A stretch of 48,455 nucleotides of DNA, from contig CANQOI010000009.1 of assembly GCA_947625435.1 (NCBI GenBank), positions 1 to 48,455 on the forward strand, written 5' to 3'. Shown one piece after another: positions 1 to 48,455 of the stretch (within the stretch, counting starts at the first letter, position 1; each line of letters opens with the position of its first letter). The position numbers and the translations under genes were made by a program. This stretch comes from an uncultured Clostridia bacterium (GTDB lineage: Bacteria > Bacillota > Clostridia > UBA1212 > UBA1255). The notes under the pieces are model-generated. The model was not told the origin of the DNA, ran no database searches, and saw only the letters and a list, made by a program, of their open reading frames with translations.

Positions 1-1494
1 AAAAGGCGCGGTATAAGATTCAGCATAGGCACGAGACTCATGCTATGCTTCACGGCGGCGATATTTCTGCTCACGCTGCTGACGGGCTCCGTATTCACGG
101 TGTTATACAAGAACTATACGGGCAATCTGTATGAAGACAACATGAAGAAAACGGCCAGGTCCATAGCATCGGTGCTGACGGGTATGATAGAGGACGGAGG
201 AAGCTTCGTGGACGGGTATTTTCACGGATACGGCGGAAACGGCGGCGTAGTGGAGCTTGACAGCCGCCTGCTGCTGAGGTTCGCAAAGGAAATAACGGAT
301 GCGGATGTGTGGGTGATAGACTCGTCTCTCTATATAATATCAACGTCTCAGGACGGATCCGGTACGGGAGGCTGGGACTATGACAGCCTGCCCTCGGAGG
401 CTCAGAAATTCATTGCGAGGATATTCAAGGATTCCGGCTACGAGGTGTACGGAGAGAGCTTCAGCGATATACTGGGCTCAAGAACGGTATCTGTGGGCAT
501 ACCTATATATTCTCCGGGAGGCAGCGTGATAGGAGCCGTTATTTTACATACTCCGGCGAGCGGTATGACGCGTGAAACGAACAGCGGGCTTCTGATATTG
601 CTGGCGAGCCTTATATTTTCACTGATAGTGGGAACGGTCCTTTCTGTCGTCATGTCGCATAATATAGCCAAGCCGCTCAAGCTCATAAACTTTACGGCGC
701 TGAAGCTTTCGGAGGGGGATTATTCGGCCAAGACATATGTGCGCAGGAGCGATGAGATAGGAGAGCTTGCGAGCACGATGGACGCAATGGGAGCGAAGCT
801 GCGCGCGGCGGAGCAGGAAAGCGAGAAGCTCCAGCAGATGCGCCGCGACTTTGTGGCAAACATATCGCATGAGCTTAGAACGCCCGTGACCGTCATAAGA
901 GGCTCTCTTGAAGCGCTGTGCGACGGGGTGGTGGACGATCCGGAGCGCGTGGAGCAGTATCATAAGGAGCTTCTTTCGGAAAGCATTTATATGCAGAGGC
1001 TCGTAAATGACCTGCTGGATCTGTCGCGCCTTCAGAATCCCGATTTCAGCATGAACATATCCGATTTTAATCTTTATGACTGCGTGAGCGACGCTGTGAG
1101 GAGCGGAAGAAGGATAGCCGCGGATAAGGGCAGAAATATTGATTTTGTATATAACACGACGGCGTATGCGATAAAGGGCGATTACGACAGGGTGCGCCAG
1201 ATGCTCCTCATAATCATAGACAATGCGGTTAAATTTACCGATGATCCCGCAAACAGCATACATGTGACAATGCACGACGCAGAGGTGTCTGTTGAGAACA
1301 CGGGCCCGGGAATAAGTCCGGAAGAGCTGCCTCTCATATTCGAGCGCTTCCACAAGTCGCGCTCGGAGCAGAACAAGAACGGCACCGGGCTGGGGCTTGC
1401 GATAGCAAAGCAGATTGCGTCAAGGCACGGCGTAAAGGTATCTGTGAGCAGCGTGCAGGGTGGCTCCACCATATTCAGGTTCGTTTTTAGATAG
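1..1494 (+). CDS. Membrane sensor histidine kinase, 5' end missing
   Basis: The kinase of a two-component system. The frame is open from base 1 and the first in-frame ATG (40) sits at the start of a membrane segment, so the true start probably lies upstream of the window. Visible in order (residues from base 1): membrane segment about 14-36, an extracytoplasmic Cache/PAS-like region to about 195, a second membrane segment about 197-218, a HAMP linker, a HisKA domain with the phospho-accepting His at about 290 in the motif SHELRTP, and a HATPase_c domain with the N box DNAVKF (about 407), NTGPGIS (about 434) and GTGLGLA (about 461). The catalytic parts look intact. A response regulator gene is expected just upstream, off the window. 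The signal sensed cannot be told. The next gene is convergent. Confidence 0.93.
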   Translation, partial: KRRGIRFSIGTRLMLCFTAAIFLLTLLTGSVFTVLYKNYTGNLYEDNMKKTARSIASVLTGMIEDGGSFVDGYFHGYGGNGGVVELDSRLLLRFAKEITDADVWVIDSSLYIISTSQDGSGTGGWDYDSLPSEAQKFIARIFKDSGYEVYGESFSDILGSRTVSVGIPIYSPGGSVIGAVILHTPASGMTRETNSGLLILLASLIFSLIVGTVLSVVMSHNIAKPLKLINFTALKLSEGDYSAKTYVRRSDEIGELASTMDAMGAKLRAAEQESEKLQQMRRDFVANISHELRTPVTVIRGSLEALCDGVVDDPERVEQYHKELLSESIYMQRLVNDLLDLSRLQNPDFSMNISDFNLYDCVSDAVRSGRRIAADKGRNIDFVYNTTAYAIKGDYDRVRQMLLIIIDNAVKFTDDPANSIHVTMHDAEVSVENTGPGISPEELPLIFERFHKSRSEQNKNGTGLGLAIAKQIASRHGVKVSVSSVQGGSTIFRFVFR

Positions 1495-1546
1495 GGCGCA
1501 TTGATCTTTACCCGAAAGTCTCGGGCGCTTATAAGTATTATAAACC

Positions 1547-2215
1547 TCAGACGATACGGCCGTCCCCGATCCTTATAACTCTGTTATAATAACCGGAAAC
1601 AGTTTCGTCATGAGTCACAACGATAACAGTCTTTGATTCCCGGTTAAGCTCCTTAAAAACCTCCATTATCTGCCTTGAACTCTCGCTGTCAAGTGCGCCC
1701 GACGGCTCGTCCGCCAGAATGATATCAGGTTCATTTACGATAGCCCGTGCGATCGCAACGCGCTGCTTTTGTCCTCCGGAAAGTAATTTAACGGGTTTTT
1801 TGTATTGCGTCTCCTGCAGACCTACATGCTTCAATGTTTCGGCAGCCTTCCGCTTCATCTTCCAAAATGAAGTTTTATTAAAGTACATGGGAAGCATTAC
1901 ATTAAACAGTGCAGACTCATTCTGCAGGAGACAGAAGTCCTGAAAAACAAATCCGATTCTGCCGTTTCTGATATTTGCAGATTCATGATCGCGCAATTTT
2001 GTAACATTTTCACCGGATAAAATATATTCTCCGCTGTCAAAGCCATCCAGAAGCCCTATAATATTAAGAAGTGTCGTTTTGCCCGAGCCCGATGCTCCCA
2101 TGACGGAAAGCATTTCTCCGCGTTCGACCGTAAGAGAAACATTCTTCAACGCATGAAATCTGTCCTTTCCGATCGGATACGTCTTATTTATTTCATGTAA
2201 CTCTATAATATTCAT
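1547..2215 (-). CDS. ABC exporter ATP-binding subunit (MacB/LolD type)
   Basis: ATPase that powers the two membrane subunits encoded just upstream in the same operon. The start at 2215 gives 222 residues and has a good ribosome site (AAGGAG about 8 bases upstream); longer in-frame reading runs into the preceding permease gene and is not family-like. Walker A GASGSGKT is at residues 40-47, the Q-loop at Q92, the signature LSGGQ at 145-149, Walker B ILADEP at about 166-171, and an H-loop THD near 199. This is the lipoprotein/peptide export subfamily that pairs with FtsX-like permeases. It starts 14 bases after the preceding permease stop. Substrate unknown; such sets in Firmicutes often export or resist peptides, which is inference only. 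Confidence 0.93.
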
Positions 2216-2229
2216 TGCTGTATCTCTCC

Positions 2230-3432
2230 TTATTTCAATTCCTGATTCTTGATCTGAATAAACGATCTTTTGTGATATGTTATTACAATTTCCAAGAATA
2301 TGATCATGAGCACGAACACTGCCTGAACAAGGAGCAGGTATAAATTGTTCCATGAGAACATTATATCCTGCATGTACTCCGGCCTTCGTTCCGGAAAATA
2401 CAGGCAGTAAAGAGTGATCGCGGCATTTATGACGGCTGCGAGTAATTCTGAAATGCCGATGCTGCTCAAAAATAAGAAATAACTTTTCTTTTTGCTCAGT
2501 CCGCATAAATAATATACAGAATATGTCTGCATATTTTTGTCGAGCATCAGTACTACCATGGAGATCGAAAATAAAAATGTGAGCACAAAGGTCATCAGCG
2601 GAAGCGGGATAGCGTCTTCAAGAAGTTTATTTGTTTTATATTCAGTATTGGCAATTATATCGTCATATGTACTGATTGAAAAACCGGATCGATTCATTTC
2701 CTCCAGCACTTCGCTCCGTTCGGACACTGCCGAACCGTCGGAGAAAAATATGAATCCTGTTCTGCTGTCATACATATCATTTTTCATAAGAAGCTTTTCC
2801 GTCTCCGGTGTTTTAACGACAAATATTGTATTTGTATATTCAGTCAGCATATCATAGCAGTCCATTTTGTTGCTGTATATATTAAAACCGGGCAGATATT
2901 CGGCTGCTTTATACCTGCCGGATATTACGGCCCGTATATTTACCGTCTGTTCGTCAGTTCTTATCTGCAGATCGATCTCATCTGTTACACTGCGGTCCGT
3001 AAAAACATCCGGCGACAAAAATATCTGTATATGACCGTCTTCGTCTATACCCGTATCACTGCCGTATCCGAGCAGCCGTTCATCCATGGCGATCACATTT
3101 ACCTCTTCTTCACGGTCAATCACGGTTCCCATATATGACCGGCAAGATATATCTTCTACGCAGCTGTTTTGTGAAAGTTCAGACAACACTTCATGATATT
3201 TCGCCGTAAAATCATTACCTGCAGTCAGATTCTCTCCATACATATAATATACAGACCTGTCCACATCCGGAATGCTTTTATAACACCTGTCATATTGCAT
3301 ACATGTTCTGTATTTCCCGATGAGACTGAGCATACTGAACTGCGACAGAATAAAAACCGTAAAAAGCAGTAAACCCGATACTTTGGCGTCTTTATAAAAT
3401 CTTATTATAAGAGATAAATTTTTCTTTAACAT
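2230..3432 (-). CDS. FtsX/MacB-like ABC transporter permease
   Basis: Membrane subunit of the exporter, 400 residues. The start at 3432 is preceded by a GGGGG ribosome site; upstream in-frame codons lie inside the preceding permease gene. Topology is the MacB/FtsX plan: one N-terminal membrane helix (about 17-40), a large extracytoplasmic domain of about 230 residues, then three C-terminal helices, here near 275-400. Sequence identity to known permeases is low and the call rests on topology plus operon context. It follows the other permease by 25 bases and precedes the ATPase by 14. Base composition is visibly AT-richer than in the flanking housekeeping genes. Confidence 0.8.
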   Translation of the reverse strand: MLKKNLSLIIRFYKDAKVSGLLLFTVFILSQFSMLSLIGKYRTCMQYDRCYKSIPDVDRSVYYMYGENLTAGNDFTAKYHEVLSELSQNSCVEDISCRSYMGTVIDREEEVNVIAMDERLLGYGSDTGIDEDGHIQIFLSPDVFTDRSVTDEIDLQIRTDEQTVNIRAVISGRYKAAEYLPGFNIYSNKMDCYDMLTEYTNTIFVVKTPETEKLLMKNDMYDSRTGFIFFSDGSAVSERSEVLEEMNRSGFSISTYDDIIANTEYKTNKLLEDAIPLPLMTFVLTFLFSISMVVLMLDKNMQTYSVYYLCGLSKKKSYFLFLSSIGISELLAAVINAAITLYCLYFPERRPEYMQDIMFSWNNLYLLLVQAVFVLMIIFLEIVITYHKRSFIQIKNQELK

Positions 3433-3457
3433 ATCAAGCCCCCTTGTTATTATCCGA

Positions 3458-4549
3458 TCATTCGCTCTGCTTAAGCTGTACAGTATATTGTTTAAATAAA
3501 TAAGACAGCGCATACGGCGCCGACACAATAAGCGATGCCAAAACAGCCATGAAGATAACAGCCGCATAATCACTGAATATCATTCTGCAATCAGGAAGAG
3601 TTAATATTTTATGGAGACCGTCTCTTATAAAGAAATGTATCACTGACGCTATGCACATGGATGACAGGACCATAAAGCAGCGTTCCGCTATCAGGAGGAA
3701 TAATATTTCCGCTTTATTCTCTCCCAATATTCCCAAAATGCTGTATATTCTTTTATTTTTTTCAGACATATACTGCGCAAAGAACAGGAAAAGAATAAAG
3801 ATCAATAAAATGATTATAAAAAATGATATCGTCCAGTTCAGCAGATCATCTATCATGCTGTTCAGAGTCGGAGCAGGCCCCTGCACGATCAAAACATCAT
3901 CATCGGCGTAGAAATAATCTTCAAGACCTTTTATTTCCTTCAGATCGAGTCTGTTCCGCACAACAAAATGCATGGTATTTACCGTAAGATTCCGATCCAC
4001 GTACAAGCTGCACGGTATATAAGCGGTACTCGGTATGATCGTGTCCAACACCCCGACTACCGCGAACTCTCCGAGAGTTCCCAACGTTATCCTATCCCCC
4101 AACCTGCCTAAATCCGGTGATACGATCGCAACCTTTTCATTATTCTTGATCTCATCATCGGTAAAATACAGCCTTCCGTCCTTTTTTATATTTAAGATAA
4201 CATCATGCTCCGGACTGAAAACGGAGTGAATGAGCAAGTCGGATCGACCGTCGTCCGTTTCTTCCGAGAGCCGCGTCTCTACCTCGAAATGTCTGCTGTT
4301 TTTTATAAGATCACTTTGTGAAAATCCGTCAAGATGATCGATAGGCATTTCCTGTTTAAAATTAACGGTATAGCGGCATTGTGTCAGTTCTTCACTTTTT
4401 CGCTGGGCTATATAAGGGAAAAACGCTCCGTATATGAATACTGTCAACAGACCCATGAGTATGTATGAAACGGAAAAAACAATAAAAATATTCTTATTGT
4501 TCACAAAATAATTTTTGATGATATGAAATAATAAAGATATCGTCTTCAT
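3458..4549 (-). CDS. FtsX/MacB-like ABC transporter permease, first gene of operon
   Basis: Second membrane subunit of the exporter, 363 residues, and the first gene of the minus-strand operon. An ATG at 4549 has GGAG about 8 bases upstream. It has an N-terminal helix (about 20-42), an extracytoplasmic region of about 185 residues, then three helices in the last 140 residues. This is the same plan as the next gene, so the pair probably forms a heterodimeric permease. A strong sigma-A type promoter lies 80 bases upstream. The line 3661-3720 is 25/60 G+C against 35/60 for 7501-7560 in rel, which supports foreign origin. No immunity gene, peptide precursor or dedicated regulator is visible beside it. 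Confidence 0.8.
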   Translation of the reverse strand: MKTISLLFHIIKNYFVNNKNIFIVFSVSYILMGLLTVFIYGAFFPYIAQRKSEELTQCRYTVNFKQEMPIDHLDGFSQSDLIKNSRHFEVETRLSEETDDGRSDLLIHSVFSPEHDVILNIKKDGRLYFTDDEIKNNEKVAIVSPDLGRLGDRITLGTLGEFAVVGVLDTIIPSTAYIPCSLYVDRNLTVNTMHFVVRNRLDLKEIKGLEDYFYADDDVLIVQGPAPTLNSMIDDLLNWTISFFIIILLIFILFLFFAQYMSEKNKRIYSILGILGENKAEILFLLIAERCFMVLSSMCIASVIHFFIRDGLHKILTLPDCRMIFSDYAAVIFMAVLASLIVSAPYALSYLFKQYTVQLKQSE

Positions 4550-4585
4550 AATATTCTCCGTTAATGAGTGCGCCGGGCTCTTTCT

Positions 4586-4602
4586 GATCTAATAATTTGA
4601 TC
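4586..4602. repeat. Imperfect inverted repeat in ABC operon leader
   Basis: A 17-base near-palindrome (GATC arms, AT-rich centre; 7 of 8 arm pairs match) between the promoter and the first gene of the ABC exporter operon. Its position downstream of the -10 would suit an operator for a repressor. This is inference; no regulator gene is adjacent. Confidence 0.4.
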
Positions 4603-4628
4603 GTTATTAAATTGTCGTTGACGATATC

Positions 4629-4657
4629 AGCATATTATATTATTCTCGCTATGTCAA
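4629..4657 (-). promoter_or_regulatory. Sigma-A promoter of the ABC exporter operon
   Basis: On the minus strand a perfect -35 TTGACA (4657-4652) is followed by 17 bases and the -10 TATGCT (4634-4629). It is correctly placed upstream of the permease gene starting at 4549 and is one of the best consensus matches in the window. Confidence 0.85.
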
Positions 4658-4680
4658 CATATTATTTTTATTTTTGGAAT

Positions 4681-4704
4681 ATATTTTAATATAAATTAAA
4701 ATAT
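4681..4704. repeat. Perfect AT palindrome upstream of the ABC promoter
   Basis: Two perfect 10-base arms (ATATTTTAAT and its complement) separated by ATAA. It lies 24 bases upstream of the -35 of the ABC operon and about 65 bases before the recJ start, in the divergent region. It could be an UP-like element or an operator; not distinguishable from sequence. Confidence 0.5.
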
Positions 4705-4766
4705 TTGTATTTCAGTCTTAAATATGATATTGTTACACGGTCATTTCACATAGGGCGGCGGTATTT

Positions 4767-6812
4767 TTGTTCGACAGACAATGGGTTTTCAATAAGACTG
4801 AACATAGGGAATATGCGGGCGCGCCCTCGTTCATAGATGAGATATATCACAGGCGCGGCATAGACCCTGAGAAAAGCGACGACATATCGCAGCTTTCAGA
4901 TCCTTTTATGCTGCCCGATATGGACAGAGCCGTTGAGAGACTGCTCACTGCCGTAGAGGAAGGCGAGAGGATAGCGGTCTTCGGAGATTACGATGCCGAC
5001 GGCGTGACCGCATCGGCGGCGCTTTGGCATTTTATAGTAAATATGTTAGGCGCCGATGCGTTGTGCTATATTCCCGACAGGATATCGGAGGGCTACGGAA
5101 TGTCGTGCTCCGCGGTGCAGAAGCTCGCGGAGCAGTCCGTCTCGCTCATAATAACTGTGGATAACGGTATAACGGCATTTAAGGAAGCGGAATACGCCGC
5201 ATCCCTCGGCATGGACGTGGTCATTACCGACCATCACAGATGCGATGATAAAGTGCCGCATTGTGCCGCAGCGGTAGATCCCTGCCTTCTACATGATAAA
5301 GCCGCGCCTCTTCGCGATCTGTGCGGCGCGGGCGTCGCTTTTGCCCTCATATCGGCGACCGCTTCTCAGATAGGCCTCGGAGACGAAATATACAGATACG
5401 TGCCCATAGTGATGATAGGGACGCTGGGAGACGCAGTGCCGCTTACGGGAGACAACAGGATAATAGTCAAATATGGCCTGAAGAATATATTCAGATACGG
5501 CTGGACCGGGATCGAAAGACTCATTTCAGACATAAACGGCGCAAGGCAGAAAGCGGGCCCGGGCGGTAAAGAGATCACCGCCTCATACATAACGTTCAAT
5601 GTAGTGCCCAAACTGAATGCGGCGGGAAGGCTGGGAAATGCCGCCCGGGCATACGAGCTTTTGATATCCGAGGACGAAGAAACTGCCGCGCGGCTTTCGG
5701 CGGAGCTGATAAACGAAAATACGAAAAGGCAGACAATGGAAGCCGAAATAACGGACAAGGCCGTGTCGCCGGAAAATATGCTCACAAGCGAAAATGACAG
5801 CGTGGCGGTCTCGCTGGGAGACGGATGGCACCACGGCGTTATAGGGATAGTGGCCGCAAAGCTCACGGAAAAATTCGGGAAGCCTTCCGTTGTGCTCGTA
5901 AAGGAGGAAAACGGGCTCGCGCGGGGCTCGGCAAGGTCCGTCAAGGGCTTCGACATATATAAGGCCCTTTCGGGCTGCCCTGAGCTCATGGAGCGCTTCG
6001 GCGGACATGAAATGGCCGCGGGAATGACTATAAAGCAGGAAAATATTCCGGAGCTCATAAAGAGGCTGAATCGGTTTGCGGCAGAGAGCAGAACATACAT
6101 ATCGGAGCCGCCCAATACGGAGATAGATGCGGTCATTTTACCGGAGGAGATAACACCCGAAACATGCGAGGCGCTCTCAACGCTCGAGCCCTACGGAAAC
6201 GGCAACCCGCCGCCCGTGCTCTGCGTGAGAGGACTTCGCGCGGAGTCGTGCTCGAAGGTAGGCGACGGGGGAAAGCATCTTAAAATACTTTTCAGCGCCC
6301 GCACATCAGGCGGCAGGAGCATCACGTTGAACGGGATAGCGTTCTCACAGGGGGCGTGTGAGAATATAGTAAAGAGCATGGACGGACCTTGCAGCGTCAT
6401 ATGCAGACCCGAAATAAATGTGTGGCAGGGCAGAACGTCGGTATCGCTCATAATATCCGATATTTACGACGGGGACTACAATATTGATAACGGTTTTGAA
6501 TGTGTGTATAATAGAGATTATGTCACTGACGCCGGATTCGCGCTTGAACGCGGCACTCTTGCGGTGATGTATAAGCAGCTGCAGAGCATGGGAGACAGCT
6601 TCAGATTCAGCGATCTGTATATAATGCGCTCCGACATGCATAGAGCCGGAACTGCGTGCACATGGTATCAGATAAGAAACGGACTCGGTGTTTTCACGGA
6701 GCTGGGCCTTATAAAAAGGACAGACAAACAGAATTATGCAATACTCAAGCCCGCGGGGAAGGCCGACCTGATGTCATCGGAAATATACCGCGGCACGCAG
6801 ATCATAAGGTGA
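4767..6812 (+). CDS. recJ: Single-stranded-DNA-specific 5'-3' exonuclease RecJ
   Basis: Degrades single-stranded DNA 5'-3' in recombination and repair. It has 681 residues, between E. coli and B. subtilis RecJ in length. The DHH-domain motif FGDYDADGV lies near residues 72-80, the Mn-binding ITDHH near 153-157, and the DHHA1 motif GGHEMAAGM near 412-420. A RecJ OB-type region and a C-terminal extension of about 120 residues follow, as in Firmicute forms. The start is a TTG at 4767 behind AGGGCGGCGG; no ATG or GTG is available upstream in frame. A weak promoter (TTGTAT, 17 bases, TATTGT at 4705-4733) may serve it. The rel gene follows after 7 bases, so the two are probably co-transcribed. Confidence 0.95.
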   Translation: MFDRQWVFNKTEHREYAGAPSFIDEIYHRRGIDPEKSDDISQLSDPFMLPDMDRAVERLLTAVEEGERIAVFGDYDADGVTASAALWHFIVNMLGADALCYIPDRISEGYGMSCSAVQKLAEQSVSLIITVDNGITAFKEAEYAASLGMDVVITDHHRCDDKVPHCAAAVDPCLLHDKAAPLRDLCGAGVAFALISATASQIGLGDEIYRYVPIVMIGTLGDAVPLTGDNRIIVKYGLKNIFRYGWTGIERLISDINGARQKAGPGGKEITASYITFNVVPKLNAAGRLGNAARAYELLISEDEETAARLSAELINENTKRQTMEAEITDKAVSPENMLTSENDSVAVSLGDGWHHGVIGIVAAKLTEKFGKPSVVLVKEENGLARGSARSVKGFDIYKALSGCPELMERFGGHEMAAGMTIKQENIPELIKRLNRFAAESRTYISEPPNTEIDAVILPEEITPETCEALSTLEPYGNGNPPPVLCVRGLRAESCSKVGDGGKHLKILFSARTSGGRSITLNGIAFSQGACENIVKSMDGPCSVICRPEINVWQGRTSVSLIISDIYDGDYNIDNGFECVYNRDYVTDAGFALERGTLAVMYKQLQSMGDSFRFSDLYIMRSDMHRAGTACTWYQIRNGLGVFTELGLIKRTDKQNYAILKPAGKADLMSSEIYRGTQIIR

Positions 6813-6819
6813 TTTTCAG

Positions 6820-9024
6820 ATGGAATATTCCGAACAATTTCAAAAGCTGACAGCTTCGCTCAAGGCACGCAACCCGGACACGGATACGAGCCTGCTTGAG
6901 AAGGCATATGCGCTCGCAAACGAAAAGCACAACGGTCAGAAGCGCAAATCGGGAGAGCCTTTTATAATACACCCCGTGGCGGTCGCTTCCATGCTCGCGG
7001 ACATGGACATGGATATGCCCTCGGTGATAGCCGGAATGCTCCACGATGTGGTGGAGGACACCGATGTCACTATAGACGAGATACGCGAGCAGTTCGGAAC
7101 GGAGATAGCATATCTCGTGGACGGCGTCACAAAGCTCAAAAGGCTGCCCACATCCACAAAGGAAGAGCTTCAGAACGAGAATCTGCGTAAAATGTTCCTG
7201 TCTATGGCGTCGGATATACGCGTGATAGTCATAAAGCTCGTGGACAGACTCCACAATATGCGCACGCTGCAGTATGTAAATACGGATTCACAGATAACGA
7301 AAGCGAGAGAAACGCTTGAGATATACACGCCTCTTGCTCACAGGCTCGGAATGACCAAGATAAAATGGGAGCTTGAGGATCTCTGCTTCAAGTATCTCGA
7401 GCCGGAGGCTTACAGCAGCCTCGTAACCCAGATATCTCAGAGGCGCGACCAGCAGGAGGCATATATCGCCAAGGTGCTGGAGGCCATAAAGGTGAGACTT
7501 GACGAGGCGGGGATAAAGGCGTTCCTTGACGGGAGACCGAAGCACCTGTACAGCATACACAAGAAGATGATAGTCCAGAACAAGACTCTCAATCAGATAT
7601 ATGATCTTCTGGCGATACGCGTCATAGTGGACACCGTGCAGGAGTGTTACACAGTGCTCGGTATAATACATGAAATGTACACGCCCATGCCGGGACGTTT
7701 CAAGGATTATATAGCGATGCCCAAGCCCAATATGTATCAGTCGCTCCATACGACTCTGATAGGCCCCGACGGCAAGCCCTTCGAGGCACAGATACGCACA
7801 TGGGAAATGCATAAAACGGCCGAGATAGGCATTGCCGCGCATTGGAAATATAAAGAGGGCGACAAGAACGGCAGGGGCTCCGATTACGACGGCAAGCTTG
7901 AATGGGTGAGAAATCTCCTTGACAATCAGAAGGAGGTAGAGGACCCGGACGATTTTGTGGAGACATTCAAGATGGATCTTTTCACCGACGAGGTATTTGT
8001 ATTCACGCCGAAGGGCGATGTCAAATGTCTCCCCAAGGGCTCCACGCCCATAGATTTTGCATATGCGATACACAGCGCCGTGGGCAACAGGATGATAGGC
8101 GCCAAGGTGAACGGCGAGATAAAGCCTCTCAATTACAGACTGAGGACGGGTGATTTCGTTGAGATAATAACATCTCAGTCGAATCACGGCCCCAGCCGCG
8201 ACTGGCTCAATATAGTAAAAAGCTCCGAAGCCAAGAGCAAGATACGCCAGTGGTTCAAAAAGGAGTGCCGCGATGAGAACATAGAGCGCGGCAAGGATAT
8301 CATAGAGCGCGAGCTCAAAAAGCACGGTTACAAGCACGATCAGCTCATGAAGCCCGAGTGGCTGGAGCCCATACTCAAAAAATACAAATTCTCGTCGTAC
8401 GACGATCTTCTCAATGTGATAGGCTTCGGTGAAATAAGCGCGCAGAAGATAATAAACATTTTACGCGACGAATACAACAGATCGCAGGCGGCGATGCAGT
8501 CCGGCAAGGACGACCTGCTGTCGAAGCTCGATGTGCAGAAGAATGCAAAGAAGGACAGACCGAAGCAGCACGCGTCGGACAACGGAATAATAGTAAAGGG
8601 AATAGAAAACTGCCTTGTGCGTCTTTCGAGATGCTGCAATCCCGTGCCGGGAGATTCCATAGTGGGATATATAACAAAGGGCAGAGGCGTATCGGTGCAC
8701 AGGACGGACTGCCCTAACGTGATAGCCATGAATGAGGAAGAAAACCGCATAATAGACGTAAGATGGGCGGATACGGTGAGAAGCTCGTACATCGTTGACA
8801 TCTCGATAAAGGCGGTGGGCAATACGAATCTGCTGCTCCAGATAGCAAAGCTGATAGCGGAATCGAAGCTTCCCATGAAGGCCATAAACGCGCGCACTAC
8901 AAGAGACAATTATGAGCTCATCGATCTCACGATAGAGATAACGGACAGGAGCGACCTCGACAAGCTCGTAAAGAAGATAAAGGCCATGGACAATGTGGAA
9001 GAAGTAAGCAGGACGGTAAAATAA
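6820..9024 (+). CDS. rel: Bifunctional (p)ppGpp synthetase/hydrolase (Rel/SpoT type)
   Basis: Makes and degrades the stringent-response alarmone. It has 734 residues, normal for a long RSH protein. The hydrolase HD domain keeps His51 and the H-D-x-x-E-D motif at 75-80, so hydrolysis should be active. The synthetase keeps the RFKD loop (about 293-296), typical of bifunctional Rel rather than RelA, and YQSLH (about 306-310). TGS, a zinc-finger-like segment with CCNP, and a C-terminal ACT domain (about 660-734) follow. The start at 6820 has AAGGTGA 7 bases upstream, overlapping the recJ end. The next gene starts immediately after the stop codon. The rel-MBL-hemZ order is common in Clostridia. 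Confidence 0.96.
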   Translation: MEYSEQFQKLTASLKARNPDTDTSLLEKAYALANEKHNGQKRKSGEPFIIHPVAVASMLADMDMDMPSVIAGMLHDVVEDTDVTIDEIREQFGTEIAYLVDGVTKLKRLPTSTKEELQNENLRKMFLSMASDIRVIVIKLVDRLHNMRTLQYVNTDSQITKARETLEIYTPLAHRLGMTKIKWELEDLCFKYLEPEAYSSLVTQISQRRDQQEAYIAKVLEAIKVRLDEAGIKAFLDGRPKHLYSIHKKMIVQNKTLNQIYDLLAIRVIVDTVQECYTVLGIIHEMYTPMPGRFKDYIAMPKPNMYQSLHTTLIGPDGKPFEAQIRTWEMHKTAEIGIAAHWKYKEGDKNGRGSDYDGKLEWVRNLLDNQKEVEDPDDFVETFKMDLFTDEVFVFTPKGDVKCLPKGSTPIDFAYAIHSAVGNRMIGAKVNGEIKPLNYRLRTGDFVEIITSQSNHGPSRDWLNIVKSSEAKSKIRQWFKKECRDENIERGKDIIERELKKHGYKHDQLMKPEWLEPILKKYKFSSYDDLLNVIGFGEISAQKIINILRDEYNRSQAAMQSGKDDLLSKLDVQKNAKKDRPKQHASDNGIIVKGIENCLVRLSRCCNPVPGDSIVGYITKGRGVSVHRTDCPNVIAMNEEENRIIDVRWADTVRSSYIVDISIKAVGNTNLLLQIAKLIAESKLPMKAINARTTRDNYELIDLTIEITDRSDLDKLVKKIKAMDNVEEVSRTVK

Positions 9025-9651
9025 ATGTTATATTCAAAAAGATTCACAGAAGGAATACTGGGCTCGAACACATATCTCGTATGGGACGACGCATCGAAGG
9101 AGGCGGCCGTGATAGACGTGGGCAACAGACCCGCTCTCATGTCGGATATCATTTCGGAGAATGATCTGAAAGTAAAATATATCATACTCACTCACGCGCA
9201 TTTTGACCATATATATTATTTTCCCGAGTACAGGGAAGCCTTTAAGGATGCCGTATCTGTGCTGCACGTGAGCGACAACGGCACAATGGGAAACCCGCGC
9301 CTCAATGCTTCCGTTCTTTTCGGCTCTGAGCGCGTGTTTGACAGTGCGGACATGACGGTAAACGACGGCGATGTGTTATATCTCGGCAAAGAGGAGCTCA
9401 GAATTATATCAACGCCGGGACATACGTCGGGCAGCATATGCATACTTGCAGGCAAAATGCTCTTTTCCGGCGACACGCTCTTCTATGACGGATTCGGCCG
9501 CACCGATCTCGGAGACGGCAGCACACAGAGCATGGCAGCATCCATAGAGAAGCTGTACGCCATGGACGGCGATATCACGGTATATCCGGGGCACGGAACA
9601 AAGACAACGATAGACAGAGAGAGAAGGAACAATCCTTATATGGATTTCTGA
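9025..9651 (+). CDS. MBL-fold metallo-hydrolase (glyoxalase II-like)
   Basis: A 208-residue single-domain metallo-beta-lactamase-fold hydrolase of the YqgX/glyoxalase II-like group. Metal ligands are all visible: HxHxDH at His57, His59, Asp61 and His62, His133 in GHTSGS, Asp150 in SGDTLF and His190 in YPGHG. The N-terminal GSNTYLV segment is typical of the group. The substrate is probably a thioester such as a lactoyl-thiol, but this group is not well defined. ATG begins directly after the rel TAA, which implies translational coupling. No signal peptide; cytoplasmic. Confidence 0.9.
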   Translation: MLYSKRFTEGILGSNTYLVWDDASKEAAVIDVGNRPALMSDIISENDLKVKYIILTHAHFDHIYYFPEYREAFKDAVSVLHVSDNGTMGNPRLNASVLFGSERVFDSADMTVNDGDVLYLGKEELRIISTPGHTSGSICILAGKMLFSGDTLFYDGFGRTDLGDGSTQSMAASIEKLYAMDGDITVYPGHGTKTTIDRERRNNPYMDF

Positions 9652-9682
9652 CGCCTGAGCAGGGCGTTTGCGGTACGGGAGA

Positions 9683-11116
9683 ATGAATGAAGAAGAAAGT
9701 AAGATCTATATGGGTTTTCCCGGAGACGAGCCGCCGTTTTACGCGTATGAGGCAGTACAGATATTCGGCGACTGCGGAGCGTTCCCCGAATTTGTGCCGC
9801 ATTCCCGGGACGGCATATGGCTTTCAAAGAACGGAAAACGTATATGCGTGCCGGATTTTACCGAAAATGACCCGGGCGTGAGACAAAAACTGATAAAAAG
9901 AGAGATATATGTGATAATGAGCTCTCTTACGGGATATGTGTCTCCGTGGGGGTGCATGACGGGCGTGCGCCCCGCCAAAATAGTAAACGGCCTTATAAAA
10001 AGCGGCATGTCGGGAAGAGAAGCCGTGCGCGAGCTGGAGACATTTTACCTTGTGTCGCACGATAAGGCGTGCCTCGCGCTTGAAACGGCGCAAAACCAGG
10101 AAAGATTCCTCAATGAGCAGCACATGTGCCCCGAAAATACGGCGATATACATAGACATACCCTTTTGCCCCACCAGGTGCCTTTACTGCTCCTTTACGTC
10201 GCACCCGATAGAAAAGTACAAAAAACGCGTGGGCGAATATCTCACGCTTCTTGAAAATGAGATGAGGCGCGTCATACCTTTGGCCGTATCGAAAGGGTAC
10301 CGCCCCGAGAGCCTCTACATAGGAGGGGGCACGCCCACCTCGCTTTCCGAAGATGATTTCGCGCATTTTATGGATTTCGTGACCGACATTATAGACGTTC
10401 CTTCGCTCAAAGAATTTTCTCTCGAAGCGGGCAGGCCCGACAGCATAACGGATCGCAAGCTGAAACGCGCGCTTGACGCCGGAGTCACGCGCATTAGCAT
10501 AAATCCCCAGACGATGAACGACAGGACTCTCGAGATGATAGGCAGGAAGCACACTGCGGCGGACACGGAAAGGGCATTTTACGCGGCCCGGAGCGCCGGC
10601 TTTACGAACATAAACACGGACATAATAGCGGGGCTTCCCGGAGAGGATACGCCCGATTTTGAAAGGACTCTCTCTCTGATAAGAGATATGCGGCCGGATT
10701 CGATGACGGTGCATACTCTCAGCGTGAAACGTGCCGCCGACCTCAGGCGCGATCCCAGAGCGTCGTCTCTCCGTCACGATATAACCGGTAAAATGCTCTC
10801 TCTCGCATACGACGCCGCAAAAGAAATGGACATGAGACCGTTTTACATGTACAGACAGAAAAACATGCTGGGAAATCTTGAAAATGTGTCTTACTGCCGC
10901 GCCGGCTGCGAGAGTCCGTATAACATACACATTATGGAGGAGGACCAGACGGTGCTCGCCTTCGGAGCGGGAGGAGTGAGCAAGTTCTGCAGCTTTGCGG
11001 AAGGAGACGGCGGGATCGGGAGGACAATAAAGCGCTCATTCAATGTAAAAGGCGTGGAGGACTACATGGCCCGATCGGAGGAAATGGCGGAGCGCAAGAT
11101 CGCAATGCTCGGGTGA
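9683..11116 (+). CDS. hemZ: HemZ-type radical SAM coproporphyrinogen dehydrogenase-like protein
   Basis: Oxygen-independent coproporphyrinogen III oxidase-like enzyme. The radical SAM cluster motif CPTRCLYC supplies Cys162, Cys166 and Cys169. GGGTPT and the HemN-like barrel follow, and the N-terminal region of about 150 residues is characteristic of the HemZ branch. Whether it acts in haem synthesis is uncertain, since many HemZ carriers lack the rest of the pathway. The start is not settled: ATG 9683 gives a family-like first strand, but its GGGAG is only 1 base away; TTG 9668 and ATG 9710 are alternatives. It follows the MBL hydrolase by 31 bases. An extended -10 promoter for mutL lies just after its stop. 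Confidence 0.88.
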   Translation: MNEEESKIYMGFPGDEPPFYAYEAVQIFGDCGAFPEFVPHSRDGIWLSKNGKRICVPDFTENDPGVRQKLIKREIYVIMSSLTGYVSPWGCMTGVRPAKIVNGLIKSGMSGREAVRELETFYLVSHDKACLALETAQNQERFLNEQHMCPENTAIYIDIPFCPTRCLYCSFTSHPIEKYKKRVGEYLTLLENEMRRVIPLAVSKGYRPESLYIGGGTPTSLSEDDFAHFMDFVTDIIDVPSLKEFSLEAGRPDSITDRKLKRALDAGVTRISINPQTMNDRTLEMIGRKHTAADTERAFYAARSAGFTNINTDIIAGLPGEDTPDFERTLSLIRDMRPDSMTVHTLSVKRAADLRRDPRASSLRHDITGKMLSLAYDAAKEMDMRPFYMYRQKNMLGNLENVSYCRAGCESPYNIHIMEEDQTVLAFGAGGVSKFCSFAEGDGGIGRTIKRSFNVKGVEDYMARSEEMAERKIAMLG

Positions 11117-11120
11117 GCTT

Positions 11121-11139
11121 GCGTGATATAATAACACGC
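11121..11139 (+). promoter_or_regulatory. Extended -10 promoter inside a palindrome, upstream of mutL
   Basis: TGATATAAT (11124-11132) is an extended -10 element with a perfect TATAAT. It sits within the inverted repeat GCGTG-N9-CACGC (11121-11139). No good -35 is seen at the right spacing. The arrangement could mean that a repressor covers the -10 for the mutL-miaA unit. Confidence 0.55.
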
Positions 11140-11155
11140 GAAAGAGGGTGGCGTT

Positions 11156-13039
11156 ATGAGTAAAATAATAGTTCTGGACGAGCTTACCGCGTCGCAGATA
11201 GCTGCGGGAGAGGTGATAGAAAGGCCCGCGTCCGTAGTAAAGGAGCTGGTCGAAAATTCAATAGATGCCGGCGCGACTTCCGTTTCCGTTGAGATACGTG
11301 CGGGAGGCATAAAATACATACGGGTGACAGACAACGGCTGCGGCTTTGAGGCTGATGATGCCGTTATCGCATTTGACAAGCACGCCACGAGTAAAATACG
11401 CTGCGGCGGGGATCTTGAGAACATAACCACTCTCGGATTCAGGGGAGAGGCGCTGGCCAGCATCGCTGCCGTTTCGGACGTGGAGCTGCTGAGTAAGACG
11501 AAGGAAGCCGAAACGGGCGTTTATGTGCATATAAGGGGCTGCGACGTCATTGAAACGGGCGAGAGAGGCGCGGCAAACGGAAGCGTGATAACAGTAAGGG
11601 ATATTTTTTACAATACTCCGGCAAGATATAAATTCCTTAAGAAGGACGGCACGGAGGCGTCGTACGCGGCGGATATACTGCAAAAGCTGGCCATAGCGAA
11701 TCCGGGCATATCTTTCAGGCTCACGTCAAACGGATCGGATGTTTTCAGAACGCCGGGCGACGGGGATCTCAGGACAGTTATATTCAGCATATTCGGCAGA
11801 TCCGTGGCGGGCTCTGTGCTCCCCGTAAAATATGAGCTTGACGGCTGCCGCATCACGGGCCTTGCCGGTGTGCGCGACGCCGTTTTTTCCAACAGGAGCA
11901 GGCAACTTTTATATGTTAACGGCAGATGCGTAAGGTCAAAGGCCGTAACATCGGCCATTGACGAGGCTTACAAGACGGTCACCATGAAAAACAAGTTCCC
12001 GTTTGTCGTGCTGATGCTCGAGCTGCCCGTGTCAAGGGTGGATGTCAATGTGCATCCGACAAAGGCCGAGGTGCGTTTTTCGGACGAGAGCGGCGTATGC
12101 AGGCTCGTATACAACGGACTTAAAAATGCTTTGCTGTACGACAACAGGGAAGACAGACAGGCGCCGATCTCTTCGCCCGCGAGGGAAACTGCGCCCGCGC
12201 CGATATCCGAGACGGCGCGGAAACCTGCACCCGCGCCCGTGCCGGCAGCTGCGGCGACCGATGAATCGGCGCGGAAACCTGCACCCGCGGCGGCGACCGC
12301 GCCTATCCCGGTGCCGATCCCCGCCATGCCTATCCCCATGCCGACGCCCGCGGCGGCGCATGCGTCTGTATTTGACACGGCGCATGAAGACCACAACCTG
12401 CCCGAGATCCGGTCGGCAGAGAGCGATGCGTGCGAGGATGAGCCCGGAAAGCCCGTTCTTTACAATTCTTCGAGCGTGTATACAGACAGTGAGATAATAG
12501 GCCAGATATTTGACACATATATCATTTTACAGTACGGGAATGAAATGGTTCTCATAGATCAGCACGCGGCGCACGAACGCATAAAGTACGAGGAGATAAA
12601 AGAGCTTATTGAAAGCCCGTGCGAGGCCGTTTCACCGATGCTCGTACCCATAACAATGGAGCTCACACCGTCCGAATATATTGCATTCAACAACAACATT
12701 GAATTCTTCAGGAGCATGGGCTTTGAAACAGACTGCTTCGGCGGAAATGCGATAATAATAAGGGCCGTACCGGCCGTGCTCGCAGGCAGCTGCATAGAGG
12801 ACGTGATACTTTCGGGGCTGCGCGGCAAAAAATCCACCGGATATACGGACGAAGAAATATATACGATGGCGTGCAAAGCGGCGGTGAAAGCAAATAAACG
12901 CCTGTCGCGCGCGGAAATCGAGGAGCTTCTCAAAAAACTGGCAAAGCTTGAAAATTCCGGCACGTGTCCTCACGGCAGACCCATAACTGTCAGCATTACG
13001 GAACACGAGCTTGAAAGAAGGTTTAAAAGATGCCTGTGA
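11156..13039 (+). CDS. mutL: DNA mismatch repair protein MutL
   Basis: Mismatch-repair ATPase and latent nicking endonuclease, 627 residues. The N-terminal GHKL ATPase begins with IAAGEVIERP and includes VENSIDAGA and GFRGEAL. The C-terminal domain has the endonuclease motif DQHA-x2-E-x4-E (from Asp468) and CPHGRP (about 604), so this is a nicking-type MutL as in organisms without MutH. The linker (about residues 340-405) is an alanine/proline-rich tract with an internal repeat. The start at 11156 has a GAGGGTGG ribosome site. mutS is not adjacent, unlike many Clostridia. The stop overlaps miaA by 10 bases. Confidence 0.96.
   Translation: MSKIIVLDELTASQIAAGEVIERPASVVKELVENSIDAGATSVSVEIRAGGIKYIRVTDNGCGFEADDAVIAFDKHATSKIRCGGDLENITTLGFRGEALASIAAVSDVELLSKTKEAETGVYVHIRGCDVIETGERGAANGSVITVRDIFYNTPARYKFLKKDGTEASYAADILQKLAIANPGISFRLTSNGSDVFRTPGDGDLRTVIFSIFGRSVAGSVLPVKYELDGCRITGLAGVRDAVFSNRSRQLLYVNGRCVRSKAVTSAIDEAYKTVTMKNKFPFVVLMLELPVSRVDVNVHPTKAEVRFSDESGVCRLVYNGLKNALLYDNREDRQAPISSPARETAPAPISETARKPAPAPVPAAAATDESARKPAPAAATAPIPVPIPAMPIPMPTPAAAHASVFDTAHEDHNLPEIRSAESDACEDEPGKPVLYNSSSVYTDSEIIGQIFDTYIILQYGNEMVLIDQHAAHERIKYEEIKELIESPCEAVSPMLVPITMELTPSEYIAFNNNIEFFRSMGFETDCFGGNAIIIRAVPAVLAGSCIEDVILSGLRGKKSTGYTDEEIYTMACKAAVKANKRLSRAEIEELLKKLAKLENSGTCPHGRPITVSITEHELERRFKRCL
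12214..12289 (+). repeat. 22-base direct repeat pair in the MutL linker
   Basis: Bases 12214-12235 recur identically at 12268-12289, encoding two copies of the peptide ARKPAPA. The repeat lies in the GC-rich Ala/Pro linker of mutL and is a likely site of slippage-driven length variation. Confidence 0.85.
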
Positions 13040-13965
13040 AAGCTCTCGTCATAACGGGCCCCACAGCTTCCGGCAAGACGTCGGCGTCCATAGAGCTTGC
13101 TCTTAAATACGGCGGTGAGATAATATCCGCCGATTCAATGCAGATATACAGATATATGGATATAGGCACCGCGAAGCCTTCTCCCGCCGAAAGAAAGGGC
13201 GTACCGCACTACATGCTGGATGTCGCGGATCCGTGGGAGGATTACAGCGTGGCAAAATATGCCAAAGAAGCACGAAAGTGCATTAAAGACGTCGCCCTTC
13301 GCGGAAAGCTTCCCATAATAACGGGAGGAACGGGGCTGTATATAAACGCGCTTGTCGAGAACATAGATTACGACACGGCCCCCGACGTTCCATCGGAGTA
13401 TATAGATGAGCTCACTGAATATGCGCATAAAAACGGCGCGGAAGCGCTGCACGGGATTTTACGGAGGGAGGATCCCGAGGCCGCGGAGCAGATACATTTT
13501 AACAATATAAAGAGAACGGCGCGCGCGATAGGCATGAAGCGCGTTACGGGAATGACTCTCGCGCAGAGGAACAGCGCGTCCAAAGCATCGCCCGCGGATA
13601 TTGAGTGCGACGTGTATGCGATAGAAACGGACAGAGACGTTCTGTATGACAGGATAAACAAAAGAGTCGATGAAATGTTTGAGGCGGGCCTTGAGGATGA
13701 GGTGAGGCGCGTTATAAAATTGTGTGAAAACGCGTATACTGCATACGGAGACCGTCCGCGCTCGAAGACCGCGCTTCAGGCGATAGGCTATAAAGAGATG
13801 ATAGCATATTTTAACGGTGAATACGGTTACGATACCGCTAAGGAACGCATCAAACAGTACAGCCGGAATTACGCAAAGAGGCAGATAACATGGTTCAGAA
13901 AGCCGGATTGGGTAAAATGGATCAGATTGGATGAGCTTCGATGCATAATGAATCCGCAAGGATAA
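13030..13965 (+). CDS. miaA: tRNA dimethylallyltransferase MiaA
   Basis: Transfers the dimethylallyl group to A37 of tRNAs reading U-starting codons. It has 311 residues, the usual length. The P-loop GPTASGKT is at residues 10-17, followed by ISADSMQIYRYMDIGTAKP, the DMAPP/tRNA-binding GGTGLYI, and the C-terminal KRQITWFRK motif. It overlaps mutL by 10 bases (mutL-miaA is a conserved pair, with hfq often next but absent here). It overlaps the start of the following membrane-protein gene by 25 bases, so the block is one transcription unit. Confidence 0.96.
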   Translation: MPVKALVITGPTASGKTSASIELALKYGGEIISADSMQIYRYMDIGTAKPSPAERKGVPHYMLDVADPWEDYSVAKYAKEARKCIKDVALRGKLPIITGGTGLYINALVENIDYDTAPDVPSEYIDELTEYAHKNGAEALHGILRREDPEAAEQIHFNNIKRTARAIGMKRVTGMTLAQRNSASKASPADIECDVYAIETDRDVLYDRINKRVDEMFEAGLEDEVRRVIKLCENAYTAYGDRPRSKTALQAIGYKEMIAYFNGEYGYDTAKERIKQYSRNYAKRQITWFRKPDWVKWIRLDELRCIMNPQG

Positions 13966-14378
13966 CACTCGCCGCCGAACTTTATATAACAGTATTTGCG
14001 GCCGCTGCTTCGGCGGCGGCATATGCGGCGCTCAGTATTTTCGGCACGCGCGGCACCGTATGTATCACGGCATCGGCGGCCGTTTTTTTTGTCATAACGG
14101 CGGTATCTCTTGTGTACGCGCCCCTTTTCGGACGCTCTGTAAAGCACAGCCTGAACGGCCGCATACTGAGCGTGAGCTACGGAGTGCTCGTAAAATACAG
14201 CGTGAGCATAGATTTCACCCGCGTTGTTTATATAACAAGGATAAGAGGCCCGTTTGAAAAGATAACGGGGGCTTCCGTACTTGAGTTCAGCTTCCCGGGA
14301 GGATGCGTATTTATGCCCGTAGGGAGCGACTCCGCCGCAGAGGGCTATATAAGCAGATGGAAACAACGCACCCTGTGA
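13941..14378 (+). CDS. Small membrane protein with bacterial PH (YdbS-like) domain
   Basis: A 145-residue protein with two N-terminal membrane helices (about 8-34 and 40-62) followed by a bacterial PH-type domain (bPH2) that begins near SVSYGVLVKYS. It matches the plan of B. subtilis YdbS, normally encoded beside a larger multi-PH protein (YdbT), and that partner follows directly with a 22-base overlap. Function is poorly known; the B. subtilis pair has been linked to bacteriocin tolerance. The start at 13941 lies inside miaA and no strong ribosome site is visible, which fits translational coupling. Confidence 0.65.
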   Translation: MHNESARITLAAELYITVFAAAASAAAYAALSIFGTRGTVCITASAAVFFVITAVSLVYAPLFGRSVKHSLNGRILSVSYGVLVKYSVSIDFTRVVYITRIRGPFEKITGASVLEFSFPGGCVFMPVGSDSAAEGYISRWKQRTL

Positions 14379-15832
14379 CGGTGATCCGGAAGATATACAA
14401 AAAGGCCGCGCTCCTTCTCATACCCGCAGTGCGCGGCGCATATCACATGATATCGGACGGTACGTACGGCTTCTCAGATTGGATGAGCGGCGTGTGGCTT
14501 GATGCGGCAGTGCTCGCCGCGGCGGTGATATTTTCAATTCTGAACTGGAGATCGGTGAAATACAGCGTAAGCCCCGGGAGGATCATACTTAAAAAGGGCG
14601 TGCTCTTCAAAAGCGAGAGGATACTTCCCGAAAAGCGCATCACATCCGTGACATGCCACAGGCCGCTGCTCTTCGGAATGCTCGGAGCCGAGTCTGTTTA
14701 CGCGGACACGGAAGGCGGCAGTACGAAGCGCTCCGATATGAGCATAATAATAAGATCGTCACGCACGCGTGATTTCTATACGTCACCGCGCTCGGGCAAA
14801 ACATACCGCCCGCGCGTGCACGAGGTGCTGCTCCTGTCCCTGTGCGTGACAGATACGCCGGCAAGCGCCGTCTACGCTTTCATTTTAATGAACCGCGCCG
14901 GTAAGATACTCGGACGCGACATAATAACGGAATTCATAAGTCTTGCGGCCGGAGCGGCCCGGTATGCCGCGGCTGTCGTTCTTGCCGTCGAGATTTTGGG
15001 AATATTGAGAAATTTTCTGTATTTCAGCAGGTTCTCCGTCACGAGATACGGGGATTCGCTTTATTTTGAGAACGGATTTTTTTCGAAGACACGCAGTATG
15101 TGTAAGACGGGTGCCGTGAATTATATAGACAGGCGGCAGAATCTTGCGTCGGCTGTCCTCGGCCTCGGCATGGTGTTCATACAGTGCACCGGTTACGGCA
15201 AGGCGAGGAAGAAGGAGGCGCTCCTCGTGCCCGCCGCCGCGGAGCGCTCGGCGGAGGCGTGTATCAAAATGCTGCTGCCGGAATTCTGCGGGCGCACTGA
15301 AAACTGCGGCGCAAAAGCCGGCGCGCACTGCCTCAGACCCGCCGCAGTATCGTTCCTGCGGTACGTAAGGACGCCTGTCGCTCTATGCGTGCCCGTTATC
15401 ATCGCATGTATATCCGTACCGCACTTCGCGGAGGTCATACTGCTCATTCTCACGCCGCCTCTTGCCCTTTTGGCCGCGGTCCGCGCAACGGCATTCAGAA
15501 GGGCGGGCATTTTCTCCGAAGGCTGCGAAATAAGCGAAAAAACAGAAGGCTGTGAAAAAACAGAAGCCCGTATAAAAAGCAAAGACGTCATGTTGACGCT
15601 TTGCTATTACAAGGGCTTCAGTATACACACGGTATCATTCCGTGCTTCAAAGATATCTCACGTAAAGATAAAACAGAATATCATGTCCCGGAACAAAAAT
15701 ATATACGACGTCACTGTTTACACATGCGGCGAGGGAGGACACAGGCACACCGTGCGGGGTCTCGACATCGACCGTGAAGACCCGCAAGCATATATCACTT
15801 CTTTTCCTTTTTTGCAGGGAGTGTTTTTTTGA
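14357..15832 (+). CDS. Membrane protein with three bacterial PH domains (YdbT-like)
   Basis: Large partner of the preceding YdbS-like protein, 491 residues from ATG 14357; an in-frame ATG at 14303 would lie deep inside the upstream gene. A pair of N-terminal helices leads to a first bPH2 domain (VSPGRIILKKGVLF). A helix pair (about 195-225) precedes the second (YGDSLYFENGFF), and another pair (about 340-375) precedes a third near the C-terminus (HTVSFRASKISHVKI). The alternation of helix pairs and PH domains is diagnostic of the YdbT family. Its 3' end overlaps the convergent gene by 38 bases, so no terminator lies between them. Confidence 0.7.
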   Translation: METTHPVTVIRKIYKKAALLLIPAVRGAYHMISDGTYGFSDWMSGVWLDAAVLAAAVIFSILNWRSVKYSVSPGRIILKKGVLFKSERILPEKRITSVTCHRPLLFGMLGAESVYADTEGGSTKRSDMSIIIRSSRTRDFYTSPRSGKTYRPRVHEVLLLSLCVTDTPASAVYAFILMNRAGKILGRDIITEFISLAAGAARYAAAVVLAVEILGILRNFLYFSRFSVTRYGDSLYFENGFFSKTRSMCKTGAVNYIDRRQNLASAVLGLGMVFIQCTGYGKARKKEALLVPAAAERSAEACIKMLLPEFCGRTENCGAKAGAHCLRPAAVSFLRYVRTPVALCVPVIIACISVPHFAEVILLILTPPLALLAAVRATAFRRAGIFSEGCEISEKTEGCEKTEARIKSKDVMLTLCYYKGFSIHTVSFRASKISHVKIKQNIMSRNKNIYDVTVYTCGEGGHRHTVRGLDIDREDPQAYITSFPFLQGVFF

Positions 15833-16625
15833 GCTGTGAGTAGCTTTCGCCGGGAAACTCAAAATAAATGTGGTTGTTCTCGTCCTGAAGCTCGACTATC
15901 ACCGCATCGCCGCGTATCTTGCCTCCGGAGGTGTTTATGCCCGGGTATTTTGAATACTCGCCGAATGAGACTATGTCGTCTTCGGAGCATACTATCTCGC
16001 CCCGGGGCTTGTTCCAGTCGGAATCAAAGAATACGTAAGAGCCGTTCTCTTCCTTAAAATACAGTCTCCTTCTCGGCTGATCGAAACGCGGCCCGCATAC
16101 GTTCATGAGCCTGCACATGATGCACGAAGGATTGTTTATGCGCGCCAGCTCCTCGGATATTTCACGTATCGCGCTGTTGTTCACCTGATCGTTCTGCTTT
16201 CCTATTATGGGGGACACGTACTTTAACATCTCGCCCGCCGTGACCGTTTCGGGAAGCGCCTCGCCGTCTTTTGAAAAAAGAGCGAAGAATGATTCTCTTT
16301 TTTTCTTTATAGTGCTGGGCTTTCCGGCAGCCTTTCTGTACTCGTTGTTTTTCTTTATATACTTGAAAGCCGAATAAGCGCCGAAGCCTATGCATGCCGC
16401 GGAGAGCACGAACCACGTTACCTTTTTGTCCGGATACTCAAACGCCGTAAGTACGAAAAGAGCGCACAGGAGCACCATGCTTATGCCCGTGAAGATCGGC
16501 ATCGCTATATCCGGAGGCGCCGCAGGCTGCTCGTCGGCATAGCGCGTGTAAGCCGTCTCGAACGCGTCGCTTATGAGCGCTTCGGGAGATATGTTGTATC
16601 TTTCTGTATCTCTTATGTCTATCAT
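15795..16625 (-). CDS. Membrane protein of unknown function
   Basis: I do not recognise the family. The protein has 276 residues. A soluble N-terminal segment of about 43 residues is followed by two membrane helices (about 44-65 and 72-92), then a basic stretch (IKKKRES). The cytoplasmic C-terminal half carries a three-cysteine cluster (CIMCRLMNVC, about 168-177) and a beta-rich end that resembles a bacterial PH-type fold. The similarity in plan to the convergent PH-domain proteins may be coincidental. The start at 16625 has AAGGAG 10 bases upstream. Its stop overlaps the convergent YdbT-like gene by 38 bases. It is divergent from rnpB. Confidence 0.65.
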   Translation of the reverse strand: MIDIRDTERYNISPEALISDAFETAYTRYADEQPAAPPDIAMPIFTGISMVLLCALFVLTAFEYPDKKVTWFVLSAACIGFGAYSAFKYIKKNNEYRKAAGKPSTIKKKRESFFALFSKDGEALPETVTAGEMLKYVSPIIGKQNDQVNNSAIREISEELARINNPSCIMCRLMNVCGPRFDQPRRRLYFKEENGSYVFFDSDWNKPRGEIVCSEDDIVSFGEYSKYPGINTSGGKIRGDAVIVELQDENNHIYFEFPGESYSQLKKTLPAKKEKK

Positions 16626-16696
16626 TTATCCGTTGCTCCTTCGGGTGAAATACAGGCGCCATTATACAATAATTTATTTCTTTTTACAAGAAACTA

Positions 16697-16705
16697 TGCT
16701 ATACT
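16697..16705 (+). promoter_or_regulatory. Extended -10 promoter of rnpB
   Basis: TGCTATACT is an extended -10 element placed 6-7 bases before the predicted 5' end of the RNase P RNA. The -35 region (16677-16682, TTTCTT) is weak, as often with extended -10 promoters. Confidence 0.7.
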
Positions 16706-16710
16706 GACAT

Positions 16711-17090
16711 GAGTCGGCAGACCTGACGGTCGCGGCTGCATACGCCCTGCGGCACACAGCCGCGGAGCGATTTGCCGAAAGGCAGCAGATGAGGAAAGTC
16801 CGGGCTTCACAGGACAGGGTGCCGGTTAACGGCCGGTGGAGGCAACTCCAAGGAAAGTGCAACAGAAAATTACCGCCCGCATTTTACGGGTAAGGATGAA
16901 AAGGCGAGGTAAGAGCTCACCGGCGTCCGGGTGACCGGGCGGCCGTGTAAACCCCACCTGAAGCAACACCGCATATAGAGCGTTATGTTTGTCCGACAGC
17001 TCTGAAGGTGGCTTGAGCCGCACAGCAATGTGCGGCGTAGACAGATGACCGTCCACGACAGAACCCGGCTTACGGTCTGCCGATTTTTAT
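16711..17090 (+). ncRNA. rnpB: RNase P RNA, bacterial class A
   Basis: Catalytic RNA of RNase P, which trims the 5' leaders of tRNAs. Conserved region I (GAGGAAAGTCCGGGCTTC) lies around 16790-16807 and conserved region V (ACAGAACCCGGCTTA) around 17059-17073. Helix P1 is formed by TCGGCAGACC (16714-16723) with its exact complement at 17074-17083, which fixes both ends. The internal layout, including AGGTAAGAGCTCACCGG, matches the ancestral A type found in Clostridia rather than the B. subtilis B type. The P1 3' strand runs into a T-rich tail that can act as terminator. An ATTTTAC word lies within the RNA at 16881. Confidence 0.96.
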
Positions 17091-17115
17091 TATTTAAGAT
17101 AAATGAGGATTCTTT

Positions 17116-18054
17116 ATGGAGCAGCGTAGCGGATATTACATAGGATATGACATAGGAGGCACCAAATGCGCTGTCACTCTCGGCCGGTATTCGGACGCCT
17201 CCGACAGCTTCACCGTTGAAGACAAAGTAAGGTTTGATACGAACCCGGGAGGGGATATACGGGATCCGTACGATGTACTGTCCGAGCTCGCACGCGGCGC
17301 CGAAAAGCTCCTTTCAGAGCATAATGCCGCGCCTCTGAGAATGGGCATAAGCTGCGGCGGCCCTCTCGATTCATCGAGGGGCGTCATAATGTCTCCGCCG
17401 AACCTCCCCGGGTGGGACAATGTGAATGCCGTTAAATATTTTACGGATATATTCGGCGTGCAGTGCGTGCTTCAGAACGATGCGAATGCCTGCGCGGTGG
17501 CCGAATGGAGATTCGGAGCCGGCAGGGGAACGAGGAACATGGTATTTTTTACGTTCGGCACGGGACTCGGAGCCGGGCTCATAATAGACGGAAAGCTGTA
17601 TTCCGGCACATCCGACATGGCGGGCGAGGCGGGTCATGTGAGATGCTCCGGATTCGGACCGGTGGGCTACGGCAAGGCCGGCTCGTACGAAGGCTTCTGC
17701 AGCGGCGCGGGTATAGCCAAGATCGGTAAAATGCTCGGCCTGCCCGGCGACATGACCGCCCGCGATATAGCCGAAAGGGCGCGCGCGGGGGACGCCGTGT
17801 GCAGGGAAGTATACAGAGTGAGCGGCGAGAAGCTCGGATATCTGCTCAGCATCATCATAGACATATTGAACCCCGAGGCTGTAGTGATAGGCGGCGTGTT
17901 CGCGAGAAGCTCGGATCTGCTCCTGCCGCATGCCGAAAGTATAATAGAAAAGGAAACGCTTGAATACGCGAGAAAGGTGTGCAGGATACTGCCCGCGGGT
18001 CTGGGTGAGCTCACAGGCGACTATTCCGCGCTCTCGCTTGCCGTCTTTGCGTGA
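17116..18054 (+). CDS. ROK-family sugar kinase lacking the zinc-cysteine motif
   Basis: Glucokinase-like ROK kinase of 312 residues. The ATP-binding phosphate loop GYDIGGTK is at residues 9-16, the catalytic Asp is in NDANA (near 122), and GTGLGAGLI and the His of GEAGH follow. Canonical ROK proteins then have CxCGxxGCxE for structural zinc. Here the equivalent segment reads GYGKAGSYE, with the cysteines replaced, so the zinc site is absent or altered. There is no helix-turn-helix domain, so it is an enzyme rather than a ROK repressor. The start at 17116 has GAGG 8 bases upstream. It ends 39 bases before the V-ATPase B gene. Substrate probably glucose or an N-acylated hexosamine (inference). 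Confidence 0.85.
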   Translation: MEQRSGYYIGYDIGGTKCAVTLGRYSDASDSFTVEDKVRFDTNPGGDIRDPYDVLSELARGAEKLLSEHNAAPLRMGISCGGPLDSSRGVIMSPPNLPGWDNVNAVKYFTDIFGVQCVLQNDANACAVAEWRFGAGRGTRNMVFFTFGTGLGAGLIIDGKLYSGTSDMAGEAGHVRCSGFGPVGYGKAGSYEGFCSGAGIAKIGKMLGLPGDMTARDIAERARAGDAVCREVYRVSGEKLGYLLSIIIDILNPEAVVIGGVFARSSDLLLPHAESIIEKETLEYARKVCRILPAGLGELTGDYSALSLAVFA

Positions 18055-18093
18055 AATGTCTGTTCTGACAACGAAGGAAGGTTATAAGGGATC

Positions 18094-19476
18094 ATGATAA
18101 TTCAATACACCGGCATAAGGAAGATAAACGGACCTCTCATAGTCATGAGCGGCGTTGAGAATGTAGCCTACGACGAGCTTGTGGAGATACATCTGGGCGA
18201 CGGTACGGTGCGCATGGGCAATGTCGTGGATATTGAAAAGGGAACTGCCGTGATACAGGTGTTCGAGGGAACGCGCGGCATGTCTCTGGGCTCCGAGGCC
18301 AGCACATTTCTCGGGCACCCCATGGAGCTCGGACTGTCCGAGGAGATACTCGGGCGCGTCTTTGACGGAGCGGGAAGGCCGGCGGACGGACTGGGCCCCG
18401 TATATTCAGAGGTAAAGAGAGATGTGAACGGGCTTCCCATAAATCCCATATCGAGAAAATATCCGAGGAACTACATCAGGACCGGAATATCGAGCATTGA
18501 CGGACTGATAACGCTCATAAGAGGGCAGAAGCTGCCGGTATTTTCCGGAAACGGTATGCCGCACGACAAGCTGGCCGCTCAGATCGTGAAACAGGCCGGA
18601 CTTTCAAACGGCGGCGATAAATTCGCAGTCGTTTTCGCCGCCATAGGCGTGAAACACGAGGTGGCGGAATTTTTCAGGAATTCGTTCGCCGACAGCGGCG
18701 TCCTGAGCAGAGTCGTCATGTATCTGAATCTCACGAACGATCCTGCGGTGGAACGTATCTTTACGCCGAGGTGCGCTCTCACTGCCGCCGAATATCTCGC
18801 TTTTGAAAAGGATTATCACGTGCTCGTGATACTGTCGGATATGACGGCTTACTGCGAAGCGCTCCGCGAGATATCGTCCTCCCGCGGTGAGATACCGAGC
18901 AGAAAGGGCTACCCCGGATACCTTTACAGCGATCTGGCGTCCCTTTACGAACGGGCGGGAATGCTGAAGGACAGACCCGGCTCCGTGACGCAGATACCCA
19001 TACTCACCATGCCTAACGACGATATAAATCACCCCATACCGGATCTTACGGGATATATAACCGAGGGTCAGATAGTCCTCGACAGGACCCTGAACCAGAA
19101 GGGGATATATCCGCCCGTCAGCATTTTACCGTCGCTTTCGCGTCTCATGAAGGACGGGATAGGTAAGGATTATACGAGAGAGGATCACTCGGCGGTGGCG
19201 AACCAGCTTTTCTCGGCGTATTCGAAGGTACAGGAAATAAGAGCGCTGGCGTCCGTTATAGGAGAGGAGGACCTCAGCCCCGAGGACAGGAAATATATGG
19301 ATTTCGGCAGGGAATTCGAAGACAGATTCCTTTCACAGTCGTACGACGACAACAGATCCATAGCGGAAACGCTGGATCTGGGCTGGAAGCTCCTTTCAAT
19401 GCTCGGGAGAGATCAGCTTGACAGAATAGATCCGGAGTTGATAGATAAATATGGCACAGCATGTAACACCGACTAA
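18094..19476 (+). CDS. ntpB: V-type ATPase subunit B
   Basis: Non-catalytic nucleotide-binding subunit of the V1 head of a V/A-type ATPase, 460 residues, the normal length. The N-terminal beta-barrel (GPLIVMSG), RVFDGAGRP, the altered P-loop [10 protein letters not shown] and the B-type C-terminal SRLMKDGIG segment are all visible. A ribosome site AAGGG precedes ATG 18094. In known operons B sits between A and D. Here D follows with a 26-base overlap, but the gene upstream is a sugar kinase and no A, E, C, F, I or K subunit is in the window, so the complex must be completed from elsewhere. Confidence 0.95.
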
Positions 19477-20074
19477 AAGCAATCTCATAAATGCGAGAAA
19501 CAGTCTCAGGATGGCGACGCAGGGCTACGATATGCTCGACCTTAAGCGCAGGCTCCTCATGCGTGAGCTTGCCGGATATACCGAAAAGGAAAAGCGTATC
19601 GAGGAGGAGCTCCGTACCGCTCTCGCAGAGGCGTACGATGTGCTGAAAGAGGCGAATGTACGCATGGGTCTTGAACGTGTGGGTGCGCTGGCAGCCAGCA
19701 TACCCGAAATAAATGATATAGACATAAAGTTTTACAGCGTGATGGGCGTTGAGATCCCCATAGTGAGGCGGCTGTCCAAGCCTGAAAGAAAGCCGCACAT
19801 GAGCCTGTACAAGACAGACCTTTCTCTTGACGAGGCGGCCTTCAGATTCAGCAGAGTGACGGAGCTGTGCATGAAATATGCCGAGGTGCTGAGCGCTGTC
19901 GAACGCCTCGGCAGGAGCATACGCAAGACCCGCACGCGCGCCAATGCTCTTAAAAATATAATGATACCGCGTTACACGAAGATGACGGCCGAAATATCGG
20001 AAGCGATAGAAGAAAAGGAGCGCGGGGAATTCTCCCGTCTTAAGGCCATCAAAAAGCTCGTGGAGAATAAGTAA
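19451..20074 (+). CDS. ntpD: V-type ATPase subunit D (central stalk)
   Basis: Central rotor-stalk subunit of the V/A-type ATPase, 207 residues. The N-terminal TPTKSNL, followed by a long coiled coil of charged residues, is the hallmark of the family. A matching C-terminal helix (about 140-207) completes the antiparallel coiled coil. It starts inside the B gene (26-base overlap), so expression is coupled to B in the stoichiometric pair. A hairpin with a T-run follows the stop. Confidence 0.94.
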
Positions 20075-20075
20075 A

Positions 20076-20105
20076 GACCGGCCGTTTACGGACAGGGTCC
20101 TTTTT
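20076..20105 (+). terminator. Intrinsic terminator after the V-ATPase B-D genes
   Basis: A nested hairpin (outer GACC/GGTC, inner CCGT/ACGG) directly follows the ntpD stop and runs into a five-T tract at 20101-20105. Confidence 0.6.
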
Positions 20106-20113
20106 GGTAGAAT
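20085..20113 (+). promoter_or_regulatory. Candidate promoter for the 20149/LTA-synthase pair
   Basis: A -35 like TTTACG (20085-20090), 17 bases, then -10 TAGAAT (20108-20113). It overlaps the preceding terminator and would start transcription about 30 bases before the small membrane-protein gene. Confidence 0.45.
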
Positions 20114-20148
20114 AACGGGAGCATGCGAGGAATATTTTACATGCGAGA

Positions 20149-20499
20149 ATGCGAAAGGCTGCGGTACGAGTCATGGATACGATGATAGTTTTTATAAATA
20201 TTTTCTTTATACCGATGATATCGGTTCATATTTACTGCAAAAGGAACAATGTCAGGCCGGTATTATCCGCCTCTTCTGTCGTGAGATACTGTATATTCAC
20301 TGTGGCCGTGTTCCTGACGGCAAAGCTCGGGGCGGAATTCGTAAGTATATTTTACACTCTGGCGATACCTCCCGTGGACGCGTATTATACGATATTTGCG
20401 GTGCCCGCGGCTGTCATAGTCCCGTTTGCGGTTGAATTCTTCAGAAAATATTTACGTCCCCGCGTTAAGATAGAAAAAAACGAAGATGAGAAAGAATAA
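20149..20499 (+). CDS. Small membrane protein upstream of LTA synthase-like gene
   Basis: I do not recognise a named family. It has 116 residues with three hydrophobic segments (about 10-27, 40-65 and 72-98) and a short charged cytoplasmic tail (KIEKNEDEKE). The ATG at 20149 has a poor ribosome site; ATG 20173 (MDTMIV) is a credible alternative. Its 3' end overlaps the LTA synthase-like gene by 14 bases, so it is probably an accessory or topology partner of that enzyme (inference from coupling). Confidence 0.65.
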   Translation: MRKAAVRVMDTMIVFINIFFIPMISVHIYCKRNNVRPVLSASSVVRYCIFTVAVFLTAKLGAEFVSIFYTLAIPPVDAYYTIFAVPAAVIVPFAVEFFRKYLRPRVKIEKNEDEKE

Positions 20500-22045
20500 C
20501 GGCGATAACGGCAATTATAAACATAAAAATATTCTGAGAACGGTTCTCCGCGCCGCCGCCGTCACGGCGGGAGGCGTACTCATAGCCTTGGCCGGAGCGG
20601 TATTTGCCGTTTCGAGATGGCTTGACAGAACGTACGACATGGATTTCAGCGCGCTCCTGCACACACTGATATCGCCTCTTAAAGGAACGAGCAGCAGCGT
20701 GATAAACGATATAATAGGCGAATGCGTGCCGGCGGCGCTCGTATGCCTTGCCGTATATGCCGCCGCCGTATTTGTATTTTACCAGAGACGGGTGACCGTG
20801 CGGCTTTCGGCGAATATTTTACGGAAGGAACGCTGTATTGACGCGCTGAAGCTGTCACGCAGGGTGCTGCCGCTCGTGTGCCTTGCCGTGTTCGTCATGT
20901 CGCTTTATAACTGCTATGACGTGCTCGGTATCGCGGAGTGGAGGGAAGCGCAGGGACAGCAGACCGAGATATATGAAGAACATTATACAGATCCGGCGGA
21001 TGTGGAGATAACCGAAAGAGGTAAAACGAAGAATATCATTTACATATACGTGGAAAGTCTGGAAACAACGTACGCATCGAAGGCCGTGGGCGGATTCCAG
21101 CCCTCGGTGAATTTTATACCTTACGCCACCGAGCTCGCTCTTTCGGATGAAAACATCTCATTTTCGGAAAACGGCATGCTGGGAGGATTTTATACGACGC
21201 CCGGCTCCGACTGGACAATGGGAGGTATATTCTCTACCACAACGGGACTGCCCTTTGAATTTCCCACGGAGAGGAACAGCCTCGGGAAACACGAAAAGTT
21301 CGCATCGGGAGTCACTTCTCTCGGTCAGATATTACAGCAAAGGGGATATTATCAGGAATTTTTGTGCGGCTCCAAGTCTGAATTCGGAGGAAGAAGGGAC
21401 TATTTCGAGCAGCACGGCGATTATGAGATATTCGACCACGCCACGGCTATCGAGAAGGGATACATAGCGCCGGACTATTACGTTTGGTGGGGATACGAGG
21501 ACTACATACTCTACAAAATAGCTAAAGACGAGCTTTCGAGGATAGCCGAAACGGAGCAGCCGTTTAATTTTACTCTCCTTACAGTGGATCAGCACTCCGT
21601 CGGCGGCTGCGTATGCCCTCTGTGCGGCAGTGATTATGACGAAAAGCTTTCAAATGTGCTCCTGTGCGGCGACAGGCAGCTTTATGATTTCGTTAACTGG
21701 TGCAAGGAACAGGATTTTTACGAGGACACGATAATCGTAATAACGGGCGATCATCCGAGAATGGACACTATCCTTGTGGACGGCGCCGACAAAAGGCCTG
21801 TTTATAACTGCTTTATCAATACGGGACTCGAACCGGTGCAGCCCATGAGGAGCAGGACTTTCACGTCTCAGGACATATTTCCCACTGTGCTGTATGCGAT
21901 GGGCTTTGATATAGAGGGCGACAGGCTGGGGCTGGGCACTAACCTTTTCTCGGACATGCCCACGCTCTCAGAGGAGCTCGGCATCGATTATTACCTGGGT
22001 GAGCTTGCCAAGAGCTCTCTGTATTATATACGCAGATTTTCATGA
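20486..22045 (+). CDS. LTA synthase/sulfatase-family membrane phosphoglycerol transferase
   Basis: Member of the alkaline phosphatase-superfamily lipoteichoic acid synthases, which transfer phosphoglycerol to lipid-linked polymers outside the membrane. It has 519 residues with about three N-terminal membrane helices (near 18-42, 65-100 and 128-150) and an extracellular sulfatase domain. The metal-binding segment IYVESLE, the nucleophile Thr244 in GSDWTMGG and the GDH metal site late in the domain (TGDHPRMD) are intact. It has fewer helices than classical five-helix LtaS, so the product could be another phosphoglycerol- or phosphoethanolamine-modified glycan. The stop overlaps the convergent nucleosidase gene by 6 bases. 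Confidence 0.85.
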   Translation: MRKNNGDNGNYKHKNILRTVLRAAAVTAGGVLIALAGAVFAVSRWLDRTYDMDFSALLHTLISPLKGTSSSVINDIIGECVPAALVCLAVYAAAVFVFYQRRVTVRLSANILRKERCIDALKLSRRVLPLVCLAVFVMSLYNCYDVLGIAEWREAQGQQTEIYEEHYTDPADVEITERGKTKNIIYIYVESLETTYASKAVGGFQPSVNFIPYATELALSDENISFSENGMLGGFYTTPGSDWTMGGIFSTTTGLPFEFPTERNSLGKHEKFASGVTSLGQILQQRGYYQEFLCGSKSEFGGRRDYFEQHGDYEIFDHATAIEKGYIAPDYYVWWGYEDYILYKIAKDELSRIAETEQPFNFTLLTVDQHSVGGCVCPLCGSDYDEKLSNVLLCGDRQLYDFVNWCKEQDFYEDTIIVITGDHPRMDTILVDGADKRPVYNCFINTGLEPVQPMRSRTFTSQDIFPTVLYAMGFDIEGDRLGLGTNLFSDMPTLSEELGIDYYLGELAKSSLYYIRRFS

Positions 22046-22723
22046 CGGTAACTGCCTGTAAAGACGTGTCAGGTAGTCGTATATGTAATCCTGAAGAAGG
22101 GCGTGGGCACCGTCGAAGTCCTCCGGCTCGCCTGTGAGCTCGTTGTTTGATATGATGCGTATTCCTATCACGGGAACTTTGAAAATGTCGCATGTCTTAT
22201 AGACGGCGGCGCTCTCCATATCCTCGCACAGCTCCCCGTACTTGGCATGGAGCTCGTCTATCGTGCCCGGACCCCTTGAATATATATCGCCCGACCCGAG
22301 CCTGCCGTGCAAGACCGTTCCGCGCGCCTCATCGAGAAGCTGCCTCGAGGCACAGAACGGTGAAATGTCATTTTCTCCCTCAAGCTCCCGCAGAGCGTCG
22401 TTTATGTATACTGCCGTATCGCCTATCACGATATCTCCCACGCGCATTTTTCGCGTGTGCCCGCCGGCGGTCCCCTGATTTATGATAAAGCGCGGGCTGT
22501 AATGGGCTATTCCGAGCTGCGTTGCTATGCACGCGTTCATGATGCCCATTCCCGTCCGTGAAATTATTATATCACTGCCCGTTTCGGGATGTGTTGTTTC
22601 GTAAAAATAATAACCGTTTAGGATATTTTCGTTGCCTCCGGGCATTTTACGTATGAGCGAACGTATTTCGGTATCGACTGCGCCCTGAACGATCACTCTG
22701 CATTTTGCGGATGTGTTATACAT
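22040..22723 (-). CDS. Nucleoside phosphorylase/MTA-SAH nucleosidase-family protein with Asn in the catalytic position
   Basis: PNP/UDP phosphorylase (NP-I) family protein of 227 residues, closest in plan to 5'-methylthioadenosine/S-adenosylhomocysteine nucleosidase. The ribose-binding EDMESAAVYKTC segment (MTAN: DMEGAA) is present. The usual catalytic Asp in the ISD motif is Asn here (RIISNNE), which suggests a change of purine preference or mechanism. The N-terminal start VIVQGAVDTEI replaces the usual IGAMEEE, another sign of a divergent subfamily. The start at 22723 has AAGGAG 8 bases upstream, and a strong promoter lies 47 bases further up. Confidence 0.75.
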   Translation of the reverse strand: MYNTSAKCRVIVQGAVDTEIRSLIRKMPGGNENILNGYYFYETTHPETGSDIIISRTGMGIMNACIATQLGIAHYSPRFIINQGTAGGHTRKMRVGDIVIGDTAVYINDALRELEGENDISPFCASRQLLDEARGTVLHGRLGSGDIYSRGPGTIDELHAKYGELCEDMESAAVYKTCDIFKVPVIGIRIISNNELTGEPEDFDGAHALLQDYIYDYLTRLYRQLPS

Positions 22724-22769
22724 AAATACGGCTCCTTATGTCACTTTGATTCCGTAAGTTCTTGCTCTC

Positions 22770-22798
22770 ATTATACACGAAAATACGAGGGCTTACAA
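22770..22798 (-). promoter_or_regulatory. Sigma-A promoter of the nucleosidase gene
   Basis: On the minus strand TTGTAA (22798-22793), 17 bases, then a perfect TATAAT (22775-22770). It is divergent from, and only 27 bases away from, the promoter of the dockerin glycosidase. Confidence 0.85.
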
Positions 22799-22824
22799 GA
22801 TCATAAAACTGTTCCGTGTTTCTG

Positions 22825-22853
22825 TTGACGGAAAACGGATTTGTTGCTATACT
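22825..22853 (+). promoter_or_regulatory. Sigma-A promoter of the dockerin glycosidase gene
   Basis: TTGACG (22825-22830), 17 bases, then TATACT (22848-22853) with an extended TGC. The transcript start would fall near 22860, which excludes any start codon upstream of it and supports ATG 22901. Confidence 0.85.
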
Positions 22854-22900
22854 CAGGCTACTTATTTTTATGGGTTTTACCTGAAGGGAGTACGATCGAT

Positions 22901-25051
22901 ATGAGAAGAATGTCAGATTTCGGAAACGGTGTGCGCTTTATGAGTAGATTGTTCGCACTGTTTCTTATAGCTTCTCTGTGCATGGGCTTTGATATTTTCG
23001 CAGCGGGAGATACTGCGGAGGTCAGGCCGGACTCGTGGGCCGCAGTGGACGGTCTCGGAAGAACGGTAAGCACATATGACGATGTGGGAGAGACGCGGGA
23101 CGGAAAATATGTAGGTATATTTTACTGGACGTGGCATTACGATTTTGCAAGGAGCACGCGCGCAAGGAACGTGACCGAGATAATAAACGAGCATCCGGAG
23201 GCGAGGAACGATTACAATCACTCCGCGTGGGGCAGAGGCACCGGCGGACAGTACTTCTTCTGGGACAAACCGATATTCGACTATTACATCAACACAGACG
23301 AATATGTGGTAAGAGAGCAGGCAGAGCTCCTGGCCGATGCCGGCGTAGATGTGATATTCTTTGACTGCACGAACGGAACATTCGTGTGGGAGCCCGCATA
23401 CGAAACGGTATTCAAAGTATTCGAGGAAGCAAGAGCGCAGGGCGTGAAGACTCCGCAGATAGCGTTCATGATGAATTTCGGCGGAGCGCAGGACACGGCC
23501 ACACAGCTCGAATACGTATACAAGGATATATATAAACCGGGAAGATATGAGGATCTGTGGTTTAAATGGGACGGAAAGCCCCTGGTGCTCGCAAGAAAGA
23601 AGAGCACTACATACGCGGGAGATATGTCTACGGAGCTTCGCAAATTCTTTACATTCAGATACTGCAACCCGAGCTATTATACGCAGGATCAGCCCATATC
23701 GCAGGGTCAGTGGGGATGGTGCTCCGTATATCCTCAGACTAAGTACGGAGTGAGAGACGACGGCTCGGTGGAACAGATGACCGTGAGCGTGGCGCAGAAT
23801 GCCAGCGATAACGGCGGACCTATAGCAATGAACGACTACAGGGGCGGAGTATACGGAAGAGGTTATGCAAAAGGCGATTATTCATATACGTATACATATC
23901 AGGGACAGGAAATAAAGGTAGACAAGAATACGCAGGACGCGTATCTTTACGGGCTCAACTTCCAGCAGCAGTGGGATTACGCTATGTCGGTCGACCCGGA
24001 TTTCATATTCATAACCGGATGGAACGAATGGGTGGCTATACGCCAGCAGTCATGGCAGGGCACGACAAACGCATTTGCGGATCAGTACAATGCCGAATTC
24101 AGCCGTGACGTGGAGCCGTCAGACGGCGTGCTCAAGGACTTTTTCTACTATCAGATGGTAGACAATATACGTAAATTCAAGGGCGTCGGCAAGAACCCGT
24201 ATTCCGGAACGGATGCCGGAGTATATAAGACTATAGACATACACAGCAGCAGCGATCAGTGGGCCGATGTTGAGCTCCGGTACGACCATTATCAGAATAA
24301 CACATGGGACAGAGATTCAAACGGCTGGCTCGGCATGAAGCGCATGACGTATTCCACGATGAGGAATGACTTTGTATCCTTCAAGGTGGCATACGACGAT
24401 GAATATGTCTACTTCCTCGCAGAAACGGCGGACAACATAACGAGCTCTTCGGGAGTATCGTGGATGCACCTTTATATCGATACGGACCCCACGGGCATTT
24501 CACCGAACTGGGAGGGCTTTGAGTATGTTGTGAACAGGATACCGCTCACGACACCCGAATGGGCAGGATACTGTAAGGTGGACAGCTCAGCCGGAGGATG
24601 GAAGTTCAGAGAGGTGGGACGTGCGGAATATACCGTAAACGGAAAACGCATGCAGATCGCGATACCCAGAGCGATGTTGGGACTTGAGGATGTAAACGGC
24701 ACCATGCCGGCATTCAACTTTAAGTGGTCGGATAACACGGTCGCTCCGGGCGCCACATCTGATTCCGGGAACATACTTGACTTCTACAAGTACGGAGACG
24801 TCGCTCCGGGAGGAAGATTTATGTTCACATTTGATCCTGCAGAATTCGGCACCAAGGGAGACGTGAACGCGGACGGCAGCATAAATGTTGCGGACGCAAG
24901 CCTTGTCATGCAGATACTGGCCGAATGGGATATGCCCGAAGGAACTGTCGTATCCAATGCGGATATAAACGGAAACGGCAAAGTGGACGTGCAGGACGCG
25001 ACGCTCATACTGCAGCATATCGCAGGCTGGTTCGACGAATTCCCCGTGTAA
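22901..25051 (+). CDS. Secreted glycosidase-like protein with CBM9-like module and type I dockerin
   Basis: A 716-residue exported protein. A signal peptide (about 1-35) ends near AAG. A catalytic-type barrel (about 40-435) has YVGIFYWTWH, FFDCTNG (about 153-159) and GWNEW (373-377, with Glu376 a candidate catalytic residue). These resemble the GH99/WbsX-like barrels, but exact family and substrate are not certain. A CBM9-like module (about 442-650, with IDTDPTG and WEGFEYVVNR) should bind glycan ends. A type I dockerin (about 652-716) has two Ca-binding loops, DVNADGSINVAD and DINGNGKVDVQD, for cohesin docking. The start at 22901 has GAAGGGAG 10 bases upstream and lies after the promoter. 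A full paralog lies at 30120-32192. Confidence 0.85.
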   Translation: MRRMSDFGNGVRFMSRLFALFLIASLCMGFDIFAAGDTAEVRPDSWAAVDGLGRTVSTYDDVGETRDGKYVGIFYWTWHYDFARSTRARNVTEIINEHPEARNDYNHSAWGRGTGGQYFFWDKPIFDYYINTDEYVVREQAELLADAGVDVIFFDCTNGTFVWEPAYETVFKVFEEARAQGVKTPQIAFMMNFGGAQDTATQLEYVYKDIYKPGRYEDLWFKWDGKPLVLARKKSTTYAGDMSTELRKFFTFRYCNPSYYTQDQPISQGQWGWCSVYPQTKYGVRDDGSVEQMTVSVAQNASDNGGPIAMNDYRGGVYGRGYAKGDYSYTYTYQGQEIKVDKNTQDAYLYGLNFQQQWDYAMSVDPDFIFITGWNEWVAIRQQSWQGTTNAFADQYNAEFSRDVEPSDGVLKDFFYYQMVDNIRKFKGVGKNPYSGTDAGVYKTIDIHSSSDQWADVELRYDHYQNNTWDRDSNGWLGMKRMTYSTMRNDFVSFKVAYDDEYVYFLAETADNITSSSGVSWMHLYIDTDPTGISPNWEGFEYVVNRIPLTTPEWAGYCKVDSSAGGWKFREVGRAEYTVNGKRMQIAIPRAMLGLEDVNGTMPAFNFKWSDNTVAPGATSDSGNILDFYKYGDVAPGGRFMFTFDPAEFGTKGDVNADGSINVADASLVMQILAEWDMPEGTVVSNADINGNGKVDVQDATLILQHIAGWFDEFPV

Positions 25052-26648
25052 AACAGCTTGACTGTCATACATTAAGTGTATAATATTGTACTGTCATAGA
25101 CCAAGCATACAGAGGTATCGATATCACATGAAAAAGATCATAAGCATACTTATCGCGTTTTCCGTTTTTACGGCAATGTGCTCCGGAATGTTCGCATATG
25201 CGGCGGACGACGGAGAGCCCTTGCCGCATGCTCATATTGAAGACATAACGGCGCCTGCCTTTAATGTCAAAGCCACAGGTGTGGTGTCTCTCCCGGGCGG
25301 ATATAAATACTATTCGGCAGTATTCACAAACCCGATATATGAAGCCGAAGCTTCAGAGCATGTGCCTGAGCCGGGCCTGCCCGTGCCTGCCGCATACTAT
25401 GCCGCAGCCGGATCCTCAGAAGAGTACACAGAAGGGATCGAAGCCGCTGCAGACATAATGAGAGAGCACATGAAAAACAGGATAAGTACGTTTACAATAA
25501 ACATGAGATCGTCTGTGTACCCGGATCCCGGTGAGCTTACGAGGATCGCGTCGGAAGCTTTCAGGCATACTGGAAATCCCAAAGAGGGAGATTATATCCG
25601 TTTTCAGCTTGACAACTGGTCCGCGCGGAATACATTTCACTATGACGGCGTGTATTATTATTCAAATATAACATTCAACGTTAACTATTTCACTGACGCT
25701 TCACAGGAGTCGGAGGTTGACAGTATCGTCGGGACGCTCGTTAAAGAGTTCTCAGCCCAAAAGACCGATCATGACAGGATAGCCGCCGCATATGAATACA
25801 TATGCGACCATGTGGCATACGACTATGGCAATCTTTACAACGACAACTATATGCTTAAATATACCGCTTACGCTGCCTTGAAGAAGGGCACGTCCGTATG
25901 TCAGGGCTATTCTGTCCTACTCTACAGACTTGCTCTGGAGCTCGGCATTGATTCCAGAATAATAACGGGGATCGGAAACAACGGAAATCATGCGTGGAAT
26001 ATAATAAAATTAAAGGGTAAATATTATAACGCAGACTCAACATGGGACGAAACCAACAAGCCGTCGTATTATAGATATTTTCTTAAATGCGATGCAAATT
26101 TTACGGATCATCAAAGGGGAGAAGCTTATGACAGCAGTGAATTCCGCAAGGCTTACCCCATGGCGGACAGGGATTATGAGAATGTGTCCTGCGGCGGCGA
26201 CCACAGCCCGGCGGCTCCCGTAGAAGAACATACAGTCAGAGCAACATGCACGACTGACGGCTCATACGAGGAGGTCATATACTGCTCTGTATGCGGCGAA
26301 GAGCTTCAGAGGAAGAAAGTGACCGTAAGTGCGACAGGTCATGTATGGAACGATTGGGTGATCGTAGAACCCGCCACAGAAGCATCGGACGGACTTAAGG
26401 AACGCGAATGCTCCGTATGCGGCACAAAAGAGACGCAGATGATACCTATGATCGGAAAGAGCGCCATAGGGGACGTGAACGCCGACGGCAGCATAAATGT
26501 TGCGGACGCGACCCTTATCATGCAGATATTGGCCGAATGGGATATGCCGGAAGGAATTGTCGTGCCCAACGCCGATCTGAACGGGAACGGCAAGACGGAC
26601 GTGCAGGACGCGACGCTCATACTGCAGCATATCGCAGGCTGGTTCGAC
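24857..26648 (+). repeat. Pair of near-identical dockerin-coding segments
   Basis: The dockerin-coding stretches 24857-25036 and 26469-26648 are nearly identical. Their last 52 bases (24985-25036 and 26597-26648) match exactly. The two host genes are otherwise unrelated, so the module was copied or homogenised recently. Confidence 0.85.
25058..25086 (+). promoter_or_regulatory. Candidate promoter of the transglutaminase-dockerin gene
   Basis: TTGACT (25058-25063), 17 bases, then TAATAT (25081-25086); an overlapping TATAAT at 25079 has 15-base spacing. A 9-base direct repeat ACTGTCATA flanks it (25061 and 25090). Confidence 0.6.
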
Positions 26649-26651
26649 TGA
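25128..26651 (+). CDS. Secreted transglutaminase-like protein with dockerin
   Basis: A 507-residue exported protein. The signal peptide (1-24, ending FAYA) is clear. A transglutaminase-like cysteine-protease fold has its full triad: Cys258 in SVCQGYS, His288 in NHAWN and Asp303 in YNADSTW. Two short CxxCG repeats follow (YCSVCGEE and ECSVCGTK), a cell-surface repeat type common in gut Firmicutes. A type I dockerin (about 447-507) is almost identical to that of the upstream glycosidase. The enzyme may cleave or cross-link proteins or peptidoglycan peptides on a cellulosome-like complex (inference). ATG 25128 gives a proper signal peptide, with AGAGG 12 bases upstream. Confidence 0.88.
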   Translation: MKKIISILIAFSVFTAMCSGMFAYAADDGEPLPHAHIEDITAPAFNVKATGVVSLPGGYKYYSAVFTNPIYEAEASEHVPEPGLPVPAAYYAAAGSSEEYTEGIEAAADIMREHMKNRISTFTINMRSSVYPDPGELTRIASEAFRHTGNPKEGDYIRFQLDNWSARNTFHYDGVYYYSNITFNVNYFTDASQESEVDSIVGTLVKEFSAQKTDHDRIAAAYEYICDHVAYDYGNLYNDNYMLKYTAYAALKKGTSVCQGYSVLLYRLALELGIDSRIITGIGNNGNHAWNIIKLKGKYYNADSTWDETNKPSYYRYFLKCDANFTDHQRGEAYDSSEFRKAYPMADRDYENVSCGGDHSPAAPVEEHTVRATCTTDGSYEEVIYCSVCGEELQRKKVTVSATGHVWNDWVIVEPATEASDGLKERECSVCGTKETQMIPMIGKSAIGDVNADGSINVADATLIMQILAEWDMPEGIVVPNADLNGNGKTDVQDATLILQHIAGWFD

Positions 26652-26693
26652 TTTTACATGTAATATAATCTAAAGATTCAAGGAGGACTTTAT

Positions 26694-28397
26694 ATGATGA
26701 ATGATATACCATACGGAATAAGACGGGAAGAAATATACAAAGATACCGAACCCGACAACAGAGTGAGGAGATTCATGACTCCCCGCCGTGTAGTATGGAA
26801 AACCGACGGAGACAGGGCGAGGGTGTCCGGAGAAGATGCTCTTCTCAAGCCGCACATCAAACAGATACATTTTAACGTGCCCGAAACGTGCCTGCTCGAG
26901 AGCAAGGGCGAGAGCGCGGGCATTTTACTCGACTTCGGGGTGGAATTTCACGGATATGTGAAGCTTTACATACATTCGGTGACGCCTCAGCGCGTGCGTC
27001 TGAGAGTGCGTTTCGGAGAATCGGCTTCCGAGGCTATGGCAGAACTGGGAGGAGATAAAAATGCCACGAACGACCACATAAACAGAGATCAGGTCATAGA
27101 CGTGGGCTTTCTCAGCATGCCGGAGATAGGGCCGAGCGGCTTCAGGTTCGTGAGGATAGATCTGCTCGACAAGGACGCTTCGATAACATTTCAGGCGGTA
27201 CAGGGAATATTTGTATACAGGGATCTCGAATATAAGGGCTCGTTTGAATCGAACGACACGCTCTTGAATGAGATATGGAATACGGCCGCATACACGGTGC
27301 ATCTGAATATGCAGGAATACGTTTGGGACGGTATAAAGAGGGACAGACTCGTGTGGATAGGCGACATACACCCCGAGACATCTACGATACAGGCGGTCTT
27401 CGGATACGATAAAAGCGTTGAGGACAGCCTTGACCTCGCAAGAAACGAATCTCCGATACCGAGCATGATGTGCGGAATGTCATCGTATTCGCTTTCATGG
27501 ATAATAGTGCATTACGGATGGTATCTGCAGAACGGAAACAGAAGATATCTTGAAGAGCAAAAGGAATACCTCACCGCGCTCCTCAGATATTTTGCCGGCC
27601 GCATAAATGACGACGGCTCCGAAAATATGCCCGAGAACAGGTTCATAGACTGGCCTTCGAATGACAAGCCCGACGTGATACATGCGGGACTTCAGGGATA
27701 TATGAGAATGGCTTTTACGGCGGGAGAATATCTGTGCAGAGAGCTGGGCGACAGCGAGACCGCCGACATATGCGCAGGTGCCGCGGCAAAGCTGCTGAGA
27801 CACGTGCCCGATCACAAGGGGAGCAAGCAGGCGGCGGCGCTCCTCGCGCTTTCCGGGATAGAGGACGCGCGTAAAATGTCCGATGAAGTCATAAAGAAGG
27901 ACGGCGGCAGGGGCTTCTCCACATTCATGGGATATTATATGCTGCGCGCTCTCGGAGAAGCGGATGAAGTGGCGTCGGCGATAGATATAATAAAGGAATA
28001 CTGGGGCGCCATGCTTTCAAGGGGCGCGACCACATTCTGGGAGGATTTCAACCTCGACTGGCTCGAGGGCTCGGGACGTATAGACGAAATAACGCCGGAA
28101 GGCATGATTGACATACACGGCGACCACGGCGCATACTGTTATATCGGTTTCAGACACAGCCTGTGCCACGGCTGGGCGTCCGGACCGGCGGCGTTCCTGT
28201 CAGAATATGTGCTGGGAATAAGACCTGTGGCCCCGGGATGCGCTAAAGTACGCTTTGAGCCGCACCTCGGAGGTCTCGAATGGGTCAAAGGCACATATCC
28301 CACTCCCCACGGAATAATAAAGATCGAGCTCAGAAAAAAGCCGGACGGAGGCACAGAGAGTAAAATAGAACTGCCGGAAGGGGTTACAATTGCTTAA
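26694..28397 (+). CDS. GH78-family (alpha-L-rhamnosidase-like) glycosidase
   Basis: A 567-residue cytoplasmic protein without signal peptide. The order is that of bacterial rhamnosidases: a beta-sandwich region (LLDFGVEFHGYVKL, VRFGESASEAM), the six-hairpin barrel with RDRLVWIGDIHPE near residues 215-230, and the C-terminal beta-domain (HGWASGPAAFLSEYVLGI). It lacks the extra N-terminal domains of full-length rhamnosidases of about 900 residues. It would release rhamnose or a related sugar from imported oligosaccharides; the exact sugar is not certain. ATG 26694 is preceded by a near-perfect AAGGAGG. The end overlaps the VanZ gene by 8 bases. Confidence 0.87.
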   Translation: MMNDIPYGIRREEIYKDTEPDNRVRRFMTPRRVVWKTDGDRARVSGEDALLKPHIKQIHFNVPETCLLESKGESAGILLDFGVEFHGYVKLYIHSVTPQRVRLRVRFGESASEAMAELGGDKNATNDHINRDQVIDVGFLSMPEIGPSGFRFVRIDLLDKDASITFQAVQGIFVYRDLEYKGSFESNDTLLNEIWNTAAYTVHLNMQEYVWDGIKRDRLVWIGDIHPETSTIQAVFGYDKSVEDSLDLARNESPIPSMMCGMSSYSLSWIIVHYGWYLQNGNRRYLEEQKEYLTALLRYFAGRINDDGSENMPENRFIDWPSNDKPDVIHAGLQGYMRMAFTAGEYLCRELGDSETADICAGAAAKLLRHVPDHKGSKQAAALLALSGIEDARKMSDEVIKKDGGRGFSTFMGYYMLRALGEADEVASAIDIIKEYWGAMLSRGATTFWEDFNLDWLEGSGRIDEITPEGMIDIHGDHGAYCYIGFRHSLCHGWASGPAAFLSEYVLGIRPVAPGCAKVRFEPHLGGLEWVKGTYPTPHGIIKIELRKKPDGGTESKIELPEGVTIA

Positions 28398-28896
28398 AGA
28401 TCTGACAGGAAAGGAAAAAATCAAATATGTGATCCCCCGCGCCGTATGCGTGACTGCCGTGCTGGTGCTCATGTGCTTCATTTTCGGCAATTCAACGGAT
28501 AATGCGGAGGAATCTTCGGACAAAAGCTCTTTTGTAACGGAAATATTGCAAAAGGCGGCGGATGTCGTGTCTCCGGGCACAACGGTGAATGAGAATTCAG
28601 TCCGCAAATGTGCCCATTTCATTGAATTTACCGCATTGGGAGCGCTCGCCATGCTGACGCTGAGGGTTTTTACGGAAAAATATATGACGCATATAACCGC
28701 ACCTCTGTTCTATGTGCTCGCGGTCGCTGTCAGCGATGAATTCATTCAGATAAACAGCTCCGGAAGGGCGTCGGATGTCAGAGATGTGCTGATAGACTTC
28801 TCCGGCGCTCTTACGGGTACGTTATTGTGCCTGCTGTTCATCGTGCTTGTCGGATATATCGGCAAAAAGAGAAAAAAGAGTAATGCCTATGCGTGA
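28390..28896 (+). CDS. VanZ-like membrane protein
   Basis: A 168-residue VanZ-family protein. It has an N-terminal membrane helix (about 13-32), the family's KCAHFIEFTALGAL segment (about 76-89) and DEFIQ...GRASDVRDVLIDFSG before the last helix. VanZ gives low-level teicoplanin resistance in enterococci; most homologues have no known role. The start is a TTG at 28390, supported by GGAAGGGG 7 bases upstream and an 8-base overlap with the GH78 gene. It overlaps the AI-2E gene by 8 bases, so the three are translated as a chain. Confidence 0.88.
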   Translation: MLKDLTGKEKIKYVIPRAVCVTAVLVLMCFIFGNSTDNAEESSDKSSFVTEILQKAADVVSPGTTVNENSVRKCAHFIEFTALGALAMLTLRVFTEKYMTHITAPLFYVLAVAVSDEFIQINSSGRASDVRDVLIDFSGALTGTLLCLLFIVLVGYIGKKRKKSNAYA

Positions 28897-30133
28897 CGAA
28901 CATAAGACCGGTAAGATAAAAACAAACGTTGAGGAAAAAAAGCACGGCGTAAAGCTGTTCAGATCCCGCTTTACGCCGGCGAAGCTGTATCTGTATATAC
29001 TCGCTGTGCTCCTTACCGTTAAGATCGTATTTGACATACACGGCTTCGGAGATTTTGTGTCCAAAGCCGTATCATTCGTGATATCACTGTTCGGATACCT
29101 CATAATAGGCGTCGTGATAGCATATATACTCAACACATATACGCTTTTCTGGGAAAACAAAGTATTAAAAAAAGTCAATAAGAAGAGATTAAAGCGCGGG
29201 ATAAGCATAGCCATAGCTTACGTAACGCTCATAGCGGTCATAGCTCTCCTCATTTTTGCGCTTGTCCCTACCGTTATAGATACGGTAAAGTCATTTTCGT
29301 CCGATATACCGCGGGCATTTCAGAAAATACTCGAATTTTACAATGATCTGGTAGAGAGGGACAGATTCAATCTGTCCGAGGAAGTGCGGAATACGATAAG
29401 GGACAACATAAGCGGGATGCAGGATACAGTCATGGCGTGGATCAATGCCGAGAACATAACGAATCTCGCCACGAGACTCTTCTCGACGACGATAAGCGGT
29501 ATATTCAATGTTCTGATGGGGCTTATGGTGTCCGTATATATGCTCATAGAAAAAGACAAGACCGTAAATATGTTCAAGAGAGTAAATTATGCTCTTTTCT
29601 CAAAGACGCATGCGGATAACATACAGTGGGGAGCCTCGCAGTGCAACAGGATACTGAAACAATATTTTGCGGGCAAGCTCATACAGGCGCTCATAATACT
29701 CGTACTGTCATATGTTCTTTTCCTGATAGCGGGACTGAAATATGCGGTGATACTGGCAGTTGTGATGGCCGTTATGAACATGATACCGTACATAGGGCCG
29801 TGGATTGGAGGAGCGGCAGTTGTTTTCATGTCTCTTCCGCAGGGAGTATTTTACATATGCGCCGCGCTCATATGCATACTCATAGTTCAGGCTGCCGACA
29901 ACCTGTTCATTTCACCTAAAATAGTGGGAGGACGTATGGGGATCAGTCCGCTGCTCGTGCTCGCCGGTCTGTGTATAGGGGGAGGTCTCTTCGGCCTGCC
30001 GGGAATGATAATGGGCGATGTGCTCGCCGCTGTTTTTAAGACACTTTTTTATGACCGTTATATCGGAAACAGATTGAAACGTAAAATGGAAAACGGAGTT
30101 TTGACAAAGGAGTTTGATAATGATGAAAATTAA
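28889..30133 (+). CDS. AI-2E family transporter (UPF0118)
   Basis: A 414-residue polytopic membrane protein of the AI-2E/TqsA-like exporter family. A charged N-terminus is followed by helices near 30-50, 60-85 and 105-130, a long periplasmic-type amphipathic segment (about 140-200), and the conserved C-terminal block with MNMIPYIGPWIGG and LPGMIMGD. Substrates in the family are varied (AI-2 export, Na+/H+ exchange); none can be assigned here. ATG 28889 overlaps the VanZ stop as ATGCGTGA and has AAAGAG 8 bases upstream; ATG 28883 and TTG 28847 are alternatives. It overlaps the next gene by 14 bases. Confidence 0.87.
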   Translation: MRDEHKTGKIKTNVEEKKHGVKLFRSRFTPAKLYLYILAVLLTVKIVFDIHGFGDFVSKAVSFVISLFGYLIIGVVIAYILNTYTLFWENKVLKKVNKKRLKRGISIAIAYVTLIAVIALLIFALVPTVIDTVKSFSSDIPRAFQKILEFYNDLVERDRFNLSEEVRNTIRDNISGMQDTVMAWINAENITNLATRLFSTTISGIFNVLMGLMVSVYMLIEKDKTVNMFKRVNYALFSKTHADNIQWGASQCNRILKQYFAGKLIQALIILVLSYVLFLIAGLKYAVILAVVMAVMNMIPYIGPWIGGAAVVFMSLPQGVFYICAALICILIVQAADNLFISPKIVGGRMGISPLLVLAGLCIGGGLFGLPGMIMGDVLAAVFKTLFYDRYIGNRLKRKMENGVLTKEFDNDEN

Positions 30134-32192
30134 AGTGTGCGCATTGTTTCTGTGTGCCGTATTGATCTTAGGCCCGGTGATGCCCGCATACGCGCAGGAG
30201 GGGTCCGGGCAGGCCGGGCAGGCCGATCAGACGCAGGCGGAGATAAAGCCCGATACGTGGGCGGCGGTAGACGGACTCGGAAGGACCGTGAACGGTTACG
30301 GCGATGTGGGAGATAAACGCGACGGTAAATATGTGGGTATATTTTACTGGACGTGGCACTATGAATTCGCAAAATCCACAAAGGCCATGAACGTGACCGA
30401 GATCATAAACGAGCACCCCGAGGCGAGGAATGACGTCGACAATGAGGCATGGGGTAAAGGAACTCTCGGGAAATATTTCTTCTGGGACAAGCCCATATTC
30501 AATTATTACATAAATACGGATGAGTACGTGATAAGAGAACATGCCGAGCTTTTGGCGGACGCCGGAGTGGATGTCATATTTTTCGACTGCACAAACGGAA
30601 CATATCTGTGGGAGGACGCGTACAGGACGGTCTATAAGGTATTCGAACAGGCGCGGGCCGAGGGCGTGAATACCCCGAAGATAAGCTTCATAATGAATTT
30701 CGGAGGCGGCAAAGAGACCGCGACGCAGGTAAGAGAGGTATACAACGATATATTTAAAGACGGAAAATATCAGGATCTCTGGTTCATGTGGGAGGGCAAG
30801 CCGCTCATACTCGCGTATCCCGACTGCATATCGGAATACGACCTGCAGGGGCCTGAAATACTCGACTGCTTCACATTCAGATACTGCCATCCCAGCTATT
30901 ATACGGATGATACTAAAATAGAAGACAGGACATGGGGCTGGTGCTCCGTGTACCCTCAGACAAAGTACGGCATACGCGAGGACGGCAGCGTCGAACAGAT
31001 GACGGTGAACGTAGCTCAGAATGCCAGTGACAACGGCGGGCCGCTTGCCATGAACGACTACCGCGGAGGCGTTTACGGAAGAGGCTACGCAAAAGGCGAT
31101 TACTCGTATTCATACGAATATCAGGGAAATCAGGTTACGATAAACAAGGACACAGAAAACGCTTATCTTTACGGACTCAATTTCCAGCAGCAGTGGGATT
31201 ACGCTCTTTCCGTGGACCCCGATTTCATATTCATAACGGGATGGAATGAATGGGTGGCCATAAGACAGAAGGAGTGGGGCGGTTCCCCTAACGGATTCGC
31301 CGATCAGTATAACGCGGAGTTCAGCCGCGACGTAGAACCGTCGGACGGCATACTGAAGGATTATTTTTACTACCAGATGGTGAGCAATATACGCAAATTC
31401 AAAGGCGTTACCGCTCCCGACACGGCGGACAAAAACAGCGGTGCGTATAAGACGATAGACATAAACAGCACCGACGATCAGTGGGCGGACGTAAATCTTT
31501 CATACGCACATTATACGAACAACACGTGGGAAAGAAATTCCGCGAGCTGGAGAGGCATAAAGAAATATCAATATTCGACCATGAGGAACGATCTGGAGCT
31601 CTTCAAGGTGGCATATGACAACGAAAACGTATACTTCCTGGCACAGACGGCAGGCGACATAACGGATCCGTCAGGCCCGTCGTGGATGCACCTTTACATA
31701 GACACCGATCCCACGGGCAGCTCGCCCAACTGGGAGGGCTTTGAATACATAGTCAACCGCGTTTCTCCCTCGGGCGGCGAATGCTCCGTTGAAAGGTCGG
31801 ACGGAGGATGGAATTTCATCGAAGCCGGCAAAGGTAAAATATCCGTGAGCGGAAACAGGCTGCAGCTCTCGATACCGAGAGAGACGCTCGGACTTACGGA
31901 TAAGGACGGTAAAATACCCGCTTTCAATTTCAAGTGGACGGATAATACCATAGAGCCCGACACAACGGAGGATACGGGAAATATACTTGATTTCTACAAA
32001 TACGGAGACGCGGCTCCCGGAGGAAGATTCATGTTCTCGTTCAATACAGAATACGTGGCGCCCCCGGATTCAGGATCCGGATTATTGGGACTGCCCTGGT
32101 ACATATGGACCTGCATAGGCGTCGCTGCAGCCGCAGTGACAGCGGCAGTCGTGACAGTTGCGGTGCGCAGGGGCAAAAAAAGTGTTGCATGA
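30120..32192 (+). CDS. Secreted glycosidase-like protein with CBM9-like module and C-terminal membrane anchor
   Basis: A 690-residue paralog of the 22901-25051 protein, alike from the mature N-terminus (TWAAVDGLGRTV) to the end of the CBM9-like module (FYKYGDAAPGGRFMF). Signal peptide 1-24 ends AYA. The barrel motifs FFDCTNG and GWNEW (374-378, Glu377) are kept, as is the IDTDPTG of the CBM9-like part. In place of a dockerin it ends with a single membrane helix (LPWYIWTCIG...) and a basic tail RRGKKS. No LPxTG motif is seen, so anchoring is by the helix itself. ATG 30120 has AAAGGAG 7 bases upstream and overlaps the AI-2E stop. It would hold the same activity at the cell surface. Confidence 0.85.
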   Translation: MMKIKVCALFLCAVLILGPVMPAYAQEGSGQAGQADQTQAEIKPDTWAAVDGLGRTVNGYGDVGDKRDGKYVGIFYWTWHYEFAKSTKAMNVTEIINEHPEARNDVDNEAWGKGTLGKYFFWDKPIFNYYINTDEYVIREHAELLADAGVDVIFFDCTNGTYLWEDAYRTVYKVFEQARAEGVNTPKISFIMNFGGGKETATQVREVYNDIFKDGKYQDLWFMWEGKPLILAYPDCISEYDLQGPEILDCFTFRYCHPSYYTDDTKIEDRTWGWCSVYPQTKYGIREDGSVEQMTVNVAQNASDNGGPLAMNDYRGGVYGRGYAKGDYSYSYEYQGNQVTINKDTENAYLYGLNFQQQWDYALSVDPDFIFITGWNEWVAIRQKEWGGSPNGFADQYNAEFSRDVEPSDGILKDYFYYQMVSNIRKFKGVTAPDTADKNSGAYKTIDINSTDDQWADVNLSYAHYTNNTWERNSASWRGIKKYQYSTMRNDLELFKVAYDNENVYFLAQTAGDITDPSGPSWMHLYIDTDPTGSSPNWEGFEYIVNRVSPSGGECSVERSDGGWNFIEAGKGKISVSGNRLQLSIPRETLGLTDKDGKIPAFNFKWTDNTIEPDTTEDTGNILDFYKYGDAAPGGRFMFSFNTEYVAPPDSGSGLLGLPWYIWTCIGVAAAAVTAAVVTVAVRRGKKSVA

Positions 32193-32214
32193 CCGTGAAA
32201 TTGTGTGGTATAAT
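32185..32214 (+). promoter_or_regulatory. Promoter of rpmE
   Basis: TTGCAT (32185-32190), 18 bases, then a perfect TATAAT (32209-32214) preceded by TGG as an extended -10. The -10 lies in the loop of a hairpin that also looks like the terminator of the upstream gene. Confidence 0.75.
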
Positions 32215-32229
32215 CCACAATGCTTTTTT
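32200..32229 (+). terminator. Hairpin with T-run overlapping the rpmE promoter
   Basis: ATTG..TGG and CCACAAT arms enclose TATAAT, followed by GC and six T residues (32224-32229). It would end transcription from the anchored glycosidase gene. Confidence 0.5.
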
Positions 32230-32282
32230 GCCGCAATGTGCGAAAAGCATATTCCGATTACTGTGAAAGAAGGTGACAGGGA

Positions 32283-32480
32283 ATGAAAGAAGGAATTCAT
32301 CCTAAGTTTGAAGAGACTACGGCGAAATGCGCTTGTGGGGAGACGTTTACGACTTATTCGACAAAGAAGAATATTTCTGTCGAAATTTGTTCAAAGTGCC
32401 ATCCTTTCTACACAGGAAAGCAGAAGTTGGTAGATACCGGCGGACGTGTAGACAAGTTCAACAAGAGATACGGACTTTAA
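32283..32480 (+). CDS. rpmE: Ribosomal protein L31, zinc type
   Basis: Large-subunit ribosomal protein bL31, 65 residues, of normal length. It is the zinc-binding (C+) form: the cysteine pairs CACG (residues 16-18) and CSKC (about 36-39) are both present, followed by HPFYTGKQK and the [10 protein letters not shown] end typical of the family. The ATG at 32283 follows AGGTGACAGGGA. It is monocistronic, with its own promoter upstream and two hairpins downstream. Confidence 0.97.
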
Positions 32481-32497
32481 GCCGGTTGCAAAATATT

Positions 32498-32543
32498 CAG
32501 GCGCGGCATCGCATGGAAGCGGTGCCGGCCTGATGCGGTTTTT
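32498..32543 (+). terminator. Strong hairpin after rpmE
   Basis: A 14-base-pair stem (32498-32532; outer CAGGC/GCCTG, inner CGGCATCGC/GCGGTGCCG, one bulged G) with a 6-base loop, followed after six bases by a T-run at 32539-32543. Confidence 0.7.
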
Positions 32544-32545
32544 GT

Positions 32546-32574
32546 AGCTTGCTGATCAAACGGCAGGCTTTTTT
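32546..32574 (+). terminator. Second intrinsic terminator between rpmE and tig
   Basis: AGCTTGC pairs with GCAGGCT (32546-32552 with 32563-32569, one wobble) and is followed directly by six T residues. It may back up the preceding hairpin. Confidence 0.55.
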
Positions 32575-32617
32575 ATATATATTTGTTATGTACTATGGTC
32601 GTGTGGAGGTATTATCG

Positions 32618-33997
32618 ATGGTTGCCAATAAGGAAGTAACGGGCACAAACTTATTAAAGCTCACATATACAGCAGACGCCGAGCAGGTAGAGAAGGGCTT
32701 GGCGTATTCATTTAACAAGAACAAAAAGCATTTTAATATACACGGTTTTCGTCCGGGACACGCTCCCCGTAAGCTCGTAGAGCAGTATTACGGAGAAGAA
32801 GTTCTTTTTGATGATGCGGCATCATATATTATCACGGATATGTATTACGCATCTATCCCGGAAATAGAAGCTGTGCCTGTTTCCGATCCTCAGAATGTCA
32901 ATATAGTGAAGATGGATAAGAACGGCATGGAGTTTACGCTTGAGATATACACAAAGCCGGAAGTCAGGCTCGGACAGTATAAGGGTCTTGAGATAACGGA
33001 CGTATCCGCGGAAGTGACGGATGAGGATATCGAGAATGCTCTTAAGAACGAAGCCGAGAAGAATTCACGCATGGTCACGGTCGAAGACAGGCCCGCGGAG
33101 AAGGACGATACGGTAAATATAGATTTCGAGGGCTTTACGGACGGAGTCGCATTCGAAGGCGGCAAAGGAACAAATTACAAGCTCAGGCTCGGCTCCGGGC
33201 AGTTCATACCGGGATTTGAAGATCAGCTCATAGGCGCAAATACGGGCGATGAGGTCACGGTCAATGTCAGATTCCCCGATGACTATCAGGAAGAATCGCT
33301 CAAAGGCAAGGATGCGGAATTTAAGGTAAAGGTAAATGAGATACAGAAGCAGGAGATACCCGAGATAAATGACGACTTTGCATCGGACGTGAGTGAATTC
33401 GACACTCTTGCCGAATATAAAGAGGATATCGCAAAGAAGCTTGCCGAAAGCAAGGCCAAGACCGCAAAGAGCGCCATGACCGAGGAGGCTCTTAAGAAGG
33501 CAATAGACAATGCGGAGACGGAAATACCCGACTGCATGATAGACCGTGAGGTAGACGACGAATATTTCAGGACCGAGAATCAGATGAAGTCGTACGGACT
33601 GACAATGGATGCGTATTGCGGATATATGGGCACGACTCCCGATAAGTTCCGCGAGAATATACGTCCTCAGGCGGCGCTCAATGTAAAGCGCGATCTCGTG
33701 CTGGAGGCGATAGCCGCAGAAGAAAATATGACCGTAACGGACGAAGAATTTGAAGAGGAATTCAAAAAAGCGGCCGAATATATGCATATCACAGTTGAAG
33801 AGGTCAAGGAACGCTTCGAAGACAGAAAAGAGATGCTCGCCGCGGACATAAAGCAGCACAAAGCCGTAGACCTCATACTCGAATCTGCCGTAAAGGTTCA
33901 GCCTGAAGAAAAAGCCGAGGCTGAAGCGGCCGAAACGGCGGATGATCCCGAAGCGGCGGATACTGCCGATAAGAAAGAAGAAAACGCGGAGGCTTGA
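32618..33997 (+). CDS. tig: Trigger factor
   Basis: Ribosome-associated chaperone and prolyl isomerase, 459 residues from ATG 32618 (ribosome site GGAGG, 7 bases spacing). The N-terminal ribosome-binding domain keeps the signature GFRPGHAP (G-F-R-x-G-x-x-P, about residues 44-51). A FKBP-type domain (about 160-245) has [11 protein letters not shown] and the [15 protein letters not shown] motif. The C-terminal helical arms end in a very acidic, Ala/Glu-rich tail (about 430-459). It is the first gene of the conserved tig-clpP-clpX block. Confidence 0.97.
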
Positions 33998-34058
33998 TCC
34001 GGCGGGAAGCGCTTCGTACACACCGATAATTTACACGCCGGAGAAACGGAGTTTGATC

Positions 34059-34643
34059 ATGGCATTAGTACCTATAGTAATTGAACAGACATCAAGAGGC
34101 GAAAGATCGTATGATATTTATTCAAGACTTTTAAATGACCGTATAATAGTGCTCAGCGATGAGGTGAACGACGTTACGGCGAGTCTTGTGGTCGCGCAGC
34201 TTCTGTTTCTTGAATCGGAGAATCCCGACAAGGATATACAGCTGTATATAAACAGTCCGGGAGGATCGGTAACATCCGGAATGGCCATATATGACACGAT
34301 GCAGTTCGTAAAGTGCGACGTATCCACGATATGTGTCGGAATGGCAGCGAGCATGGGAGCGTTCCTGCTGGCGGCAGGTACGAAGGGCAAGAGATTTTCA
34401 CTTCCCAACAGTGAGATAATGATACACCAGCCCTTGGGAGGAGCCAAAGGGCAGGCCACCGACATTCAGATACAGGCCGAGCAGATACTCAAGATCAAAG
34501 ATAAGCTGAACCGTATACTGAGCGAAAGAACGGGGCAGCCTCTTGAGAAGGTCATAGCCGATACGGAAAGAGATAACTACATGTCTGCTCAGGAAGCTCT
34601 TGAATACGGTCTTATAGATAAGATAATGGAGAAGAGAGCATAA
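34059..34643 (+). CDS. clpP: ATP-dependent Clp protease proteolytic subunit
   Basis: Serine-protease chamber subunit of ClpXP, 194 residues. ATG 34059 has GGAG 7 bases upstream and gives the usual short N-terminus [10 protein letters not shown]. The catalytic triad is visible: Ser in GMAASMGAF (about 98), His in MIHQP (about 123) and Asp in ERDNYMSA (about 172). It lies 61 bases after tig and 106 bases before clpX. The gap to clpX contains a possible stem-loop. Confidence 0.97.
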
Positions 34644-34672
34644 TTTAATATCGGAATAAAAGTAAGATCACA

Positions 34673-34716
34673 CGTCGCAGATTATTTATAGCTGATATCT
34701 ATATTTATTTGCGGCG
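34673..34716 (+). promoter_or_regulatory. Possible stem-loop between clpP and clpX
   Basis: CGTCGCAGAT (34673-34682) can pair with ATTTGCGGCG (34707-34716) over ten positions including two G-U pairs, enclosing an AT-rich loop. The word ATTTGCGG is repeated at 34722. No T-run follows, so it is more like a leader or processing element than a terminator. No CtsR box is seen. Confidence 0.4.
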
Positions 34717-34749
34717 AAGTCATTTGCGGATTTAAAAGGAGGCTGTTCA

Positions 34750-36177
34750 ATGGCTAAAAACGATGACAAACAGGTGCGCTGCTCTTTCTGCGGAAAGAGA
34801 GAAGGTCAGGTGCGCAGACTTATAGCGGGGCCGGGTGTTTTTATATGCGACGAATGCATAGATCTGTGCTGCGATATTTTACATGATGATTATATTGAAA
34901 CCGAAACTGACGGGATAGACGGCATATACGGTGACGGCGACACGTCCCTGCTCAAGCCCTCCGAAATAAAAAAAGCTCTGGACGAGTATGTGGTAGGTCA
35001 GGAGAGAGCAAAGAGGGCGCTGTCTGTTGCGGTATACAACCACTACAAAAGGATCGAAGACGGCAAGACGCTGTACACGGACGGAACGGGAGGAAGAGGA
35101 AGCAGATCGCAGAGTAAAGATGACAGCTCAGAAGGCGCATATGACGATGTGGAGCTCACCAAGAGCAACGTGCTGCTGATAGGACCTACCGGAGTGGGTA
35201 AGACATATCTTGCTCAGACTCTGGCACGCGTTCTGAACGTGCCTTTCGCGATAGCCGACGCCACATCTCTCACGGAGGCCGGCTATGTAGGCGAGGACGT
35301 TGAAAATATATTGCTGAGGCTCATACAGGCCGCCGATTTCGATATTGAAAAAGCGGAAAAAGGGATAATATTCATAGACGAAATAGATAAGATATCAAGA
35401 AAAGGCGACAACCCGTCCATAACGCGCGATGTGAGCGGAGAGGGCGTGCAGCAGGCGCTCCTTAAGATACTTGAGGGCACCGTTGCAGCCGTGCCGCCTC
35501 AGGGAGGCCGAAAGCATCCCCATCAGGAATTTATAAATATTGACACTACGAACATACTGTTCATATGTTCGGGAGCATTTGACGGACTTCCGAAGATAAT
35601 AGAAAGCAGGATAGGCAAGAACACGATAGGCTTTACGGGCAGCATACACAGCAGCGAGAGCCTCGACACGGGTGAGATGCTCGCCAAGGTCGAGCCGCGG
35701 GATCTCCTTAAATTCGGACTGATACCGGAATTTATAGGAAGAGTGCCGCTCATAGTGACGCTCGACTCATTGAATGCCGATATGCTCCGTGAAATATTGC
35801 TCACTCCGAAAAATGCGCTCATAAAGCAGTATCAGAAGCTTTTATCATTTGACGACGTTGAGCTGGAATTCGAGGATGAAGCCGTTGATGCCATAACCGA
35901 GATAGCCATTGCCCGTAAGACCGGTGCCAGAGGACTCCGCGCCATACTCGAAGCGGCAATGCTGGACGTTATGTACGACATACCCTCAAAGGACGATGTC
36001 CTTAAATGCATAATAACCGCGGATACGATAAGAAACGGTGCGGCTCCCACGCTCGTATACAAAAAAACGGACAAAAAGAAGAATGCATCAGGCGGCAAAC
36101 GGGCCAAGAGCAAAACGGAGACCGGCGATAAGCAGGTAGCGGCGGGCGCGGAGAATGTAAGCGTGGAGACAGATTGA
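34750..36177 (+). CDS. clpX: ATP-dependent Clp protease ATPase subunit ClpX
   Basis: AAA+ unfoldase that feeds ClpP, 475 residues, about 50 longer than E. coli ClpX. The N-terminal zinc finger has CSFC and CDECIDLC (about 11-42). Walker A GPTGVGKT (about 147-154), Walker [10 protein letters not shown], the sensor GARGLRAI region and the ClpP-binding loop IGF (FIGFTG here, near 297) are present. A lysine-rich tail after LVYKK (about 440-475) is extra. A perfect AAGGAGG lies before ATG 34750. uppP follows with almost no gap. Confidence 0.97.
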
Positions 36178-36179
36178 AC

Positions 36180-37001
36180 ATGTTAAAAATACTGCAGAGT
36201 ATAATACTCGGATTAGTGCAGGGACTTACGGAGTTCCTGCCTGTGAGCAGCTCCGGTCATCTCATAGTATTCAAGAAGCTGTTCGGTATAGATCAGGAAC
36301 AGTTCGGGCTTACATTTGACATAGCATTGCACTTTGCGACGCTCATAGCGGTATTTATAGTTTTTCGGTCGGATATATATGCAATACTCAGGAAGCCTGT
36401 TCAGAAGCTGACCGGGCTCCTCATCGTTGCCACAGTGCCGGCGGTGATAGCAGGCTTGTTTTTAGACGACTTCATTGAAGGCATTTCACAGAGCGGCGGC
36501 TTCCTCGGAATAGCGTTCCTCATCACGGCGGCGGTGCTTTTCTTCTCTCAGAGAGCAAAGAAAAGAGCAAAGACAATAGAGAATATGTCATATGCCGACG
36601 CAGCGGTGATAGGTATAGCACAGGGGATCGCCGTAATGCCGGGTATCTCACGTTCGGGAAGCACTGCGGGCGCAGGACTTTCTCTCGGCATGGAGAAGGA
36701 GGATTCTCTCAGGTTTGCTTTTCTCATGTCGATACCCGTGATATTCGGGTCTGCGGTGCTCGGCGTAAAGGATATGATATCGGAGCCCGCCTCAGTGGAG
36801 TGGGGGCTTGTGCTCGCAGGTATGGCGGCAGCGGGCATATCGGGATATTTTGCGGTCAGGTTCATGCTCGGCTTCTTCAAAAAAAGAAGTCTGAATGTTT
36901 TTGCGGCGTATACCGGCCTGCTCGGCATGGCGATACTGGCGGATCAGCTCATATTCCGCAGATTTTTTGACATATTTCTGGTGTTCGGAAGCAATGGATA
37001 A
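36180..37001 (+). CDS. uppP: Undecaprenyl-diphosphatase UppP (BacA)
   Basis: Recycles the undecaprenyl-diphosphate carrier lipid for cell-wall synthesis; its activity also gives bacitracin tolerance. It has 273 residues and about eight membrane helices. Both catalytic segments are intact: the first in [15 protein letters not shown] near the N-terminus and the second in GISRSGST (about 158-165). The start is ATG 36180, 11 bases after GGAG; a TTG at 36174 overlapping the clpX stop is possible. It overlaps tsaD by 8 bases. Confidence 0.96.
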
Positions 37002-38046
37002 GTCGGGAAAGATTTTAACACTCGGAATAGAATCAAGCTGTGATGAAACATCGGCATCTGTTGTCGCAAACGGCAGAGAGGTGCTTTCAAACATCATATC
37101 GTCACAGATAGAGATACATAAGGCGTTCGGAGGCGTAGTGCCCGAAATAGCTTCAAGGAAGCATGTGGAGGTCATTACGGATGTGATAGATTCCGCTGTT
37201 AAGGAAGCGGGTGTGTCGCTGCATGACATAGACAGGATAGGAGTCACATTCGGCCCCGGCCTTATAGGCGCGCTCCTCGTGGGTGTGTCCGCGGCAAAGA
37301 CAATGGCCTCCGTTCTTTCAATACCGCTCGTTCCCGTACACCATATTGAAGGGCACATATGCGCCAACTTCATAGAACACCCGGAGCTGGAGCCTCCCTT
37401 TGTATGCCTTGTGGCATCGGGAGGACACAGCCATATAGTCGACTGCAGGGATTACGGCGATTTTGTGATAATGGGGCGCACGCGCGACGACGCGGCGGGA
37501 GAGGCGTTCGATAAGATATCGCGCGCTCTCGGGTTGGGATACCCGGGAGGGCCCGTTATAGACAGACTCGCAAAAAGCGGAGATCCGGAAGCGATAAGAT
37601 TCCCCGAGGTGCATTTCAGCGACAGTCTTGATTTCAGCTTCAGCGGGGTCAAGACCGCGGTACTGAATTACATAAACAGCGAGAAGGCAAAGGGCCGCGA
37701 TATCAATAAGGCGGACGTGTGCGCTTCTTTTCAGAAGGCGGTAGTCGATATACTCGTTGAAAATCTCATGAAGGCAAATGATATCACAGGTTACGGTAAA
37801 ATATGTATCGCAGGCGGCGTGGCGGCAAATTCCTGCCTGCGCGCCGCCGCCTGCGACGCGGCAGATAAGGCAGGCGCAAAGTTCTTCAGGCCTTCACCCG
37901 TGCTGTGCACGGACAACGGCGCAATGACAGCGTGCGCTGCGCATTATGCAGCGCCTGTGCGCAGCGCCGGTCCGGATCTTAACGCTTATTCAAACGTGAG
38001 TATCGAAAATATCAACGGATTCTTTGACAAAACGCACGATGATTGA
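36994..38046 (+). CDS. tsaD: tRNA N6-adenosine threonylcarbamoyltransferase TsaD
   Basis: Catalytic subunit for t6A37 formation in tRNAs reading ANN codons, 350 residues. It shows the ASKHA-fold start [11 protein letters not shown], metal-binding HIEGH (about residues 112-116), [11 protein letters not shown], and the C-terminal [10 protein letters not shown] and CTDNGAM motifs. ATG 36994 follows CGGAAG and overlaps uppP by 8 bases. Its partners tsaB, tsaE and tsaC are not in the window. The 3' end overlaps the convergent Spo0A-like gene by 57 bases. Confidence 0.97.
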
Positions 38047-38358
38047 TATGAGCTCCCGGTTGCCGGGGCGCTCCGAAGTAAATGTATATGTGCCTCCGAG
38101 CACAGTCACGGTATGACCGCTCTCTGTGCGGCTCCAAAGAGCATCGGCGGCCTTTCTTATTGATTTTTCGATATTTTCGGGCGTGGTGGAATATTCTTTT
38201 GCAAGGGGTATATATACGAGCTTCGTAACGAGCGAGACAGAATCGGGATCCGCGAGCGCCGTTTCAACGGCGCTCCTCAGATACGAAAAGCCTTTATAGT
38301 CCGGCGTGAAGCCGAGCTGCATCATCGCTTTAGTTATAATATATTTAAGAGCGTCCAT
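37990..38358 (-). CDS. Stand-alone Spo0A C-terminal-like DNA-binding protein
   Basis: A 122-residue protein that is almost entirely a Spo0A output (sigma-interacting, helix-turn-helix) domain. The family pattern [26 protein letters not shown], and the recognition region [19 protein letters not shown] are clear. There is no receiver domain and no upstream sequence that could encode one, so its activity cannot be controlled by phosphorylation as in Spo0A. ATG 38358 lies 4 bases after the stop of the GH39-like gene, so translation is probably coupled to it. Its 3' end overlaps tsaD by 57 bases. It may be a small regulator of carbohydrate or surface genes (inference). Confidence 0.82.
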
Positions 38359-38362
38359 GATC

Positions 38363-39718
38363 TTACAGCCTGATGCGGAACAAACGGAAGCAGTGGGGAG
38401 ACATTTTACAGGAGATGCGCTTACTGTCTGCGTCATATGTATAATCATGCGCTTCCTCATATATCCTCGCGCCGTCCGAGACGATGCACGAAACCTCCCT
38501 GCCCTCGGAAAGATCCACGGTGATGTCCGTCTCCGCGGGCTTCATATTCGTTATGAGAACGCCGCACTCGCCGTTTTCGTTTGCCGCGGCTACGGCTTCC
38601 GTTTCAGTATGAGGAGCCGCGTCGGAAACGCATGTGCACGAAACCTGCGTGCCCAGCTTATATATCTCATTGAAAGCCTTGAATGCGTAATATGCCCTGA
38701 AGACGGTCTTGTGAAGAGGATCGAAGAGGCCGCCGTAGGAGCTGTTAACCTGTGCGTCGTAATACATGAGCTTGTCGATCGGCGTGTCCTGCATAGCGCA
38801 CATCATGCCTAAAATGTGCGCGGCGTCCTCCTGAGTGCCGCGCAGGGACGGCCCCATATTCCATTCGTTCAGAATATTTTCGGTATCGGTAAAGCCGTAA
38901 GAGTCCAGCTCCTTCCTGGCGTACTCGGCATAAGATATATTCTTTTCGATACCGAGATAGCTGTGCCACGAGAAGAAGTCGAGGGGACTCCTGTGCCCGG
39001 GCGACGTTATGTACTCCATAAAATCGCGGAAGAATTCCAGAAAATATTCCACCCTGTGGGACGAATTGGCGTCCGCCGAGAAAGCAGAATCGGAAATGGC
39101 ATAGAAGCCGCAGCTTGCATATCCGCCTATTTTAATGTCGGGGAAACAGGATTTAAGATGATTGGAAGCCGTCTCGTAAAGACGGAAGAATTGCTCCTTA
39201 GTGCCCTTCCACATGGGATTGTCGGCGATCTCGGGCTCGTTGTCGGGCTCATTCCATATCTCCCAGTATTTAATGCCGTACCTGAACCCGTTTGCCCAGC
39301 CCTCATTGTAGTGGCGTATGATACCCTCGCATATGCGCGCCCACTTGAGCTCGTCCTCGGGCGGGAAAATGCGGTACGCCTTGATCCTGTGCTCGCACTC
39401 TATGGACGCCCCGAGCCTGTAAAACGGCTTTACGTTCTGCTTGTCAAGCTCTGAAAGGAGCCAGTCCGTGAACGCAAAATCGTATGACGCGGGATCCGAA
39501 GGGTCGGCGCTCATATCGCGGAAAATATTCGCGATGTCCACAAAACATCCGCCGCCGTACGTTCCTCCGGTGTCGTGGAGCCTCGAATACGGTATGCCCG
39601 CCTCGCCCAGATAGTGAAAAAGCCTGTTGCTCACACCGAGGAGAGGCGCGTTCCCCACGCCGTGCATGGGCTTTATGATGCCCTTTTTATCCGTAAAATC
39701 TATTTTATAAGCCGTCAT
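38363..39718 (-). CDS. GH39-like clan GH-A glycosidase (beta-xylosidase type)
   Basis: A 451-residue cytoplasmic protein with no signal peptide. The fold is a (beta/alpha)8 barrel of clan GH-A, with the acid/base Glu157 in EIWNEPDN and the nucleophile Glu285 in ILNEWNM. An all-beta C-terminal region (about 360-451) follows. The spacing of the two glutamates and the N-terminal region SRLHDTGGTYGGG point to GH39 (beta-xylosidase or alpha-L-iduronidase family), but other clan members are possible. It would act on imported oligosaccharides. The start at 39718 has GGTGA upstream. It is the first gene of a two-gene unit with the Spo0A-like protein. Confidence 0.83.
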   Translation of the reverse strand: MTAYKIDFTDKKGIIKPMHGVGNAPLLGVSNRLFHYLGEAGIPYSRLHDTGGTYGGGCFVDIANIFRDMSADPSDPASYDFAFTDWLLSELDKQNVKPFYRLGASIECEHRIKAYRIFPPEDELKWARICEGIIRHYNEGWANGFRYGIKYWEIWNEPDNEPEIADNPMWKGTKEQFFRLYETASNHLKSCFPDIKIGGYASCGFYAISDSAFSADANSSHRVEYFLEFFRDFMEYITSPGHRSPLDFFSWHSYLGIEKNISYAEYARKELDSYGFTDTENILNEWNMGPSLRGTQEDAAHILGMMCAMQDTPIDKLMYYDAQVNSSYGGLFDPLHKTVFRAYYAFKAFNEIYKLGTQVSCTCVSDAAPHTETEAVAAANENGECGVLITNMKPAETDITVDLSEGREVSCIVSDGARIYEEAHDYTYDADSKRISCKMSPHCFRLFRIRL

Positions 39719-39802
39719 AGAGTCACCCTCGTCTGCATATCATGAGTCTTACAAGATGATACCACAAAAAAGTATATAATGGAATAATTCGCGCAATGCG
39801 GC

Positions 39803-39831
39803 TTGATATTTTGTAAAATGTATTGTATAGT
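39803..39831 (+). promoter_or_regulatory. Sigma-A promoter of the P-loop protein/priA unit
   Basis: TTGATA (39803-39808), 17 bases, then TATAGT (39826-39831), 29 bases before ATG 39861. An ATTTTAC-family word (GTAAAAT) lies inside the spacer. Confidence 0.8.
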
Positions 39832-39860
39832 ATATATATCAAAAAACGGAGGCGGTTAAC

Positions 39861-40268
39861 ATGATAAAAGTATTTTACGGCAAAAAGGGCATGGGAAAGA
39901 CCAAACAGATGCTCGAGAATGCCAACAGCATAGTGAACACGAGCAACGGAAACGTTGTTTATATCGATGACAGCAGCGAGCTCAGCGTAAAGCTTTCACA
40001 TAAAATACGTTTTGTAAATATACTTGATTACCCTGTATTCGGTTCGGAAGCATTCCTCGGATTCATATGCGGAGTCGCTTCGCAGAATTACGACATTGAG
40101 ACCATATTCATAGACGGACTTACGTATATAATACATCAGGATGCCGATTCTCTCAGAGCATTTTTCGAGGGACTTGAGAAGATAGCGGATAAGAACAATG
40201 TGCGCTTTTTCATAAGCATAAACGGAGATGAGAACGCGATTCCCGAATTTATACAGAAATACGTATAA
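39861..40268 (+). CDS. Small P-loop NTPase-like protein of unknown function
   Basis: I do not recognise a named family. A 135-residue soluble protein with a clear Walker A GKKGMGKT (residues 7-14) immediately after the first strand. A Walker B-like strand TIFIDGL (about 91-97) and a late strand RFFISINGDE resemble an AAA/RecA-like core cut to its minimum. A good GGAGG lies 10 bases upstream and a strong promoter 29 bases upstream. It precedes priA by 20 bases, so it may be co-transcribed with it, but no replication role can be claimed. Confidence 0.75.
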   Translation: MIKVFYGKKGMGKTKQMLENANSIVNTSNGNVVYIDDSSELSVKLSHKIRFVNILDYPVFGSEAFLGFICGVASQNYDIETIFIDGLTYIIHQDADSLRAFFEGLEKIADKNNVRFFISINGDENAIPEFIQKYV

Positions 40269-40288
40269 CACGTATAATCGGCGGCACC

Positions 40289-42592
40289 ATGCGTCAGATC
40301 GGGATCCATTTATTGCACAGCAATACAGAATATGATTTAGAATATACCTACCTCGCAGAAGAATCGCTCATACAGAGCGGAACGCTCGTGCGGGGTAGTT
40401 TTGCATCCGTACCTTTCGGCATGAGAAAGAAGACCGAAACAGGCGTCGTATGGTCGATAGGAGAGGAATATACGGGCGGCACAACGTATGAATTAAAAGA
40501 GATCAAGTCGGTGAGCGGCATACGTCCGCCCCTCGAAGATCATGAGATAAAGCTCGCCGAGCGCATGAGCGAAATGTATTTCTGCTCGATAGGCGAATGC
40601 GTAAAATGCATGGTGCCGCCGGAGGCGCCCGGCGGCCGCAGCGTTAAATATGTTTCGCTGCCCGACGGCTTTGATGAGGCAGATGGTCAGGAGGCAATTT
40701 CAAAGCTCCGCAATATAGATCAGATACGCATAATAGAAATGCTGAGAAAGGGCCCCGCCCCTGCGGCGCAGCTCGCCCGCGATGCGGGCTGCAGTCTGTC
40801 GGTCATAAACACGCTTGAGAAAAAGGGCCTCGTAAACGTATACAAAGCCTCGCAGGCGCGGACAGATCCGGAAAGGCGTGCGGGCGCGCCTGCGCTTCCC
40901 ACGTATGACAGACATGAGCTTAACGAAGAACAGAAAAGAGCATACGATCTTATAACGGGACTCATACATAAAAGGAAATTTTCCGAATGCCTCGTGCACG
41001 GCGTTACGGGCAGCGGCAAGACGGAGCTCTACATGCAGCTCATAGCAGATACAGTGGAAAACGGCGGCAATGCAGTGATGCTGGTGCCCGAGATAGCGCT
41101 CACGCCGCAGATGACGGCGCATTTCACACACAGATTCGGGGACCGCGTCGCAGTGCTCCACAGCAGGATGAATGACAGAGAAAGGCGCCGGCAGTGGGAT
41201 AAGATCAAAAACGGCGACGTGTCGGTGGCGATAGGCGCAAGATCGGCGGTATTCGCCCCGTTTGAAGATCTGAGACTCATAATACTGGACGAGGAGCATG
41301 AGCCGTCTTACAGGTCCGAGGACCGGCCGCCCAGATATCACGCGGCCGAAATAGCGGAAGAAATAGGTAAAATAAGAGACGCCGTGATCGTATACGGCTC
41401 CGCAACGCCGAGGGTCGAGACATATTACCGCGCGGCAAAGGGCAGCATATATTACGTGCCCCTTACAAAAAGAGCGGGCAGAGCCGCGCTCCCCGAGATC
41501 GTCACGGAGGACATGCGGGAGGCAAGGATAAACGGAGAGATATACGGAAGCGGCATATTCAGCGCGAGAATGGTGCGGGAGCTTACAGAAAACTACGAAA
41601 AAGGCAGGCAGGCGATGCTCTTTGTGCACAGACGGGGGTATGCGCGCCGGATGCTGTGCACAAAATGCGGCGCCGTCATGAAATGCGGCGGATGCAATCT
41701 GCCTATGACATATCATGAAAAGGGAAACAGGCTGATATGCCATCACTGCGGCCGCACGGTGCCGGCTCCCGAGACATGCCCCGCCTGCGGGAGCGGGGAC
41801 TTTGACAAAAAAGGAGCCGGCACGCAGAAGGCGGCCGAGGAGCTTCAGAAGCTCTTCCCGAACGCTGCCGTACTGCGCATGGACACGGATACGACATCGG
41901 GTGAAGGCGGCCACGGCAAAATACTTGCCGCCTTCGCATCGGGCGAAGGCGAATTCCTCGTAGGAACGCAGATGATAGCAAAAGGGCACGATTTCCCGAA
42001 TGTGACTCTTGTGGGTATAATATCGGCCGACAGCCTCATAAACATGCCGGACTATAAAGCGGAGGAACGCGCTTTTGAGCTCCTCACACAGATGTCGGGA
42101 AGAGCCGGCCGCGGAAACGACGCGGGCAAAGTGATAATACAGGCCTACAACATGGATGATTACGCCATAACGGCCTCCGTACACAACAGCTACGCGGAAT
42201 TTTACAGAAACGAGATAGAAGTGAGGAAGGCCCTGTCTTATCCGCCCTTTTCCGCTCTGTGCATATTGAAATTCGCCGGCGAGAACGACAAAGAGGTATA
42301 CAGCACGGCGGCGGACGCGTGCGCAGGCATGAAAAAGGCCGCATCCGATTACATGCGAAGCGGCGTCGGCGCAGGCGGCGGCGTCGGCATAGGCGGCTGC
42401 TGCCCCGAGATACTGGGCCCCGCGCGCTCCGAGATACCGAAAGTAAACAACAGATACAGGTGGGTGATAACCCTGAAGGCCGCAGACAGAAGATCTCTCA
42501 CGGATTTTTTGTCTTACTGGACAAATAATGGTAAAATGTTAAAGAAGATCAGAAAGAACGCTTCGCTGTCCGTGATATTTGACGGCAGATGA
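40289..42592 (+). CDS. priA: Primosomal replication-restart helicase PriA
   Basis: 3'-5' helicase that reloads the replisome at stalled forks, 767 residues. An N-terminal 3'-DNA-end-binding domain (about 1-105, VPFGMRKKTETGVVW) is followed by a winged-helix region. The helicase core has Walker A GVTGSGKT (238-245) and DEEH (334-337). Eight zinc-binding cysteines in four pairs (CTKC, CGGC, CHHC, CPAC) lie at about 455-500. A short Gly/Ala insertion (VGAGGGVGIGGC) precedes the last domain. The start at 40289 has only a weak ribosome site. def, fmt and rlmN follow as in most Firmicutes. Confidence 0.96.
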   Translation: MRQIGIHLLHSNTEYDLEYTYLAEESLIQSGTLVRGSFASVPFGMRKKTETGVVWSIGEEYTGGTTYELKEIKSVSGIRPPLEDHEIKLAERMSEMYFCSIGECVKCMVPPEAPGGRSVKYVSLPDGFDEADGQEAISKLRNIDQIRIIEMLRKGPAPAAQLARDAGCSLSVINTLEKKGLVNVYKASQARTDPERRAGAPALPTYDRHELNEEQKRAYDLITGLIHKRKFSECLVHGVTGSGKTELYMQLIADTVENGGNAVMLVPEIALTPQMTAHFTHRFGDRVAVLHSRMNDRERRRQWDKIKNGDVSVAIGARSAVFAPFEDLRLIILDEEHEPSYRSEDRPPRYHAAEIAEEIGKIRDAVIVYGSATPRVETYYRAAKGSIYYVPLTKRAGRAALPEIVTEDMREARINGEIYGSGIFSARMVRELTENYEKGRQAMLFVHRRGYARRMLCTKCGAVMKCGGCNLPMTYHEKGNRLICHHCGRTVPAPETCPACGSGDFDKKGAGTQKAAEELQKLFPNAAVLRMDTDTTSGEGGHGKILAAFASGEGEFLVGTQMIAKGHDFPNVTLVGIISADSLINMPDYKAEERAFELLTQMSGRAGRGNDAGKVIIQAYNMDDYAITASVHNSYAEFYRNEIEVRKALSYPPFSALCILKFAGENDKEVYSTAADACAGMKKAASDYMRSGVGAGGGVGIGGCCPEILGPARSEIPKVNNRYRWVITLKAADRRSLTDFLSYWTNNGKMLKKIRKNASLSVIFDGR

Positions 42593-42633
42593 TGAACGCA
42601 CGGCGCATATTTTACAACGGGAGGACAGTAAAT

Positions 42634-43100
42634 ATGGCAATAAGGAACATACGCAAAGAAGGAGACGACATACTCCGCATGAAATGCAAGGACGTGGCGG
42701 AGGTGACGGACAGCACAAGACGCCTTATAGACGACATGTTCGAGACCATGAAAACGACGGCGTGGGACTGGCGGCTCCGCAGATAGGCATACTCCGGCGC
42801 ATAATAGTCGCGGATGACAGAGAGAACATGAAGCTCGCGCTCATAAATCCCGTTTTCACACGTCAGGAGGGCGAGCAGATATCAAACGAAGGCTGCCTCA
42901 GCCTGCCGGGTTACAGGGGCACGGTAAAGAGGCCCATGAGCGTGACCGTGGAAGCCCTCGACATGAACGGGAACAAAATAAAAGTTGATGCGGAAGGCTT
43001 TCAGGCGGTAGTGCTCTGCCATGAGATAGATCATCTGTCCGGCATACTTTACAAAGACAAAGCCGAAACATTTGAGAAGACAGAGGAAGACGCTCAATGA
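42634..43100 (+). pseudogene. def: Peptide deformylase, interrupted by a single-base frameshift
   Basis: Removes the formyl group from new proteins. The reading frame from ATG 42634 (GGGAGGA, 8 bases spacing) encodes a normal deformylase N-terminus up to DDMFETMK, then runs off to a TAG at 42784. All three catalytic motifs, GVGLAAPQ, EGCLSLPG and HEIDH, lie in another frame ending at 43100. One extra base near the four-A run at 42751-42754 would restore a 155-residue protein (ETMKNDGVGLAAP), the usual length. Either the sequence has a homopolymer error or the gene is truly broken and another deformylase exists. It overlaps fmt by 4 bases (ATGA), as expected for an intact operon. Confidence 0.88.
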
Positions 43101-44044
43101 TACAGACCCTGCGCATAATATTCATGGGCACTCCCGAATTTGCGGTGCCTTGCCTCGAGGCCCTCATAAAAGATAAAGAACACTGCAGTGTAGTATGCGT
43201 TGTGACGAAGCCCGACATGCCCAAGGGCAGGAACTACAAAATGACGCCGCCGCCGGTTAAAGAAACCGCACTTGCGGCGGGCATACCCGTTTTACAGCCT
43301 CAGAAGGTGAGAACGGAGGAGTTCGCGGAGAGCCTCAGGAGCTTCGCACCGGATCTGTTCGTGACGGCCGCATACGGAAGGATACTCACGCAGGCAGTGC
43401 TCTCGGTGCCGAAATACGGATGCATAAACGTACACGCGAGCCTCCTACCCAAATACAGAGGCGCCGCCCCCATATGGCACGCAGTCATAAACGGCGAGAA
43501 GGAAACGGGCATAACCACAATGATGACGGATGCCGGAATGGACACGGGGGACATTTTACTCGCGGACAGATGCGAGATAGGCGAGAACATGACTATGGGA
43601 GAGCTTCACGACGTGCTCGCCGAAATGGGGCCCGTAACGCTCATGAAAACGCTGGAGGCGCTCAGAAACGGCACGCTGAAACGCACGCCGCAGGACGGGA
43701 GCAGGGCGACGTACGCGCCCATGGTAGACAGGGAAACGGGCAGGATAGACTGGAGCAGGAGCGCGCGCGAAATACACGACCTTGTAAGAGGAATGAATCC
43801 TTTCCCGGGATGCTTCGCCTTTGACTCAAAAGGGGGGCGCGTAAAAATATGGCGCACATATATCGAAAACGACGACTGTGTTAATGACGGCAGACCCGGA
43901 CGCGTGACGGGAGCGTCGGCGGACGGGATACTGGTGGCGGCGGGAAAAGGGATTTTACGCATAACCGAGATACAGGGGGAGTCTTCGAGGAGAATGACGG
44001 CGGGAGAGTATATAAATGGACACGAAGTCACGGAATTTGCTTGA
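43097..44044 (+). CDS. fmt: Methionyl-tRNA formyltransferase
   Basis: Formylates initiator Met-tRNA, the reaction that the neighbouring deformylase reverses on proteins. It has 315 residues. The N-terminal formyltransferase domain has MGTPEFAVP, the catalytic NVHASLLPKYRGAAP block (Asn-His) and the Asp of MDTGDIL. The C-terminal OB-like tRNA-binding domain begins near residue 205. The start overlaps the def stop as ATGA. The end overlaps rlmN by 29 bases. rsmB, which often sits between fmt and rlmN, is absent. Confidence 0.97.
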   Translation: MIQTLRIIFMGTPEFAVPCLEALIKDKEHCSVVCVVTKPDMPKGRNYKMTPPPVKETALAAGIPVLQPQKVRTEEFAESLRSFAPDLFVTAAYGRILTQAVLSVPKYGCINVHASLLPKYRGAAPIWHAVINGEKETGITTMMTDAGMDTGDILLADRCEIGENMTMGELHDVLAEMGPVTLMKTLEALRNGTLKRTPQDGSRATYAPMVDRETGRIDWSRSAREIHDLVRGMNPFPGCFAFDSKGGRVKIWRTYIENDDCVNDGRPGRVTGASADGILVAAGKGILRITEIQGESSRRMTAGEYINGHEVTEFA

Positions 44045-45050
44045 CTGCGGCAAGACGGACCTTGAAGAGCTGTGCGTGTCGCTGGGACAGCCGAGATTCA
44101 GAGGAGCCCAGCTCATGCAGTGGCTTTACAGGGGCGCGGATTTCGACGAAATGACGAATATCCCCGAAAAACTCCGCGAAACACTCAAAGAAAGCTATGT
44201 AAGCGGAAGACTCGGGATACGGAGAAAGCTCACATCGTCTGACGGAACGGTAAAATATCTTTTCGGGCTCGGCGACGGAAATTACGTAGAGAGCGTGATG
44301 ATGAAATATAAATACGGATATTCGGCTTGTATATCGACGCAGGCGGGCTGTAAGATGGGATGCTCCTTCTGCGCGTCCACGCAGGCCGGATTCGTAAGGA
44401 ACCTCACCTCGGGTGAAATGCTCGGGCAGATAATAACCGCCGCCCGGGACTCGGGCGTGCGCGTGGGGCACGTCGTCATGATGGGCATAGGGGAACCTCT
44501 GGACAATTATGAGAACGTCATCGCTTTCATGAAGGCGGCGCAGAGCGAAGAAGGACTCGGCATAAGCTTCAGGAACATGTCGCTTTCCACATGCGGGCTG
44601 GCAGACGGCATCATAAGGCTGGCGGGAGAAGGGATCCCCGTGACTCTGTGCATATCGCTGCATTCGCCGTTTGACGCGCAGAGGTCGGAAATGATGCCCG
44701 TAAACAGGAAATACCCACTTGACAAATTGTCGGATGCGTGTAATATTTATACTCTGAATACAGGTAGGCGGATAACTTATGAATATGCGCTCATTGACGG
44801 CGTAAACGATTCTGACAGACATGCCGCCGGACTTGTATCCCTGCTCAAGGGCAGATCATGCCATGTAAATCTCATACCCGTGAACAAAGTGGCGGGTACC
44901 GGATACAGGAAGGCTTCGGACAGGAGAACTGAGGCCTTCAGACAGATACTCGAAAAGGGCGGAATAAACGCAACGGTGCGTCGTACGCTCGGACAGGATA
45001 TAGACGCCGCGTGCGGACAGCTGAGACGCGAAGAACACAGTAAAGTATGA
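44016..45050 (+). CDS. rlmN: 23S rRNA (adenine-2503-C2)/tRNA A37 methyltransferase RlmN
   Basis: Radical SAM methyltransferase, 344 residues. The iron-sulfur cluster motif CKMGCSFC gives Cys112, Cys116 and Cys119. The RlmN N-terminal region (FRGAQLMQWLY) is present, as are GMGEP (here GIGEPLDNY), SLHSP and the late catalytic Cys in NATVRRTLGQDIDAACGQL. The start at 44016 lies within fmt, behind GGGAG. The PP2C phosphatase gene starts 31 bases after the stop. Confidence 0.96.
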   Translation: MDTKSRNLLDCGKTDLEELCVSLGQPRFRGAQLMQWLYRGADFDEMTNIPEKLRETLKESYVSGRLGIRRKLTSSDGTVKYLFGLGDGNYVESVMMKYKYGYSACISTQAGCKMGCSFCASTQAGFVRNLTSGEMLGQIITAARDSGVRVGHVVMMGIGEPLDNYENVIAFMKAAQSEEGLGISFRNMSLSTCGLADGIIRLAGEGIPVTLCISLHSPFDAQRSEMMPVNRKYPLDKLSDACNIYTLNTGRRITYEYALIDGVNDSDRHAAGLVSLLKGRSCHVNLIPVNKVAGTGYRKASDRRTEAFRQILEKGGINATVRRTLGQDIDAACGQLRREEHSKV

Positions 45051-45081
45051 AGTATAGAGCTGTGATCGGGGGCATTTGTAT

Positions 45082-45828
45082 ATGAAATTCAGTGCAAAGA
45101 GCGACAGGGGACGTGTAAGAAAAATAAATCAGGACAGCTTCGGATATCATGTCGGGGACGACGGAACATGTTTTCTTATTGTCGCGGACGGCATGGGCGG
45201 TCATAACGCGGGTGAGATCGCCAGCGCCGTGGCCGTAAACACATTCATAACGGGATCCCGGTCAGAAAACGCGGCCGAAGCTTCATTTTGTGCTTCCGAT
45301 TTCATAAAGACCGCCATGAAGAGCGCCAACGACACCATAATATATAAAGCAAACGCCGATCCGTCGAATGCGGGTATGGGCACTACGGCGGTCACGGCCA
45401 TAATAGGATCTGACAGGCTCACTGTCGGAAATATTGGCGACAGCCGCGCGTATATGATATCGGGCGGCGGCATAAGACAGATAACGACAGACCATTCCTA
45501 TGTGGAGATGCTGCTCGAAGCGGGCAGCATAAGCCCGGATGAGGCCAGGGTCCACCCGCGCAGGAATGAGATAACGCGCGCTCTCGGAGTCGTGAATTAC
45601 GAAGGACCGGACATATTTGTCACAGAATACTCCGGGGGAGACGTTCTCGTACTCTGCTCCGACGGGCTGAATAAGATGATAAGCGACGATGCGCTGTGCG
45701 GGATCGTGCTGGAAGCGCGCGGGGCGGATGGAGAAATAAGTCCCGATGAAATATGCACGCGCCTTATAGACGCTGCGAATGAGAGCGGCGGGACAGACAA
45801 CATAACGGTCATAGCCGCCGTGCTTTGA
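45082..45828 (+). CDS. prpC: PP2C-type serine/threonine phosphatase (PrpC/Stp)
   Basis: Mn-dependent phosphatase that reverses the partner PASTA kinase, 248 residues. PP2C metal-binding motifs are in order: RxxNQD (KINQDSFG), VADGMGGHNAGE, GDSRAY, LCSDGL and the C-terminal SGGTDNITV. The ATG at 45082 has GGGGG 10 bases upstream; a TTG at 45076 is possible. The kinase gene follows after 24 bases, the standard order. Confidence 0.95.
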   Translation: MKFSAKSDRGRVRKINQDSFGYHVGDDGTCFLIVADGMGGHNAGEIASAVAVNTFITGSRSENAAEASFCASDFIKTAMKSANDTIIYKANADPSNAGMGTTAVTAIIGSDRLTVGNIGDSRAYMISGGGIRQITTDHSYVEMLLEAGSISPDEARVHPRRNEITRALGVVNYEGPDIFVTEYSGGDVLVLCSDGLNKMISDDALCGIVLEARGADGEISPDEICTRLIDAANESGGTDNITVIAAVL

Positions 45829-45852
45829 CAGACAGGAAGGATTTTAACCGAA

Positions 45853-48144
45853 ATGAGCGAGCTTACAGAGGGCACCGTACTTAACGGCCGATATAAAATA
45901 TGCGTGAAGATAGGTGAGGGCGGCATGTCCTTCGTTTACAGAGCGGAGGACATGCAGACCGGAGATACCGTGGCGGTAAAGGTGCTCAAAGAAGAATTCA
46001 GCTATGACAGCGAATTCATAAACAGATTCAGAAACGAAGCCGCGGCAGCGCAGAAGCTCGATCATCCCAATATCGTTGCCATATACGATCTTAAGAACGA
46101 CGGCGACATACAGTATATAGTAATGGAATACATCGACGGTCTTACTCTTGACAAGCTCATCAAAGCCAAGAAGAAGATACCGTGGAGGAATACCCTTAAG
46201 ATAACGGCGCAGATACTCTCCGCCGTAGAACACGCGCACAGTCACAACATAATACACAGGGACATAAAGCCTCTCAACATAATGATAACGGATGAAGGCG
46301 TCGTTAAGCTCACCGACTTTGGCATAGCGCGCGTAGTCTCCTCCGCCACGAAATCGGCGGCAAATGACAGCGCGGGCTCCGTTCATTATCTTTCACCCGA
46401 GCAGATACGCGGCGGCTTTGTAGATGAGCGCTCCGACATATATTCGATAGGCATAACGATGTACGAGATGATAACCGGCAGCGTTCCCTATGACGGAGAC
46501 ACACATGTTTCGATCGCACTCAAGCACATAGACGGAAAGATCGTGCCTCCCTGCGAGGTGGATCCCACTGTTCCTTACGGCGTGAGCGACCTTATAGTCA
46601 CCGCCACGCGCAAGGAAACGAATATGCGTTTTCAGTCTGCGGGTGAAATGTACGATCAGCTCGTAAAGGTATCCAAAAATCCGTATGTTTCCTTCCTGTC
46701 GGAATATGAAAACTATTCCGCGCAGGATATCGAGGAGGATACGGGCCTCAGCGACGAGAGCGGAGATATGATACGCGAGGATAACGAAAAAAAAGAAAAA
46801 GGCAATATGGCCGTGAATGTTGTATTGCAGACGGTTACGTACCTTGCGGCGGTCATATTCTCGATACTCGTACTTATGTTTCTCGTGTCGCAGAGCAAGC
46901 TCATAAGAAGCAGCTTCGTAAATTATACGGTAGTCAAATATAAAATAGGCGATTACAAGGGAATGCAGGCGTCGTCCGTGTTTGACGCCATGGCCGGTAC
47001 CGACATAAAGATAGAGCAGGAAACGGTAGTGACGGAGGATTATCCGGCGGGATACGTGCTCGAACAGTCGGTGAAGCCGGGCGAATACGTTGAGAAGGAA
47101 GACACGATAAGGATATCGGTGTCCACGCATGAAGGAGCGATAATACTCGACGATTTTACGAATCAGTCATTCAAGGTAGTGGAGACACAGCTCAAGAATC
47201 AGGACATAAAGGTCGTGACCAAGGAGGTCTACAGCTCCAAATACGGCAACGGCAAGATAGTACGCACATCGCCGGGAGCGGGCTCCATGCTTGAAAAGGG
47301 CGACGAAGTGACGATATATTACAGTCAGGGTAATCTTTATAAAAAAACGGTAGTGCCTAATGTGGTGGGAATGACTCTTGAGGCCGCCAGACAGGAGCTG
47401 TCCAAGGTAAACGTTGGGCTGGAGGTAGGACTCATATATCCGTCGCCGTCCGCGCCCGTGGACGGTCTGATAGTGACGCCTATGCCTTCGCCCGGCGCCA
47501 CAGTGAGCCCCACGCCGTCACAGACGCCTACTGCCGAGCCTTCCGCCACCCCGGAGCCGACGCTCGCTCCTACTGAGGAGCCTTCCGACAGCCCCGATCC
47601 GGATGCGACCGGCGAGGCGGACGGATCAGCCGATCCGGACGTGACTCCCGATAACGAAAACGGCGATGACGAGGGTACGCCTGCGGAAGAAACGCCTACA
47701 GAGATGCCGACTCCTACCGAGACGCCCACTCCCACACAGACGCCTACGCCGACGCCCACACCCACTCCCACGGTGCAGTATGCATCTGACAAGGTGGTTT
47801 CGCAGTATCCGGTGGCGGGCACTGAGATAATGCCGGGTGAAAAGGTAAATCTGTTCTTCTATGACGTGAGCAAGATCACTCCGAGAAAGAAGCTCACATT
47901 CGGATTCCCCGGAACGGATCAGATCAAGGGCGCCGCGTGCTATCTGCGCATAGAAGCACAGATGACGGACTTCTACAATCCCGCGGAGATCGTATATATG
48001 GATCCCGCCGTTCCCGTAAATAAATTCCCCGTAGAGTTCGACGTGCCCATGTCCCTTAACGGGGCCCCCACGAAGGTATTTATATATATAGGCGAGCAGG
48101 GCGGAACACCGAAGCTTTACAAGACGATGAACGTGTATGGCTGA
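45853..48144 (+). CDS. prkC: PASTA-domain serine/threonine kinase (PrkC/StkP type)
   Basis: Membrane kinase that senses peptidoglycan fragments or lipid II, 763 residues. The cytoplasmic kinase domain (about 13-275) has GEGGMS, the VAVKVL lysine, HRDIKPLN (usually HRDIKPQN) and DFG. A membrane helix lies at about 322-345. Two PASTA domains follow (about 356-497). A third begins at VVPNVVGMTL (residue 500), but a linker of about 110 residues rich in Pro, Thr, Ser, Glu and Asp (about 529-641) interrupts it before KVVSQYPVAGTEIMPGEKV. A last domain of about 90 residues (about 675-763) has no PASTA pattern. It overlaps rsgA by 8 bases. Confidence 0.94.
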   Translation: MSELTEGTVLNGRYKICVKIGEGGMSFVYRAEDMQTGDTVAVKVLKEEFSYDSEFINRFRNEAAAAQKLDHPNIVAIYDLKNDGDIQYIVMEYIDGLTLDKLIKAKKKIPWRNTLKITAQILSAVEHAHSHNIIHRDIKPLNIMITDEGVVKLTDFGIARVVSSATKSAANDSAGSVHYLSPEQIRGGFVDERSDIYSIGITMYEMITGSVPYDGDTHVSIALKHIDGKIVPPCEVDPTVPYGVSDLIVTATRKETNMRFQSAGEMYDQLVKVSKNPYVSFLSEYENYSAQDIEEDTGLSDESGDMIREDNEKKEKGNMAVNVVLQTVTYLAAVIFSILVLMFLVSQSKLIRSSFVNYTVVKYKIGDYKGMQASSVFDAMAGTDIKIEQETVVTEDYPAGYVLEQSVKPGEYVEKEDTIRISVSTHEGAIILDDFTNQSFKVVETQLKNQDIKVVTKEVYSSKYGNGKIVRTSPGAGSMLEKGDEVTIYYSQGNLYKKTVVPNVVGMTLEAARQELSKVNVGLEVGLIYPSPSAPVDGLIVTPMPSPGATVSPTPSQTPTAEPSATPEPTLAPTEEPSDSPDPDATGEADGSADPDVTPDNENGDDEGTPAEETPTEMPTPTETPTPTQTPTPTPTPTPTVQYASDKVVSQYPVAGTEIMPGEKVNLFFYDVSKITPRKKLTFGFPGTDQIKGAACYLRIEAQMTDFYNPAEIVYMDPAVPVNKFPVEFDVPMSLNGAPTKVFIYIGEQGGTPKLYKTMNVYG
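47692..47775 (+). repeat. Pro-Thr codon repeat tract in the kinase gene
   Basis: A run of six-base units of the type ACNCCN encodes alternating Thr-Pro with occasional Glu/Met, inside the third PASTA domain. Such repeats readily change length by slippage. Confidence 0.85.
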
Positions 48145-48455
48145 CGGCGTGATACTGAAGGGCGTAGGAGGCCTGTACAGCGTAAGACTTTTTGATACGG
48201 GTGATATCTATAAATGTACCGCAAGGGGTATTTTCCGCAAAGACTCCACAAAGCCGCTGATAGGGGATCACGTCACGCTCTGTGAAATGAATGAAGAACA
48301 TAAGACCGCCGCGATAGCGCGTATCGCTCCGAGAAGGAGCGTCCTGCGCCGTCCGGCGGTCGCAAATATAGATAAGATATTATTTGCCGCCGCGTCGGAA
48401 AATCCGAAGCCCGATCTTATGCTGCTGGACAAGATGATCATATCGGCGGAAATAA
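48137..48455 (+). CDS. rsgA: Ribosome small-subunit GTPase RsgA, N-terminal part
   Basis: Circularly permuted GTPase that helps mature the 30S subunit. Only the first 106 residues lie in the window. They form the N-terminal OB-fold (YKCTARGIFRKD, KPLIGDHV) and the beginning of the GTPase domain (LRRPAVANIDKILF, LLLDKMIISAE), which match clostridial RsgA well. The GTP-binding motifs themselves are off the window. ATG 48137 overlaps the kinase stop as ATGGCTGA. The prpC-prkC-rsgA order is standard in Firmicutes. Confidence 0.93.
   Translation, partial: MADGVILKGVGGLYSVRLFDTGDIYKCTARGIFRKDSTKPLIGDHVTLCEMNEEHKTAAIARIAPRRSVLRRPAVANIDKILFAAASENPKPDLMLLDKMIISAEI

Follow-up and report, generated by a model that had tools for sequence, protein, structure and literature searches.

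Is one type of enzyme sent to two places when its C-terminus is exchanged? This question is raised by two genes on a stretch of 48,455 nucleotides from an uncultured Clostridia bacterium (GCA_947625435.1, CANQOI010000009.1:1-48455; hereafter the window), whose products, P0001 and P0002, appear to be paralogous glycosidases with different C-terminal modules. The initial annotation had placed P0001 on a cellulosome-like scaffold and P0002 on the cell surface. Our analysis points to a different arrangement. With a probability of roughly 60%, P0001 and P0002 are paralogs within a sister family of GH99 and GH71, of which P0002 would have kept an ancestral membrane helix and P0001 would carry a derived dockerin that plugs into a single cohesin on the membrane, thereby forming a two-piece surface enzyme.

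Architecture and genomic context of the gene pair

Both proteins correspond to open reading frames at the positions proposed initially (Table 1), and the start of P0001 is backed by an AAGGGAG sequence about 10 bases 5′ of position 22901. The proteins are identical in 436 of 642 residues (68%, 16 gaps; BLASTP) and collinear up to ...GGRFMF(T/S)F(D/N), where they diverge as described. This likeness followed by a C-terminal split is far beyond chance. GWNEW is present in both barrels, with the invariant Glu being E376 in P0001 and E377 in P0002. Two details of the initial annotation stand in part: the signal peptides, said to be collinear, are of the same kind with weak sequence likeness, and the CBM9-like module is backed by its fold (7nwo, E 3.5e-4, probability 1.0, TMt 0.46) and by no Pfam match.

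The C-termini agree with what had been proposed. Residues 652-707 of P0001 match Pfam Dockerin_1 above the gathering cut-off (E 2.3e-10) and contain the two calcium loops of a type I dockerin, DVNADGSINVAD and DINGNGKVDVQD. P0002 ends in ...LPWYIWTCIGVAAAAVTAAVVTVAVRRGKKSVA, with a top 19-residue hydropathy of 2.23 and the basic tail RRGKK. Its genome (G000) encodes five sortases. No xPxTG-type sorting motif was found before the P0002 helix, and a membrane anchor therefore fits better than sortase attachment.

Table 1. Features in and around the gene pair, with positions counted from the first nucleotide of the window.
Feature	Position	Strand	Basis
Promoter-like site TTGACG-17-TATACT with TG, upstream of P0001	22825..22853	+	consensus match only
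P0001, 716 aa: signal peptide, GH99-like barrel, CBM9-like module, C-terminal type I dockerin	22901..25051	+	
P0001 GH99-like (beta/alpha)8 barrel; invariant E376 in GWNEW, D403/E405 in SRDVEP	23012..24217	+	
P0001 dockerin; 90% DNA identity with the dockerin of the next gene	24854..25021	+	
Secreted transglutaminase-core protein with C-terminal dockerin	25128..26651	+	
Dockerin of the transglutaminase protein, near copy of the P0001 dockerin	26469..26633	+	
GH78-like alpha-L-rhamnosidase without signal peptide (cytoplasmic)	26694..28397	+	
VanZ-like membrane protein, overlapping the GH78-like gene	28390..28896	+	
AI-2E family transporter, overlapping P0002	28847..30133	+	
P0002, 690 aa: signal peptide, GH99-like barrel, CBM9-like module, C-terminal membrane anchor	30120..32192	+	
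P0002 C-terminal membrane helix	32097..32165	+	hydropathy
P0002 basic cytoplasmic tail RRGKK	32166..32180	+	
Terminator-like stem with T run, 3′ of P0002	32204..32219	+	consensus match only

A consensus scan found no terminator-like site on the plus strand between P0001 and the GH78-like gene, so that co-transcription of P0001 and P0002 is possible. Just 5′ of the region, at 20486-22045 of the window, lies a gene for a sulfatase-fold membrane protein resembling phosphoglycerol transferase or lipoteichoic acid synthase. The GH78-like rhamnosidase, predicted to be cytoplasmic, lies in one gene run with P0002 and has been retained in G307, a genome of the same genus. GH78 neighbours were counted at about nine loci of the barrel family, plus one more by eye, a number that comes without a background count, and this neighbourhood is only a hint as to the substrate. 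Products of the barrel might pass on to the cytoplasmic rhamnosidase.

The barrel resembles GH99 and GH71 but lacks their catalytic dyad

Single-sequence searches of the P0001 and P0002 barrels against Pfam and NCBIfam assigned no family and gave chance Radical_SAM scores only; a PDB profile search with the barrel yielded nothing beyond IMPDH noise. The AlphaFold2 model (pLDDT 88 at full length, 93 for the barrel alone) is a (beta/alpha)8 barrel whose best 40 PDB matches were all GH99 or GH71 (best E 2.6e-6), with GH99 the nearest solved fold and GH71 (9fnf) the second; the likeness is moderate, with TM values of about 0.40-0.55 and 10-13% identity. At full length, the model matched GH99, GH71 and a CBM9 module. 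WbsX, the third family that the initial annotation had named for comparison, gave no Pfam match (PF14307, WbsX/GH99-like, E up to 1) in P0001, P0002 or 40 members. Some distant members match Pfam GH99 (PF16317) below cut-off, one of these matches spanning GWNEW. The cut-off of 33 bits was reached by no tested member (best 26.3 bits), and P0001 and P0002 gave no match. The top Pfam GH99 scores belong to two barrel-only proteins of G000, L083 (C33, 372 aa) and the lipoprotein L085 (C7, 407 aa), which may help to root the family.

In GH99 (endo-alpha-1,2-mannosidase/mannanase), two catalytic acids lie three residues apart in the motif EW[H/G]E (E404/E407 in MANEA; PMC11025385), and GH71 alpha-1,3-glucanases have a catalytic D-x-x-E pair (DYGE, Asp265/Glu268 in AnGH71C; PMC12394665). 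A phmmer alignment sets the NE of a distant member against that in FNEWHEGTQIE, which is the catalytic site in MANEA and its Bacteroides relative; the NE of the motif aligns with MANEA E404. All 123 members retain this first Glu. The residue at +3, however, is A in 83, M in 22, V in 8, F in 4, C in 2 and G, S, N or I in one member each; it is never acidic, and the second acid of the dyad is therefore absent in all 123. The DYGE pair of GH71 is not present in members either. Because of the missing second acid the barrel belongs to neither GH99 nor GH71. Where GH99 has EW[H/G]E, the barrel family has NEWxA/M, and it differs further by a hairpin inserted between strand 8 and helix 8. After this hairpin, 117 of 123 members have a motif of the S-R-D-x-E-P type. 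Six acids (D94, D111, D116, E337, D364 and E366, A2 numbering) are invariant across 45 diverse members.

Since the barrel has no Pfam or NCBIfam family, a GH99/GH71 fold and no complete dyad, an undescribed group would be a fair reading of sequence and model, which strengthens the earlier suggestion of a possibly undescribed glycosidase group; we propose that the family is a sister branch of GH99 and GH71. No named family covering it was found in published papers, although a recent CAZy family might do so; “uncatalogued” refers here to Pfam, NCBIfam and the literature. A search for true GH99 in the host's class found none, which is no proof of absence as the control matched nowhere either.

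The barrel would act as an endo-acting glycoside hydrolase in which E376/E377 provides one catalytic acid, and the SRDxEP motif may supply an acid in place of the missing second one. Alternatively, the barrel might be no hydrolase and might have kept the GH99 fold for binding or for another class of enzymatic activity, as the absence of the second acid from every member would allow. We consider this improbable in view of the fully conserved NE and the six invariant acids, and because the expansion of the family, its CBM9-like module and its GH78 neighbours suit a glycan-degrading enzyme.

Distribution and attachment forms of the family

Relatives of the barrel were detected in 25 of 391 genomes of the host's class and in all 16 genomes of the window's family, where each genome contains 11-39 aligned pieces, some genes being split in two. 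This corresponds to roughly 11-35 loci per genome, a strong expansion in this lineage; G000 itself has 13 pieces, or about 11 genes. In a phylum-wide sample, one genome besides the window's own encoded the family. A contig titled Roseburia sp. (L015, a MAG from water deer colon) carries a close relative that groups with the window's family, and its label may therefore be wrong.

Family members in G000 take four forms, namely cytoplasmic-looking, lipoprotein, membrane-helix and dockerin. The 123 members were sorted by simple hydropathy and motif rules, not trained predictors, into 60 with a membrane helix, 21 without signal, 13 lipoproteins, 8 secreted, 6 with a dockerin, 5 with another C-terminus and 10 truncated. 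On the 123-member tree these labels require 31 changes with the truncated rows as a group and 21 without them. A dockerin profile run over the family found no further dockerin members.

Origin of the pair and of the P0001 dockerin

P0001 and P0002 came out as sisters (support 100/99) both in the 123-member tree and in a carefully built one of 20 members, with the single copy of G307 next. A topology in which P0002 pairs with the G307 copy and P0001 is older was rejected (p-AU 0.007). In G307 the gene order is GH78-VanZ-AI-2E-[membrane-anchored copy]-trigger factor, and a dockerin copy is absent from this locus; the order left of GH78 is not common to G307 and the window. From the matching order, P0002 is the positional ortholog of the G307 copy. 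The nearest outgroups of the pair are all membrane-anchored, and the helix is thus ancestral and the P0001 dockerin derived. In our reading, the ancestor was a secreted protein whose anchor was a C-terminal membrane helix followed by a basic tail. P0002 retains this form, together with the ancestral place beside GH78-VanZ-AI-2E-trigger factor. The duplicate, P0001, lost the helix and gained a dockerin common to the neighbouring transglutaminase gene.

The dockerins of these two neighbours share 169 of 187 nucleotides (90%), in a match that begins at the module boundary. Third-codon identity is 85% between them versus 50% between the barrels of P0001 and P0002, and the other dockerins of G000 reach at most about 52% protein identity. 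The dockerin was therefore copied or homogenised between the neighbours well after the enzymes had split, and was, judging from these identities, exchanged locally and recently. Relatives of the transglutaminase elsewhere are at most 44% identical, too distant to show the direction of the copy.

Within the barrel family as a whole, a tree uniting the members with a C-terminal dockerin in one clade was rejected (p-AU 1.3e-5), excluding a single origin of this type, and the members with an N-terminal dockerin form a separate clade. Dockerins, as these trees indicate, arose more than once in the family.

Cohesins of the genome and the place of attachment

The initial annotation had proposed a cohesin search in the genome, with a complete absence of cohesins as the finding that would speak against it. 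Such an absence is rejected, since G000 (86 contigs, 98% complete) has two cohesins above cut-off and one weak one. The scaffold that had been proposed fares less well. Ten dockerin matches, among them subtilases, NAGPA, a GH123-like protein, the transglutaminase and P0001, provide the several tagged enzymes of a cellulosome, but no multi-cohesin scaffoldin was found above cut-off in this assembly. Both cohesins are single, each on a protein with its own predicted C-terminal membrane helix. The first protein, on C39 at a contig end, comprises about 200 aa with signal peptide, one cohesin, membrane helix and basic tail; the second, on C27, is 1138 aa long and combines its one cohesin with a C-terminal helix and with NPSTGD, a motif resembling sortase signals. 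Orthologs of the C39 protein in G077, G256 and G307, all of the same genus, adjoin an enzyme of the barrel family with signal peptide, N-terminal dockerin and GH99-like barrel; in G256 this enzyme gene is cut off by the end of a short contig.

Because the cohesins of G000 are single and on membrane-helix proteins, and because of these gene pairs of cohesin ortholog and enzyme, the surface is a more likely destination of P0001 than a second place, and P0001 and P0002 would most likely share one place via two attachments. The dockerin of P0001 would bind a membrane-anchored single-cohesin protein, and P0001 would be found where P0002 is, but in exchangeable form. Of the earlier view, the two kinds of attachment thus remain, whereas the two places are weakened by cohesins that, where visible, are borne on the surface.

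An off-membrane scaffoldin with several cohesins, holding P0001 and the other dockerin proteins while P0002 stays on the membrane, would fit the ten dockerins that face two cohesins. Repeat-rich scaffoldins break in assemblies of this kind, some dockerin genes of G000 end at contig edges, and G196, another genome of the order, has three cohesins in one protein. We nevertheless find two places unlikely, as no protein has more than one cohesin above cut-off in a genome that is 98% complete, and as most proteins with cohesins above cut-off in the 16 family genomes have just one, apart from a few possible pairs (G307 C24, G394 C92).

Less probable again, and the least probable of the alternatives considered, is a P0001 that is simply secreted, its dockerin being passively inherited or structural with no cohesin partner in use. 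No cohesin gene adjoins P0001 in G000, and the putative recognition residues in the dockerin loops vary within the genome, so that P0001 may pair with either cohesin or with neither. Its dockerin is intact, however, with both calcium loops kept, and dockerins were gained more than once, always in genomes also encoding cohesins, as in G196 and G050, the other genomes with C-terminal dockerin members; cohesin and enzyme genes are, moreover, neighbours in three relatives. We therefore retain the two-piece surface enzyme as our preferred reading. Its extension to the whole family is more tentative and, in our estimate, falls somewhat short of even odds: a new GH family that is the sister of GH99/GH71, employs another catalytic acid and has grown to dozens of copies per genome, which would have exchanged helix, lipid and dockerin repeatedly and in which dockerin and membrane-borne single cohesin would form a split, swappable membrane-anchored enzyme, not a cellulosome.

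Further dockerin and cohesin arrangements were observed. Dockerin and cohesin genes also adjoin in other genera of the family, where the dockerin protein is a different one: a conserved pair consists of a secreted protein with a C-terminal dockerin (DFAKLRQ type) adjoining a membrane-helix cohesin protein (L141-L144, L152 and L153, in G105, G289, G175, G394, G395 and G361). At L149 and L150 (G391) and L151 (G325), proteins that contain cohesin and dockerin in one frame adjoin another cohesin protein, which has a C-terminal helix. In G000, a dockerin gene runs off C48 (L069:14071-15534), the start of C72 (L154:1-210) reads as its continuation and a similar gene start follows, which suggests a tandem dockerin gene array that broke the assembly. 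C20 (L066:3-6092) and C8 (L071:6494-13450) encode subtilases of more than 2000 aa that contain bacterial Ig-like domains and internal repeats resembling dockerins.

Comparison with known attachment systems

P0001 and P0002 offer a natural comparison between direct and dockerin-mediated anchoring of one enzyme, with a readable order of events, so that the advantage of cohesin-dockerin attachment becomes testable without a scaffoldin. The pair also leads to a large family of enzymes in gut Clostridia that seems to be uncatalogued and whose chemistry must differ from GH99.

Membrane-anchored single cohesins and gut dockerin systems are already known. The mucinolysome of Limousia and the single-cohesin system of Clostridium perfringens are dockerin systems of the gut (PMC12997984; the text of this paper makes no mention of GH99). 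They resemble the present case in that gut Clostridia carry dockerin-tagged glycan- and protein-degrading enzymes outside cellulose degradation, and differ from G000, where no multi-cohesin scaffoldin was found. Non-SLH anchoring proteins with a single cohesin and a C-terminal membrane helix have been described, some with unclear partners (PMC11557425), and the C39 protein has the same architecture. The difference is that orthologs of the C39 protein adjoin a dockerin-tagged enzyme, which names a likely partner, and the comparison thus proposes partners for such orphan membrane-anchored cohesins.

Follow-up and report, generated by a model that had tools for sequence, protein, structure and literature searches.

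The stretch of DNA analysed here (the window, 48,455 nucleotides) comes from an uncultured gut Clostridia bacterium and carries at 26694-32192, all on the plus strand, four genes chained by real overlaps of their open frames: a GH78 rhamnosidase-type gene, a VanZ-family gene, an AI-2E family permease gene and a gene for a glycosidase-like protein (Table 1). An earlier sequence-only reading closed the interval at 30133, although the fourth gene continues to 32192. These genes form the 3' part of a longer run of six genes on one strand (22841-32192), in which two upstream dockerin genes are followed by gaps of 34 and 42 nt, respectively, when the longest frames are taken.

Table 1. Features of the six-gene run, in coordinates of the window
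Feature	Position	Strand	Basis
Promoter-like site before the six-gene run	22825..22853	+	Consensus scan, 10/12 matches; not evidence of function
Secreted GH99/GH71-fold glycosidase-like protein, C-terminal dockerin; paralogue of last gene	22841..25051	+	71% identity to last protein; Dockerin_1 40.9 bits
Transglutaminase-like protein with dockerin	25086..26651	+	Transglut_core 47.2 bits, Dockerin_1 37.5 bits
GH78 rhamnosidase-type enzyme, ATG start	26694..28397	+	No signal peptide seen; acidic D212, D217, D224, E450
SD-like site of VanZ, GGAAGGGG, within GH78 Pro-Glu-Gly-Val codons	28376..28383	+	Sequence
GH78/VanZ overlap, 8 nt	28390..28397	+	Open frames and sequence
VanZ-family membrane protein, TTG start	28390..28896	+	Pfam PF04892
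VanZ/AI-2E overlap, 14 nt; 8 nt with start 28889	28883..28896	+	Sequence
AI-2E family permease, ATG start at 28883 or 28889	28883..30133	+	Pfam PF01594
SD-like site AAAGGAG of last gene	30106..30112	+	Sequence
AI-2E/last gene overlap, 14 nt; 11 nt with start 30123	30120..30133	+	Open frames and sequence
GH99/GH71-fold glycosidase-like protein, CBM9-like domain, C-terminal membrane helix, ATG	30120..32192	+	Fold and sequence comparison
Terminator-like hairpin 3' of last gene	32204..32219	+	Consensus scan; not evidence of function

The overlaps of 8 to 14 bases that had been claimed for each junction were borne out by the open frames and the sequence. The TTG start of VanZ is backed by two other members of the genus, G002 and G004, in which a TTG preceded by an SD occupies the equivalent place. 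Overlaps are not rare in the window, where 6 of the 26 same-strand junctions overlap under a mechanical start choice, two of them in the chain; this choice shifts VanZ to an inner GTG, and with the TTG start the count becomes 7 of 26. It is their persistence across the genus that goes beyond chance. The four genus members carrying GH78, VanZ and AI-2E (G000, which is the present genome, G003, G002 and G004) have GH78/VanZ distances of -8, -4, -11 and -11 nt and VanZ/AI-2E distances of -8 (or -14), +6, -17 and -17 nt, respectively; the junctions are tight, yet their lengths vary. Overlaps could form easily because start signals are already present in upstream coding sequence, and in f5 a string similar to the VanZ SD lies within GH78 codons with no gene downstream. 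It had further been proposed that the four proteins are made in fixed ratio. This does not follow, because VanZ and the last gene each have their own SD-like site. When compared with the coupling distance range of about -8 to +10 nt given in an excerpt of PMC10666635, junction 1 lies at -8 nt, junction 2 at -8 or -14 nt, and junction 3, at -14 or -11 nt, is slightly outside; according to the same excerpt, 69.6% of E. coli pairs at these distances do not encode one complex. To judge from their sequence, the overlaps would permit coupled translation, and they do not fix ratios.

Fold and sequence comparisons identify the GH78 protein as a rhamnosidase-type enzyme of predicted activity. It matched the (alpha/alpha)6 rhamnosidase domain (PF17389) with 62 bits against a cut-off of 24.5, and its model (pLDDT 90.2) had only rhamnosidases as its top 11 PDB matches. 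D212, D217, D224 and E450 were invariant in 24/24 and, as counted by hand in the alignment, correspond to D567, E572, D579 and E841 of RhaB, which we take to be its catalytic acidic residues. The fourth protein gave no Pfam match at E 0.01, and PF03659 (GH71) matched one of the 13 members of its family (E 0.028). Its model is middling (pLDDT 66.6) and weight was placed only on the barrel, residues about 40-430, which resembled 4v28_A of GH99 (Z 16.4, rmsd 4.4, 264 aligned) and 9fnf_A of GH71 (Z 13.5); as modelled, the protein is a GH99/GH71-fold barrel with a CBM9-like domain. A search for viral carriers of its gene returned two pattern matches, neither of them confirmed. The VanZ protein (PF04892, 74 bits, cut-off 30.1) is the sole VanZ match in this genome, and the permease scored 185.6 bits for PF01594 (cut-off 34.3). 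Searched by sequence for relatives of solved structure, VanZ returned only a P-gp chain (E 0.41) and AI-2E none at E 0.1.

The sequence-only reading had staked its case on conservation of the four-gene order in relatives. That order was found in only 2 of the 16 family genomes, the present one and G003 (contig ends hide some neighbours), and the comparison led us to reject a conserved four-gene unit. GH78-VanZ-AI-2E occur in this order in 4 of the 5 members of the genus (g1). In the fifth, G001, vanZ is gone and GH78 and AI-2E are separated by 58 nt, ending in a string that resembles the 3' end of vanZ in G002 and G004 and is an apparent remnant. GH78 and VanZ are adjacent, at distances of -11 to +30, in 10 of the 15 genomes of the family that have this GH78 (g1, 4/5; sister genus g4, 6/6); in one g4 genome, G014, the match to VanZ is split into two pieces that lie in different frames. 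The AI-2E gene adjoins a tig-clpP-clpX-uppP-tsaD block in g1, g2 and g3, with or without GH78. A homologue of the last gene is joined to AI-2E in g4 too, in inverted order, in all five genomes whose upstream side was visible, with the end of the enzyme gene -4 to +6 nt from the AI-2E start. This inverted junction was unexpected. Within the family, a last-gene homologue lies within about 6 kb of GH78 in 4 of 15 genomes (G000, G003, G007 and G010), a proximity that we judged, by judgement alone, to be near chance because of the many enzyme copies per genome, and that carries no weight here.

Beyond the family, we considered 80 named GH78 loci, the best 80 of at least 571 confirmed, with flanks that end at contig ends in many. 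Among the 76 other loci in this best 80, last-gene homologues lay near GH78 in 11, and VanZ or AI-2E lay beside it in none. The chance expectation for the former co-location was 0.14 in the 40 genomes tested, an estimate that uses 40 of the 76 loci, picked to include all 11 positives, with gene counts merged by eye, and that ignores shared ancestry and the tendency of glycosidase genes to cluster in such loci anyway. The two families are co-located in Bacteroidota, Planctomycetota and Verrucomicrobiota, and the neighbours of GH78 elsewhere include GH106 rhamnosidases, Rha genes (RhaA-RhaT-RhaD) and sugar permeases. GH78 and the last gene seem to belong to a widely distributed toolkit for rhamnose-containing glycans. 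RhaA gave no match in this genome or G002, with matches in 25 of 30 relatives, and RhaD reached the cut-off in none of 15 genomes; sub-cut-off RhaD matches in 13 of the 15 fell mostly on an aldolase-like frame of about 430 aa. Any use of free rhamnose is therefore putative. The proposed role of the chain in glycan metabolism held up for GH78 and the glycosidase-like gene, whose relatives neighbour each other beside rhamnose genes in other phyla. It did not extend to VanZ and AI-2E, given their absence from the 76 other loci, the position of AI-2E by the tig block with or without GH78, and the loss of vanZ in G001.

The chain is real and is mostly an ordinary, recent mosaic. The account that we lean towards, with some reserve, is that it is young and grew stepwise around a core devoted to glycan breakdown, with VanZ and AI-2E carried along. 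The six-gene run is probably one transcript built by stepwise insertion. Outside the cell, a glycan would be cut by the two GH99/GH71-fold enzymes, both secreted, of which one bears a dockerin and the other is anchored through a membrane helix; the oligosaccharides would then be imported by a putative transporter. GH78, which has no visible signal peptide, would remove terminal alpha-L-rhamnose inside the cell by acid/base chemistry involving its four conserved acidic residues. As for assembly, AI-2E may already have neighboured the tig block when, in the genus, the GH78-VanZ pair was placed on the upstream side of AI-2E; in the branch leading to this genome and G003, an inserted copy of the glycosidase gene would have separated AI-2E from tig. 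VanZ and AI-2E, local additions between the toolkit genes, are most probably envelope proteins that travel with the chain without being required for the glycan pathway. However, a passenger role alone does not predict the tight junctions throughout the genus or the recurrence in g4 of both the GH78-VanZ and the AI-2E/glycosidase neighbourhoods.

That recurrence lends something to a different account, which we consider unlikely: the AI-2E permease and the anchored hydrolase, of an unnamed GH99/GH71-fold family, act as a pair, present in opposite orders in the two genera and joined later by GH78 and VanZ, with a job such as hydrolysis at the membrane and movement of the product or an ion. The enzyme ends in a membrane helix in both the window and G003, and in g4 it begins with what we take to be a lipobox in the four copies whose start was visible far enough. 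However, in six g11 genomes the enzyme has at least 14 matches and AI-2E has none, and the linked enzymes of the window type and of g4 are only 31-35% identical; with this low identity and the many copies of the family, chance pairing may account for both junctions. Somewhat less likely still is a long-standing functional partnership of GH78 and VanZ in the family, in which VanZ alters the envelope so that a substrate or product passes or is tolerated. Their adjacency in g1 and g4 is consistent with this, as is the lowering of lipoglycopeptide binding to cells by VanZ proteins described in an excerpt of PMC7146870, and one common origin for the linked VanZ was not rejected (p-AU 0.234; 17 of 18 rows kept, G010b lost, two rows being fragments). 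However, the g1 and g4 VanZ separate, with weak support, on the trees (27 of 30 rows kept in the first, with G003b, G010b and G041 lost), G005, G006 and G007 have GH78 and no VanZ match, and none of the 76 other loci has the pair. A role in turning over the cell's own envelope glycan, also suggested by the sequence-only reading, is very improbable: VanZ is an envelope protein family and AI-2E lies by uppP in g1-g3, but the suggestion is weakened because rmlD reached the cut-off in 0 of 15 genomes, this one included (vs. 9 of 14 controls), and GH78 relatives are located in loci using rhamnose glycans.

If the chain is the stepwise mosaic that we favour, a neat series of overlapping genes can be young and have parts with different histories, and overlap alone is therefore poor evidence of function. 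Two further leads come from the locus. One is an uncharacterised GH99/GH71-fold family whose genes accompany a GH78 gene in different phyla; the other is a connection between AI-2E proteins and surface glycan enzymes that can be put to the test. Within the chain, the pairing of AI-2E with the anchored hydrolase most deserves such tests; if true, it would assign a glycan-linked role to some AI-2E proteins.

Compared with known systems, the GH78 protein shares Pfam rhamnosidase domains, fold and the four acidic positions with GH78 alpha-L-rhamnosidases (3cih, 2okx RhaB and 8iwd Rha-2), but it is a one-piece protein of 567 aa with predicted activity, and has Asp (D217) where RhaB has Glu572. The last protein has the barrel fold and the WNEW glutamate in common with GH99 endo-alpha-mannosidases, and its modelled barrel also resembles that of GH71 alpha-1,3-glucanases, but it reaches no Pfam family cut-off and has the extra CBM9-like domain. 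The E of NEWHE, presumably the second GH99 catalytic glutamate, is replaced by an alanine invariant in 13/13 relatives, and GH99 membership was rejected on this ground. VanZ is above its family cut-off and follows a GH78 gene, with no van cluster seen around it. The AI-2E protein belongs to the AI-2E/UPF0118 family by PF01594 and falls below the YtvI and CxpE model cut-offs. Compared by eye with the consensus of the UPF0118 Na+/H+ antiporter group in an excerpt of PMC7221264, it has ADNLFISPKIVGGRMGIS in place of motif D (IRRTVEPKVMG..IGLS) and NMIPYIGPW in place of motif C (DFIPI.GSI), and membership of that group was rejected. Finally, Bacteroidota rhamnose-glycan utilisation loci combine a GH78 orthologue and a last-gene relative, often with GH106 or Rha genes, whereas the run described here has, instead of GH106, Sus or Rha genes, VanZ and AI-2E.

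The sequence-only reading described overlaps between successive genes of the four-gene chain (GH78, VanZ, AI-2E and a last, glycosidase-like gene), and the open frames and sequence bear this out. In the short gaps after two upstream dockerin genes, a consensus scan of the + strand found no terminator-like site, and such a hairpin follows the last gene; therefore, the unit for consideration is six genes. The contig (C9) is part of an 86-contig, 2.03-Mb assembly, and this genome has two cohesin matches over the cut-off, so possible partners for the dockerins exist. Close named relatives are Clostridia assemblies (L052-L054), one sourced from water buffalo rectum. The similar ends of the neighbouring dockerin genes suggest a recent duplication or conversion, judging from sequence. 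GH78-VanZ-AI-2E is also flanked on both sides by GH99/GH71-fold paralogues, one with a dockerin and the other with a membrane helix.

Features of the six-gene run and of related loci
Feature	Position	Remark	Basis
Dockerin gene upstream of GH78	22841-25051	34 nt to next neighbour	longest frames
Dockerin gene upstream of GH78	25086-26651	42 nt to next neighbour	longest frames
Terminator-like hairpin	32204	3' of last gene	consensus scan
Dockerin ends	24849-25051, 26461-26663	87% DNA identity across 203 nt	
GH99/GH71-fold genes	23012-24838, 30237-32050	71% identical	
Serpin gene, G003	L034 7245-8513 (+)	PF00079, 300 bits	
GH78-type run, G007	L037 4692-10970 (-)		
~336-aa protein, g4	L136 7254-8264 (-)	4-nt overlap with enzyme	
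~336-aa protein, g4	L140 3519-4472 (-)		

The four-gene chain is a young mosaic. Conservation of its order across relatives did not hold up: among 16 family genomes (78 searched, with contig ends limiting the view in several), it is complete only in the window's genome (G000) and its genus mate G003. The GH78 orthologue itself is present in 15 of the 16, G013 being the exception. The last gene is absent from the chain in G002 and G004, which show only GH78-VanZ-AI-2E, and G001 has 58 nt between GH78 and AI-2E. Because the 3' part of this gap resembles the vanZ 3' end of G002 and G004, together with the AI-2E SD, a deletion of vanZ is the most likely reading. In the sister genus g4, VanZ adjoins GH78 in all six genomes that carry this GH78, at distances of -4 to +30, the match in G014 being split over two frames. 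Genera g2 and g3 have GH78 without adjoining VanZ; no VanZ match was found in G005, G006 or G007, and in G009 it lies on a different contig from GH78. In the window's genus and in g3, AI-2E lies upstream of tig; in g2 it follows tsaD. A serpin gene sits just upstream of the chain in G003. In G007, one strand carries, in succession, a last-gene homologue, a second and larger GH78-type gene, and the GH78 orthologue, with no gap between the two GH78-type frames.

The GH78 protein has rhamnosidase domains over cut-off by Pfam profiles; its closest solved chain is 3cih (E 3.5e-44), and rhamnosidases make up 11 of 11 top Foldseek matches to its predicted model (pLDDT 90.2). Counted by hand, the catalytic residues D567, E572, D579 and E841 of RhaB (2okx) align with D212, D217, D224 and E450, invariant in 24 of 24 orthologues. 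The last protein gave no Pfam match. Glyco_hydro_99 matched 3 of 13 members of its family (best E 2.6e-5), the family profile retrieves GH99 endo-alpha-mannosidase (E 0.0018), and CBM9 is also among the matches. Its predicted barrel resembles GH99 (Z 16.4, rmsd 4.4 over 264 aligned residues) and GH71 (Z 13.5, rmsd 3.9 over 233). GH99 membership was nevertheless rejected because alanine takes the place of the second GH99 glutamate, without exception in the 13 relatives compared. By inspection, the C-terminus has a membrane helix and basic tail. The family numbers about 10 genes in the window's genome (12 matches); G019, G021 and G072 show a strong expansion of this uncharacterised GH99/GH71-fold family (45 to 49 first-look candidates, 14 per genome scored).

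VanZ and AI-2E are plain members of their families by profile, and the proposed glycan or envelope role for them found no support: neither occurs at any of 76 other named GH78 loci (among the best 80 of 571 confirmed), one of which, L056, is apparently the family genome G006. A glycan role stands for GH78 and the last gene, given their neighbours elsewhere. Within the same best 80, a GH106 cluster recurs beside GH78 at 11 loci (the two members that were checked are GH106), and ABC sugar permeases occur near it in Bacillota (two from L062 were checked). L114 has RhaA-RhaT-RhaD near GH78, with RhaT also checked in L116 and the rest by cluster only. Last-gene relatives lie within about 6 kb of GH78 at 11 of the 76 loci (L059, L078, L079, L080, L081, L091 (weak), L095, L096, L100, L112 and L129), all in Bacteroidota, Planctomycetota or Verrucomicrobiota. 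Chance placement would expect 0.14 such loci in the 40 genomes tested, a sample including all 11 positives; 21 of the 40 genomes have any relative of the last gene. Since such loci gather glycosidases generally, the co-location points to a shared glycan theme, not physical partnership, and the glycan most likely contains rhamnose. RhaA (L-rhamnose isomerase, PF06134) is in 25 of 30 relatives, including three of the four genus mates of G000, but was not found in G000 or G002, and RhaD was over cut-off in 0 of 15 genomes; both absences count against a simple rhamnose reading here. That of rmlD (0 of 15 over cut-off) counts against a self-made rhamnose polymer.

The pairing of AI-2E with an anchored hydrolase is the single thread meriting survey. 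In five g4 genomes (G008, G010, G011, G014 and G015), the end of a last-gene homologue (31-35% identical) lies at -4 to +6 nt relative to the start of AI-2E, inverse to the window's order; the G012 contig ends at the AI-2E upstream side, and G013 lacks an AI-2E match. A lipobox is visible in four of these five enzymes, the printed N-terminus of G010 stopping short. In each of six g11 genomes the enzyme gave 14 or more matches and AI-2E none; with so large an enzyme family, chance may therefore explain the g4 pairing. A conserved ~336-aa protein, for which no Pfam match was found, directly precedes the lipobox enzyme in g4.

VanZ starts at TTG in G000, G002 and G004, 8 to 11 nt before the GH78 end, and its SD-like site is formed by the GH78 codons that specify Pro-Glu-Gly-Val. 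In group f5 (L044, L045), GAAGGAGT stands at the corresponding place in GH78 and a close same-strand downstream gene is absent, from which we infer that the start signal can be present where VanZ is absent and be recruited once a gene lands there. A fixed ratio of the four products is not supported by the overlaps. According to PMC10666635, gene overlaps favour termination-reinitiation and, in E. coli, are enriched for complex subunits (30.4% vs 6.8%), with 69.6% of overlaps not of complex subunits.
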